Assembly (NCBI GenBank): GCA_025602915.1
Contig: JAHLJZ010000008.1
Coordinates: 434,001-498,000 of the forward strand
Direction of reading: 5' to 3'
Source: Paraphysoderma sedebokerense
Lineage: Eukaryota > Blastocladiomycota > Physodermatomycetes > Physodermatales > Physodermataceae
Length of the DNA stretch: 64,000 bases
Shown here: positions 1 to 64,000 of the stretch, in pieces
How the letters are laid out: the number at the start of each line of letters is the position of its first letter
Position numbering within the stretch: the first letter of the stretch is position 1
Translations under genes and position numbers: made by a program
The notes under the pieces: generated by a model
The model's input: the letters and a program-made list of their open reading frames with translations, nothing else
The model's database searches: none
Told to the model about the DNA's origin: nothing

Positions 1-535
1 CCAATAATACTCACAATCGATTGAGGACGATGTCGCAATGGATGCGAGGAAGTCTTCACGATGCGGAGGATGGCGCCATTTCCACTTTTCTTCCGGCCGC
101 ACAAACGACGGCATTCCTCTGCCACAGCGGCCATCTTTGCTTGCTACTTTTCTTGTTTTTATTACTGCGGAGTTGGGCTTTGTGCTCAGGAAGATAAAAG
201 AAGACATCATTACTCAAGCTGTGCATGAATGTCGATACACTCTTCCTAGATCAAATAGTTGGCCTCGAGAACAACAGCTAGATTATGAGTGTCGCTCTAT
301 GCTGCTACACTCTGAGGTTACATTTCTATGTAGTTAGTGTCATTCCCAAACGCACTTGTATTTATCATAATGTATACATAGATCATTTCCGCATTCCTTC
401 GTGTGTTACCAAGTAAATAAATTGTGGTCGAACCGTTCTAGAAGCGTAAAGTAACATCGTCATCCTTGCATCCGCCGCAAGAATTCGTTGTAATCAAGAA
501 CCACTTAAGAACACTTGCTAAAGATATCTACCTCC
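1..535. other. Window edge and upstream region of the HECT gene, no supported gene
   Basis: No recognisable protein is encoded here. A minus-strand ATG at 134 opens about 40 codons that run into a GT donor near position 14, so the first exon of a divergent minus-strand gene leaving the window is possible, but the peptide matches nothing I know and the reading is weak. The rest is probably the 5' leader and promoter of the HECT ligase. Confidence 0.3.
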
Positions 536-3500
536 ATGCATGAGTCTCCATCGTCTTCATCGCCACTGTCCTCTACCAAGAAATGGCATTCTGCGTCCTC
601 CATTCCGGCATTGGAGAAGCAATACCAGTCATCTCTTGAGTCCACAAAAGAAAATGCGAAATTGAGATTTGAATCATATGTCAAGAGGTATATATTAAAG
701 TCTTATATAATATTTTACTATAAATGTGTGCTCTTTCCTAACTCATTGCTCCTGTAATTGCAGGTATTACTATCAGCTAACGATTGGATGTGGGATTGAA
801 AATTGCCCGAATAAATTGTGCAAGTCGAACAAAACAAATAATGGTATGTGCGGTTACCCTGCAATCTATGTCATAGATAGAGGAACGTATGGGTTGCAGG
901 GATTCTATCGGTAAATACATTTCAAATGGCCGATACTGACGTTGCACTTTCTTCATGCGCATTCACAGGATCGAAATTACAGCCAGATGCAGCTGCAATA
1001 CTCGCTGTACAACTTGCTTCCAGGCCCAAAGTGTTTTTCTGCAAAAACTGTCCCATGGATCCTCAAATCATGTTGCCGGAACTGTCAAAGCCAAATCCAA
1101 GTTCATCGCAATTTTCACCAATAACGAATTCATCGAATTCACCACAGCCCCCTCAACCGAAACCCTTTCTTTATTCTCTTCTTTCCTCATCTCCGTTTTC
1201 TTCAATATTCACATCGCCGGCGCACTCTCCTACGAATCATTCTCCCAATGTGGACAGTCTGCATTTCGGTTCTCCTACGACCCCTGTCTTGTCCATTTCC
1301 AACCGACAACGAAGTGTTACCACTGGAGAGTTCGATGGAGAACGGGGGTCAGTGAAGGATCCATTTGAAATTAAACAGGATGATAAGGATAATGAACTTT
1401 CGAAGCATAAATGGAGGGCCAAAAGTCTCCTTGATCTGCCAAGCTTAGTGAGCGCTTCAGGTACCTTTTACAGTTGTTTCACCTATTTCAGCCAAAAGTC
1501 TTTCTCACCGTTTGGATTTTAGTGTCTCTCACATCGAAACTTACAAGAACATTCTCTGGTCAGTTACAACCTCTTCGGCACTCATCATCAAATAGTTCTT
1601 ATTCAAATACACCGGATCAGTCAATTTCACAATCACCTTCCATACCCGAGAATTTAGCAGAGTCGATTGATTCTACTTCAACTTTCACTGATATCACACC
1701 TGAATACCTAACTCTGCCAATGTTGGAAGAGCTCGCTGCCAAATGCAACGTCGAAACACCCACTGGTTCACCATCCAAGCATCTCCATAGATTAAGAATT
1801 GAAGAAGCGAATGGCAACGCTGCTAATGTACCAGTTACGTATCTTGATGAGATATCGGCAACACTACCCAAACAACCATCGTTACAAAAGTCAATTAGTA
1901 GTTTGTCTATCTCGTCACCGGAGTTTCCGCCAAATTCACGTACTCTGATATGTATAATACGTCATGTATTCAGTAACGTTGATTGTCTCAGCAAAAGTTT
2001 TAAAGTGGCAGAAGAAGAATGTGATAATGGTGACATCTTTCCCAACGGAAATTATGCCGGGGTGCAGAAGTTTGGCGGGGTTGATTTAGATGCGACCAAG
2101 ACTGCATTCGAGATCATTTTAGACTTGGTATTTGAATTACGCTTTTATTTGCGCTCGGGTCTTTAAGATTGTATTAAGTTTATTCATCCTAAGGAACCCA
2201 GAGATAAAGTTACTCTAGCTCTGACTAACGCAATCGAGATTGCGTTGGCCAAACTCAGCGCAGTACCTAGATCTTTAACGGATCCCGATGACATAGCTCC
2301 CATTCTGATTTTACTCGAAGTAAGTATCCTGCCTATCGTATATGCTTAATGTGTGTAGTGTTATTTTAGATTTCACTGATGACTTATGGGTACCTCGACC
2401 ATAGAATCCACTTTTAAGCGACTCCGTGTATCAAGAGTCCCTCCTCAAACCTCTTTGCCTAACGATTGCCGGATTAAGGCAGAAAGTCAAAAGTATATTG
2501 GTTGGCTGGTTCAGCTGGTATGCATTTTGTTGTAACTTATGTGGCAATTAATCTGTCTGAAGCTGAGGGTTATTGATATTTCCAACCCACAGCTACCCCG
2601 AACAACGAATGCTCCGACTGTTAAATATTCTGCAACAATACCTTATCGAGCATTATTACCCGGCTCCTAAAACTGATGAAGTTGTGGTCGCGGTTGTTAG
2701 AGTCTTAGGGTTGTTGTGTAAGTCTGAACTTCCATGTCATTAAGGTTAAAAGTCTGAAATTCTTACCTAACTTATTGGATAGACTCTGCCAATGAACTGT
2801 CTAGTCCGCGAATAATTGAATACACCAAGTTTTACAATACTCAATTAGCTAAAAAGATTAATTTCAAAGACGAATATAAGAACTGGAAGAAAACCCTGGA
2901 AGCAAAGTCTGTATTGTATGCTAATTTGGATGAGTTGCACCGGCAATATGCTAAGTTTTTTTTTGATAGGAAAATAACGGACTTTTCCTTCTTCAACTAT
3001 CCCTTTTTGTTGGACCCGGTTGCGAAATCACGCATCCTTCACATCGATGCAATGGTTCAAATGTCTCAAGAGTACGAAGACGCCTGTGTAAACCAAGCCT
3101 TTGTTCTCCAGACACAACGATTATTGAACGACTCAACCTCCCGCTCTAACTCTCTTGAAACGCTAGCCCGCACAGCTGCCAATCCGTACCTTGTTTTTGA
3201 AGTTCGACGAACGCATTTGATAGACGACGTGATACATCAACTACATCTCAAATCTCGAGACTTGAAGAAGCCGTTAAAAGTAAAGTTTGTCGAAGGCGGA
3301 GAAGAAGGGTTGGATCAAGGTGGCGTGCAAAAGGAATTTTTCCAAGTTGTAATTGAAAAATTCATGGATCCAGTATACGGAATGTTCAGTTATGATGAAC
3401 AAACTCGGTTTAGTTGGATTAACGGTAATTCGTTGGAAAGTGAAAAACAATATGAATTTGTCGGCGTTGTGATGGGATTAGCGGTTTATAATGGGATTAT

Positions 3501-4561
3501 TCTTGATTTGACATTTCCGAAGTTGATGTTTAAAAAGTTATTAGACGAATCGGTGACTCTGGAAGATTTAAAGGAGGCGTTTCCCGTAAGCGTTTTTCCC
3601 TTTTTAGTTTGAGTGTTTTCCCTTATAATTTTGCATCTGATCATCTGACCCACCTTTGCTCTTTCTTCAAAATATCTTAGGATTTAGGTCGTGGACTGGA
3701 ACAGATGCTGAACTGGTCCGATGGCGATGTCTACGATATTTTTATGCGTAATTTTGAGATATCATATGATATCTATGGCCAAGTAAAAAATTATCCCCTT
3801 GTTGACGGGGGAGAAAACATTCCCGTCACAAATGAAAATCGACAAGGTATGATTTTGAGTTTAATCCATACAAGTTCCAATCTACTGTACCGTTAAATGC
3901 TTGAAACCGAGATGATAACCGATTATTACGGATATAGAATACGTCAGATTATATATTGATCATATCGTGAATGAATCAGTTAAGCGACAATTCATTGCGT
4001 TGAAACGAGGTTTCTATAAAGTTTGTGGTGGGGTGACATTGAGGGTAACGCTGTTTGAATTCGATTGATCATCCCATTTCTTTTGAATACTAACATCATT
4101 ATTGGGGAATGCAGTTGTGTCGACCGGAAGAGTTAGAGCTTCTTATGTGTGGACAGAACTGCGATTTGGACTTCCATGAACTTGAGAAAGCAACCACTTA
4201 TGATGATGGCTATTTTGCTCAACACCCTACTATACGGTAAAAGCAGTCGCTACAGCACGGTATCGTATTCGGTACTGACATTAATTTGTTCTCTAGGAAT
4301 TTCTGGTCTATAGTCCATGGCTTCAGTACTGTCCAGAAAAAGAAATTGCTTTCGTTTGTGACGGCATCAGACAGAATACCAATTAAGGGACTCTCCGAAG
4401 TGACATTTGTCATTCAGCGCAATGGACCCGACTCCGATCGATTACCAACTGCGTTAACTTGTTTCGGGAGGTTGCTGTTGCCGGAGTATGGTAGTAAAGA
4501 GAAGTTGAGAGAGAGATTAGTTGTCGCAATCGATAATGCAAAAGGTTTTGGACTTGTGTGA
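536..4561 (+). CDS. UBE3A-like HECT E3 ubiquitin-protein ligase with AZUL zinc finger
   Basis: The product is an E3 ubiquitin ligase that accepts ubiquitin on a catalytic cysteine and passes it to substrates. Exon 1 starts at the ATG at 536; introns at 688-763 and 844-968 rebuild an N-terminal AZUL finger (YYYQLTIGCG, ENCPNKLC, then FFCKNCP), the hallmark of UBE3A. A Ser/Pro-rich linker follows (about 1080-1960). The HECT domain occupies about 3180-4561: its start has NPYLVFEVRR, the N-lobe has GLDQGGVQKEFF, and the C-lobe has IPVTNENR, RGFY, LCRPEELELL and the active-site segment LPTALTCFGRLLLPEY with the expected Cys. The end AKGFGLV matches the UBE3A C-terminus (AKGFGML). Several introns between 2100 and 4290 were inferred from frame shifts. 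HECT ligases with AZUL are common in animals and early fungi. The family call is firm; exact exon borders in the middle are less so. Confidence 0.9.
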
Positions 4562-4797
4562 ACATTATGTAGAAGGGAAAAGGGATAGGACAATTGTAAA
4601 ATAATTTCTTGTAAATTAGATTGTAATTATGACCATAATACGATCCTGTTCAATCTTGTTGATAAGTTCACTTTGACTTGAACTCAATTCCCTCTTGGCC
4701 TGGCGTGGCTCACCTGGAAGAATTGGAATTCTCGACAACGGCCTGCAATAATATTCAGACTTTTGAATTTTATCTAGCATAAACAACACATACTACT

Positions 4798-6898
4798 ATG
4801 TCAGCACCTTCGGTCAAACCTCCCCCTCCGCCTCCGCCGACGGCGGAAATGGTGGCAAATACTCTTATGAAACGGCCGGCCAGAAAACAGGTGAAGACAT
4901 CGTCCAATCTTTCGTGCCTTTTTCTTTCCATAACTTCTACATTCTTTGAATCAATTACATTGATGATTCTATCGTAAATAATGCATTATTTGGAGGCAAA
5001 ATAACCTCTCTTTCATTGGCTGTGAATGAATGGCCTGATTGCCATGATTTATTAATCAATCAATCAATGATTGCTTTTTGTTTGGTATTTGGTTTTTCTT
5101 TCAAATCAAATATAGGCCGAATATGCCCCAGAACGAGAAGATGCACCGCATACCGGATCTGGATCCTATAATATTTGGTATAATAGGTGGGCAGGAGATT
5201 TTCGACATAAGAGGTATGATTCAAGTTCTTATTGGGTTGGAGTGTCTGTAAGGCTCTAGTAGATCAAGTTTTCGGATACATGGTAAACTGACTTGAATTA
5301 TTCTTTCCGTTATGCTTTTATTTTTTTTTATGTTTGGATCATCATATAATATCTATTTAATTACGCTTCTGTTATCAGTCGAGGTGAACGAGCTACTACC
5401 CGATGTGATCCCTTGTCGGATAGTGGATGGACAATTGGATCTAAGAAATCTGGAGGAATGAATAGTAAAGGAACTTATTTTTGTTTTAACTTTGCCCGAG
5501 GGTCCTGTCACTTGGGGAAAGATTGTAATTTTCTGCATAGAATTCCGAATGAAGTTGATGAAGAAGAAGGCGCGAGGGTATGTTTTGTTATTTGTTCTTT
5601 GGCTTTCATTTGGTTCGAGAATACTGTGCCGAGAAAATAAGATGAATCGCCAATCACAATTCTAACGCATCTTCTGCGGTAAATAGGACTGCTTCGGAAG
5701 AGATAGGCATAGAGAAGATAGATACGACATGGGTGGTGGTATGTGCTTCGATGACCCTATTATCAAATAACAACATATGTGTTGACATGATTCGATTTAC
5801 GAATTTCGATTACAGTTGGCTCGTTCTCGCGAACAAACAAGACATTATATGTTGGGCATGTGCATAGTTACGGTGGAGAGAGGACAGAGGTATTCGTTCG
5901 ATTAACTTTCATGTAATAGACTGAGTAGGAAAGCAGCTGATGTAGGTTATAAATTTAGGAGGTCGTAAGGCGGCATTTTTCACAGTTTGGTATGTTTTAT
6001 GTTATTCAGCAATTGCATGGAGTGACGCTCACAGAATGCCTATGGCCTTTAGGTGAGATCGAAAAAGGTTTGTCAAGCTATATGGTCGATCATCTTTATG
6101 AATCGACAATTGCTGCCTTTCTGACATTTGAATGAATTATAGTCAAAATTTTATTCTCAAAGAATGTTGCATTCGTTACATTCAAGAGGCGATCCAATGC
6201 AGAATTTGCAAAAGAAGCAATGGATCGACAAAGTTTAGATGCAAAGGAATGCCTGAATGTTCGATGGGCTACAGAAGGTATTTTGCAACTTGATCGTTGG
6301 ATAGATTCGTACGTTGTGATTGAGACTCATGTGATTGATTTGAATAGATTCGAATCCGATAGCTCAAGCAGAGGCAAAACGTAAACGAGAGGAAGAGTTT
6401 GTAGAAGCGTGGATGGCGAAGAAAGCAAAAAGTGGAATGCCTGTGGATGGGAATGAAGAACCTTATGCCCAGTACCCTCAACTACCAGCACAACCCCAGG
6501 CGCCTGAGGCGGAAGATACATCTGGAACGGATGCTGCCACGTCGGCTGATTATTCTTCAGAGTATTGGGCTCAGTACTATGCTCAATATGGATATGATTA
6601 CTCATACTACTATGGGTATGGTCAAGAGGGGCAGCAGGGGACCGACGCAGCAGGATATACTGGAGATTATGCTGCTTATTCTGAAGGCGGAGTTGGCGGA
6701 ACGGGTTCAACGGGAGCAGTGAGTGCGACTGCATTGCAAGGTATAAGTCAGATTGTTAAAGAACAGCAGGAGAAGGTGTCTAAATTAAAAGGCGAAGGGC
6801 AATCGAGTGAGGGAAAGAATGGCGTTGAGAAGAATGAAAAAGCAGACAAAGGCAGTACATTAGTTGGGTATGAAAGTAGCGATGGTGATGACGATTGA
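4798..6898 (+). CDS. CWC2: Pre-mRNA-splicing factor Cwc2 (RBM22-like)
   Basis: Cwc2/RBM22 binds U6 snRNA and the intron in the Prp19 (NTC) complex and helps form the spliceosome active site. The start at 4798 gives a proline-rich N-terminus. Six or more exons encode, in order: the Torus segment (YNIWYNRWAGDFRHK, then TRCDPLSDSGWT), a CCCH zinc finger (YFCFNFARGSCHLGKDCNFLH, trimmed at the family pattern C-x8-C-x5-C-x3-H), an RRM with TLYVGHVHS as RNP2-like and VAFVTFKRRSNAEFAKEAM as RNP1-like, and the conserved tail LNVRWATEDSNP. The C-terminal exon (6350-6898) is Tyr/Gly/Gln-rich (AQYYAQYGYDYSYYYG), acidic at the end and probably disordered. The gene lies 236 bp downstream of the HECT ligase on the same strand. 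An intron near 5045-5075 holds a short AATC tandem. The assignment is strong because all three domains are in the Cwc2 order. Confidence 0.92.
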
Positions 6899-7339
6899 AC
6901 ACGGCACAAAAAGCCCTCTTTATAGCAGTTGAAAATGCGCCGTTGTAGACCGGAATCATTGTTGTAACTATAAATGGTAAGCCACTCGCGTTATAATACC
7001 GCAAGAAAAAGGACAAGTCTGTATATGATGTGAAGAGCTCGTATTTGTGTCAAGGAAACGTATTATTGAAGCTCCTAAATGATAGGCAATTAAATACAGA
7101 CGAAAGAACTTATATCTCATTTGATTGCATCGATAATCGATTCATCCTTGGTGTGCTCTTTTTCCAGTTTGTCCCGTGGCGGCATTGCTTGTTCCCTCGT
7201 TCCTCTCGTCGTCGCTCTTTTTTTGCATTCCATCATCGCACCATTCTCTGCATCATATTGCAGCATTCATTACCCATCCTGCGGCTATATATCCGCTATC
7301 TCTGTTCTTTGCCGGCCTCTTCCCTCCTTATCCGACGTC

Positions 7340-9451
7340 ATGACAATAGCATTTAATGTTTCAGATCCTATCAGCTCCTACGCTCATCATCTGTCCTCAG
7401 TAGTGAAGGCTGTGAAGGATGCAAAGAGATGCATTGTCATTACCGGTGCCGGGATATCTGTTAACGGTGGCATTCCGGTAAATACAGCGACTTTCTTGTA
7501 CCAATTTAATGACTGTCTTGTTCATGTTCTCATCCATGGGTGGCCTTGGTCCGTCGTCAAAATTTTCAAAAACTAACCGACAATATTAAGGACTTTCGGT
7601 CATCTGATGGTTTATATAACTTAGTTAAACAGAAGTACCCCACCGCTGTGGTTAAAGGCCAAGATTTATTTGATGCTACCCTCTTCAAAGATCCCCTGTC
7701 GACTCAAGTTTTTTACTCGTTTATGGGTGAACTCAAACAAGTTCTCCGAAAAGCCAACCACACAAAAACCCATCAATTTATTCGAACTTTGGATACGAAA
7801 GGTAAATTATTGCGATGCTATACCCAAAATATTGATTGTCTGGAAGAAAGAGTTGAATTGTCAATTCAGATGGTTGATAAGAAACAGGTGGGAAAAGTCG
7901 TTCAGTTGCACGGAAATATGAATTTGGTGGCATGCACGATTTGCCAGGCTAGATTTGACTTTACAGAAGAATTCGAACGAGTTTTCATCGATGGAACTCC
8001 GCCCGGTTGTCCAGATTGTAACGAAAAGTCAATGATGAGGGCGGCAGCGAACATGAGATCGAGAGCAGTTGGTACACTTCGTCCCGATATCATTCTTTAC
8101 AATGAACACCACCCTAGAGGAGATTTGATTGCTGATATTACTATGGCTGATTTGAGAAAGAAACCAGACTTGTTAGTCGTTATGGGTACTAGTCTAAAAG
8201 TCGTTGGGATCAAAAGACTTGTTAAAGATCTGGCGAGACAGGTCCACGATCTTAAAAATGGGAAAGTTATTCTGATCAACATGACTGAAATTGCAACGAA
8301 AAAAGAATGGGAAGGAGTATTTGATTACCAAGTGCTTGGAGATACGGATAAAGTGGTCACACTGCTTGAAAGAGAAGTTGACATCCTTGAAACTGAGGAT
8401 GCGGCTAGACGAAAAAAGAGAGAAATGGCAAAAGAAGAAAAGCTCAAAAGAGAAGCGGAAGCCGCGAAGGGTATTTATGCGTTTCCCAATCGTGAAACCG
8501 TTATCGTTTCCTTGCTGAAAAACTATATATGTTCACTCAGGTCAAACAACTATTCCTTTTCCAGTGGTCAAGAAGGAACCAATGCCCAAACAGAAAGGTG
8601 CCATTCAGTTATTTTGTCTTATGAATGCTGGAAGTCAAGCTAACTTTTCATTTTGTCTAGTCAATTCTTTACACCCATCTTTGCCAAAACTTGGAACTTT
8701 CTACTCAGACACTGCGGAAGATTCAAAAGAAAACCAATATATTCCCTCTCCTGTGCCTACTCCAAGCGCAACATCTCCTACATCGCCTCTTTCTCCATCT
8801 CAATCTCCGTCTCGAATTCCCATCGCTAAGACTCGGTTGAATCAGCAACCTGCAAAAACTGCCTCTAAACTGAAAAACAAGGCGACAATACCGATTTCTG
8901 CATCCACGTCTCCTCTCGGTAAACTTAACAAAAACCAAAACGGCGCGAAAACCCAACTTCGATCGAAATCTACATCCCCCAATAAACAATCCCGAGCACA
9001 TCCGTACGCAGTTGACATTGAGTCTTCTGGAGTCGAAACATTAAAGGTTAAAGAAATGCAGAGCAAAGTATCTGTGTTACTTCGACTTTCCACATCAGGG
9101 AAGAAATCATCGGTCAGCGCGTTTGCCAGTACTACTGAAGCTATCTGTACCAACCTCAGCTCTACAGACAAGAACGAAGTGACAAACACTGAATTATCAT
9201 CTCTTCCACAACCAAAATCAAAAACCCGTGTAAAAACTAAAACTCGCCCTGTCACCGAAAAATCTAAATCTCATTCAAGCCGAGTCGAAGTCTCTGAAAC
9301 CACCCAAATCACAAACACAACAACTCGACAAGAAACAATGAAATCATTTTCGAAAGTTACCAAAACCAGCGTATCTCGCTCCGCAAGGAACAAAAAAGTC
9401 GTAAGTGACGAATGTGCAGGCGTTGGAGCTGTGAGTTTGGTGTCTGAGTAG
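7340..9451 (+). CDS. NAD-dependent histone deacetylase, sirtuin class Ia-like (Hst3/Hst4 type)
   Basis: The protein is a sirtuin that removes acetyl groups from lysines using NAD; Hst3/Hst4 act on H3K56ac in the nucleus. Four exons (7340-7477, 7591-8470, 8541-8597, 8661-9451) sum to 1866 nt, or 621 residues in one frame. Motifs: ITGAGISVNGGIPDFRS (NAD site, joined across intron 1), YTQNIDCLEE, VVQLHGNMN with the catalytic His, two zinc pairs (CTICQ and CPDC), GTLRPDIILYNEHHP, and MGTSLKVVGIKRLVKDLA. The last two motifs and the short charged segment after the fold resemble Hst3/Hst4 rather than Sir2/SIRT1. The final exon is a long Ser/Thr/Pro/Lys-rich tail that looks disordered. ATG 7340 is chosen because the sirtuin fold starts soon after it and upstream frames are blocked or odd. 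Whether it is Hst3 or Hst4 cannot be settled from motifs. Confidence 0.9.
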
Positions 9452-10087
9452 GTGCATATCAAGGATGATAAGCGAAAGGTTCTTTTCCCTACCCTCAAAA
9501 CTAAGCTATTAGAAAAACGTCAATGAGGGGAGGCAGCATATGGAAACAGCTATATAATGGGAATGGCGGAAGAAACCATACATATACCCAATGAATCATT
9601 TATTAATCTTTCTACATTTTCCCCTTGTGTCACTCTCAAATTTATATTCTGCTTATGCCCGCTAAACGTCATTTTGCACGTCATATTAGTCTTTGTATAT
9701 ATGTTATGATTCAAGAGAAGGGACAGAGAGTGGTTGAAGATTAACAATGTGTTATCACCTGATTGGGATATTTGGGGACATTCTTGGTTGTAAATAAAGT
9801 ATTTCGAATTTGATCTGTTGTATTTCGGCTGTTAGCTTACCAGGTGACGGAAAGTGGACGTATTGAGACTGGAAATTGGAAGCTACAACTATTTTCTAAT
9901 TTAAAGACATGAGCAAGTCAGGCTTATTAAAATTTTTGTAAGTTTCTCAAGTATGGAACTGACTATTTCTACATCGGTGCACAGTCCTTGAAGGGTGATG
10001 TTGGCTCAGAAGAATGGATTTAATATAATACAGAAATCATGCATTAAATCTACAGTTTTTCGGCGTATCAACGTCAGAATCCCTAAT
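9452..10087. other. Intergenic, convergent 3' ends of sirtuin and DUF1624 gene
   Basis: This stretch separates two genes that end towards each other. It is AT-rich, holds an AATAAA-like sequence near 9792 and no reading frame with family resemblance. I see no repeat or RNA gene in it. Confidence 0.5.
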
Positions 10088-12096
10088 CTAAAAGAATCTC
10101 CACACTGAGTCTACGGATCTAGAATGCTTAAATCTGTAAAAAAAAATGAAAATAAATCGATATTGTCATTTATGATGCAATATATATTCCCTAGCATCCG
10201 ATGACCCAAGCCAAAAGCTCAAAATGTTTGCGAACGATAGGTAGAAACCACAAACCTTTCAAAAATCCGACAGCAAGGCCAAATTATCATCATTCCCAAC
10301 GCCCATAACAGCCAGAATGTTTCATTTATACCGACTCCGATTTTCACGTTCTCCCCGACATCATGTTCAGCTTTTAATTTCCAATTGACCAATATAGATA
10401 ATACTCTGTACCCAACAAGATGTAGCATATAAAAAAATAATGCGGATTTACCGAGAGTGTAAAATATTGGTAAAATGAATTTGGATCCCATCATTGAACC
10501 CAAAACTAACGGAATTTTCAGGATATATTTGCAAGAATTCCAGATTGATTTCGAGTAGTTGTCATCAGAATCGTCAGTACCGGAATCATCCCTTTCCTCG
10601 GTAGAATTTGGCGAAGAACACGGGCAGTCAATGAGAAAGCATACAGACAGAATGATATGAGTGAGTCCCAGGTTTAATAATAGGAAAGTTAATGAAGGAG
10701 GGTATTTGGTGTTGTAAAGTAGCTCAATAACTGGGTGTACGCTAGAAATTTCAAATTCCGATAAAGAAGATTGTGGGGGGAATAAAGTACCGATGTTGAA
10801 TTCATGAAGTGGAATGTATATTACGATAAAAGAAAGTCCTATTATCTACATAGAGAGTACATTAATGTTAATATATAATCTAATATTAGAGAGGGATACC
10901 CAAAATACAGTAAAGGAGTGAAATTTTACCATATTGATGACGAATCCACGGATACTAGTCGTTGTATTGAATGTTTTCGAGTATATAATACCCCATAAGG
11001 CTGGTATATACCATGGAAGGAAAGCATACAAGGACTCAAGAGAGCCAATAGGACCTGTTGTTGGATTCGTCACAGTATTCCCGGCACTCTTGATATTACA
11101 TCAGAAAAAATACAAACCGGGTAAAATAGTCAATCTTAGGAACAAGTTAAAATCTGTCGCTGGTGGAAAACGTCTGGCATATGCGATAACATATTCAGTA
11201 AGACAATATAATATAATCAACGTGCACACCAGACATCCGATTCCGAGTGCTTCGCGTTTTCGAGTGGAGCAGAAATGATCGAACAATGTTACAGTAATTC
11301 CACATAAAATTAAATCAATGCCGAGGGCGAATAAAACAGTCAGGCCGAAAGAAAAACCTGAAATTTAAAAAGTGTTTTAAGCCAGTAACGTATGACGATG
11401 ATAATTGTCAAAGCCAAGGTCGACGTACGTTCCGAATGGTTCAGTAACATATAGTTCAAATGACCAAGAAACACTAGTAGTCCTCCGCGAATAAAAAAGT
11501 AACGAAGTATTCTTCTTTTTGTCCAAATGGACTTGCGTGCATTATATAAAAAATTAGCACTTACTCCCATTAAAAAGAAAAATCCAGGAGCACTGTTTTA
11601 AAATTTTAATTTCTTAAATTAGTTTCGTTTGATGGCGAGTTTCTAAAAAGTACGGGATAAAAACCAGAGGGCCGTAATAAAGCGTATCAAGAAAATCCAA
11701 ACACTGTTTTGGTAATGAGGACTGTTGTTCCATAATTCGGAACCGCCCATATCTACGCCTGCAAGATACATTCGCGCGTCTATATTTCGTTTCAAACGGA
11801 ACGCGTCGAATAACTTTAATAAATCTGTCGGCAACTACTAGTACATTCTGTGCACCGAATTGGCCTTCCCAAAATGACTTAAGAATGTTCAACAAAGGAG
11901 GGCACATACGGTCAATGCTCATTAAAACGATAATTATTCCTCTTAAAATATCATAAGCGATGACTCTACTGGGTCTTTCAGGCAAGCACGAGGAAGGCGC
12001 TGCAGTACCGTCATTGCGACCTCTGACTTGGATTGCATGTTCTGAGTTGGAGAGAAGCGGAGTCAGCTCACCGTTTGAAAGTCTGTTGTCAGTCAT
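10088..12096 (-). CDS. DUF1624 / HGSNAT-like multi-pass membrane acyltransferase, copy A
   Basis: The family includes heparan-alpha-glucosaminide N-acetyltransferase, which moves an acetyl group from acetyl-CoA across a membrane; the fungal substrate is unknown. Start is the ATG at 12096; longer readings lack an ATG. Motifs in order: RVIAYDILRGIIIVLMSIDR (first membrane segment with the conserved Asp-x-x-x-Arg-Gly and Asp of DUF1624), DARMYLAGVDMGG, APGFFFLMG, RYFFIRGGLLVFLG, then further hydrophobic segments down to LLWALGMMIIWPCC. The last exon (about 10088-10132) adds KHSRSVDSVWRFF after a splice inside an Arg codon; copy B has the same ending with the same splice phase, which validates it. 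About ten membrane segments are expected. It lies about 500 bp downstream of copy B in the same direction, so the pair arose by tandem duplication. Internal exon borders are approximate. Confidence 0.78.
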
Positions 12097-12593
12097 GATG
12101 CAAGTTTTTTCGTTGAGGGTGTTAACTTTTATTGAGGAGGTTAAGGAACAAGTAAATGTACACTTGGGAGACGCCAATTTCGAATTTTTTTTTTTTTGCC
12201 CGCTCTATTCGACTTCACCGCCTGCTTGGTATCTTTGGACCGAATATGCAATACTTCAATTTAGGATCCAAGTATCGGGACAATCGGCATAAATTTAGTA
12301 GTTTCACAGGCACATGATATACAATGAAACTGCTATAATATTTGATTCTGGCGATTATGTGACAGCACAATAGCCTCCGCCACAGAATGAATTCTAGATA
12401 TAAATTTTAGTATTATTCCTTAACTTTAAGGGAAGACCAACTACTAGATGTGAAATTTTTGCATAACATTCAACCGATATGGAGTATACTTGACGCAATG
12501 AGGCAGCTTAGCTCATTATTGGTAACTTTCTAAGCAGACGTCTTTTATTACGAGTGACACATTAACTAGTATTAATATATTAAGTAGAAAAAG
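12097..12593. other. Spacer between the two DUF1624 copies
   Basis: This 0.5 kb spacer holds the promoter of copy A and the 3' end of copy B. A run of about 12 T residues at 12186-12198 lies just upstream of copy A on the minus strand side. I see no further coding potential. Confidence 0.5.
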
Positions 12594-14457
12594 CTAGAAA
12601 AATCTCCATACTGAATCGACTGGTTTTGAATGCTTAAACCTGTAAAAGATTTAAATGAAAACCAACTGTACGTTAATTTTGTGCGACTTCGTCAAAAAAA
12701 TTGAAGTTACCTTTCAAACTTTGAGCACACTGGCCAGTAGCACAACACACCGAGGAACCACCATGGCCAAAATCCACCGATTCCTGTCCCATCTTTGTAT
12801 CTTGGGATAGCATGAACAATAGCGGAAATCACCATGTATCCAAAGAAGTGGAGCACATAAAAAAATAATGCCGATTTCCCGAATGCAAGAAGCATGTTGA
12901 AGACGATGCGATATAGTAGCAGTAAAGAGAGTTTGCAATATTTCAAAACTGTGAGGTCACGGGAACCGTTTAAATTCGATGTGATGTCCTCTGGAGCGTT
13001 CTGACGATTCGTCGAGATAGGGAAAATAAACGCTATTGATAAGAGTAGATGATTAATTCCTAACATCAACGTCAGGAAAGCAAGGGATGGGGGATATTTG
13101 GTGTTATAGAGGAAGTCTATGACCGGATTGTCAAACAGTGGGATTTCCACAGATGCCGGATACAGGGTGCCGTATGATCGAAAATGGTGTATTAAAAGAT
13201 ATATACAGAACAAGGCGAATGAAATAAACTAACGATAGCGACATGAAGCACCGATTTAGCTGGTTAATGGACAGACCGTTTGTTAAGAAGTTTAGACGTA
13301 CCAAGTTGACAACAGCAGCTTTTCTTCCTCTGAAGGACTTGCAAGTTAAACCAAAAAATACTCCCCATAGACATGGCACCAACCAAGGGAGAAAAGTATA
13401 ATGGGCGAATAGTATGCCAGTACGTCCTTTATTTTGGGAGATTTGAGTTACCTAGGGCATAATTATCGATGATGATTAAATTTAGAGATTCTACCTGTCA
13501 AAATAGTCAATCGAATCAATGGATGGAATTCAGTTGAATCTGGAAATTTGCGGGCCCAGTGTACTACGAATTCCGTTATACAGTAGATAATAAAAGCTAT
13601 CAACAATATAGATATGTTCCCGACAATACGGCGAAATCGAGTGGTGCAGAATTTTTCGTACACGACGATTAAACAGCCGCAGAGTAATAAATCCATTCCG
13701 AGCGGAAAGAGTACGCCTAATCCGATCCTCATTCCTGCGAGCAAGTTAGATATGATTTTTAGAATGTTAAAGCTGCGGTCTGAACGGACGCACCATCTTG
13801 AGGATTGAAGAAGAAATAGTTGAACAAGGTCAACGACAAAACGATAAGTATTGCGCCGCGGATGAAAAAGTATCTCAATATTTTTGATGGCCCCCACAAA
13901 CGTTTTCTAGCATTATGTAGAAAGACTGCTCCTATCCCCATTAAGAGGAAAAATCCCGGCGCACTGAAGCCACCAGGAACTTTTAAGGTTAACGATGACA
14001 TGGTTGAATTTGGAGTGTAAAGAGAATCTTACCTAACCTCAGTGATGAAGCGCGTAAGAAAATACCAAACATTTTGATGGTAGTGTGGTTTGTTATTCCA
14101 AAATTCCATTCCTCCGAAATCCACACCCGAGAGAAACATCCTCGCATCTATAAAGACACGTAAGAAAGCGACTTTGCATCTCACCCATGCGTTCAATCCA
14201 TGACACTTACGATCTATACTCATTAATATGACAATTAATCCCCGCAGTAAATCATACGCAACGATTCTTGCAGGTTTTGGGGTTCCGGTTACCGTCCCAT
14301 CTGCTGTATCTTCGGCCGCTGAAGTGGCAACCAATTCTCCGCGTTCTTCATCAGGAATAAGAAGTGAAGTTTCGTTGATTTCTCCATCATTATCGATGTT
14401 ACTGCTGAAACTAGTAACTTCTACGTCATTATATGCATGCGTACTTTCGGAAATTGC
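12594..14457 (-). CDS. DUF1624 / HGSNAT-like multi-pass membrane acyltransferase, copy B
   Basis: This is a paralogue of copy A with the same domain order: RIVAYDLLRGLIVILMSIDR, DARMFLSGVDFGG, FSAPGFFLLMGIGAVFLHNA, YFFIRGAILIVLSL, then hydrophobic segments near 13.6, 13.3, 13.1 and 12.8 kb, ending in FWPWWFLGVLCYWPVC. The last exon (12594 to about 12638) encodes KHSKPVDSVWRFF, again split within an Arg codon. Both copies therefore keep exon structure as well as sequence. The 5' exon seen begins after an AG acceptor at 14458 and has no in-frame ATG, so a short first exon must lie upstream, between about 14460 and 14560; I cannot place it. The N-terminal segment before the first membrane helix is acidic and Ser/Thr-rich. 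Function by homology only: acyl transfer on an extracytoplasmic or lysosome/vacuole-side substrate. Confidence 0.75.
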
Positions 14458-15047
14458 CTAATATTTTGCAAACATTGCGGAGTCAGCGGCAGCTATAGTC
14501 ATTCTGTGCATTCTTCCTGGAGTCCCTTCATCAACCTGGTTCCCGTACCTGCGTATCAATGTTTCCTATGGGTTCTTCGCTTGACGACGAATTCATTTGT
14601 TGACACGCTGGACGTAATCGGGTATATCTGGAATATGAAGACTGGCAGAATTGTGTATATATGAGTGACGAGATGTGTCGGGGCGAAGTGAGGAAGCTTA
14701 GTTAATAACTTGGATTCGTTTTGGCATAGCCATTGATTAGTAATCGGATAGATTGACTGAATTCTATTTCTGTATAATTCCAATAATAAAAATGCTCCGC
14801 CGGAATGGTATAGATGGCAATGTCACCGACAGCGACAGAAACGGAGAGGGAATTCAAATAATGATCGGGGCGCTTTCAATGCCAGAGAGGAATCAGACTT
14901 CCTTCTGTGCATCACTGGCAGCGCAAATGTTACCACCGGTCTCAATATAGCCATCACCTTATAAAAGTAAGAACAAGCCATATCTGCTCTTTTGATCAGT
15001 GTATTCATTGGGTTATTCTCCTTAAGACACCGCAAGGATAGAGAATT
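14458..15047. other. Divergent intergenic region (DUF1624 copy B / TMEM42-like)
   Basis: The region should hold the unplaced first exon of copy B on the minus strand and the promoter of the TMEM42-like gene on the plus strand. I see no family-level coding match and no repeat. Confidence 0.4.
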
Positions 15048-15712
15048 ATGTCGCAATCGATAGCACTTGCACTCTCTTTCGTTAGCGGAGGCCTCGCCGC
15101 TCTTGCTTCCGTATTCGCAAAGCTCCTCACATCTTCAGCAACCTTACGGCTATATCACCAGAGTTGTGTACGGATGATTGCCTTCATCTCTGTGTTTAAC
15201 GATCTCCCAATATTAAAGGCGGCAGCGCATTCGACAACAAGCTACTTCTGTCCTTCTGATTCCGATAAGATGGTACTCTTTCCCGCACATAACATTCATT
15301 ATCATTTCATCTATATAATGATGTCTTCCTTAATAGTCGCCGCCATTACTGAGGATTGCCAGTGGCATTTTGGTTGTAGTTGCGAACGTTCTGATGTGGG
15401 CCTCATTCACTAAGGCATTGGCCCTTTCCAAGTCTAGCATTCATGTAACCGTTGTAAATACTATTTCTAATTTGCTATTAACTGTGCGTATTACAGACTT
15501 CATATCTTGATGTCTTCCTGCTGCTGATCGCAACCTTCTACACATCTTAGGCTATTCTCGGCGACGTGATTTTCGGGGAGAAATTGACTCGACAATTCTG
15601 GGTTGGAGCTACGCTGATATTGGCAGGAACCATACTTATGAACAGAAAAAGTTGGGCAAGGAGCGAAGAAATAATGGAGCCAGCTCGTCAAAATAAAGGA
15701 AAGATAGAATAA
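15048..15712 (+). CDS. TMEM42-like EamA/DMT-fold membrane protein
   Basis: A small multi-pass membrane protein of the drug/metabolite transporter superfamily. Human TMEM42 is of similar length and unknown function. Exon 1 from ATG 15048 begins with SGGLAALASVFAKLL (TMEM42: GALAAASAKLAF). After one or two introns between about 15150 and 15370, an exon encodes VVVANVLMWASFTKALALS and VTVVNTISNLLLT; the last exon encodes GDVIFGEKL, FWVGATLILAGTILMNRKS and a short charged tail ending at 15712. The motifs FGE after a hydrophobic segment and a final helix closed by NRK are typical of the single EamA repeat. The middle exon borders are unclear because the first frame continues for about 80 codons into sequence that does not look like membrane protein. 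The family call rests on motif order and size. Confidence 0.65.
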
Positions 15713-15962
15713 ACTTGCTACATTCCAAGGACAAATGTTTGAGAGACAAGGATTGGAGAAATGAATGCTCATTGAGATTATAATTCATCCCTACATGTTA
15801 TGCAGCAGAATTCGCGAATACAAAACCACCATCTCGTCACTCATTGCTACCTATCAGCAGAGAACGGTAGTGATATGATGACGAGGGTAAGGCATTTCAA
15901 GTCGCTTGGGAAGCCAATCCATTGTTCGTCATTAAGAGTTGTTTTCTTCCTTAAAGTACTCT

Positions 15963-17297
15963 TTATTCCATATCGTCATCTTCTTCATCTTCCTCCTCAC
16001 GCAGTCGTTTCTTCGCCCTCTCACTCGCAAGCAAGTAATCAATGTCAGCAACTTTCCAATCCCAATCCCAAGTCCTCAATTGTCCCGTTTCATCTGATCT
16101 TGATATTGCATCAGCTGGTTCAAAATATGGGGTTCTGAATGTCAAAATTAAAGTCCGAGGAGCATCATACTCATGATGTAAAATCGTCTTGTCAGAATCT
16201 CTAGAGACCGTAATATCCATGTCTAACGTTATTGATACATCTACGGAAATTTCGACGCCATCAAGAAGAGCAAGATTTGAAGTGCGGAACGAATTAGAGT
16301 TTGATTCATCCGAGTTGTCATCGTCCTGCCGTTTGGAACGAACGGCAAACTCGTGGGTCATCCACCGGGTAACTGAACGTAACATTCATCAATTCGCGGA
16401 AGAGGAGATAGCCAGGAGAAAGTACATTAAGACTTACCGAAAAAATCTCTAGTTTTCAGTTTAGACGAAGGGCGCAAAACTCTCTTCGGTCCAAACTGGA
16501 GCGAAATATTAGCTAAAAGATCACTTCTCTTCTATCTGAAAATAAGCATATACATACACTACTCCATACGTCTTCGATATTGGCATCGCGAACGTTTTCG
16601 ATGTCAATTTCTACAGCGGCATCAGAGGCTTTAAGTTTCTCGAATTCTTTTTGGAACCTTGAATACAATTCGGGTGTCATCATGGCGGACAGCTGTTTGG
16701 TCGAATCATTGCTTGATGAATATGAAAGTGATGAAAGCAGGACGGGAGCTATTGCACTAGCTATTTCGAATGTCTAAACATCAGTTCCTTGCAAAGACAT
16801 CAATATACGATGGTGTCATGCGGCGATTACGTACCTCCACGGAGGAATTCGTCCGGAAAATACTCAAATCCTAAATTATTGGCCAACACTCGGTATCCAA
16901 GATACTTTGCCAACATATAGCTCAACGGTTTCTGGACATATTGAAACCATAATTTGGCTAATCCTTCACTTCTCCTCTGATGTAAAGGAAGATACAATAG
17001 GTCGTCCTTCAAAACCCTCGGCGGAGAATCGTGATATAGCCACGGAAAAGTAATATCGTAGCGACTAGATAAAAACTTCGCTGTCGGTATAGAATTCCCA
17101 TTTGAATCGTGAGGAGGTTTTGGAGGAGTGATAGGATCTTTTTCGTCTGTGGTCGGAGGTGGAGGTGGTGTCGGAGGGTGAAATTGGCGGCAAGCCCAAA
17201 TACAAGGACGGCTCACTAACTCAGGCTTTATAGAGTTTGAAATCCATTTGGTTTGCCTGGATATCGAAGATCTTGAGTTTGATAGCAATAGATACAT
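15963..17297 (-). CDS. Mitochondrial Tim44-like domain protein (mL45/Mba1-like)
   Basis: Proteins with this domain attach ribosomes or import motors to the mitochondrial inner membrane; mL45 is a ribosomal protein of the large subunit. Start ATG 17297 gives a Ser/Arg-rich, acid-poor N-terminus fitting a mitochondrial targeting peptide, then a Pro-rich linker. The Tim44-like part begins at NNLGFEYFPDEFLRG; splicing from about 16836 to 16760 continues it as ASAIAPVLLSSLSYS and then MTPELYSRFQKEFEKL. A further small exon near 16500-16440 has LQFGPKRVLRP, and the last exon (from about 16385) has a beta-rich segment ending in WDWDWKVADIDYLLAS and an acidic tail. The order FxxEFLxGA, LxxMxTPELYxRF and a late W-x-V-ADID fits Tim44/mL45. 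Member assignment within the family is uncertain. It is divergent from RCL1 with only 174 bp between start codons, suggesting a shared promoter. Confidence 0.6.
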
Positions 17298-17471
17298 TTA
17301 AATCGAATGTGGAGGAATCAGGATTTCCAAAATGCACGGGTCTATTCAACGTCTAATTGCAATATCGAAACGCCTGGTAACCGACACGTGATTCCCAAAG
17401 CAATATGGAATTCAATTCCCGCATATCAATCCCTCCTCAATTAATTCCTGCATTTTAATATATCATCAGAA
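17298..17471. promoter_or_regulatory. Bidirectional promoter region, Tim44-like / RCL1
   Basis: Start codons of two divergent genes lie 174 bp apart. Both encode products for ribosome function (mitochondrial and nucleolar), so co-regulation is plausible but inferred. No specific factor site was recognised. Confidence 0.4.
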
Positions 17472-18761
17472 ATGGTTTCAACAAATCTCTTACGCTTTGA
17501 AGGTCATACTTTCTTCAGGCAGCGACTGATTCTGTCCTGTCTTAGTGGCAAACCAATCAGAATTGACAAAATTAGATCGGAAGACGATGAACCAGGATTG
17601 AAAGGTATCTGGTTCATTTACATGGAGCTGTCGATTCTCGCAGTACTCATATTCTTTTTGCATGTCCAGATTATGAAATTTCGTTTCTGCGACTCTTGGA
17701 ACGAATAACCAACGGATCCAACGTCTCAATCTCACACACCGGTACATCAATTTTATTTCAACCCGGTAGTTTGGTGGGAGGTGTACTCTCCCATACGTGC
17801 CCAACTTCAAGATCGACTACGTATTTTCTAGAGCCGATTATTGTGCTGGCTCCCTTCACGAAGAAGCCAGTTGTTTTAACTTTAGAGGGAATAACAACAG
17901 ACCATATTGATATTGGAATTGATGTGTTAAGGACAGTTATGCTGCCCTTCCTGAAATCTTTCGGAGTCGAAGACGGAGTGGAGTTAAAGATTACCAAAAG
18001 AGGCGCAAGGCCTCTTGGTGGTGGAGAAGTTAAATTCGTTTGTACTCCGGTTAAGAGTTTGAAGCCGGTTAATATCACAGAAGAAGGAAGGATAAAAAGG
18101 ATAAGAGGGATTGCGTAAGTATATTTATGCTCAACGCATATTGTTTGCAGTTCTTTTAACGGTGACACCATTTTCAATAGTTCCTCAACCAGAGTATCTC
18201 CCCAGATATCCAATCGATTAGTTGACGCCTCTCGCTCCTTCTTGACCCGATATATTCCTGATGTGTATGTATACACCGATGTCTACCAAGGAGCTACAAG
18301 CGGTAAATCGCCCGGATTTTGTCTGAGTCTAGTCGCTGAATCGACGTCTCAAATGTTATATACCGCTGAAGTTGCAGCCGTTCCAAATACTCAACCAGAC
18401 CCAGAATCATTGGGTGAGCAGTGTGCGAAGTTATTATTAGAAAGAATCGAAAAGGGTGGGTGTGTAGATCCTGTGAACATGTGGGTCGCCCTGGTTTGGG
18501 GTGTAGCATGTAGCGAGGATGTGAGTAAGTTTAGGTTTCCATGGGACGGTGAAAATGGGCTACCTGATCATATGTATGTTCTTTTTTTTTAGCTGAAAAC
18601 TATTGCTGTTACTGACTACATTTTTTAGAATTCAACATCTTCGAGATCTTCAATCATTTTTCAATGTTACATTTAAGATTAAACCAGATACAAACACGAA
18701 GACAATATTACTTACTTGTGTGGGTGTAGGATTCTCAAATTTGAATAAAAAAGTGACATGA
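17472..18761 (+). CDS. RCL1: RNA 3'-terminal phosphate cyclase-like protein Rcl1
   Basis: Rcl1 works in the nucleolus with Bms1 in early 18S pre-rRNA processing (site A2 region); it has the cyclase fold but no known cyclase activity. Start ATG 17472: LLRFEGHTFFRQRLILSCLSG, then PIRIDKIRSEDDEPGLK, where an intron begins (about 17603). The second exon has FLRLLERITNGS, VSISHTGTSILFQPG, LVGGVLSHTCP, YFLEPIIVLAPF, LTLEGITTDHIDIGID and GARPLGGGEV. Further exons carry ASTRVSPQI and SNRLVDASRS, VYTDVYQG, GKSPGFCLSLVAES and the C-terminal VTFKIKPDTNTKT. The sequences RSEDDEPGL and LTLEGITT are characteristic of Rcl1 as opposed to RtcA, and the catalytic His motif of true cyclases is not evident. TGA ends it at 18759-18761. 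Four exons are expected; the third intron spans about 18572-18629. Confidence 0.9.
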
Positions 18762-19189
18762 GCGGAGTGCCAGTTCATTTTACTCAGTAACTATGGAACA
18801 TTGCGTATCTGAAGAGTTTTCGCTCGAACCAGTACTGAAAAGCTACTTTTTCAGGAGCTCCATAGGCTTCTCTTTCCTCCGTACTAATAGCACTCTGGTT
18901 AATCTTTGTTTTCAGATTGTTACAAATCGGAGAACATCAATCGCTTGATGCTGTGACTTCATGGACCTGGCTGTCACGCTGTAGGGTCATATAATTCATC
19001 GGCGAGCAAATTTATTATCGTTTATAATATATGATCATTATAATATGTTTTCTATGACACTGACCCTATGAAATCATCATTTCGTCATTGATTCTAAATA
19101 TCAAGTTAAACGCAGCATTGGATCTAAATACAAGATGGAAGTTTAGAATACCGACTATTAGTCCTGATAACTAAATTTGGTGGAGGAAA
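18762..19189. other. Convergent intergenic region
   Basis: This is the 3' side of both RCL1 and the lysozyme gene. It is AT-rich around 19020-19050 and has no coding signal that I can support. Confidence 0.5.
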
Positions 19190-19983
19190 TCAAGAACTCA
19201 CATTAGCGGGTCCAGGGCAAAATCCTGCGACGAACTGACCGCCAGGACAGGAACTTACTCTGTTATCTTTACATACTCCCCATTTCTTTTGGACGGCACA
19301 AGTATTTCCGACGACAGAACCGCATTGATTGATGTACTTACCGCGAGCGGCGACTAAGGAGGGAAGAAGACATTCAGTGGTCCAGTCAGCCCTGACTCGA
19401 GAAATAAGTCTGCTATAACTTACATAAATCTACTTCGTTAGCTCGTCGTGTCACTAATCCGGGTAAAACTTGGCCGCCGGCTTTATTCCATTTTGGCAAT
19501 TCCTCGGCCGCAACACTAACTGGGTTCTCGGCGTTCAAAAATCTTTTGAGCATCGTAGATTCTTTGAATGCACCACAGCCAAGGTTAAAAGCAAAGGAAA
19601 CCAAGGCAGCTATCTGGTTCTCCCCAAATTGATGCGGGCTTAGTTGCTTTTTTACGCATGTTTCAAAATTTGCGATGTCTGATATTAGCAAATCCTCAGC
19701 TTCTGTCTCGGTGAGACAGTTTCCTGGTTTGCAAAGTGGATCTGTGGCGCCTTGGCATTTGCTTTATAAGAGTACAAATAAGCATTTACCAAAGTAACTG
19801 ATGATAAAGTAATAATACGTACTGTCCATAACCAATAGTTTTGATATTAATTGGGTCACCATACACGCATAATTTCTTGCCCTCGGCTTCTTTGATCAAG
19901 TCGATCCCTCCTTGGCAAATTCCGTAAACTTGTGCCGTTAAGGTTGCAAGAACGACTACGAATATAGCTGGGGAGAATTTCAT
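19190..19983 (-). CDS. Secreted GH24 lysozyme (phage-type) with Cys-rich C-terminal tail
   Basis: The enzyme should cleave bacterial peptidoglycan outside the cell. ATG 19983 opens a clear signal peptide (FSPAIFVVVLATLTAQVYG). The GH24 fold follows: LIKEAEGKKLCVYGD with the catalytic Glu of the EG motif and the following Asp, then TIGYGH, completed across the first intron. A second exon has CQGATDPLCKPGNCL, a Cys-bearing insertion absent from T4 lysozyme, then LSPHQFGENQIAALVSFAFN, LGCGAF and LPGLVTRRANEVDL. After a third intron a short exon adds GKYINQCGSVVGNTC, WGVCKDN and FCPGPANVSS. Similar Cys-rich endings (CPGPxxV) occur in secreted fungal hydrolases. The original GH24 family is phage/bacterial, so an ancient transfer is likely, but introns, signal peptide and composition show it is fully domesticated. 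A role in defence or feeding on bacteria is inferred. Confidence 0.9.
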
Positions 19984-20700
19984 CTTTTGAGATTATCGAA
20001 GTTTTTTGCGATCAAAAATATGTGAAGAGAGGTTAAGGGGGCTCAATTTATAACTTTTTGGATTGCAATTTCTGTACAATGTTTTTAATAGGGATCGTAG
20101 GTTTCTGTCTTTGTTCATCCTTAATGCTGCTGTAGAAACATAAATAGCAGAATGTGGTCCAGTAATTTGCAGAAATGTGATTGTCTATTGTAGTATTTAA
20201 TGGAGCACACGAATCACGGACGCCGAAACGGTGAAAAATGTGGTCAGGCCGTAATACGTCTATTCAGATGTAGCAGCGATGTAACCATCCCACAATATAA
20301 TTTCTGCTGTTATGGTTACTAGGGTGCGGGAGGTTATTTTCAACCCCATATTTATTGCAAAAATCCTGATTCTGATTGTCATTTTCGGCAGATTTATGTC
20401 GATTCTCGATGGAGAACAGAAACACATGATACATTCTGTTTGATTAAGAGAGAGATTCAAGCTGTTGCAGAATTATTTTTACTAGTATCAAGAAATGTAA
20501 GGAAAGTTGTTAAAACTATAATTATGGAAAATGACTGTTCCACCACGAGCTGCTGGAGTGGTGATCAAGCCATGTCTAGTTTTCGCTTTTGTTCAGCGGT
20601 AATTTCATCAACCATATCTGTTCCAACCAGAGCATATCATCATAAAATCTTACGCAGATAATACAAACAAAGAAAACCAGGGCATCGTACTAAACACATT
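19984..20700. other. Divergent intergenic region (lysozyme / YOS9)
   Basis: About 0.7 kb that must hold the promoters of both neighbours. Short reading frames on both strands have no family resemblance. No repeats were recognised. Confidence 0.45.
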
Positions 20701-22396
20701 ATGATGCTTCCTACTGTTTGCTGGTTGCTGTCCATTCAACTCATTCAAAGGACATCAGCGTCAGCAACTCCGGAATCCTCGAAGCAGTCGCACGCTCCCG
20801 AATATCAATCTATTGTATATGAAGATGTGTACTCTCGTCCAAAATATCACATCCAACTCTCAAATCTGATCCCACAAAGTCGAGTGAATTGGGATAATAT
20901 GGCTGGGTTCCTTCCTCCAAGGTTGCTAGACGCCAGTACAGATTCGACTGGGGAAGCTCCAGAAGGAAGTGCCAAACGGCAGAGAATAGAAGGAAAAGGA
21001 AATAATCCCGTTGACGAAGAAGCTGCAAGCGTTGAAATTAAAGACAACAACGAGAAACAGGTGAAAGATAATGCTGTTATTCAAAAGCCCGTGAAGAAGG
21101 AGGTAAGTATCAGAAAGAAGCGATACCTTTAAGCCGTCATAAAATGTTTCGAGAAAGATTTTAACTCTGCATCTATCATTCATGTAACATAGTCCACCTC
21201 TATTTTGATGAAATCGGCCAAAGGCGAACGATATTTATGTAAAATCCCTATCATCTCGCCGAATCCGGCTCCGCCGCCGAAAAAGTCCAGCGAAAAGCAA
21301 AAATTGGTAAAAAGTGATTTAGAGACTGCTTTAGAACTGTTAGAACCCATGAGGGGTTCATGTGTATTCTTTCAACAGGGGTGGTGGACGTAAGTATTGC
21401 GGGTTACTTTAATTAACGGATTTACAAAATTAATTCAACATTCGCAGATACGAAGTCTGTCATACACGGCATGTTCGACAATTCCATCAAGTAGGAGGTA
21501 CAAAAGCTTTATATATTATCCATCCACATAATGAATAAAATAGCTGACTCCTCTCATGGATACTTCAACAGGTGCCACATCTCCAATGAATTACGTCATG
21601 GGTAGATACCCCGATGGGTTGAAATACCCAGGATCGGAAATTCCAAAAACAGTGGCCCGCGTTGTTGAGGTTGACTCAGCTTCAGCGATTCCTGGTGTCT
21701 CGAGTGCTGGCGGCAAAAAGTATTTGAGCATTAAGTATGTTGGCGGAACGACTTGTGATCTAACTGGCCGCCCTCGGGCCACAGAAGTTCAGGTATTCCT
21801 TTTAATTCTTCTGACTGAGTAATGTACAGGAAATTAACTTATTGCAACATAACTGGCAGTACCACTGCTCGCAATCGAAAGAATATATCTCCGCCATTCA
21901 AGAGACCTCGATTTGTAATTATCTAGCTATTGTTCACACACCCCGATTATGCCATCCTCCATTTTTCAACCAAGCAGAATTTAATTTACAAAAGCCACAC
22001 GATATTGTTTGTAGTCAAATAGTTTCTGACGAATTTTATGAACTATCGCAGTCGGCATCTAACGCTGATTCCAGAGGGAATGCAAATTCAAATGCCAATG
22101 GTATCCGAAGAGGGAGTGATCGGGCAACGGTGCAAGACGAAATTTTGCACGGAAGCTCCGCTACAACTGGCGCAGCGGCTGGTAGCGATGATTCTGGAAT
22201 CAAGATAAAAGGAATTAGAGTGTTGCCAATAAAGTTGCCGAACCAAGGTGTTATTGATATCAACGAATTGTGGAGTGATATCGCAAATGTCGTAGCAGAA
22301 GAGTTGTCTGGGGAAGATCAAGTAGAGGAGCAGGAAGAAAGGGCGGCAAAGTTGAATACGAAGAAGAAAAAAAAGAAACCGAAAGACGAACTGTAA
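20701..22396 (+). CDS. YOS9: Yos9/OS-9 ERAD lectin with MRH domain and C-terminal KDEL
   Basis: Yos9/OS-9 reads trimmed N-glycans on misfolded proteins in the ER lumen and hands them to the Hrd1 ubiquitin ligase. ATG 20701 gives a signal peptide (LPTVCWLLSIQLIQRTSA). The N-terminal OS-9 motif is YSRPKYHIQL. After a linker with an acidic, Lys-rich stretch, several short exons rebuild the MRH domain: GSCVFFQQGWWTYEVCHTRH, FHQVG, YVMGRYPDG, YLSIKYVGGTTCDLTGRPR, TEVQYHCS and ICNYLAIVHTPRLC HPPFF. The sugar-binding residues expected of the fold (Q in FFQQGWW, R in GRPR, E and Y near TSICNYLA) can be matched. The protein ends in a Lys run and PKDEL at the stop (22396), a textbook ER retrieval signal; yeast Yos9 likewise ends in HDEL. 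The family and the ER location are both well supported. Confidence 0.92.
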
Positions 22397-22567
22397 CTTC
22401 TCAACACTTAGCAATCTCCGCAAATAAAGTCGCCCGTTATCAATATTGCATGGTTTACTCCGCGGACTTTCATTTCGGGATTTATGACCAAGGGATTTCT
22501 AGCATCTATTGCCAATAGCCAATATGTTCATTATGGCAAAATTAAATTACACTAAAACTTAACATGT

Positions 22568-23914
22568 CTAAATTCCATTCAACCAATCCCTGTCTCCAAC
22601 AGTTCGTGTTCCCCAATCTCGGAGTTCACCTCTCTTTCCCTTTGCTACATTCTTCTCAAGATTTAGCGCTAACATATCCGAAAAGTACAGCGGATTGAAC
22701 ATTACAGCAAACGACCCCTCTTTCTCAATGATTTTTTGGTTACTCCAATATTCATTTTGAATAGCCGCCCTCAGCTCTAAGTCCGTGATTTTTTCCTTCT
22801 TATTTTTTGAGGGTGTAAATGCTTCAAAATTATCGCTTAATACCTTTTCTGCGACATCATCAGGGCCGCAAACCAAGATCAAATATTCAGAATGTTCAAG
22901 CGGAAATTTGATCTCCATAGATTGACCCCTGCGATACACATGGCTGATAATTACAGGCGATTTTAGCTGCCATTTGGAGAGATGTTGCTGCAAAATATCA
23001 ACTGCACCCCCCTCCCATACATGGGGAGTTGAGCGCGACAGAAGGACTTTATTCACTTTGGACCAGTGTCTCTTCGAAACGAAAGCTGAAGAGCAAATAA
23101 AGAAATCAGTTAAGCCCTTGGTAAAATTCGGATGTGAAAATTGAATCCGTACCGGCGCACATTGAGTAATCACAAGGGAGACTTGATGACTTTGATTCGT
23201 CTCCTCGTTGCTCGGGATCCGATTTATCCATTTCCTCATTTAGTTTTTGCATGCAGTCGTGATGATCTATCTTAAGAGTTATTTATATGAATCGTTCATT
23301 CTGAGTAAAGAGGTGACTTACAGCTTTCAGCCCTATACCGAGCGTCCTAAGTCAATAATGATATAATAATTAGTGGACGGACAGCTTTAATTGAGTTTAT
23401 TGAACTTAAAATTAAAAAGTAACCTCACCATTATGGAGTCAGTTACATAAATTCCTTCCCCTAGTCTATTCATTCCTGCTCTTGTCTCGGTGGGCACCGT
23501 AATTTTTTGTTGATCGTGATCGAAAAATTGATTAATTGTCCCATGAAAACCGACAAATTCCCAATCTTCAGAGAATCGGAGATCGATAGGGAATGAAAAT
23601 GGATTAGGCTCCCATATAGGTTTGATCGATTTGATACAGTTTTTCATCATAGTATTGATACACCGACCGGCAGGACTGAAGAGCGCCACTTTATATGTCA
23701 GATGGGCGATTTTACTCACATGCTCACCCATACCTGCCCTTACGACGACAGTGGGTTGCCGGTTGACTGCAGGCCTTACAGCAGGAATTGGATGGACAGG
23801 TGATTTGATATTGGAATTTGAAAGCTTTGAGGGTGTCTGCGGAGAGGGTATCACGACAGCAGTTCCGAACTGCATAAGCGCGAGAACGATAGACAGTTTC
23901 TGCAACAGCAGCAT
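22568..23914 (-). CDS. Secreted putative ADP-ribosyltransferase-like protein, paralogue 1
   Basis: Four exons (23429-23914, 23322-23346, 23153-23266, 22568-23085) sum to 1143 nt, 380 residues. The ATG at 23914 opens a signal peptide (LLLQKLSIVLALMQFGTAVV). Next come a Pro-rich stretch (VRPAVNRQP), a hydrophobic segment, and a core that resembles diphtheria/exotoxin-A-type ARTs: WEFVGFHGT (motif I, His-Gly-Thr), LGEGIYVTDSIM followed by DARYRAE on a 25-nt exon (motif II, Tyr and a second Tyr), and SMEIKF (candidate catalytic Glu). Such enzymes transfer ADP-ribose from NAD to a target; here neither activity nor target is known. Three Cys lie around exon 3 (DYSMCA). The last exon has AFVSKRHWS and ILVCGPDDVAEKVL, shared by all copies. 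It is the most diverged of the intact set in its C-terminal part. The ART reading is an inference from motif order; a lineage-specific secreted family is certain. Confidence 0.7.
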
Positions 23915-24652
23915 AATTCCGATATTAAAGGTTATCAGGTGGCTAAGAAATGAGTATGTATGTGCAACAGACCGGAGAGACTATTTGAAGTATCTTTGTC
24001 TCAGAGTGACACCCTTATAAAACTTGTTCCATCGAGCGTTTACATCCGCTTTTTATCGGGGTAGGGAAGTTTCAACTCTGACGTCAACCCCTAGACTTAG
24101 CATCAACTCCGTTACCTGGCTTAATCTCAGATAAATTTCCATATCTTTGATTTCCCTAGGCTTTAACTTTAAAAAAATGATATACTTTCGACAGCAGAAT
24201 GCTTGAAAGAAGTATTGTATTCTGCTTTCAGCATCTGTTCCTAAACCACCCTGCTACGTTGATCAGGCATTGGGTTCGCTAGCAGCCAAGCAATTCTCAT
24301 ATAAGTAGTCAGCTGTAATGTTAACGCCCAAGTTCTGTGATTATATTCAATAACGGCCCCAAATTGTAGCTTGAAAACTTTATTTTACAACCATGCTATA
24401 TTTTTATGGTATCACAAATTGACACCTTTATGATCATGTCAAATATTTGTCCAGCTCGTCGGATTTCCATCAATGGCAAAGGGCACAAGACATCATCATG
24501 TCATTCTGTGAGGGTGACTGAATCCACGCATAGTGAAGATTCAGAATTGAACTGAGCATCTATAGATTTGATTTCGTACAGCCGGTCGCCCCGGCCTTAG
24601 CAAACCAAAATTTATTAACCAATCGGTCTGGTAACAATCTTGGTTCGAATTC
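23915..24652. other. Intergenic region in the ART-like cluster
   Basis: No gene seen. From about 24240 onward the sequence is the 3' flank of paralogue 2 and is clearly similar to the 3' flank of paralogue 3 (about 31140-31490), marking the left part of a duplicated block. Confidence 0.6.
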
Positions 24653-26018
24653 TCATGCTTCATCTAGCCAGTTTGTATGGCCTACTGAGTTTATCTTCCA
24701 TGGACCAGAACCGCCACTTTGGCCCTTCTTTATGTTCGACTCGATACTAAAATCTAGCATATCTAAATAGAACGAAGGGCTGAATAATTTAGCAAATGAT
24801 CCGCGTCTCTCGATATTCTTTTGATTACTCCAATATCTATCCTGGAATCCAACACCCATCCCCGATTCAAAACCATTGCTTTTGGCGAGATTTTTCTTAC
24901 TTTTGGACAAGAAAGAATCCCAATCGTTGCCCAATACTCTCTCTGCGACATCATCTTCCCCGCACACAATAAGCATATGCTGTGAATGCTCGGGCACAAA
25001 TTTCATTTCCATCGTACGGCCTTTACGATACATGTGACTAATGGCTATCACTGGTCTTCGTGGGCCATTATTTTGATATCGATTTAAGTGATCGATAGCT
25101 TCTCCTTCCCAGAAGCCAGATGTTGTCCGGGATACGATGACTTTATCTGCGTTCGACCAGTATCTCTTTGAAATAAATGCTAAGAAATGATAATAAACAA
25201 TATCAGATAAGAATACAAAGTTGAACTTGGAATCACTAAGTACCTGCACACATGGCATAATCGCAACGCCGACCGGATAATAGTTCGTCTGCTTCTTCTA
25301 CTGTTTGATCACTTCCCTCGTTTTCTCGAAGACATTCGCGACGATCTATTAAAAATTTATTATTAATTAGTCGACAATGATCTATTAAACGTAAAAGAAT
25401 ATAATTACCAGTTTCGGCTTTGTAGCGTGCATCCTTGTGAAAATAAGCAGAGTTTGAGTCCAGAGCCAGCTAGAATGGCGAAATTTAAAAATAAGCACCA
25501 ACCATAATGGAATCGGTCACATAGAATCCAGTCCCTAATCTATTTGTTTCCATGCTCCCTTGATTGTTTATCATGACAGTGTTTCGTTCTTGATCCACAA
25601 ATTTGTTGATAGTACCATGGAATCCGACAAATTGCCAGTCTTCTGTGTCAGAAAAGTCTATTGGGAAGGAAATGGGCTCTGGCATCCATGTATCCAGAGA
25701 ATCGGTGGGTTTAGGCCAGATTTGTCCAGCAAAGATGGTTTTCATACATTGCTTAGCCATTGATTGAATACAAGCAACTGTGCCAGTGACCAGCATTGCA
25801 TTGAACGCAAAATGGGCAACATCAAAAATGTTCTCGCCCAAACCGGCCTTTGTTGCTACGGTCGGTCGTCGATTCAGAGTGGGTCTTACAGCGGGAACTA
25901 CAGGCGATCTGATATTGGAAGTTGATGGTCTTGTGAGTACATGCGAAGATGGAATCACAACAGTAGACCCGAACTGCAGAATAGCCAGAATAAAGGTGAA
26001 TCTCTGCAACAGAAACAT
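24653..26018 (-). CDS. Secreted putative ADP-ribosyltransferase-like protein, paralogue 2
   Basis: Four exons (25503-26018, 25409-25433, 25244-25345, 24653-25179) sum to 1170 nt, 389 residues. The first true ATG is 26018; the frame is open a little further upstream without an ATG. A signal peptide (FLLQRFTFILAILQFGSTVV) is followed by VRPTLNRRP and an internal hydrophobic segment. The ART-like core reads WQFVGFHGT, LGTGFYVTDSIM, then DARYKAE on the 25-nt exon, and RTMEMKFVPEHSQHM. Exon 3 carries RRECL and RRCDYAMCA, giving three Cys that may bond in the secreted protein. The C-terminal exon has YWSNQKNIERRGSFAKLF and ends WLDEA. It has exactly the exon lengths of paralogue 3 except for no difference at all (516/25/102/527), which shows a recent duplication. 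No frame problem is seen. The enzymatic reading is inferred, not shown. Confidence 0.75.
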
Positions 26019-26419
26019 ATCTGAGGTATTCACTATTGGACGGCGAAAAGAAAATTATCTTTCAAGTTCTGCGGGAAATTAACTCCATTTGTATGTCTGC
26101 AAATTGATTTCTCCTCGTTGAAGTACAGCAACATATGTCTCTTGCTATTCTTCCCGTTTCGGATCCCTGAACAAAACTTTGTAGGAGATCTGTTGCCCGC
26201 ATGATGGCATTGTTCGATTTCCAGCACGCGACTGTTTCACTTTCAACAACGAAGTCAAACCAGAAGAAATTTTTTGTCCCAACATCTGTTGCTGGTAACT
26301 TGGTACATTCCGTTTCAACAGAATCAAATATAATAGGGAATCAATTAATGAGATGATACGGGGCCCCCCTTTTAGCGGAGTCAGCTAGTAATTTGGTAAA
26401 CAGGTACTACTTCGTGCCA

Positions 26420-27010
26420 CTAGTAACACATCGCGCAGCCATACTGCAGATTCAATGCAGTGTCTGATTCTCCCTCGGATCTTTCTTTCTGCTCTGTGTC
26501 TCGAAGGCAGTCTTGACGACCTTGTGGGAGGTAATTAATAAACTTTATTGCTGATATTGTCTGTAATAATTTGTGAAATATATAATTACTGTCTCCGCCC
26601 TATAGCGCGTTCCTAGACCAGATAAAGCGATTGAGTTTACTCTCGATGAAGGTAAATAAATCAAACCATTCCGTAACGTAGAATTATTTGCGCGCTACTT
26701 GCCTACTTGCCTCATCCAAAGAAATTTGCTTGGGTGATACTTGACTGGAACTGCAATCGGGGACAGAAATCGCCTTCATACAGTTCTTAAATATTAGCTG
26801 AACACAGACAACAGTCGCAATGGCAACCAATGCATTACACTCAAATTGGGCAAGTTTGGTAATCTCTTCACCCATACCGGCCTTTCTGGCGACAGCTGGT
26901 CTTCCATTGAAGGTGGGCAAACCATCGCGGGGCGAGGTGGACCGGTGGCCTGATATTGGAAGTTGATGGTTTAAAGAAGGAATTACGACAGCAGATCCGT
27001 ATTGGAAAGA
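26420..27010 (-). pseudogene. Relic of an ART-like family member (broken), left copy
   Basis: This stretch resembles the first exon region and parts of the following exons of the intact paralogues (for example a conserved block around 26800-26920 encoding a pro-region and hydrophobic segment). It is broken, with multiple breaks, and lacks most of the C-terminal part. It matches the relic at about 33770-34330 more closely than the intact genes, so it was already degraded or short before the segmental duplication. I treat it as a fossil. Confidence 0.65.
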
Positions 27011-27059
27011 GCTTAATTTCGCGGTGCTGTATATTCTTTCACTTCAGTTGACAATTGAA

Positions 27060-27888
27060 CTGACTGTGTAACAAACCGGAAAGATACAGTCATGCCACTA
27101 AAATATTCACCTAGTACAAGGATGAGAGAAATTAGGATATTCCTGGAGGGACGGATTGCAGCCGCCAGATTTTTAGAACAAAAAAAATAATTGATACATT
27201 ATTCGGACTCAATGGAGGAGACATACTGATACAACGTTTCCTTATCGGCGTCTATTCCAAAATCAGCAGGGTTTCATTTCTATATCCGTTCTGCGCAGTT
27301 TCTTACCTGAGTACCTCAATACAACCCTTGCTTTTCATCCTTCACTTTCCATTACCTGTTGGCCGACCGAAACATTCAAAGGACAAATAATCCTCCACAA
27401 CGAAAGGTGTAGAAGGCGGAGTGGGGGTAGGTCCGTTCGTGTTCGCGTGGAGAGTGCTGTGCAGGTTCTCTGTGCAGTTAACTTAATACTTGGTCACTTT
27501 TATTCAAAAAATTTTCGACCCGACTCCACTTAACGGAACTCCTTATATAGGGTTGCAAAAATAAGCTTTGATATGCTACATTTGCCAATAATATCACGTC
27601 TACATCAGCACATACCCAATCAAGCGGATTTAAACTGGCCGAAATACACAACTAGCTTCTAGCCTGTTTTGTGTTTCGTTCAAGGCAGGTTAACAAGTGT
27701 TACTGGTGGGAGTGACACTGTGACAGGATACTCCGATTGAAGCAGAATGGATCACGTTGAAAAGCCTGAAATTAACCTTAGTAAATAATTCATAATGCCA
27801 TTCATAATGTTTATATCACTTATGTGTGCTTACAATAGCAGTAAGTATTTTACAAACGCAAATGAACACATGCATAACAAATCGGTGA
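27060..27888. other. Intergenic region right of the left duplication unit
   Basis: About 0.8 kb with no supported gene. It contains the 3' flank of the zinc transporter. No RNA gene, repeat family or promoter motif was recognised. Confidence 0.5.
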
Positions 27889-29710
27889 TTACACCTTGAT
27901 CTTCTCTTCGTATAGTCCCAAGACTACCATTGCGACTGCCCCCACAATAATTCCAAAATTCGCTGCGATAAATTCTTTGTTAAAGATACCTGCACATGGT
28001 TCTACTTCATCGAGTTCGGTTCTGATAGCTGTTTCTTCAGTTACTCCGACTTCTAAAGACCGTTTTGTGGCTCTTCTAGTGACGCAGTCAAAATCGCGCC
28101 CATCCTCGTGGAGTATGGGAATTAAATCAGCAAGAGCGATATAAAGGAAAACTCCAGCCGTGAAGGAAAGAATGTAGTTTGTCCAATTGACGTCGGCGTT
28201 GGGGGCAGCGAAAACAGTAATACCGAGGATGCACCCAAGGAATGACTGTAGAATGCAGCAGTAAACCAGGATATCAGTTAGAGATACAGATGGGAAAAGA
28301 ACAGTACGAGTACGACTGAAATTCACAAACCGGCAAATTGGACAACACATTGTATAATGCAGCTCGAAGCGGCGAAAAGCCAGAAGATAACAGAACCGCA
28401 AAATCAGAAAGTTCATGAGTCACTTCGTGCTATTAGAGAACCTGGTCAGTAAAATCTGCCAATGTACCACCAACCACAAATACTAAATGCACAACGTACC
28501 AGCAAGATGGCGAGAGAAGTACCTATGCCCAACTTCCAACTCTTTGCAAAGCTCACACCGATAGCCAATCCATCGACAAAGTTATGAAAGCCGTCACCAA
28601 TGAGAACCAGAAAACCGACTGGTTTAAATTGTCCCCGTAATTCTGGGTGATGGTGATGGTGATGATGATTGTCGGCATGAATGTTGGATTCTGTGGGTGA
28701 ACCGTCAACTCTTGTCGGAGATAGCTTTTGTGCAACAAAATTGATAATTCTCTCCAGAAGGAAGAACGAGTAGGCCCCAACTACCGCCAATAACATTATA
28801 AATAGGGGATTGGCGTCTGATTTCGATTCATTAGCATGCTCTTCATGGCCATCCCCACCATGGCTATGTACTCCCAATACAATTGGGATTAAGTGTAACA
28901 ATGCATCGCTTAACAGAGATCCGCAACCCAAACCGACCATGAAGAGTAAGACTACTTTCCCATACTTCGGGTATCGAAAGATAATCGGTAGAAGGACTAA
29001 ACCAAAGACTGCCGCCAGAGTTACAATGAGATTTGCGAGTAAAGAGTAGATCCAAACTTCTGCTGAAGTGAGTTTTCTCGCGCCGGCATTATCGGACTCC
29101 TCCGCGAGGGGGGCACAAGCATTGGATATTTTCAAATAGATCAAGCCGGGAGTTAATGATTGAAATTGAGTTTCATTAACGTAAGGAGTGGTAATGTTGT
29201 AAACTTCAAGTAGTTGAGGAGGAAGAATGCACTAAAGAGAAGGAATGTGAAAGAAACAAAAAAAAGTTTCTTAAGGTTCAGTTGCTGGTTGTCTACATAC
29301 AAGAGACCAAACTCACCTCTGGTCCCACTCGCCGCTCTGGAATTTGTCTTTTCCTCAAGAAATGATCATGTCCAGCATGTGGATCCGCTACCGATGAGTT
29401 GAACAAACCGATGGATTCATACAAACTGTCTAGCTTCTCAACTGGGATGACACGGCCTTGGACACCTTCTACCCTAGAGCCGAATTTGGAAAAGAGCTCC
29501 CCCAAAATATCGGATGGGCTTGGTGTGTACTGACTGACCACATAGTTGGAGCATGAAACCAGAAGGGAAGCTGAAGACAAGTGAGGCAGATATTAGATAT
29601 CAAGAGCCGACGCAACGAGCGGAGCTACAGCTGACGCTGAAAAGGAACACCTCTTACTTACCGGAAATGGCACATAATGTGCAAAGCCGGAAGGAACTTT
29701 TTAGTTGCAT
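27889..29710 (-). CDS. ZIP zinc transporter of the LIV-1 subfamily (SLC39-like)
   Basis: ZIP proteins bring Zn (or Fe/Mn) into the cytosol from outside or from organelles. ATG 29710 opens a signal peptide split by an intron (exon 1 29662-29710; exon 2 from 29570). The extracellular part has Cys residues (VSCSNYVV), and a later exon gives CAPLAEES. Membrane segments follow: WIYSLLANLIVTLAAVFGLV, VVLLFMVGLGCGSLLSDALL (with a following HLIPIVLG), a His-rich loop (HHHHHHH near 28665), then FHNFVDGLAIGVSFA, and after the intron ending about 28436 the signature HEVTHELSDFAVLLSSG. Two last segments include LSFTAGVFLYIALADLIP and AMVVLGLYEE. LIV-1 members have HExPHExGD; here Pro and Gly are replaced by Thr and Ser while both HE pairs and the Asp remain. 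Metal transport is likely retained. It is the only housekeeping-type gene inside the ART-like cluster. Confidence 0.88.
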
Positions 29711-31139
29711 GGCAGGGATTCAGGGAACTCTGGAATGGGATGTAGGTGCGCTGATGTGCAAAGGACGCCGATAATGGATTCCTTGGGATGGTCGATGGAG
29801 CAACTCAAAATTGCGATAACCGGAAAGGTACTCGCTCCGAGACCCTTATATACCTGCGGGACCCATGAGCCTCACCCGCGTGGACACATTGAAAATGCAG
29901 CAAGAGGCTGCGTGGACTGTGGGAATAAATAATAATAATCTTGTCCAGCATTGCCCCAGTACGGTTACTCCTATGTAGAATACATATATAATACACCCCT
30001 ACATTACCCTGTACCCATAATCATTTGCATCTTCCACATCCATATCCGCATCCACATTCTTCTACTTACCCGCCAAATAACTACGCTAACACAACTGTTG
30101 TCGTCGTCGATTCCTAATCTGATAGCTTAACATCATCGTTTGATTATGTAATTTTGTATATTACCAGCTGTCCCTGCATAATTCCAACTCCAGATCAATT
30201 GACTATCGGGAGAGGAACCTGATCAGTTTAATTGTGATATGATAGTAACAAAGATAGAGGAAGACACTCGAATAAAAAAAAAAGGAAAGGTACCCCCAAA
30301 AAATTTTTTTTCCCTCCAAATTATTCAAATGTCCAACATGAACAAGGCATAGAACATCACAGTAAATACTAGTTTTCCTATTTCGGATCCCATAAATCTT
30401 CTCAATGACAAAAATGTTCAAAAGGTGTTCTCTGATCTCAAAAAGAATGGTGTCCATATCGATATGTCGCAGTTGTCTCGTGCATTGTCCTGTATTCCTT
30501 TTAATTACTCGGCGGTGGAAAGCAAAGTGGCAACGAAGGATTTACATGGCTGGTTGCAGTTATAAATAGTGTTAATTGTGGAGTCGAATTATACATGTCT
30601 ACCCACGTCAAATAGTATCAGAGAAAAGCGCAGTATTACGAGGTGATGATATTTTCCGCCTCAAAATTTTTGTGCTCCATTTTCAGACTTTTACAACCTG
30701 GATAAACTCCCTTCCGTGAGAGGTTGAGTGTTGCTGATTTTGAGCACATGAAATACTAACATCGGAAGGGCGCATGGTTGACCGAGATACAGCAGTAGCA
30801 ATTGTTTAAAATGGGTATGGATGTCGATCGAAATATGGAGCCGGTGTGTGGTCTAGCATAATATGTTTTGCAAAATCGCGAAATGCATTCTCAATACCCT
30901 CCCATTCACAACTGCATTACCGGCCACACTAGGTAATCCCCAACACTGCACAACTTTACCATGTCAAGAAACTCAAAACAAAATAATGATGCAAGACAAC
31001 CAAACGCAGTCAGGATTGACGTTCTCGAAGTGGCTTTAGAATAGCTGGCTTCAAAAATCAAAAATATTTTTCCCTTCCTACTATTTAACACGACTCTTGG
31101 AATGATTCAATTAAAAGCATGAATTTTGTGATGATATTC
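29711..31139. other. Intergenic region, no supported gene
   Basis: About 1.4 kb upstream of the zinc transporter. Short frames occur on both strands but none shows a family motif, a signal peptide with consistent splicing, or similarity to neighbours. A/T homopolymers occur near 30280-30315. I see nothing else. Confidence 0.5.
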
Positions 31140-31497
31140 TTTAACCGCCCCAAATTGTATAAGTTTCAACACGTTATATTACCTCCATGCTGAATCGCTG
31201 ATATTGTCAGCAGCAGCGATGCTGAAAAGTTATATCGTGGATTGACATATTTTTATGATCATGACAAAATATTTGTCCAGCTTAACGGATATTCTATTAG
31301 TATTAATGGCGCAAGGCATAAGTACAAGATTGTCATGTCATTTCTTGAGAGTGACTGGATCCAACGCATCGCATATTGAAAATTTCAGATTGAACTGAGG
31401 CATCCATATATTTGATTTCGAAGCCCCATTCACCGCAAGCTTTCCAAATTGAAATGCACTATATTAGTCTGTCTGGTAACAATCTTAGTTCGAATTC

Positions 31498-32876
31498 TTA
31501 TGATTCATCCATCCAGTTTGTATCGCCCAATGTCTTTATCCGCCATGGACCAGGACCGTCACTTTGACCATTCTTTATATTCGACTCAATACTAAAATCC
31601 AACAGATCTAAATAGTAGGAAGGGCTGAATAATTGAGCGAATGATCCTTGTCTCTCGATATTCTTTTGGTTACTCCAATATCCATCCTGGAATCCAACAC
31701 CCAGCCCCGATTCAAAACCATTGCTTGTGGCGAGATTTTTCTTACTATTGGACACGAACGACTCCCAATCGTTGCCCAATACTTTCTCTGCGACATCATC
31801 TTCCCCGCACACAATAAGCATATGTTGTGCATGCTCGGGTATGAACTTCATTTCCATCGTACGGCCTTTACGATACATGTGACTGATGGCTACGACTGGT
31901 CTGTGTGGGCCATTATTTTGATAACGATTTAAGAGATGGATAGCTTCTCCTTCCCAGATGCCAGAGGTTGTCCGGGATAAGATGACTTTATCTGTGTCCG
32001 ACCAGTATCTTTTTGAGATAAATGCTAGTACATAATAATAAACAAAGGAAAGAATTAGATTAAAGAGAAATAAAGTTTCGAACACGAAATCAACAAGTAC
32101 CTGCGCACATGGCATAGTCGCAACCTCGACGCGATAACAATTCGTCTACTTCTTCTACTGCTTTGTCTTTTCCGTCTATTTCTTGAAGACATTCATGCTG
32201 ATCTATTGGAAATGTTTTATTAGAAAGTCGATCTATAATACACTAAATATAAAAGACTTTAATTACCGGTTTCGGCTTTGTAGCGCGCATCCTAGTGAAA
32301 ATAGGTGGAGTTTTAGTCCAGAGTCAGATAGAATGGCCATATTTTAAAATAAGCACCAACCATAATGGAATCGGTCACGTAGAATCCAGTCCCTAATCTA
32401 TTTGTTTCCATGCTCCCTTGGTTGTTGATCATGACAGTGTTACGCTCTTGATCTACAAATTTGTTGATAGTACCATGGAATCCAACAAATTGCCAATCGT
32501 CTGATTCAGAAAAATCAATAGGGAACGAAATAGGTTGTGGCATCCATGCATCCAGAGAATCGGTGGGTTGAGGGGAGATTCGCTTGGGTATAATGGCGTG
32601 CACACATTCCCAAATCATTAAGCAGGCACTTTTAAATGTTCCAGCGACGACCACAAATTTGAACGCAGTTAGGGCACCATTGAAAACGTCCACCACCATA
32701 CTGGCCTTTGCTACGACCACTGGTCTTCGATTCAAAGTGGGTCTTACAGCGGGGACTACAGGCGATCTGACATTGGACGTTGACGGCCTTGAGAGAACAT
32801 GCGAAGATGGAATCACAACAGCAGACCCAAACTGCAAAATAGCCAGAATAAAGGTGAGTCTCTGCAATAGGAACAT
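31498..32876 (-). CDS. Secreted putative ADP-ribosyltransferase-like protein, paralogue 3
   Basis: Four exons (32361-32876, 32267-32291, 32101-32202, 31498-32024) sum to 1170 nt, 389 residues, the same exon lengths as paralogue 2. ATG 32876 opens a signal peptide (FLLQRLTFILAILQFGSAVV). The core has WQFVGFHGT, LGTGFYVTDSIM, DARYKAE on the 25-nt exon, and RTMEMKFIPEHAQHM; the C-terminal exon has AFISKRYWS, MLIVCGEDDVAEKVL and ends WMDES. Compared with paralogue 2 the region between the pro-peptide and the FHGT motif (about residues 60-105) has changed most, with different residues in the hydrophobic segment, while the core and C-terminus are almost the same. That pattern fits a conserved catalytic body with a freely changing N-terminal region. 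Activity and target are unknown. Confidence 0.75.
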
Positions 32877-33769
32877 ATCTGTGGTATTCACTAGTGGACG
32901 GCTAAAAGAAAATTAAATTTCTAAGTTATGTGGGCAACCAGATCCCTTTTTATGTCTACAAATTGATATCTCCTCGTTGAAGTACTACAATACACGTCTG
33001 TTGCTTTTCTCCCCGTTTCGGATTTCTGAATAGAACTTTGTATATTTTCTGTGCTCCGCATGTCGGGATTGTTCCATTTCCAGCACGCGACTGTTTCAAC
33101 AACAAAGTCGGACCGGAATTTTTTTGCTCCATCGTCTGCAGCTGGTAACTTGGTACATCCCGTTTCAAAAAGCATCAAATATAATAAGGAATCAATTAAT
33201 CCGATCCTAAGGGGCACCCTCAATTTCTGTGGGAAGTTTTACAAGCATCAGCATCTTAGGGAACACTGCAGTGTGTTTCATACATTCTTTGCATGCTGCA
33301 ATGGTAAATGGGATACCAAAGATATCAAATTTGCGTTGTGTGAGATTAATGTAACTTATTGTATCCTATTGCGCAGCTTTTTGCACCAACTTTCGAGCTT
33401 TGGATTACTCCTTAACCGGCTCCCATCCTGTAATGCTGAAATTAGGCGACTAGACTGTAACACCAAATTTTCATTTAGAGTAAAACAAATTACAATGATG
33501 CTATTAATTTTCCGGCTTATTTTTATTTACTTTTATTCATCCGTAAAATGACCTGCCGTCCTTGCCCACTAAGAGCCGCCGATTTCAGAAACTGTCCGAC
33601 CTGACCTTGAAGTGGAAAGGGATACAACCAATGTGTCTGCCCTCTTCCAAAACTGTCTAGACACGAGGCTGAATGAATTCATTTAATAAAAAAGTTAAAT
33701 GAGTCAGCTGGTTGGTAAGGTATTTATTGGACCCGAACAGATCAGGTAACACACTGGAGGCTCAGTGTA
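32877..33769. other. Upstream region of paralogue 3 and spacer to the relic
   Basis: The first 300 bases match the upstream region of paralogue 2 (26019-26340), so they probably include a shared promoter. A plus-strand frame of about 166 codons starts at 33051 but overlaps this duplicated upstream sequence and has no counterpart in the other unit, so it is not called. Confidence 0.5.
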
Positions 33770-34330
33770 GTGTCTAAATCTCTGTCAGATCTTTCTTTCT
33801 GCTCTATATCACGTTCTTACCAGTCTCGGCAATCTGTTGTGAATTAATTAATAAGAGTTATAGCTTACGTATTTATGAACGTACTGTTCTCTGCCCTATG
33901 GCGCGCATCCTAGCACAGATAAGGCGATAAGCGAGAAAAGAAGTAAATTAAACTGTTCAGTGGCGTAAAATCTTTTGCGTGCTTCTTGCATCATATAAAT
34001 AATTTGCAGTGCCGTCTGAGAGGGAACTACCTCTCTGGAACTGCAATCCGGACAGCAAAAATCACCTTCATAAATTCTTGATTATTGACTGAACTCACCC
34101 AACAGTCCCAGTGACAAGCAATGCATTACACGTAAATTGGGCAATTCTGGCAATCTCTTCACCCATATCGGCTTTTGCGACGAAAGCTGGTCTTCCATTG
34201 AAGGTGGGCAAACAGTCGGAGAACTGTGGATTGGTGACCTGATATTGGAAGGTCACGGTTTTAGCGAGAATTCGAAGAAGGAAGATCCTGTATTCGAAAG
34301 GGCTAGATTCGCAGTACTGGATATTTTCCA
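33770..34330 (-). pseudogene. Relic of an ART-like family member (broken), right copy
   Basis: This is the counterpart of the relic at 26420-27010. It keeps a recognisable pro-region block around 34130-34210 and pieces of the small downstream exons, but is broken with multiple breaks and lacks the C-terminal exon. Treated as a fossil that was copied together with its intact neighbour. Confidence 0.6.
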
Positions 34331-34595
34331 CTTCGGTTGACACCTGAGCTGAATGTATAATAAATCGAAACGATACAGTCAAGCCAGTCTAGGATAAACA
34401 CATATACAAGGATGCGATTGAATTTTTCTAAAGGGACGCAAGGATTATATGAGGGTGGACAGAAGTTTAGAATCTAAAAAATCTAATTGATACATTATTT
34501 GATTACATCGGTGATTACTTGCTACATAGTCAGGCACCTCAAATTTAATTATCGTTTGATCAGGACATAACGGTTGTCGGAAATGTCAAAAAATT

Positions 34596-35879
34596 CTATT
34601 CTATTACTTCGATAGCGCTGTTTGCTCGGCCATAGTCGGTCCAAGGTTTTTCCCCCGCAACATCAGGCACCCAGGTGCCTTCTTTCTCTCCGTCATTTAT
34701 CGCTTTCTTCAAATTCATCCCGATATTGAACTGCATCATGCGCGAATAGTACTTGCGTTCGAATAAGGCAGCGAATGGTCGCTCTAGTTCGTCCAAAAGG
34801 ATACTTCGTTCTACATTCTCTGCACCATCGTCGGGCCCGCAAACAACATGCATGTATTTCGCATGCTGGGGCATGAATTTCATTTCCATTTTATCTTCGT
34901 TACGATCCACATAGCTTATTGCTACTGCCACTCTTTCATCCAATTCTGCATGAAAAAGATACGAATCAAACAAAAGTTTTGCCCTTCGTTCCCAGTCGGA
35001 AGTTTTCGGAGATATGATGACTTTCTTAGCTTTCGCCCAGTATTTTCTGGATATAAATGCTGAAATAATCAAAATTGATTGTCAAAAAGTGAACAGAACG
35101 GCTTGTGACTGCAAAGCCATTTAAGTACCTGCACACATAGCATATTCACAATCGCTACTAGCTGATGACATTGCTTCAACGTCCTCAGATTCGACATCGC
35201 TTGTTCCCGGATTTTCGGCAAGACATTCTCTGCGACCTGTTATATGAATGAGTCAGAAAGTCTCAATTAATTTCCTAACAATTACTGAAAGGATAGTTAC
35301 TATTTTTGGCCCACTCGCGGGCAACCTAGTAAAAAACGAGTTTTAGTTCAATTAAACACAAGAATTCAAGCAGTGTATCAAACAAGAAACAACACAAACC
35401 ATTATAGAATCGGAGACGTAAAAACCTTCTCCCATCTTTTGCATAGCGGAATTGGATGCTGCTTTATCAAAAGTAATTGTACTTCGTTCCATATCGATAT
35501 GTTGTTTTATGGTGCCATAAAATCCCACGAATTCCCAATCATCCGAGTTGAGAAAATCAATTGGGAACTCAATAGCAGGTGCCTTCCAATCGGGTCGAGG
35601 AGAAACAGAATCACCATAATAGGAGTCGACGCATTTTTTGGCCAATTCGTGAGCACACTTCACGATTTTGGTGACAAGCGTAAGCTTGACGGCGAAGTCC
35701 GCCCCAATACCGGCTCTTGGGAGGACAACTGGTCTTCGATTCACAGTGGGTCTTACAGCGGGGACTACAGGGGATCTGGATGTTGAGGGCCCTGAGAGTA
35801 CATGCGAAGAGGGAATCATCATAGCTGACCCGAACTGCAAAAGGTACAGTAAAACGGCGAATCTTTGCACTAGCAACAT
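34596..35879 (-). CDS. Secreted putative ADP-ribosyltransferase-like protein, paralogue 4
   Basis: Four exons (35400-35879, 35301-35325, 35129-35236, 34596-35059) sum to 1077 nt, 358 residues. ATG 35879 opens a signal peptide (LLVQRFAVLLYLLQFGSAMM), then VRPTVNRRP. Core motifs are WEFVGFYGT (Tyr in place of the His of the FHGT seen in the others), MGEGFYVSDSIM and, on the 25-nt exon, VAREWAKN; the later motif KMEMKFMPQHAKYM keeps the Glu. Because the His of motif I and the second Tyr of motif II differ, this copy may be inactive or have another activity; it is otherwise whole, with all splice phases kept. The C-terminal exon is about 60 nt shorter than in paralogues 2 and 3. The exon layout 480/25/108/464 shows common descent. 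It lies at the right edge of the cluster. Confidence 0.7.
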
Positions 35880-38074
35880 CTTGCAGGTTTCGAGGGAGGC
35901 TGAGAACCAAAAAATAGGAAGTCTTGGTTGGATTTTCGGTAACTAGTATAGCTTCTTTCTTAACGGCTCTTGAGCGACATTTTTATAAGCATCAACTCAT
36001 CTCCTCAGTTTCGTGTTACTGAATAAAATTCGCGGATATGTTTTCTTGCGAACACGCGGCTGTTTCGGAACAAAGACAACCCTTGAAATTTTTGTTTCGA
36101 GCTCTATTGACGATCTGTACATTTCCAGCTTTAATGAGGAATCTGAATGCTGTGATAGGACAAGTGCTCCTCAGTTTGCGGAGTGCTTTTAACTCAAGAC
36201 CTCCGTTGTACCATAATATGGAGGACCCCTTGTATCATTTTTGCATGACGAATTAAGGACATGGGAGATGTTGAACAGAGATTTCAGTTTCTAAGGGATT
36301 GTTTCAACAGTAAAGCTCTAAGCATAGCCGGAATTACATCGGTTCTTGATATGTTTAAGCTTTCAATTCGGGCATTATCGAAGAATTGCTGGCTCGCCCA
36401 GGTGGCTGAATTCGGCTGTACTTGTACTATGTGAACTTTAATTCAACTTTTACCAGCCTTGGGCATTTTGATACCATTCAACTATTAACATTCTATTTTA
36501 TTGATTCTTTCACTAGCGTCGCCAAAAATTGGCTTTACGAAGATTATTGCATATCTGAATTTCTTTATCCCATAGTTATACCTTCTTGTACAAAGTCCAA
36601 GCAGCATCGCGGAAGGGTAGACGACGATCAGTTTTCTATTCTGAATATCAGTCAAAATAGATTCGGACTTTCGATTGACTTTCATCAGCGCCGGTGGAGA
36701 CATAGATTCGGTTTAAATCCGTTCTTCAAAAGCGATGACAAAAATGACGTTTCTTTGCACAAAGAGTGCCCACATCGACTGCCGCCCGACATTCGAAAAC
36801 TCTGTAATTCTGGGCTTTTGACATTACAGACTAACACGAATGCTCACATCATCTTTATGATTTTCAGTTTATGTCAGATCGAAAATATTTATCTCATCGG
36901 CTTATTCATAGGAAGCAATACGGCTTGGAAATTGCGAATTCTGTCCACCATCAATGAACCGAATGTACTTGCCTTCCCGACCGATGTTTCCATCTTAAAT
37001 CTCTCAACAGGCATTTCCCTCAGAAGTTGTACCTTAGAAAAATGTAAATACATTCAGCAGGACGATTTTTGATGTTATCACTCAAAATGACATATATCAC
37101 AGATGCGTTTGAATTCACGTTGTAAGCGGTATCATTGCGTGCCGGCTCATGAGTTAGTAGTCCGAATGTAAGGCCCCATTTTATATGGAAATTATTCTCA
37201 CCAAATCCTCTTGCAAGGCTTATACTTACCGCTTGACCTTATTCTAGGAAATGATGGTAACGGCCGAGGAAATAGCGAACTTTTATCAATCTTTTTAGCC
37301 CAGAAAGCCGACGAGAATTATTAAACTTAAAGTTACTTTATGCGGAGGAATATTAGAGTCAAGTTGAGTCAAGTCATTCACTTTCGCTGATCCGTCGCAT
37401 CAAATTTAATTGCCACCACGTCTTATTCGTCGTACCGAGTTTCATCATTGCCACACCTCGTAAGTCTTAAATCGATGCTCGTGGAGCGTGGATCCACTTC
37501 AACCTCATCGAATCATGACGATCAAGAACCCAAGTGTTGTGGCAAAATCAATAAGCTTTAAACTTATGCTAAAATGACTGCTCGAGCTTTTTTGGCGATC
37601 ATTCAGCAAGTTGAGTTTGAGAGGTTGCATTCCCGCCGACTGTTTATTCTTTTATTTTCCATCCTACAGTATCCCCGATGTTCGTAGATTTTGTTGGGCT
37701 GGATTGTGCATCTAGTTTTCTCATACCATGACAGGAATCACCTATATCGGTTCGCTTCTAACGCAACCCGTACAGTATTCGCGTTTAGCTATGAAGTGGC
37801 AACCGTTCGCCACAATGATTGTATCCGTTTAAGGCTATTTTAAGTTTAATCGTTCTTGGTGCCAAACTTTGGACAAAGTTGTCGAAATGTTTCAGTTAGC
37901 ATGAGTAATCAGATACTAAAATAATAGTTAATGTATTGAACAAAGGAACAAAAATAAAATTCTTCTGTAATGTACTCGTCAAAATATTTTCTATTTTTCA
38001 CTTATTATAACCAACATTAAGCATTCATAACATATACTTAGTAATACATAATCCACTTATTTACAGTATCAAAG
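35880..38074. other. Gene-poor stretch with one unassigned plus-strand frame
   Basis: No recognisable gene. An open frame at 36422-37072 (216 codons, first codon ATG) is longer than most chance frames here. Its product has a hydrophobic stretch (IIFMIFSLCQIENIYLIGLF) and several Cys but no family motif; the bases downstream to 38060 are AT-rich and without frames. It could be an orphan gene, a decayed element or chance. Confidence 0.3.
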
Positions 38075-40388
38075 CTACCCGTAATCTTTCCGTTTTTTCG
38101 GATCCATGTTTCTGTGCGATGGGGGGTACGTTGAAGTTCGCTGGAGGGAGGAACCAGGACCGGAAGAAGAGGATGGGTCTTGATTAGGATGAGGATGTGA
38201 GTTGCGTGTTATTGTGCTCGTGTGGTATGAGTTGGTTAGAGATAGATGGGGAGGGGTATCGGGGATATAACCCACTGGATTTGATGATAGATGTGGCGAT
38301 GGTGTGGATGTAGTCGCGGGATGGAGCAAAAATTGGGGGAATCCTTGTCGTCGGTCAGGCTGTGGCTGATGTGAATGGTACCTTGATGTTGGAACTTGGT
38401 GTTCAGGGGCTATTATCGTGGGGGCGTAGGGGCGAGATACCGTACCGTAGGTGGGAATGTGGTTGTGATGATTCGGTATCACTGGAGCGTGATGTAGTGA
38501 TGGATGGTATGGATAACTCGGGTGGTTTGAGATTGGTGGTGGTTCGGGCGCTCCGTCCAGACGCGCATTAAAAGTGGAATAGGGAGGCAACGATGAGTAA
38601 GTTGAACCCGTTGAAGATTCTGCTGTGGAGGCGACCACCCCACTAGAAGTGGAAATAGATGAACTAGATGAGACGTCATCTGAAAAGACTGAAGCCGTCG
38701 TTGAGGCTGCTCGGTTTTGCGCTCTAGTGGGTCTAGATTCCGCGGATTCGACAACCTCACCAACACCGCTATTTCGCGCGGCCTTCTTCCGCTTTTGCAT
38801 CTTGGCATATTGAAGACCACAAGCCTAGAATCACAACAATTAGCATACGAATTGGTTCGTACCAAGGGAATCAGCATTTCCTTACATTGCAAAGAGTTCC
38901 TTTCCCTATATCACAATTGCAAAATCATTAGCAAATAGTAACACATTTCCCGAAACGAATGCAACATAATAACTCACCATCCGGTCCCCTCCTCCATTCT
39001 GGTTTCCGAGAAACAACAATTCGAATGATTAGTCTCGGAAAAGCGAACCTAAAAACAAAATGTGCTTACCGGGTGTCTGGTAAACGGTAACAAAGTGAAT
39101 ATTAAATGCTCATATATTCGTCAGATCTATTATACGGAAAATATAGTTACCTCTGTGGCACCACATATATGACATTTACCCGTCACGGCTTTTGACGTTG
39201 CTTTTTTAGTCTGTGTTGTTTTTTAGTACAGACATTCAGAGCAAAAGTATAGTGGTCCGATTCAGAGTGAATAGACAAGAAACCACAAATAATCAGGAGC
39301 ATTTTTCATTGAAACAAAATAGGTGTTCAGTTTGCAGTTTCAATTATATTTCGTACATGGGTACGATTGCATTCGGGAAAAGGAATTTTTCGTGGAAATG
39401 AAACGAAAATGATGTATACAAAGATATTCTCACTTACCGTCTTTTTATTAGAACTCAAAAAATTCGATGCTCCGAGGTACCTTCGTCGACGAATTTCTTC
39501 AATCTCGTTGACACCTCCCGCGTCGGTCTACAGAAATGATTCTGTTAGTCCCATCTACTTTGCTAATGTGGTTTCTACTGAGCGCTTAAAAACTGACGAG
39601 AGAATTCGACACTTACAGTGGGTATACAATTATTCTTCAAATTCACGATACTCTGCAGCAGATCGTACCCTTTCATCGTCAAGTCCATGACCAACTGTTC
39701 CGTTGAATTATCGACGATGAACATATTTTTGGAATCTGACGGACCGGACTTTGACGATGAACTTTGATTTTGTAGCTGTGATTTACATTGTGCTGCCATC
39801 GATGACACTGTTGAAGCGGTAGACATGATCTATAGAAAAGGATCAGGCGGTAGTGTTAGCTCGCGAGAATTCAAGGGTTACTCGACAAATTTATTAAAAC
39901 AGATTTCAATACATCTTTGGAGAGACGCTCATTTGAAAACTTGTAAACGAATTTGATAAATGACAAGACAATCGCTCGTAATGGGAGAACAGAAATTTAA
40001 TTTCGAACACGGAACACATACCCCCTCTAGAATTTTAAATACGGAGGGCTGTTCTGTGTCTATTGCGCCGTCGATGCCGTCGTTCGGTATGCCCTTGTTG
40101 GTGGTGGTGCGGCCCTGGTGGGGAAATTTGAGTTAATTAATTTGAGTTAATTTTAGGTTATTCGGTGTGCAGCAGGAGTAACAGAATTTAAATCGTGATG
40201 TTCACGAATCCTGCGCAAACGGCCGTAAACGATCAAAACAATTGAAGCGGAAAACTCGGGAAAAAACATACATCGGGAATCTCGTCGTCGTCCCTGTCGC
40301 TGAGTTTGTCCGACGACTGTCGGTTTCTCTCGCTCTTGGATACATTTTTGCCACGACCACGACCAGTGCCAGACCTCGAGTCGGCCAT
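38075..40388 (-). CDS. GATA-type zinc-finger transcription factor, nine exons including a 7-nt microexon
   Basis: GATA factors bind (A/T)GATA(A/G) and in fungi control nitrogen use, light response, iron uptake or development. Exons on the minus strand: 40272-40388, 40022-40114, 39617-39829, 39438-39527, 39151-39210, 39070-39076, 38978-38998, 38886-38905, 38075-38824; they sum to 1371 nt, 456 residues, in one frame. The finger reads [32 protein letters not shown] across five exons, with all four Cys (CxxC-x17-18-CxxC) and the expected WRRGP. The N-terminus is Arg/Ser/Gly-rich and acidic, then FKILEG; a Gln/Ser-rich part and a possible helix (LVMDLTMKGYDLLQSIVNL) precede the finger. The long last exon is Ser/Thr/Pro/His-rich. 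There is a single finger with a basic stretch (KMQKRKK) after it. Subfamily (WC-2-like or other) cannot be decided; no PAS domain is visible. Confidence 0.9.
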
Positions 40389-43300
40389 GAAATTGTGTGG
40401 TTCCCGACCGAAAAACGAGCTGGGGGAGCGGAGCGAGAATTGGGAAGTTGGGATCAATCGAACAGTGGCACCGATGAAAAGATGTATGCCTGGAACTGTC
40501 TTTACCTGAAAGAGGGGTCAAAAGCATACCCTGTGGCAAATATGTAATGTAAACAAAATCGAGATCAGGCGAGATCAAATGTGGCAAAATTAGAGAAGGT
40601 GACCCTGCGCTCGCACCCCTCTTAAAAACGCTTTGGCACTCCGAACCCATCGGAATATCCATGGAAACCGAGACGATTGGCGCTCGACAACACCACGTTG
40701 GGCACAATAATAAGGCTCATATTTTCATTATGTGGATATTCGCAACACCCGTCTCTCATGTGGATGGACCCCCATCCTTCACTCCTGTCGTCGGCGACTA
40801 GGACGCACTCGTTGCCACGACCCACCCCGATCCGGCATGGGGCAATCCATCAAGAAAATCAGCGACACCCGCTTTTCCGTTGTTTCTCGCACAATCGCCA
40901 AGGGTCTACTTGCAATAAGCGCATTCTTTCGGAGTTTCCGAATCCTGGCATACATTCGCCCGTGGGGGTACCTTGTCGGCTTCCAGATTCATAACTGCAT
41001 TTCCTGCCATCAATACTAATATTCGCCCAAATATCAGAAAATTAAATCAGTTTACTGCTGTTTTGCGGTGGACCAGGAGGACCGGTATCGGACTGCACAA
41101 GTGCAAACTCTGCAGCTCACACTGACATGTGAAAGGCAATGAATAAAGTGTGTCACACCATTATTACTTCTTTAGAAGCCCTTAGTCCTTACTTGATACT
41201 TCATAGATGGATGGATTAGATTTATTTGATGTGTTTACATTTGTCCGACGGTTTCTTCTCGCTAGGACGGGCAATTTCATTTGTGGCACGATCCTCCTCC
41301 AATCTGGGAAAGCTCTCTGAATTGTGTGAAATACAAAATAACACAAACAACCAGGCATAATGAAGATTTTCAATTTTGAGAATCTGACCCATCTATGATC
41401 TCATCTACTCATTATCTATACAATCACTGTATGATCTGGTTTTTCCTTTTTTCTCCCATCCAGAATTATCAAAAAAGTCGCCACACTATTTGCCACATTC
41501 CGGTGGACGGTGGACGGGTCGGTGACAACTTCCTATCACTGATATCAACCAGCGCAAAACTTATCCATAAGCACTCCTAACCTCCTAACAACGGGTATTG
41601 TACTCTTCGGCTAATTGATGGTTACATGCCGTCTATAGAATCAGATGGGTAATATCTTACGTAAGCCAGCTCCAACTCCTCAAAATTGAATCTTCTATTC
41701 TACCAAACTTGATTTTAGCTTATCCCTCAGTGGCGAGAGGTCGCCTTTCTTTACAGGCGAGTTTCCTAAAAAAGAAACGGTTCATTGTGCTGCTAAATTA
41801 AATTTGATTTCAAACTGCCTGTATTCAATGCTGATGAAACGCAAGAGTGTGTCCCAGAAAAATTGGGAATAAGGAATAATCAAAATAATTCAAAGTGAAA
41901 CCATACGGCGCCGAAGTGTGTGTCGGTTATTTCTTGTTTTCTCTCTCTCTCCTGTTCGTTATTCTCGTTTTACTTGGTTTTCGGTTTAATTTTCTTTGAC
42001 ATGCTGACATGCGGTTCTTTCATTTCAGAATTTCTATTGATTGAATTGGCTTCACAAAATTCACAAAATAGGAGGAGTTGAAAAGAGTTACGAAGGATAG
42101 TTATGACGGAACTCTATCGACGCTTTTTTGTTGAAAACGCAACATAATTTCCAAATTCCAACACCGTGTGAAACTTTCCTTGCACTTTTTTTTCACTTTG
42201 TTTTTGTTTTTTGTTTTCTGTTTTGGCTTTTAACAAGGCACGAAAATTTAATATTGCATGAGTAATAGTATTGCATACCCATGGGCCATGATTTTCAGCC
42301 CCCACTTTACCAGCGTGTGTGTCGTTCGTGTGTCTAACACTGTCTGTGACTCTGTATACTATTCCTCATAATGATGTCAACTTTTTAAGGCACTGCCGCA
42401 CTTTGTAACCGATCAGTTAGTTTTTGGTGCATGACTAACAATTTGCCCATCCTCGGAATCCGAATGCGATGAGACTTATCTAAATGATCTAGATCACAGC
42501 TTCTGATCACTTGAGGCGCCGTTGCGAGGGCGGGGTTGTGAACTTGGAAACTTGCGAACTTGCGACACTCTTCCAAGTTATCAAACTGTTTCCAACCCCT
42601 GCGTAAGTATTCGTCATACAAGCGACTCATTTCATTTACGATTTTTGGGGTTTTACTCAAACTTATTCTCATCCCTTAATTAATCAATGCTCAGTGCTCA
42701 CACTTCAAATCCACGCATGTTCATGCCACGACGTTTCGACTCGGCGAATGCATCTCAAACCACTAGTGAGTCACTGAGTCAGAACTTTAAAAGTGCCCAA
42801 AGCTGGGGGTTGCGAATTGCGATCGGTATCGATCATTGCGTAGGTTTTAGTAAGAGTCATTAACATCGGCAATTCGGCATAACGTTAATTTGAGGGTATC
42901 GTTGCGATCCCTCGCCAGTCGCCATTCTTCGTCATTCTATTCATTCGATCACAGGATTCAGGAACTGTATCATCTGAATACCAGATATCGATCAGATCAC
43001 TCGCTGTATGCGTTGATCGCATGAATGATGTACGAAGACCCAAAGTAGTTCGAAATGCTAAACGACAAAATGGTAAAACTCCAACATTAATAGCGACAAT
43101 CATATAAATGAATCTATTAACTTCAACGTCACAGAAAGCCTACCGAATCAGCGATTCCATGGACAGAGTCGATGGCGATGAACAATGATTGAGTCGTGTG
43201 AGTAAGATTGAACGGATTGAGCATTAACAATAATAAGTGAATGTTGCTGAATCCAAAACGTGAATCGTTTTTAAGTGTTTTAAAAACTTGTTGCGAAATA

Positions 43301-45649
43301 CTACAGAATGCGATGGGTAGTTTTCTTATTAAAATCGTTGGGTGATTTAAAGTATTGATTAATATTCAGACCTAGAATTTTGCTATGTTACTAGTCAAAC
43401 ACAGTGGTCGCTCAATAAACCTCTGCCTGATTTTTCTTTGTCTGGATACATTCGTTCGGAGTAGTACGGTACAGACTGCAGGATAGAAGCTCGGCTGTTC
43501 TCATGATTGATTTTGGATTTAACCTATCATCCCGCTGCCACCGCGCAAGAACATTTCGGATAAAGATGTCGGACTTTTGTTCTACGAATTTACGCTTTCC
43601 TCATGGTTCAACAAGTTCTTTAAGACTCACATTATTACCTACAAATTTTGTAAAACTCGTCCTCGGCCAAACACCTTATTTGTTTCTAATATACTCCCTT
43701 GTCGGATTGTTGCTCTATACAAGAGGTTTTACAAAATGACATTTTTGTCATTGTCATTTTGTACGTTGTAAGTCATTTTTGTTCAAGGTAAACCGTTTTC
43801 TAGAGTTGAGTATGAATTCACCATGATAAATCAAGCAATCTGGGTTCTTGGTTCTGGTTTCACAGACTCGTGGATTCGAATTTCAAATTTGACTGCAAAT
43901 CCTGGTGGTTGTGTCGAGTGTATAGATGTATATTCATTACTTGCTTCGTAAGATTAAATTGATATATAAGTGCAGTTTTTATGGATGCAACAGCTAAATG
44001 TGGGCTCAATCAGTGCCTTCAATGTTGTGAAAGCTTCCTAATGGCTTCGTTCTTCGATATCTGGCCGCAGGCTCGCCAGTGAAATTTGTGTCCTCGGAAT
44101 TTCGGAATGATAATCTGTATGGTGTGGTGCAGGATGACGACTTCTGCTTTCACTAATGACCTCCATTTCTGTTGATAACCACTTCGTACTTTAGGTACAT
44201 CAGCACATAGAGGGAAGTGCCGAAATCCGCCAAATATTCAAATGATAACGCCCGTGGTATCCGATGATGCTCTGCTGGAAGTATCTGCACCTACCTTCTT
44301 TCTATGGGAGCAGCTGATTCGTAGTCTTCACCAACTGATCTAAGGATATTTAATGCACATTCCTACGTTCTTTTTTTAGTTTTTTTCCTCTTCCCGATGA
44401 GGATATTGACTATAGCGTGTCGATTCATGCTTGAGCGTTATTTCGGTTCAACATAACTCATCGTATGTCCCCAGACGCAATCGTCTCCTTTCAACAACGA
44501 ATTCAGAGACGCCCGGGTGATAGGTAAAATGTACCGCTAGCCAGTCTTAGTTTAGGACTCTTAACAACAACATGGTATCCGACTCAAACAGTGGTCTGGG
44601 AAAGAATGTTATCTGGGACAGGGCGATTTTGACAATTGAATTTCATGCCGCCGCTGATAATACAGATCAATGGTATAGTTCAATTCACAATCCTACCGTG
44701 CTTCATAGTGATCTGATCTTCCTCGATCCTTATTTTCATTTGATTTGATTACACGAAAAGGTACTGCGTTACAATAGATATAGATTCAGCATTTGTCTGC
44801 GATTACCCATGTTCTGACCCAGAAAGATTCTGCTTATAGAAAAAAGAGAAGACGGAACCCGCGAGCTGTGGCGCCCACGGCGGAGCGGATATCTCAAAGG
44901 AACTAAAACTAAATTGATCGAGACATCAGGCGACGCCAATACAGTTTTGAATTGTCTACTCTCTTCAAGTGTGGATATCGTATCTAAGTGTAGAATCTTG
45001 CTTATATTCTTCATTCGATTTCATGACGATTTCAAACCGGACTGCGCAACTGTTCAAATCGTTCGACGATTTATTTGATTGATTTTTATAAATTATACGA
45101 CTTTTCATTTTAAAGATGCTCTCTTATGTTGGCATACACCTCATCTTCTTTGACTCAAACATTTACAGGCTCATGCGATAATAAGCAGAGCTCAATGCCA
45201 AACTATTCCATGCATAGGAGTGTACTTGCCGATACAAGTGATTCGCATGGACAACTTTAACTCGCTTTTTCATGAGTTGGTTCCCAGAATAACATGGAGA
45301 TTTTGTTGAAGAATGGTCAAACCGAAGGTTATGATAGATACTCTACCAAAAACGTTGTATACAGAGAAATTCTTCAATTTCCTTAATAATGGCTAATGTA
45401 TTGATTATTTTCAACTCTAACATGTAAGAATATTACCTATTCAATAAACGTGCCCGTCTTCTTGTCGATAACAATTCAACATTCTGGTTCCCATGGCGCG
45501 GTCTCCCCTACTCTTCCATGGGAAATCTTCTACGTGTTTCGGACCAATAACTAATCGCCCGCTAGAGCTGGATATTACACCCCCCGTCCTGGTCATTTGA
45601 ACCATAAAGACTTCAGTGTCAAGAAACCAAACACCTCTCTACATCAACA
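40389..45649. other. Long gene-poor region with one small unassigned frame
   Basis: Over 5 kb without a recognisable gene. A minus-strand frame at 42385-42672 (ATG, 95 residues, rich in Arg, Leu and charged residues) is possible as a small gene but matches nothing I know. A plus-strand frame at 40837-41019 would start MGQSIKK, which looks like a myristoylation site, but it has no splice support. Otherwise the stretch is AT-rich, without visible tandem arrays, tRNA or rRNA. Confidence 0.4.
42385..42672 (-). CDS. Possible small hypothetical protein
   Basis: A single uninterrupted frame with ATG and TAA, 95 residues, basic overall, with pieces such as LYDEYLRRGWKQFDNLEECRKF that could form helices. 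No membrane segment, signal peptide or known motif is seen. It stands alone in a gene-poor stretch. It may be chance; I list it because its composition is more protein-like than the other frames around it. Confidence 0.22.
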   Translation of the reverse strand: MRISLSKTPKIVNEMSRLYDEYLRRGWKQFDNLEECRKFASFQVHNPALATAPQVIRSCDLDHLDKSHRIRIPRMGKLLVMHQKLTDRLQSAAVP

Positions 45650-46458
45650 ATGACCGCCGGATCTCAAGCAAATTCAATCCTCTTAACTGGTACAAACTCT
45701 CAATCAAGTATAATTCAGATGTGGATCTTCCATGCTTTGACTTTGCTGTTGTTTTAGCTATAAAGGGTATTCCGTCCCTTATTACTGGGGTTGGAACAGT
45801 TGCGGCCATTTGGAATCAAGCAACGACACAAAACAACATTCATCAGGTATGTTTCGAGAGGTAAGAGTTGGAAATTGATGCGTTTGCTGATACCGGCTTA
45901 TCAGGAAGCGATAAAGGACCGGGCATATCGACACAAGTTGAAAGCCCAAGAAAATCTATTCTCAGGACCCAGACACCGAGAATATTCGGATTGCATGGAA
46001 ATTATACACGGATTCATCAAACGACACGGTGGGTATACCAAGAATCCTGAAACAGGCAAATATCTGTTTGCCGAAGCCTTTGCAAGAATGGCGGAGGCAA
46101 GGTAATCTTTATTCCTACTTCTATGTACGTCCATAACATTATTTGATATCTGACATCTTTTTTCAGGGATAACACCAAGGTCAAACGAGAACCGGTGTAT
46201 GACGACTTTAAGGAGGTAAATAAATGTCGCAGCATAGCCAAGGACTTCTGGGGGGCGGTGTATATGCTTCGGAAGTCTGACGAAGTCAGCAGCTTTGAAT
46301 TGGAAGACAATGTAAAGCATGTTTTATGTGATCGCTATCAACCATTCAAAGAGGCGGTGCAACCGTTGGACGACGAGCTCAAGTTGGGGACGAACAACTT
46401 CATCTATACTATGGACGAAATGCTAGGGTGTAGCGAAGAACCTCTGCGTCCGTCGTAG
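45650..46458 (+). CDS. Hypothetical protein with one N-terminal hydrophobic segment
   Basis: I do not recognise this protein. Four exons (45650-45689, 45758-45846, 45905-46101, 46167-46458) sum to 618 nt, 205 residues; introns are 68, 58 and 65 nt with good GT-AG ends, which makes the gene credible. The N-terminus is short and polar, then GIPSLITGVGTVAAIW is a weakly hydrophobic, possibly membrane-bound or signal-anchor segment. The rest is soluble and charged, with EAIKDRAYRHKLKAQENLF, MEIIHGFIKRHGG, YLFAEAFARMAEAR, DFWGAVYMLRKSDE and a conserved-looking acidic end (IYTMDEMLG). It resembles the style of small fungal proteins with an N-terminal hydrophobic segment and helical body, but I give no function. 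It is upstream of the methyltransferase gene on the same strand. Confidence 0.65.
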
Positions 46459-46739
46459 TGTTGAAATATTTTCTCGACGTCTGTGTAAATACATTATGAA
46501 TAAAGGCTAGACTGTGTTCATTGTACAGTACAAATCTTGCAAACAGTGCAAATGATGCGCAAGGGATGAAATTGGATGGGCGAGGAACGGGGAATTGAAT
46601 GCTAGGCCAAGAGGGCGGGTGCCGTGTCTTGGGATGTGCCACTGGTTCCCAGGATTGTGGTCACGTGGATTAAGTCAAAATCACGTGAGATAAGCAGATC
46701 TTGTTTGTTTATGCAGGTTCCCACTGGCCAGCCTGGCTA

Positions 46740-47348
46740 TCCCACGCTCCCACGCCCATCGGAAAAAACATTTCCTTAAATACGCACTCCCTCTCTCCAC
46801 CACTCCATCCCTCTCTCAATCCCTCCCTCTCTCTCGCCATCACTCCCCCCCTCTCCCGGTCGCTGTCCTAGCTTCATCCTTTAGTTGTAAGTCTCCCTCT
46901 CAATGTCTCCAGTCAATTCCGCAGTGGGACGCGGGAACATCCCCCTCCCATCCTTGCGCTTCTTCCTCTTGGCGGACAGTTCTGCATCGTCAAGCAGATG
47001 CATCCTTCACACTCGATCCGCTTTGTATAGAGATCCTCTGCGATCCTTCCTCTTTTTGTTGGCGTTTGGCGTGCATGACTACGTGCGGCCCGCTGAACTT
47101 TGTTTGTTTGGGCCCCCGAGATCATCGGTTGCCAGCATAGTCCCTGCCATACTTTTTCTTATGATTCGAGACTTTAGAGCCATTCTATGATTTGGGGATT
47201 TGTTTTTCAACTTATTTCTGATTCCCTGCCTTCCAATTTTTTTTTGTTGTTGTTTTGTCCCTCTTGATCCCTCGTTGCCACGCCCGTTGTGTTCACTCGT
47301 CCATTAACCATGTCGCGTCTCACTTTTTACCGCTCACAGGAATCAACA
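46740..47348 (+). promoter_or_regulatory. Pyrimidine-rich promoter and probable leader intron of the C9-methyltransferase gene
   Basis: The stretch 46780-46860 is strongly CT-rich (repeats of CTCTCTC and CCCTC), as seen before start sites of highly expressed fungal genes. A donor GTAAGT at 46887 and an acceptor at 47337-47339 after a T-rich run would make a 453-nt intron in the 5' leader, placing the start codon at 47349. Evidence is sequence pattern only. Confidence 0.5.
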
Positions 47349-49088
47349 ATGACCGTCGAAACTCTTGATGTCGAATATTCCGAGTTCTGGCAAACCAGCG
47401 AAATTAACGCTAGGAACGCCAAAAGAACAACCGTACCCGTCCCTCCCTATCCCGTGCACGGCGCCGGTTTCCATCAATTCTCTTCAAACCAGTTGTGGGC
47501 TGTCACCTTTGGCTCCCCAGCTGTTCTCTTGTATCTTTTCTCCATATCGCTGAAATGGTACCCCATCGCTCTCCTCCTCCTCGGCTTCCCTGCCTTTGCC
47601 CTCAACTTCTACATGACTTCACAATACATGTCTGCTCCCCCATCAGATATCAAACTGCCCGGTAAACCCCTTGAAGAATACATGGAAATCAAAGACCCTG
47701 AACTTCGCGCCAAATACCATGGCTACACCAAAATTCCCATAGAAACTGCTTTTGAAGCCTACTTTGATGGAAAACTTGACTTTAAAGGAGACATTTTTGA
47801 AGTATTCGAACGTCGTTATGATTGGGCTTCCTTCAACTTCACCGCTAGTCACGTTAAATTCTTTTTGACTCAATGGATCCCTGAAACCATCTGGCATTCT
47901 CGTAAACAAGACGCTGATCAAGTCCGTGAACACTACGATCGTGGTGATGATTTCTACGCTGGTTTCCTCGGCCCCCGTATGATTTACACCTCCGGTAACA
48001 TTAGCAACCCCGACAAACGCGAATCCCTTGAAGAACTTCAGGACAACAAATTGGAACTCGTCTCTAAACTCATGAAATTCAAACCCGGTGACCGTCATCT
48101 CGATATTGGTTGCGGTTGGGGTACTCTTGCTGTCCACGCCGCTAAAAATTACGGAACTCAATCAACTGGTGTTACACTCGGCCGTAATCAAACCGAATTT
48201 GGCAGCCGCAGAGCCAAGGAAAATGGTGTTGAAAATAATGTTAATATTTTATGTATGGATTATAGAGATATTCCCAAGCAAAAGTTCGATAAGATTACCT
48301 GTTTAGAAATGGCTGAACATGTCGGTGTTCGAAAATTCCAAGATTTTTTGGTACAAGTTAGAGAAATGATGGAAGATGATGGTTTGTTTTACCTGCAAAT
48401 TGCTGGTTTGAGAAGGTACGAATATTTTCTATTCCGTCAATTCTATTTGTTCTAGCTGATATCTGACTGTACTTGTCTTTTGTTTATTAGACCGTAAGTT
48501 GACGAAAATTCTTTGAAGGCCACCTTATTGCTGATTTCTCATTTTAACTCTTGTCTCTTATCTCTTTTCTGTTGATGTTCTCCCATATCTAGTTGGACGT
48601 AAGTGTTATACATTCTTACCAAATTTGCCATGATTCTTTCTGACTCGTTCATTCATAGTTTTGAAGACTTCAATTGGGGTCTCTTCATGGCCAAGTACAT
48701 TTTCCCCGGTGCCGATGCTTCATGCCCTCTCAACTGGTTCGTACTATTCCCCCATGTCAATACTACAATCCACCGTTTTTAACACTTTCGTCTGTCTGTC
48801 TTTAGGGTTATCAACCAATTAGAATACGCCGGATTCGAAGTCCAAACCATGGATACCATCGGTGTTCACTACTCTGCCACCATTGAGCGTTGGTACCGTA
48901 ACTGGCAATTCAACAGAGCCAGATTGGCCGAACGTTACGACGAAAGATGGATCCGTGTCTGGGAAATCTTCTTGGCTTGGAGTTCCATCATTGCCAGACA
49001 AGGTAGCGCCACCTGCTACCAAATCGTCGCCCACAAGAACACCAACAAATTCAATAGAGTGGGTTTGACAATGAAGAAGGTGGAGTAA
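47349..49088 (+). CDS. Sphingolipid C9-methyltransferase (CFA synthase family), with 3-nt and 6-nt microexons
   Basis: The enzyme adds the C9 methyl group to the long-chain base of fungal glucosylceramides using S-adenosylmethionine, at ER membranes. Exons: 47349-48415, 48491-48493, 48593-48598, 48659-48736, 48806-49088. Two hydrophobic segments (LWAVTFGSPAVLLYLFSISL, WYPIALLLLGFPAFALNFYM) are followed by the methyltransferase: REHYDRGDDFYAGFLG, MIYTSGNIS, the SAM motif HLDIGCGWGTLAVHAA, CLEMAEHVGVRKF and YLQIAGLRR. The segment PWTFEDFNWGLFMAKYIFPG needs two microexons (ACC and TTGGAC) to be read; without them the conserved W and FED are lost. The end has YSATIERWYRNW and SATCYQIV. Codon choice favours C-ending codons in the first half, fitting high expression. 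A start at 47310 is possible if the leader intron is not used. Confidence 0.92.
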
Positions 49089-51248
49089 ACTTATGTGCGT
49101 GTCGTTTAAGAGTACTCGGAATGGCGTGGTGAGTGATGATCCATTTTCACCGAATCTGCAACTAATCGAACGCCTCTAACTTTGCGACCATTCCTCTTTG
49201 TAGGCCATTGTATGAACAGTTGCCCTTTTCTGTTTCTCTTACCACAATTCTAAAACATGTACTGTACCTATAAGACAAAAAAAGTTCTTTTTATACTTTT
49301 TGTAACACATATCTTTTGTATTTGGACCCCAATTACTTTGTGTTTATTTGATCATCTACAACATTTTTTTTTTTTTACATCTATACTATCGTCTTAGTTT
49401 TTTTGTTTCCTTTTTTATTATTGCAATGATGAATTGTTCCCGCCTTTGTGAAACTGTAATAAAAAACGTTTATAGAGGTCTTTTTTTTGGAAAAAAAAAA
49501 CAAAGTAAACTCTCCCGTTCGATTTGCCAGACTTGGTGGCGACCCCTTTCATATTCGACACTCGTTGCCTTAGTTGTTCGCGCCTTCATTGGTACGTGTT
49601 GGGTGGGGACTGGGGTGACCGCCAAACTATTTTTTTCGAGAGATTACTAACCACTAAACCCGCAAAACTACAACCGATCGCCACACTTCACAATGAATTT
49701 TACCATCAAATCAAACCTTTTTTTTTCACCTTCACCAGCTGTACAACTATAAAAGTTACCGTCACACCGACTATTCTAGCCTGATACGGAGTTTATTCTT
49801 GAAACTTGAAACTTGAAAGTATATATATACAAAGACGAGACTCGAGTTACTTGATAGTGTATTAGATTTAACAGGTTAACACTGATTTGACAGTTGATTT
49901 AACGAGTTTGGTGGTGAAACAAACAAAAGAAAAGAAAAGGTATTGATAGACGTACGCCATGACTTTGTGCTCTCCACTTTCAAACCATACGACGCACGAA
50001 TTTTTAATTCTATCTCTTTATGTAACCCCCGGTACAAAGGAGGGAAACCATGGTACTTATCTGCCGTGGACCTGTGGTGCAGTGGGGGCTTTGGTATCGG
50101 TATACTTTTGTTCCGTTTGTGAGGATGTTAAGATTGAGTGTCGTTTGTTGTTATCATTATTGTAAGTTTAGTTCAGTGAGGAGTGAGGTAGTAAGTAGTA
50201 TATAAAGGATGAAAAGTTAAGAGCAACCGAGTAAGAGCAAGAGCGAGAGCGAGAGCAAGGGAGTTTGTGGGTTCTAGAAAGGTGAAAAAGGAAAAGCAAA
50301 GAAATCAATCTTGAGGTGTGATTTTTCATTGTGTGGTTGATTTTTCTGTTGGCGTTTGGTTATAAGTATTGTGATGTGAAGCTGTGGTTACTGAGAGTTG
50401 AAAAGGTTGAAAAAGTCGAGGTAGTTGAGCACGTTGAAGTGAGTGACGTTCCGATTTAGTTTTGAATGAGTGTTCTGTACTGTTTTTTTTTTGTTTCTGT
50501 GTAGTCAAACAACGAAAGAGGACTACAGGATGAGGGATGTCAGTCTAACTAGCTCAACATGACGATTTGAACGTTTGAACTCCTGTTTTTGGTGTGTTTG
50601 TTTCTTCGGATGGTATGGTGCTTGTGGTGCTGGTAAGTCACAAGTTTTGATTCGTTTAACATGTGTAGTTGCGTAGTTATGTATGTCTGTTCGTAGAATG
50701 ATGATTCGGTGTTGATATCGAATATTTTGAGGAGATTGTAAAGTTTTTTGACTGTTTGATCGCTTCGTTTGCTATTGATGGGCACAGCAGACTTCGAGAT
50801 AAACAAAATGGTATGGTGATTGGTGTAGGGTTGGTGTAAGATCAGTAAAGTATGGTGTTGGGTGTGTTATAGTCCAGCTGATCTAAATTTGTGAGTTACG
50901 GAATGGATTGAGTTTATTTCTTAGTGGATAGTTGGTGGTTGATGGCATCGCCTGATGATATATCTCGATGATATAGAAGATATTAGTCGCGTACAAGAAG
51001 AAAAGAGGGAACGCGAGAATGGATTCCCTCCTGCGCGCATTCAAAGAGGGAACGCGAATTCCCTTCCGTCACTCTCTGATACCCACACTCAGACAGAATA
51101 TACACACTCTCTCAAGGATACAGACTATTGACCCAGTGTTTCCATCTTTGTGGTGAATCTCTCCAGGATGGGTATCTATCTGCTCATCCCCCGCTCGCTT
51201 GACAGTGCGACACTTCCTCCGACTATAGACTCTGACATTCTTCTGTAG
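49089..51248. other. Intergenic/leader region with homopolymers and a GAGC simple repeat
   Basis: No gene supported. The part after 49089 is the 3' UTR of the methyltransferase, with poly-T runs at 49364-49376 and A runs at 49490-49500. A short purine-rich repeat (AAGAGCAAGAGCGAGAGC, about 50232-50262) is present. The last kilobase is probably the leader of the kinase gene; two similar GAGGGAACGCGA elements occur at about 51004 and 51046. Confidence 0.45.
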
Positions 51249-53862
51249 GATACTTTTCCAAAAAGTTGTCCGACTTTAGACACAGAGTTGGATCTATCTT
51301 CTCTTACAGTGCCACGGATGCATCAGGTTTGGAATCTTGTTCTCTTCTCTTCTTCTTTTCTTCCCTTTTCCTCCCCTTCCTGCCTTTGAAGATCTGGGAT
51401 TGACGCATCTCTCTGCCCTCTGGCACAGTGAACAACAATCAATGGTTAGACTCTGGTAAGTTGACTTTTCAAGCTATAACTTCTACTCTATCGTCCACGC
51501 TATATCATGAATTAGACAGACACCATGATATGGTTTTTGTATTCTTTCTTCATCCAGACTGTAGATCACCATTGTCTCTCAGTCTATTACATTCGCGCGG
51601 ATGGCGACGCCGAGTGATCTCGCTTCACTGAGGAGAAGTTATCTGACAATCTTTTCTTCCTTGACATAGATGATTCAGAACAATACCGCCGCCTTCCACC
51701 CTGCATCCTTGTCGCAGGTAGAGAGTTGTCTCGGGATGTTCAAAGTGAGTTACCTCATTTGTCTCCTATCATTTGTTCCAAAAGTTTCCAATATTTGAAT
51801 ATTAAATTAACTGCTCCTCTTCTGTTTCTACTTAATGTAATGAATAGCTCTTCAACAAAAGTCTAAAACTAACGGTAATTTGCAATTAAATATCATGTCT
51901 CATTGGGACATTGAATGAGAGATGTTAACTTTACTCCTTCTTCCACCTCTTTAAATCTAATTAGGTACCTCCCTTGAGAGCAAGACTGCAATCAGACATC
52001 ATCTCCCAGGAAGAAAGGGGCCCGCAACTGCTAGGTTACTTGAAAATCAAGGTAAACTTGATACCCCTTACCTCTTTTTTCTGATGGATGGTTTCAACTG
52101 TGATTGTTGACCGTTCATTATCCTTCTTGTGACAGAATCGTCCAAGTTGAACGGAGGCCGGGAGAACAAGTTGGCAAAGTTACGCAAAGGTATCTTGTTT
52201 CAAGGTCTGAGTGCTTTCTTATATTTACATTGATTATTAACCTGATTTCTAGCCTGCCAAAATCTTGTGGTGGGCGGTAAAAAAGAAGAACTGAATGAAT
52301 CGGGTTGGTATTCTTGTTGCTTCTTCGTCCCTTTCTGCTGCTTGATTTAACATTAACAATTTCTACTGGCATAATTTGTAGAGTTACCCCCTTTGCCTAA
52401 AGTCTTCAAAGAGTCCGACTTTCAAAGACTAGAGCTACTTGGTAGCGGTGCTGATGGTAAAGTTTGGAAGGCCATTCATGTTGCCACCAGAAGAACGGTA
52501 CGTGGTTCTATCCTAGCCTCGCTACCGTTCACCAAGCTAACTTTGCAAACTTTAGGTTGCTCTCAAGTGCATGGTAATGCCTCCCGAATGTGAATATGTC
52601 AGCGACTTTGATCGGGTCGCATTGGGTGAAGTTCGCGCGAACCAAGTCTTGGATCATCCTGGAATCCTAAAGACTTATGGTTACTACAAACCCGCTCCTA
52701 CCGAGTTTGTCTTGGTACTGGAATACTGCGACGGTAAAACTCTTACCGCTTTATCTAAGAAGCATGGTCCTCTCAAATCCGAAACAGTTCGTAAACTGTT
52801 TGCTCAGGTCGTGGATGCTGTAGAACACTGCCATCTTGTAAGTTATCTGCTTCATTCCTGGTACTAAAGTGGAATGGTTAACTCACAAGAGTTCCCTATA
52901 GAAACGCGTTGCCCATCGCGACATCAAGTTATGTAACTTGATGGTTTCCAAGAAACAAGAACTGAAATTACTCGATTTTGGCATCTCCACCATCGTGAGC
53001 AAAAGATTCCCCGTAATGCGAGATTTCTGCGGAACCGCAACCTACATGGCCCCCGAAATCTATGCCCACCGTGGCTACACCGTGTCTGCCGAAATTTGGA
53101 GTTTGGGTGTCGCGTTATTCACTCTTCTCGCCGGTAACCTTCCCTTTGATGGGTCTGACCATGAAATCGAAGCAATGGTTCAAACTTGCGAATCACATGT
53201 CAATGGTGGCTGCGATAATACCTGTTCGCGAAAATGTAAAGTGAAATTTCCCAGCCATTTTTCTGATGGTATGTCCTTTCAATCCCACCTTTGTTTCTTC
53301 GTCGCTTTCATAGTTTCGTACTGACAAAAACGTTCATTTTCTTATTCCAGCCGCAAAAGATCTCATCGGTAGAATGTTAACCATTGATCCCGCGAAAAGG
53401 ATCACCATCAAAGAAATCAAACAACACCCATGGTGGAATGAAACCAAAAAAGAACGATTCCATTTCGTTACGCGAATGAAATATCGTATGAAACACTTAA
53501 AAGTCAAACGTCTCCGAAATAAAGTTGCCCCTGAAGTTGTCCCAGCCTTTGCGCCAGAATTTTTGCCAGAACCGATTCTTGAAATCGAAGAACAACGTGA
53601 GATACCCGGTGGTGCTGTCAATAAGAATAGGCAATGGATGTTGGGACTCGATCGCGTGTTTGGTCGTAAAGGATTCAAGAAATTGGGTGAACAAAAAATA
53701 GATAGTGCAGTAAACATTCACAATCCTGTCAATGTGAGTGACCAAGTCTCTACGAACAAGAGAGGCGGATTTTTAAGTCGGATTGTGAGGAAAGTGATTG
53801 GCGTAAAGAAGAATAAGGATTGCCGAGGCGAGAATGGTCAAGAGGGGGTAGCTGTTTTTTGA
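51249..53862 (+). CDS. Ser/Thr protein kinase (CAMK/Snf1-like) with many small N-terminal exons
   Basis: A protein kinase with a mainly disordered N-terminus. Exons that join in frame: 51249-51326, 51429-51455, 51670-51744, 51848-51874, 51965-52051, 52136-52189, 52253-52303, 52382-52497, 52556-52837, 52902-53268, 53351-53862. The true start codon lies further upstream and was not placed. The kinase domain runs from FQRLELLGSGADGKVWKA (Gly loop) through TVALKCMV (VAIK-type Lys), LVLEYCDG (hinge), AHRDIKLCNLM (catalytic loop), LLDFGIS (DFG), FCGTATYMAPEIY (activation segment) to WWNET. The DxWSxG motif reads AEIWSLGV, with Glu in place of the usual Asp. An insert CESHVNGGCDNTCSRKCKV has five Cys in the lower lobe. 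The tail is basic and ends in a VGVKKNKD stretch. Subfamily is uncertain; no substrate can be named. Confidence 0.8.
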
Positions 53863-54377
53863 GATCATTTAAAAGTGTCGACTAAATGGAGTTGAAGGAT
53901 AATGGGTGGAGAAATGTTGGGTCGTTCTGAGGCGATGTATGCTGGTGACAGAGATTGTGGGCGTGTGATGCATGTGGAATATACGGCTAGTTGACGTATT
54001 GATTGGGCAAAATGGTAATCAACTGGAAGGATATCGGTGGCAAAACGCCGTGTTAATTAATTTCAACGATTGGAACTTTAGATATTTATTTAGTACCTTT
54101 ATTTATATGTTTGTTCTTGTATGTATTCGGTTTTAGTCGTGTTTGATATTTTGTATTTAGTCTGTGCTTGAGTGCTTGAAATAAAAGCACCAGTTCAGTG
54201 CCGAGATGGCGAGGTACCCTGTGTACCTTGCTTTCTTGATGATTATATAAAAATTTTCGTCATTATAAAAACTTTGTGCCTGTCATTATCAATTCAATAT
54301 ACAATTCACCACCAAAACGACAATTCTTATTTCTTCTACATGATTTTGAATAACGCGATACTTGTATGAATCTCAGT
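53863..54377. other. Convergent intergenic region, kinase / eEFSec
   Basis: About 0.5 kb with the 3' ends of both genes. AT-rich, no coding signal. Confidence 0.5.
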
Positions 54378-57300
54378 TCATTGTACCATTTTTTTCTCCA
54401 CATCATAAACAAACCGTTTAAATCGTAACTCTAACCACGGTTTCACCATTTCTTTTTCCTCTAACACCTTTTGTTTCGTTTCGTTGTCATCTTGAGGAGT
54501 GGGGACCTTTGATTTAGACTTTTCTTTATCCCGTTTGAATTTGGACTTTGATTTTGATTTGGATTTGGATTTAGACTTCGACGTTGTTGTTTGTGACTCG
54601 GGTTCGGGAAGTATAAGGTCACTATCCTTATCGTGATGATTTGTTCCTTCTATTTCGACTTTTTCTTTTTCTTTTCGTTTTTTCTTGGATTTTGGGTCCT
54701 TTGTTTTTCTTTTTTCTTTGGATTCTTGTGATGATGATTCTGGATTGATAAATTCAGAATCATTATCGGGAGATGGACACACCGGTGTTGGGAGATTGTC
54801 CGTTATGTCGTTTGACGTGGAGGTTAGGGATAGAGGAATGGCGGGTTTGTCGGTCTCATGGTCAATTGATATTTTGAGTTGGTGGAGGTCATTGGACAAG
54901 TTTGTGTCGCTCGTGGAGTTGGAGTTGGATTCACAGGTCGGAAGAGTGGGGTTTGGAAGTAGATTGGTTTGGTCGGGGACGGTGGCTGAAGGGTAGGGTG
55001 TTGTTGAGACGGTAGGGTTGGTTGTGGAGTCGAGAGAGGTAGTGGGTGGATCGAGCTTGGGAGTTGAAAATGAGGTATCTTTTGTTTTATCTTTTTTCTC
55101 TTTTCTTTCTTTCTTTCCTTTCTTTTCCTTTTTCTTTTCTTTATCTTTTTTCGGTTTTTCGTCTTTGTGTTCGTCTTCTCCATTAAGAGCAACAACTAAA
55201 TTCTCCACTTTTTCTTTCTTTTTTTTCTCTTTTCTTTCCTTTCTCTCCCGTTTCTTTCGTTCTGCTTCTACAGCGTCAGGATCATGGTCCATATTCTCAG
55301 CGTTCCTCGCGACAAAGTTGAAGTACTCCAAAATGCTAGTGTGGATTCCCTCGGGTACATTCACAACAAATTTACCGGATGTACCGAACCGCGATTCTAT
55401 TGTTCCTGCTTGACCTGAATATCGCGTTCAAAAGCATCAATCAGGAATCCAAAAATGAAAATACGAGATATCATCGGTGCGACATGTACGAATGCGTGAG
55501 TCGTGAACCAACAGGAAAATGTGTGGAAGAAAATATGATGTTAGGAGTACAAACCAGAAGGTAATATCTCAACTTTCATTCCCAAAAATAAATCCATGTT
55601 TGTCGTCTTTTTGAATAAATCTGATCCGATTATTTTGTTGTTATCCACAACTCGATCAATTGATCCTACTCTACTTTTCCATTTGAAAATCTTCAAGTTT
55701 GATAGGGTCGTTGTTTTATAGGATTCATTCGTAAATGGATGTAAAATGTGACCATGGAATGCTAGCCTACACGTGTTGATATCTGATATGTGAAGTTAAG
55801 GTTTAAGGATTGTCCCGAAATAAAACAATGCACGGATAGCTAGAATAATAGAATATTAGAGGATTGAGAATAAAAGGATACGAATGTCAATGTCTAGTTT
55901 ACTTCCTATTATTAAACTTCCATTCAGACCAGTGCATGGATGCTCAAATTCAATCAAAGCATAATAAGATTTTCTTGCGTCGGTCTCTTGATCGGTTTGT
56001 TGTCCCAGTGAAGATTCGTACAAGTAGTCATTGCTGAAATTAAAGGTCGATGTCGTTAAATGGGCTATATCTAGAATGGTACAAGTAACGGTAAATTAGC
56101 CAACGTTGTCTTTTGACATGCGTGAAGGGGGGTTCACTTACCTTCCGGCGATTGAGAGTCTGTGACTGGATTTTCAACGGCAGAAGAAAAGAAAGATACA
56201 TTTGCTATCGTTGTTTCATGACCGACGGTGACTGATAGACCCATTTTAAGTTTGTTGACTTATATGAATCATTGGGCGAAAACATACCATGAAATTTACT
56301 GTGTGATTTTATATCACCCTTATAATACCTAACCTTGTCTACTTTTGCGATGGCGGCATACATAATTCTTACAATGCCTGGAGCAGCCACTAGCCCTCTT
56401 TCGAAAGATTTAGTGTGATCAAATTGTGTCACCAACATCCCCACACGATCACCTTGTACCGCTCTTTGAATGGATTTCTTAAACATTTGTAATCCCTTTA
56501 CTTTTTTGGTCACACGCATAGATGGTACCTCAACTGTATCATTGACAGAAACAGATCCTGATAAAACAGTGCCCGTCATGACCGTGCCTTTGCCTTTAAT
56601 TAGGAAACAGTGGTCGACGCTAAACAAAAATGGTCCGGAAGGGTTACGCGGCGGAAGGTTGATGGAATCGGATAATGTCGACAGCAAGGAGTTTAGGTGA
56701 AGCGTTTGTACAGATTCAGAGTCGAATGATGAGGATGAAGCCACGTTAGCGGAAAGTGAGATGATGGGACTTGACGCGAATTTTGTCGTTGAGAGCGCTT
56801 TTTGTATTTGTTTCGTTACCTGATACGTCATTCATAATATTGATCATTAGCTGGAAGAATAATAATTGTCAGGGAGAGAAATAACGACGACTACCTTTTG
56901 GGTATTTGCTTCACGTTCCCTTTCAGGAAACAGATCAATTTTATTAAGGACTACTATCATTTTGTCGGTAGTTATCTCCCCGATCACAAGGCATTCCGCA
57001 GTTTGTGTCTGTATTCCCTTGGTAACATCTATTACCAGGATCATAGAGTCGATGATTTGGGCACCTATGCCGTAAAGAGTGTTAAAAAGAGTGTTAACGC
57101 TATCCAATCAAAAAGTGTGGGGTTTCCACTGAACCGGTGCACGCTACCTCCGATGATCGTTTTTACGAGACTTGCATGTCCGGGGCAGTCGACTAGAGTA
57201 ATTTGAATTTTGTCATACGGTGAATCTATCCAAAGCAAGTTACAATGTAGAAGATTGTCAATTTGGTGCGGCCCGAGGTCGTGATCAAACGTGAATTTGA

Positions 57301-57626
57301 ATAGCCTTTCAATATACCTTTGAGGTGAGGAGGAATATCGAGAAGAAAAGCAGAAAATCCTAGATCCAGAGTGATCCCTCTTTGTCTACTCTGAGGATGC
57401 TTATCCAGGGACGCAGTACTCCGAATCTGAGTAAGCGCTTTTGCTGTCAACGTCGAAAGCGGTGCCTGAGTTAGTTTTGAGGCCGTATAGATGAATGAAA
57501 CGGAAATTTGAATAACTGTAATATCAATTTACCGAGAGAGGTTTTGCCAGAGTCTACATGGCCGACGATACCAATATTGACGTTCAGGATCCTCGGATCT
57601 GACGGTGTCTTATCAGAAGAAGACAT
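54378..57626 (-). CDS. Selenocysteine-specific elongation factor eEFSec (SelB-like GTPase)
   Basis: eEFSec brings Sec-tRNA to the ribosome at UGA codons that carry a SECIS element. ATG 57626 starts NVNIGIVGHVDSGKTSL (G1); splicing from 57533 to 57465 continues APLSTLTAKALTQIRSTASL, DKHPQSRQRGITLDLGFSAF (switch I). Then ITLVDCPGHASLVKTIIGG (G3), QIIDSMILVIDVTKGIQTQT, and VVLNKIDLFPE (G4). Domains 2-3 lie at about 56205-56831 and below: PFLFSVDHCFLIKGKGTVMTGTVLSG, GDRVGMLVTQFD, ERGLVAAPG, then VTVGHETTIANVSFFSS. Domain 4 follows: YYALIEFEHPCTG, IGSKLDIDI, NTCRLAFHGHIL, LFKKTTNMDLFLGMKVEI, FGTSGKFVVNVPEGIH and the final LELRFKRFVYDVEKKMVQ. Every block matches animal eEFSec in order, including the C-terminal FKRYVFDTHKRMVQ. 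A lysine/serine-rich low-complexity insertion of about 280 residues (54450-55300) interrupts domain 4. About eight exons; borders between 55400 and 56200 are approximate. Confidence 0.93.
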
Positions 57627-58085
57627 TTTCGAGGTAGGAATTATTATCTAATTAATATATATAGCAAAATATGGTCAATTTAATACAGCTCAACGTAAGA
57701 ATGGGATAGTTGTTCTAATTGTCTACGGAAATTTCAATTACTTACTGTAATAAAGATGGGCCGAACAGTTGTACAGACAACAGTGGCTCAGTCTAACTCC
57801 GGAGAGGATGGATTAAAATTGATATCACGATAATATAATTTCAAAGCGACATTTCTCAATAAAATTTATATCATTCTCGTCTCTGTCGATATCATTCTGC
57901 AACATCTAAACTTTTAGATACACACAAATATAAAGTCGCTAATTGAAGCCCGACATCATTAACAATCGCATCCACCACGCCCCGTTTCACCCATTTCAAC
58001 CCTCTCCCCGACCTCGTCTGAAATTTTATTCTTTACAACTTACATCCACATCTCTCATCGACGTAAACTTCACATAAGCTTCGAT
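57627..58085. promoter_or_regulatory. Divergent promoter region, eEFSec / Rab6
   Basis: The start codons of eEFSec (minus) and the Rab6 gene (plus) are 459 bp apart, so this stretch holds both promoters. It is AT-rich with no recognised specific site. Confidence 0.4.
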
Positions 58086-59581
<1,496 letters not shown>

Positions 59582-59883
59582 CTCATCCAACCCATTCTCT
59601 TGCACTTCCACCTCCCCTAACTGTTCCTGTCACTACACGGTCTCACTACTGTCCACTCCATATCATATACATCCTGGTATCATTGCCGTCCCCTCCTTCC
59701 TTACATTTGCTCATTGCGATGTGGTGATACCTGTAATGGTTGAAGCAAAATGAGACAAACATATATTGAATGGTGTATGAGTACAGATTTACACTCCACT
59801 CTGTCACATTTCGTGATGTAATTGTTATTAATAAAGAATTCAAAGAATGATGGATTCGGCAATAGTAATCGAGACAATAAACA

Positions 59884-61322
59884 TTAAATTACACCTGCTT
59901 TATACACATATTGACAATAGTCCTCCCACATTGCATTTGCAATAGCATCCCGAAGCCTGTAACCCTCCTGAAGTTTCCCATCTTGAATTGAAGTTTCAAT
60001 CTCATATTCTTCATCTTCTATGCTATCACCGGCATTGTTATCAGCAATCCGGTCGATGCTGTCGAACTCTTCATAGAATTCGTCCTCGCCACATTCCCTT
60101 TTGATGAAGTTATGAAGACCGCAGAGCGCCAGAACCAGTTTAACTTGCGACCGACGAGGCAAATTCGTGGCATTTGTCAAAACTGGAAATCGCTTCTTTA
60201 ATACTCCAAATGTTCGCTCAGCGTTGTCCCGTAAAGATGAGTGCCGTAAATTGTACAACTCTTTTGCATTTCGCGGCCTAAAAGTTAATTATGATTATCA
60301 GATTGATACAGAATGAAATCATAAAGTTCAGAAACATGCCTTTCTTCAGTATCGTCCGATTCCCGTCGATGGTACCTCACACCACGATATGGTGTTAAGA
60401 CCTTATCCGAAATGCCATGGCCCGCGTCACCTAAGTAGTATTTACCGGCCGGTACTGCGAAGCCTTTCGTATAGGCACTATTCAAAACCATCGCATCAGT
60501 CGCAATTCCCTCCCAACCAGCCAAGACGTAGGAGAATAGACCATCGAATGTAACTGCAGCGAGCACATTTTGGGAGTACCACCCTTTTCGGTTTCCAAAC
60601 GTCATTTTTTCGTCAGCGAAGGCAGGGATGTGTGTACAGTCTAATACACCCAGACAGTCTTTGAAGTACGGAAAAAACTTTTGGCTATTTGCAATTCTAG
60701 TTGGGACAACAGAAGGATCCGGTAAACTGATAACGGTAGAATTAAAGTCGACAAGAGCATCAAGGATGGTATTAATATATCGGGATATCGTTTCCCCCGA
60801 ATGTTGAAACCGTTTTTGTAAAGTGCGATTTGTCATTGACGGGGCAATAGAGTTGAGGAAAATAAATAGTTGCTCTTCTACCCTCACTTTACGGGAATCC
60901 TTCAGATAGCCCCCTTCCTTCATGATTCTACATAGTTTACGAAATGTATTTAAATCCATGCGACAAAGTTCATATATCAGTTGAGAATCGCCGTTCAGAA
61001 AATCGGATACGAAACAGGATCCGGTGTCGTCACTGTCATCATCCTCATCCTCCGACATGTAGTTCTCATAATAAAAGACGGCTGTAGTGGCAGCAGCGAG
61101 GACAGCCGCTAGAACTGCATCGTCAACGGAGTCAGAGTCTATATCAGTATCCGTATCGGTAGATTTTAAGGAATCGGTTGAGGGAGAATCAGATCCAATA
61201 GACGATGATCCAAGTGAGTCGAAGTCAGAGTCCGTTTCCATAGATTTTAAGGAATCGGAACCAAGTGAATCGGAACCAAGTGAATCGGAGGTCTCAGAAG
61301 AATAACTAGCATCGGATATCAT
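59884..61322 (-). CDS. PIF/Harbinger transposase (DDE_Tnp_4), with a probable GC-AG intron
   Basis: DDE transposases of the Harbinger family cut and paste DNA; domesticated members (HARBI1-like) also exist in hosts. Two exons, 60340-61322 and 59884-60277, about 458 residues. The N-terminus is a Ser/Asp/Gly-rich repeat (SDSLGSDSLGSDSLKS) and acidic stretch, unusual for the family. The body has ELCRMDLNTFRKLCR, LFIFLNSIAP, RTLQKRFQHSGETISRYI (helix-turn-helix region), then the catalytic parts CLGVLDCTHIPAF (first D), YSQNVLAAVTFDGLFSYV, GWEGIATDAMVL (second D), KYYLGDAGH, LTPYRGVRYH, RDNAERTFGVLKKRFPVL (third acidic residue, E) and LCGLHNFIKREC. The junction AG/GCATGT...TTTAG/G restores ERPRNAKELYNLRHSSL, so the donor is GC. 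I could not recognise terminal inverted repeats within 300 bp on either side, so mobility is unproven. Confidence 0.88.
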
Positions 61323-61794
61323 GGTATAAAGTATGAAATAATAAGAAGTTATTGCTAGTTTGTAGTATTGCTCCCATGGCCAGCATATTTATCTTACTTC
61401 CTAAATACGCCAATACTTCGCCGGTATCATGGCCATCTCGCGATTCTCCAAGCGCGCCTTCTCAGTTCCCTCGATCTAGTCAACGCAAACTGTGGATATT
61501 CGGCCAGGAAAAGATTTATCTCCTAAAACAAATTAAACTGCAAAGGTATCTTTCAATGAAACACTTTGCTGCAAAGATGGGACATTTAGCCATCTAAATA
61601 TAATACATTTATTCGAGTACGGGTAGAAAATTCTTGATGGATGATTTCAGTCTGAATAATTAAAGTCATTGACATTCACCGTATGCTAGCCTAATTGCTC
61701 AGAATAACATTCCGGCGTTACAAAACTGAGGCGGTACCTCACTACCATCCCAAACTACAACTATAATTAAGTTGCGGGATCTCATAAACAGTAC

Positions 61795-63577
61795 CTACAT
61801 TGATTCACCTTGATCCTTTCCATCACTTGCCCCATCAGTTACCGATGGCTGAGGTTCGCCGGCCTCTTCAACGTGAGAAGCGCTTCCTTCTTCGGTTCCC
61901 AAGGGATTGTACAACTCTCCCACTGCTGTCCCTACATTATTAACAATAAACGGATGCTGTAACACTTGGGGAAGAGGGAGTCGAGAGTCGGGATTGTGGA
62001 CAAGAAGCTGAACATATCAAAATTATTTTGGTTGAACCGCTGTAAACCGGACAGATATGGGCAAATGATTCAAACCTTTTTAATCAGATCTTTCGCCTCG
62101 TCGCCTACAAAGTCTGGAATTTTCAAATCAACCTTCGCAATTCGCTTGTATGTAGCACTATACCCGCTCATTTCTTCGAATGGCGGTGAACCGACTAAGA
62201 ATTCATATAGAAGTACACCTAGCGACCACAGATCAACCTTTTCGTTGTGGTCTCTTCCTTCTACCATTTCAGGTGGAAGGTAATCCAAGGTACCGCAGAG
62301 AGTTTGTCGACTTTCCAATGGAAGGAAAGAAACGGTGGAAGGGACAACGGAAAAATCAGCTAATGAAATTAATTAAGCCATTGAAATAAGAATTAACTAC
62401 CGTGTATGAGGTGCATGGACACTCCATCCAAAATCAGCAATTTTTAGCTCGCCTTTCATTCCTAACAGCAAATTCTCGGGCTTTATATCTCTATGAATGA
62501 CATGCTTGTGGTGCAGGTACTGTAAAGCGTTCGCCATCTGAGAAATGTACTTTTAAAAGAGAGGCACCAATATGGGTTAGAAGATATCATTAAACAGAAA
62601 AATAAAGAAGAAGAAATACAAACTGAAGCTGCCTTCTTTTCGCTAAATCTTCCATATTTTCTCAAATGTTTGTACAACTCTCCTTTGGCTGCGTACTCGA
62701 GGATTAGGTAGACGCGTTTTGAATCATAAAAATAACCGTAGAGTCGGAGAATATTGGGGTGCCTGTTAATTTCGATGGAGCGTAATTAAAACCGATAAAA
62801 CAGAAAGTGCATGGCACATTAGAAAGCAACGGAACAAGAGTTAGCTTGGTGCTGGATCATGACATGAGCCAAAAGGTATGCCGCAGAAAGACAACAATGG
62901 AGGGTTGACAGAGACCTTAAGTGAGATTGAATTTCGATTTCTCTTCTTAGCTGTTTCTCTACTTTGGCTTGTGCAAGTTCGCTCTTAAACAAAATCTTGA
63001 GGGCGACTATGTATCCGCTTTTCTTTTCTCGCGCTAAATAGACCCGTCCGAACTTTCCTTTTCCTAAGGCCCGGCCAATATCAAAATCTGAAAGAGACCA
63101 CGTTTTAGGTTTATCTGAGGAAGATGCAGATGTTGTCGTTGAGGAGGAAGTCGAGGCGGCGAGGGATTTCGTGGCTCCTTTAGGAGCGAACGTGTTGGAA
63201 TCTGATGGATTTTGGGATTGTGCATTACTTTGGATTGAGGAGGCGTTGTTAATGGATATTGATTTGATACCTCTTGAAATTGAATCTATCGAATCAGGGG
63301 TACTGGAAACAGCGTTTTGTTGATTACTCGAGGTGGAGTTGGCTGTCGGTTTGAGCTTACTGGCAGGAACAGAAGGAATTTTGAAGCCTTCGTTATCTTT
63401 GATGGGTTTCGCTGCATCATCAGACGTAGTAACAGACGAACTAGCTGCTACAACCTTCTTTTGTTGGGTTGGAGCAGCAGCCTTTGGATTCTGTTTTGAT
63501 GCGGTGGTTTGAGGAGCCTGTCGGGCGGTGAGGGGAAGACGATTTTGCCTTGCAGCAGTTGTTGTTGGGGGCGGCAT
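61795..63577 (-). CDS. Aurora kinase
   Basis: Aurora kinase controls chromosome segregation and cytokinesis as part of the chromosomal passenger complex; many fungi have one (Ipl1/Ark1). ATG 63577 opens a Gln/Ser/Thr/Pro-rich tail of about 160 residues. The kinase domain: [42 protein letters not shown], then exons with [47 protein letters not shown] and [15 protein letters not shown], rebuilt by a splice that ends at a TCGACAAACTC acceptor near 62314 and gives the RRxT site of the activation loop. Then [21 protein letters not shown] and [16 protein letters not shown]. The C-terminus is acidic and rich in Gly/Ser, ending at TAG 61795-61797. FGWSVH and [13 protein letters not shown] are Aurora identifiers. 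About seven exons. Confidence 0.93.
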
Positions 63578-64000
63578 TGGAGAGAAAGACGGCCAGAAAG
63601 GTAGAAGTGTTATCAGAAATGTTGAGACTTAAAATGATGTATGTGTGTGGATTTGATGGATACGAATGAGAAGAGGAATGAATGTGCGAAAATGCGAATG
63701 GGAATGGCAAACCGATTCTTCCGCGCGACAGAATTTTTATGTTGCAACTGCGACGAATGCAAGATATCGGATATATAGTCATATAAACATGCGCATCTAG
63801 GTACATTCATAATCATATTAATAGCAATGATACCTTAGTATTAGTATATTCGTTAACAGCCAACTCCATTCATTCCTCAAAATCCATTACTTGTATGCCT
63901 TCGACGTTGAAAGGTCATAACTGACAACAAAGTTGATTTTTTCTGACATTATAAGATTTCATACGTTGCTTGCATCCTTTTCACTGCAGCATACATTTAT
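63578..64000. other. Upstream region of Aurora and window edge
   Basis: Contains the Aurora promoter. Short minus-strand frames extend upstream of the start but lack an ATG with family match. No gene is supported to the window edge. Confidence 0.45.

Follow-up and report, generated by a model that had tools for sequence, protein, structure and literature searches.

We suggest that the gene for the selenocysteine (Sec) elongation factor eEFSec described here is a gene of Paraphysoderma sedebokerense and part of a complete eukaryotic Sec system, for which vertical descent is the simplest origin, and we give this reading a probability of roughly 0.92. P. sedebokerense is an alga-infecting water fungus, which the NCBI taxonomy places in Fungi, Blastocladiomycota, Physodermatomycetes. 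The stretch of DNA analysed, hereafter the window, comprises 64,000 nucleotides and corresponds to positions 434001-498000 of contig C8 in an assembly of 27.29 Mb in 195 contigs.

The minus strand of the window contains an intact eEFSec at 54378-57626, and this is a real gene. According to the splice model, the gene consists of nine exons, with the ATG at 57626 and the stop codon ending at 54378, and its coding sequence of 2544 nt is translated into a product of 847 amino acids. The eight introns are all of the GT-AG type and are 56-140 nt long; an earlier version of the junction between exons 1 and 2 was a non-canonical splice and was replaced by a later acceptor, which gives GT-AG. Exon 1 (57533..57626) contains the start codon and the P-loop GHVDSGKT and agrees with Pfam as well as with the GT-AG rule, and the three following exons carry RGITLDLGF (exon 2, 57318..57443), DCPGH (exon 3, 57148..57225) and NKID (exon 4, 56895..57064). 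Exon 5 (56288..56819) encodes the end of the G domain, domain 2 and the start of domain 3, exon 6 (56142..56231) and exon 7 (55882..56070) continue domain 3, and exon 8 (55555..55782) enters domain 4 with NTCRLAFHG; Pfam matches support the splice model in these four exons. The remaining part of domain 4, a linker of 315 amino acids (54423-55367), the C-terminal FKRFVYDVEKKMVQ and the stop codon are all located in exon 9 (54378..55414).

In the translated product, the G1-G5 motifs appear in order (GHVDSGKT at residue 22, RGITLDLGF at 53, DCPGH at 86, NKID at 140 and SAN at 179), and FKRFVYDVEKKMVQ at residue 834 forms the C-terminus. Pfam assigned GTP_EFTU with 108.7 bits and GTP_EFTU_D2 with 37.6 bits, which are the domains of an EF-Tu-like GTPase, together with the eukaryote-specific domain 3 euk_SelB_III (PF21208, 118.6 bits) and the C-terminal RIFT domain 4 eEFSec_4th (PF21131, 79.3 bits), both with a cut-off of 27. 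When we compared the product with solved structures, the top match was human eEFSec (5izk, E 1.2e-160, residues 12-527), and the last 20 residues align to the human C-terminus, a stretch that is without significance by itself. The nine-exon model, Pfam and 5izk therefore bear out the initial annotation, which had described a complete eEFSec at exactly these coordinates with its motifs and domains in order. The protein is predicted to bind Sec-tRNA-Sec and to cooperate with SBP2.

A feature beyond the earlier description of the gene is the length of the linker in domain 4. It comprises 315 residues between the GKF motif and the final FKRF strand, and 61% of these are K/R/E/D/S/T. Since both motifs lie in exon 9, the linker is not a product of splice choice, and it is most likely a disordered spacer. 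We searched for eEFSec homologues within a length range of 0.55-1.75, and the 120 listed of 2270 homologues are 520-627 amino acids long. Both motifs could be located in 99 of these 120, and the linker in these homologues has 43-58 residues. The highest identity among the 120 homologues listed was 53%, and no protein named Paraphysoderma appeared among these best 120 of 2270; eEFSec is either absent from the deposited annotation or has a model there outside the length range searched.

For the placement of the contig, we used a sphingolipid C9-methyltransferase gene, a long open frame on the plus strand (47268..48452) about 6 kb from eEFSec on the same 571-kb contig. Its product matches a P. 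sedebokerense protein at 97%, and in a tree of 25 proteins hand-chosen among the 120 matches listed, Catenaria, Allomyces and two Blastocladiella, all Blastocladiomycota, form its sister group with support of 100/99. This placement, which covers the eEFSec contig alone, indicates that the contig belongs to P. sedebokerense (Blastocladiomycota), and it is in line with the earlier view of the window as fungal. The Sec genes are spread over ten contigs when duplicates are counted (C2, C4, C8, C12, C63, C72, C86, C94, C107 and C153), and the GC contents of nine Sec loci are 0.406-0.424, with 0.412 in the window.

The initial annotation had also predicted that the rest of the Sec machinery would be found elsewhere in the genome, and tRNA-Sec, SecS, PSTK, SBP2 and SPS are all present in the same assembly. 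In the whole-genome search, tRNA-Sec was located at C2:223324-223409 with 72.5 bits against RF01852 (gathering score 47). ARAGORN called it SeC tca with the anticodon TCA, and the RNA has both the UCA anticodon and the long arm. All 14 control genomes gave some match to RF01852, with 5 of the 14 above the cut-off, and therefore only a score above the cut-off counts; a second whole-genome match in P. sedebokerense (39 bits) turned out to be an ordinary tRNA-Ser. SepSecS was found as 14 matched stretches on three contigs (C63, C72 and C153), with a best score of 88.4 bits and a cut-off of 21.1. Over 6,873 bases there is no difference between the copies on C63 and C72, and the copy on C153 is about 93% identical. 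For the PSTK gene on C107, the top NCBIfam model was eukaryotic PSTK with 73.3 bits, under the equivalog cut-off of 382, and the top PDB match was L-seryl-tRNA(Sec) kinase (1.2e-6). A gene on C18 gave a stronger match than this one and was set aside as a separate KTI12-family gene. Genes for SecS, PSTK and SPS are thus all at hand, with the PSTK and SPS profiles scoring under their whole-protein cut-offs.

The SBP2 component of Sec decoding is encoded at C12:339765, one of 11 L7Ae-domain matches in the genome, by a gene of four exons and 989 amino acids. When residues 1-375 were searched against 177,635 PDB sequences, human SBP2 was the sole match at E 0.01 (5.7e-11), and residues 199-312 align to residues 631-744 of the human protein. 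The same frame continues into C-terminal ankyrin repeats (Ank_2 75.6 bits; L7Ae 33.6 bits), and the protein also carries an acidic Ser-rich tail. In addition, judged by eye against the human sequence, the L7Ae region presumably has an insertion within its second half. The deposited protein P0241 equals our gene model residue for residue over 130-989, ankyrin fusion included, and of 823 candidates it was the sole protein to reach E 0.01, in a search that missed even other SBP2s. Since that search reached no other SBP2s, uniqueness of the ankyrin fusion is not implied. In the literature searched, no paper mentions SECIS-binding protein, SBP2 and ankyrin jointly. Judged by sequence, the fusion of SBP2 to ankyrin repeats and the long eEFSec linker look like an unusual architecture.

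At least one selenoprotein had been expected from the intact eEFSec, and we found three genes with a TGA at the Sec site and a SECIS-like element downstream. Seven selenoprotein families were searched in the genome, and the Sec-site TGA was found in three of them, SPS2, TXNRD and SelenoK. The spliced start of SPS reads FRLTNYSDLKG-TGA-GCK/VPQEELL with the TGA at the canonical site, and the gene is present in two copies, on C94 and C4, that are identical across 3,553 bases. TXNRD on C12 is an animal-type thioredoxin reductase that splices to SGC-TGA-GGT-TAA and ends in SGC-U-G; its glycine codon following Sec is interrupted by a 78-nt intron. The profile matches of SPS and TXNRD were to individual exons, and none rose above the whole-protein cut-offs. 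SelenoK on C86 reached 26.6 bits with its profile (cut-off 23.3) and splices to RLGRISH-AGSCSLPAAG-TGA-GGT-TAA, ending in AAG-U-G. We take the TGA positions in TXNRD, SelenoK and SPS2 to be the known Sec sites of the animal proteins. No Sec TGA was seen in GPx (NVASKCG), which has a second copy on C14, in Rdx/SelenoW (CTGC) and in SelO, with the readings covering one GPx copy and SelO up to its end region; for MsrA, the absence of a Sec TGA was judged by stop counts alone.

Four SECIS-like hairpins lie 3' of the coding regions of both SPS copies, TXNRD and SelenoK. They have a stem of 11-12 bp, an A-rich apical loop and a UGAN/NGAN core, which is the shape of eukaryotic SECIS elements. A strict scan, which required UGAN and NGAN, a stem free of interruptions and an apical loop carrying AA close to its 5' side, found one 11-bp element each in the 3' regions of SPS C94, SPS C4 and TXNRD. 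With both strands counted, the same scan at a stem of at least 10 bp found no element in the 128 kb of the window or in the 137.8 kb of ten other loci, and at least 9 bp gave none in the window and one in the ten loci. Lowering the minimum to 8 bp yielded no element in the SelenoK locus and a single one of 9 bp in locus L072, on the strand opposite SelO. The SelenoK element, located 134 nt past the TGA with 12 bp and one one-base bulge, was first spotted by eye, and a scan that allows one bulge and requires AAA was designed afterwards. This bulge-tolerant scan returned the SelenoK and both SPS elements, missed the TXNRD element and, with a stem of at least 10 bp, had no hit in either the window (128 kb) or the ten other loci (137.8 kb). 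A scan based on RNAfold returned TXNRD and both SPS elements, gave none in the window and missed SelenoK.

When we searched the elements with Rfam, SECIS_1 matched the TXNRD element with 26.1 bits and E 0.29 (4227 families), under the gathering score of 35; the SPS and SelenoK elements were unreported, and no element reached the gathering score. The whole-genome search with the SECIS family RF00031 gave no match with 133 of 518 candidates scored, and it missed the TXNRD element, since that element later scored 26.1 bits. The fold z-scores are modest (-2.65 for SPS C94, -1.49 for TXNRD and -1.75 for SelenoK). Beyond the stretch over which the SPS copies agree fully, their alignment of 228 columns shows 18 mismatches and 3 gap columns, and all three differences that fall in the SECIS stem keep the pairing. 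We also built a covariance model on three of the SECIS elements, which recovered those three in 15 sources, with other matches at E 5.8-9.4 only, and missed the SelenoK element. A MAFFT alignment of the four elements was discarded with TXNRD and SelenoK out of register. Based on these observations, P. sedebokerense appears to use an animal-style SECIS signal, and its SECIS-like elements are of the consensus type.

From these genes and signals we infer expression of the Sec genes, and insertion of Sec by the standard eukaryotic route is very probable. Following the established biochemistry, SerRS would charge tRNA-Sec(UCA) with serine, and PSTK would phosphorylate the serine on Ser-tRNA-Sec. 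Selenophosphate would be made by SPS2, and SepSecS would exchange the phosphoserine for selenium. Finally, eEFSec-GTP would bring Sec-tRNA to the UGA codons of mRNAs that carry a 3' SECIS bound by SBP2. Since SPS2 is itself a selenoprotein, there would be feedback on the selenium supply, as in animals.

Here, we need to consider that the machinery may persist as a decaying remnant after Sec insertion has ended, with the TGAs being ordinary stops or pseudogene lesions. The limited number of Sec genes, in three of the seven families with the other four lacking a Sec TGA, would be consistent with such decay. However, three unrelated genes, each with a SECIS-like element, have their TGA where Sec is known to stand, and the three stem differences between the SPS copies all keep pairing amid 18 mismatches over the 228 columns of the flank, so that we regard a remnant as very unlikely. 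Acquisition of the Sec system by horizontal transfer, rather than inheritance, gains some support from the protein database, which holds Catenaria, Allomyces and Blastocladiella, yet none of them is named among the 120 eEFSec matches listed. Against this, six machinery genes, now on different contigs, would all need transfer, and loss in the relatives is simpler; we consider transfer exceedingly unlikely. A 2019 abstract by Mariotti reportedly describes a pattern of repeated loss of Sec in fungi, which agrees with loss in the relatives.

The identity of the eEFSec homologues also bears on contamination of the assembly by an alga, an animal or another eukaryote. The named closest homologues among those listed are animal, bar one protist record, at 46-53% identity, and no fungus-named eEFSec occurs among the 120 of 2270 listed, as might be expected of a foreign source. 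The top identity of 53%, however, means that there is no near donor among the matches listed. The two outcomes that had been named in advance as counting against a fungal Sec system, an assembly without the other machinery and a contig placed outside fungi, were not seen: the machinery is present, and the C9-methyltransferase about 6 kb from eEFSec on the 571-kb contig groups with the four Blastocladiomycota at 100/99. In addition, ten contigs carry Sec genes, nine loci share the GC of the window, and the SBP2 on C12 (491,823 bases) is deposited under Paraphysoderma. Because of the neighbour tree, the uniform GC and this deposited SBP2, contamination has a next to negligible probability. We favour a Sec system that P. 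sedebokerense itself inherited, and such a set fits inheritance from an opisthokont ancestor with many losses.

Selenocysteine use has been lost in most fungi, and fungi were long considered to be without it. Most fungal selenoproteins reportedly lack consensus SECIS elements, according to the 2019 abstract by Mariotti, and a 2022 abstract by Amses is said to map selenocysteine use across zoosporic fungi, so Sec in P. sedebokerense may already be in print. In the literature searched, we found no paper that treats Paraphysoderma and selenocysteine together. Sec use in early-branching fungi is already published, as the available excerpt of PMC11378755 gives the machinery for nine fungal species in three phyla, Chytridiomycota, Zoopagomycota and Mucoromycota. 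In the excerpts of the other sources, PMC10778597 speaks of only nine known Sec-using fungal species, PMC7988114 names six of the nine, PMC10386755 counts seven of the nine as Harpellales, and PMC12611240 describes SelenoH as common to Harpellales. Two proteome surveys of 2021 still stated, in the parts available, that fungi are without selenocysteine (PMC8559351, PMC7988114), and the accessible text of PMC8559351, PMC7988114 and PMC10386755 reports no Sec for Blastocladiomycota. A Sec set in Blastocladiomycota would add a phylum to the list as excerpted in PMC11378755. The Sec system of P. sedebokerense is ordinary in mechanism and uncommon in lineage, and specialists are most likely to be interested in its ankyrin-SBP2 and SECIS elements. 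The ankyrin fusion offers a naturally occurring test of which SBP2 parts are required, and P. sedebokerense, which can be grown axenically according to the excerpt of PMC11797010, is a fungus suited to testing Sec insertion. More tentatively, at a little short of even odds, Blastocladiomycota may have kept an ancestral animal-type Sec system with the consensus-type SECIS that would be largely altered in other known Sec-using fungi, while the ankyrin-SBP2 works with the eEFSec of the long charged linker in a remodelled decoding complex. If this is true, the apparatus for UGA recoding would have a distinct architecture in that complex.

Detailed comparison with known systems reveals both likenesses and differences. 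The eEFSec shares four domains with the human protein (5izk, 7zjw_E; aligned over residues 12-527), while the linker that precedes the final strand of its domain 4 has 315 amino acids compared with 43-58 in 99 of the 120 homologues listed. The SECIS-binding region of SBP2 aligns with that of human SBP2 (7zjw_B), whereas the in-frame ankyrin repeats and the acidic Ser-rich tail are features of the P. sedebokerense protein. TXNRD, SelenoK and SPS2 match the profiles of the animal families and presumably each share with them the position of the TGA, while the C-termini of P. sedebokerense are SGC-U-G in TXNRD and AAG-U-G in SelenoK, and the TXNRD intron falls within the glycine codon that follows Sec. 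With Harpellales, Gonapodya and Bifiguratus (Mariotti 2019, via the excerpts of PMC10386755, PMC12611240, PMC11378755 and PMC7988114), P. sedebokerense has the machinery set and the scattered occurrence in common, but it belongs to a different phylum, Blastocladiomycota, which the excerpted list of PMC11378755 lacks. Finally, the three selenoprotein genes of P. sedebokerense have SECIS-like elements, one of them recognised by Rfam, in contrast to most selenoproteins of the other Sec-using fungi, in which a consensus SECIS is reportedly missing.

Two genes of the selenocysteine (Sec) machinery, as well as two redox genes, are present in more than one copy in the P. sedebokerense assembly. The SecS copies on contigs C63, C72 and C153 and the SPS copies on C4 and C94 are identical or nearly identical in sequence, while the two GPx copies on C14 and the two MsrA copies on C17, which lie 11.5 kb and 18.9 kb apart, respectively, have equal scores. 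These duplicates are recent duplications, haplotypes or assembly artefacts. When the two SPS copies were compared, 3,553 bases including the coding region were identical, whereas the 3' flank bearing the SECIS-like element showed 18 mismatches and 3 gap columns in 228 columns. This difference may stem from gene conversion or from selection acting on the coding sequence.

The SBP2 gene on C12 (338932-342111; 3933-7112 in the excerpt L066) encodes SBP2 fused in frame to ankyrin repeats and to a tail that is acidic and rich in Ser, and its deposited entry, BKA69DRAFT_1173694, is annotated only as a hypothetical protein. The same contig also carries the gene of the predicted Sec-containing thioredoxin reductase (143012-145212), about 194 kb away. 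The Rfam alignment of tRNA-Sec (1501-1586 in the C2 excerpt L001) revealed two non-standard pairs in the acceptor stem. A U-U mismatch is usual in eukaryotic tRNA-Sec, and one of the two pairs looks like it.

In the window, four pairs of long ORFs, mutually similar by eye, are located on the reverse strand at 22571-26054 and 31501-35942, and the upstream member of each pair contains a WEFVGFHGTI-like motif or a variant of it. A Pfam search with two of these ORFs gave no match. The encoded proteins may resemble secreted proteins of the ADP-ribosyltransferase type. On the right-hand side of eEFSec are exons judged by eye to be Rab6-type GTPase-like (58086-59438, forward strand) and a DDE_Tnp_4 transposase gene (60288-61388, reverse strand).

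Domain 4 of eEFSec itself contains a Lys/Ser-rich linker (54423-55367, reverse strand), which comprises 315 amino acids in P. sedebokerense compared with 43-58 in the 99 homologues measured among the 120 listed.
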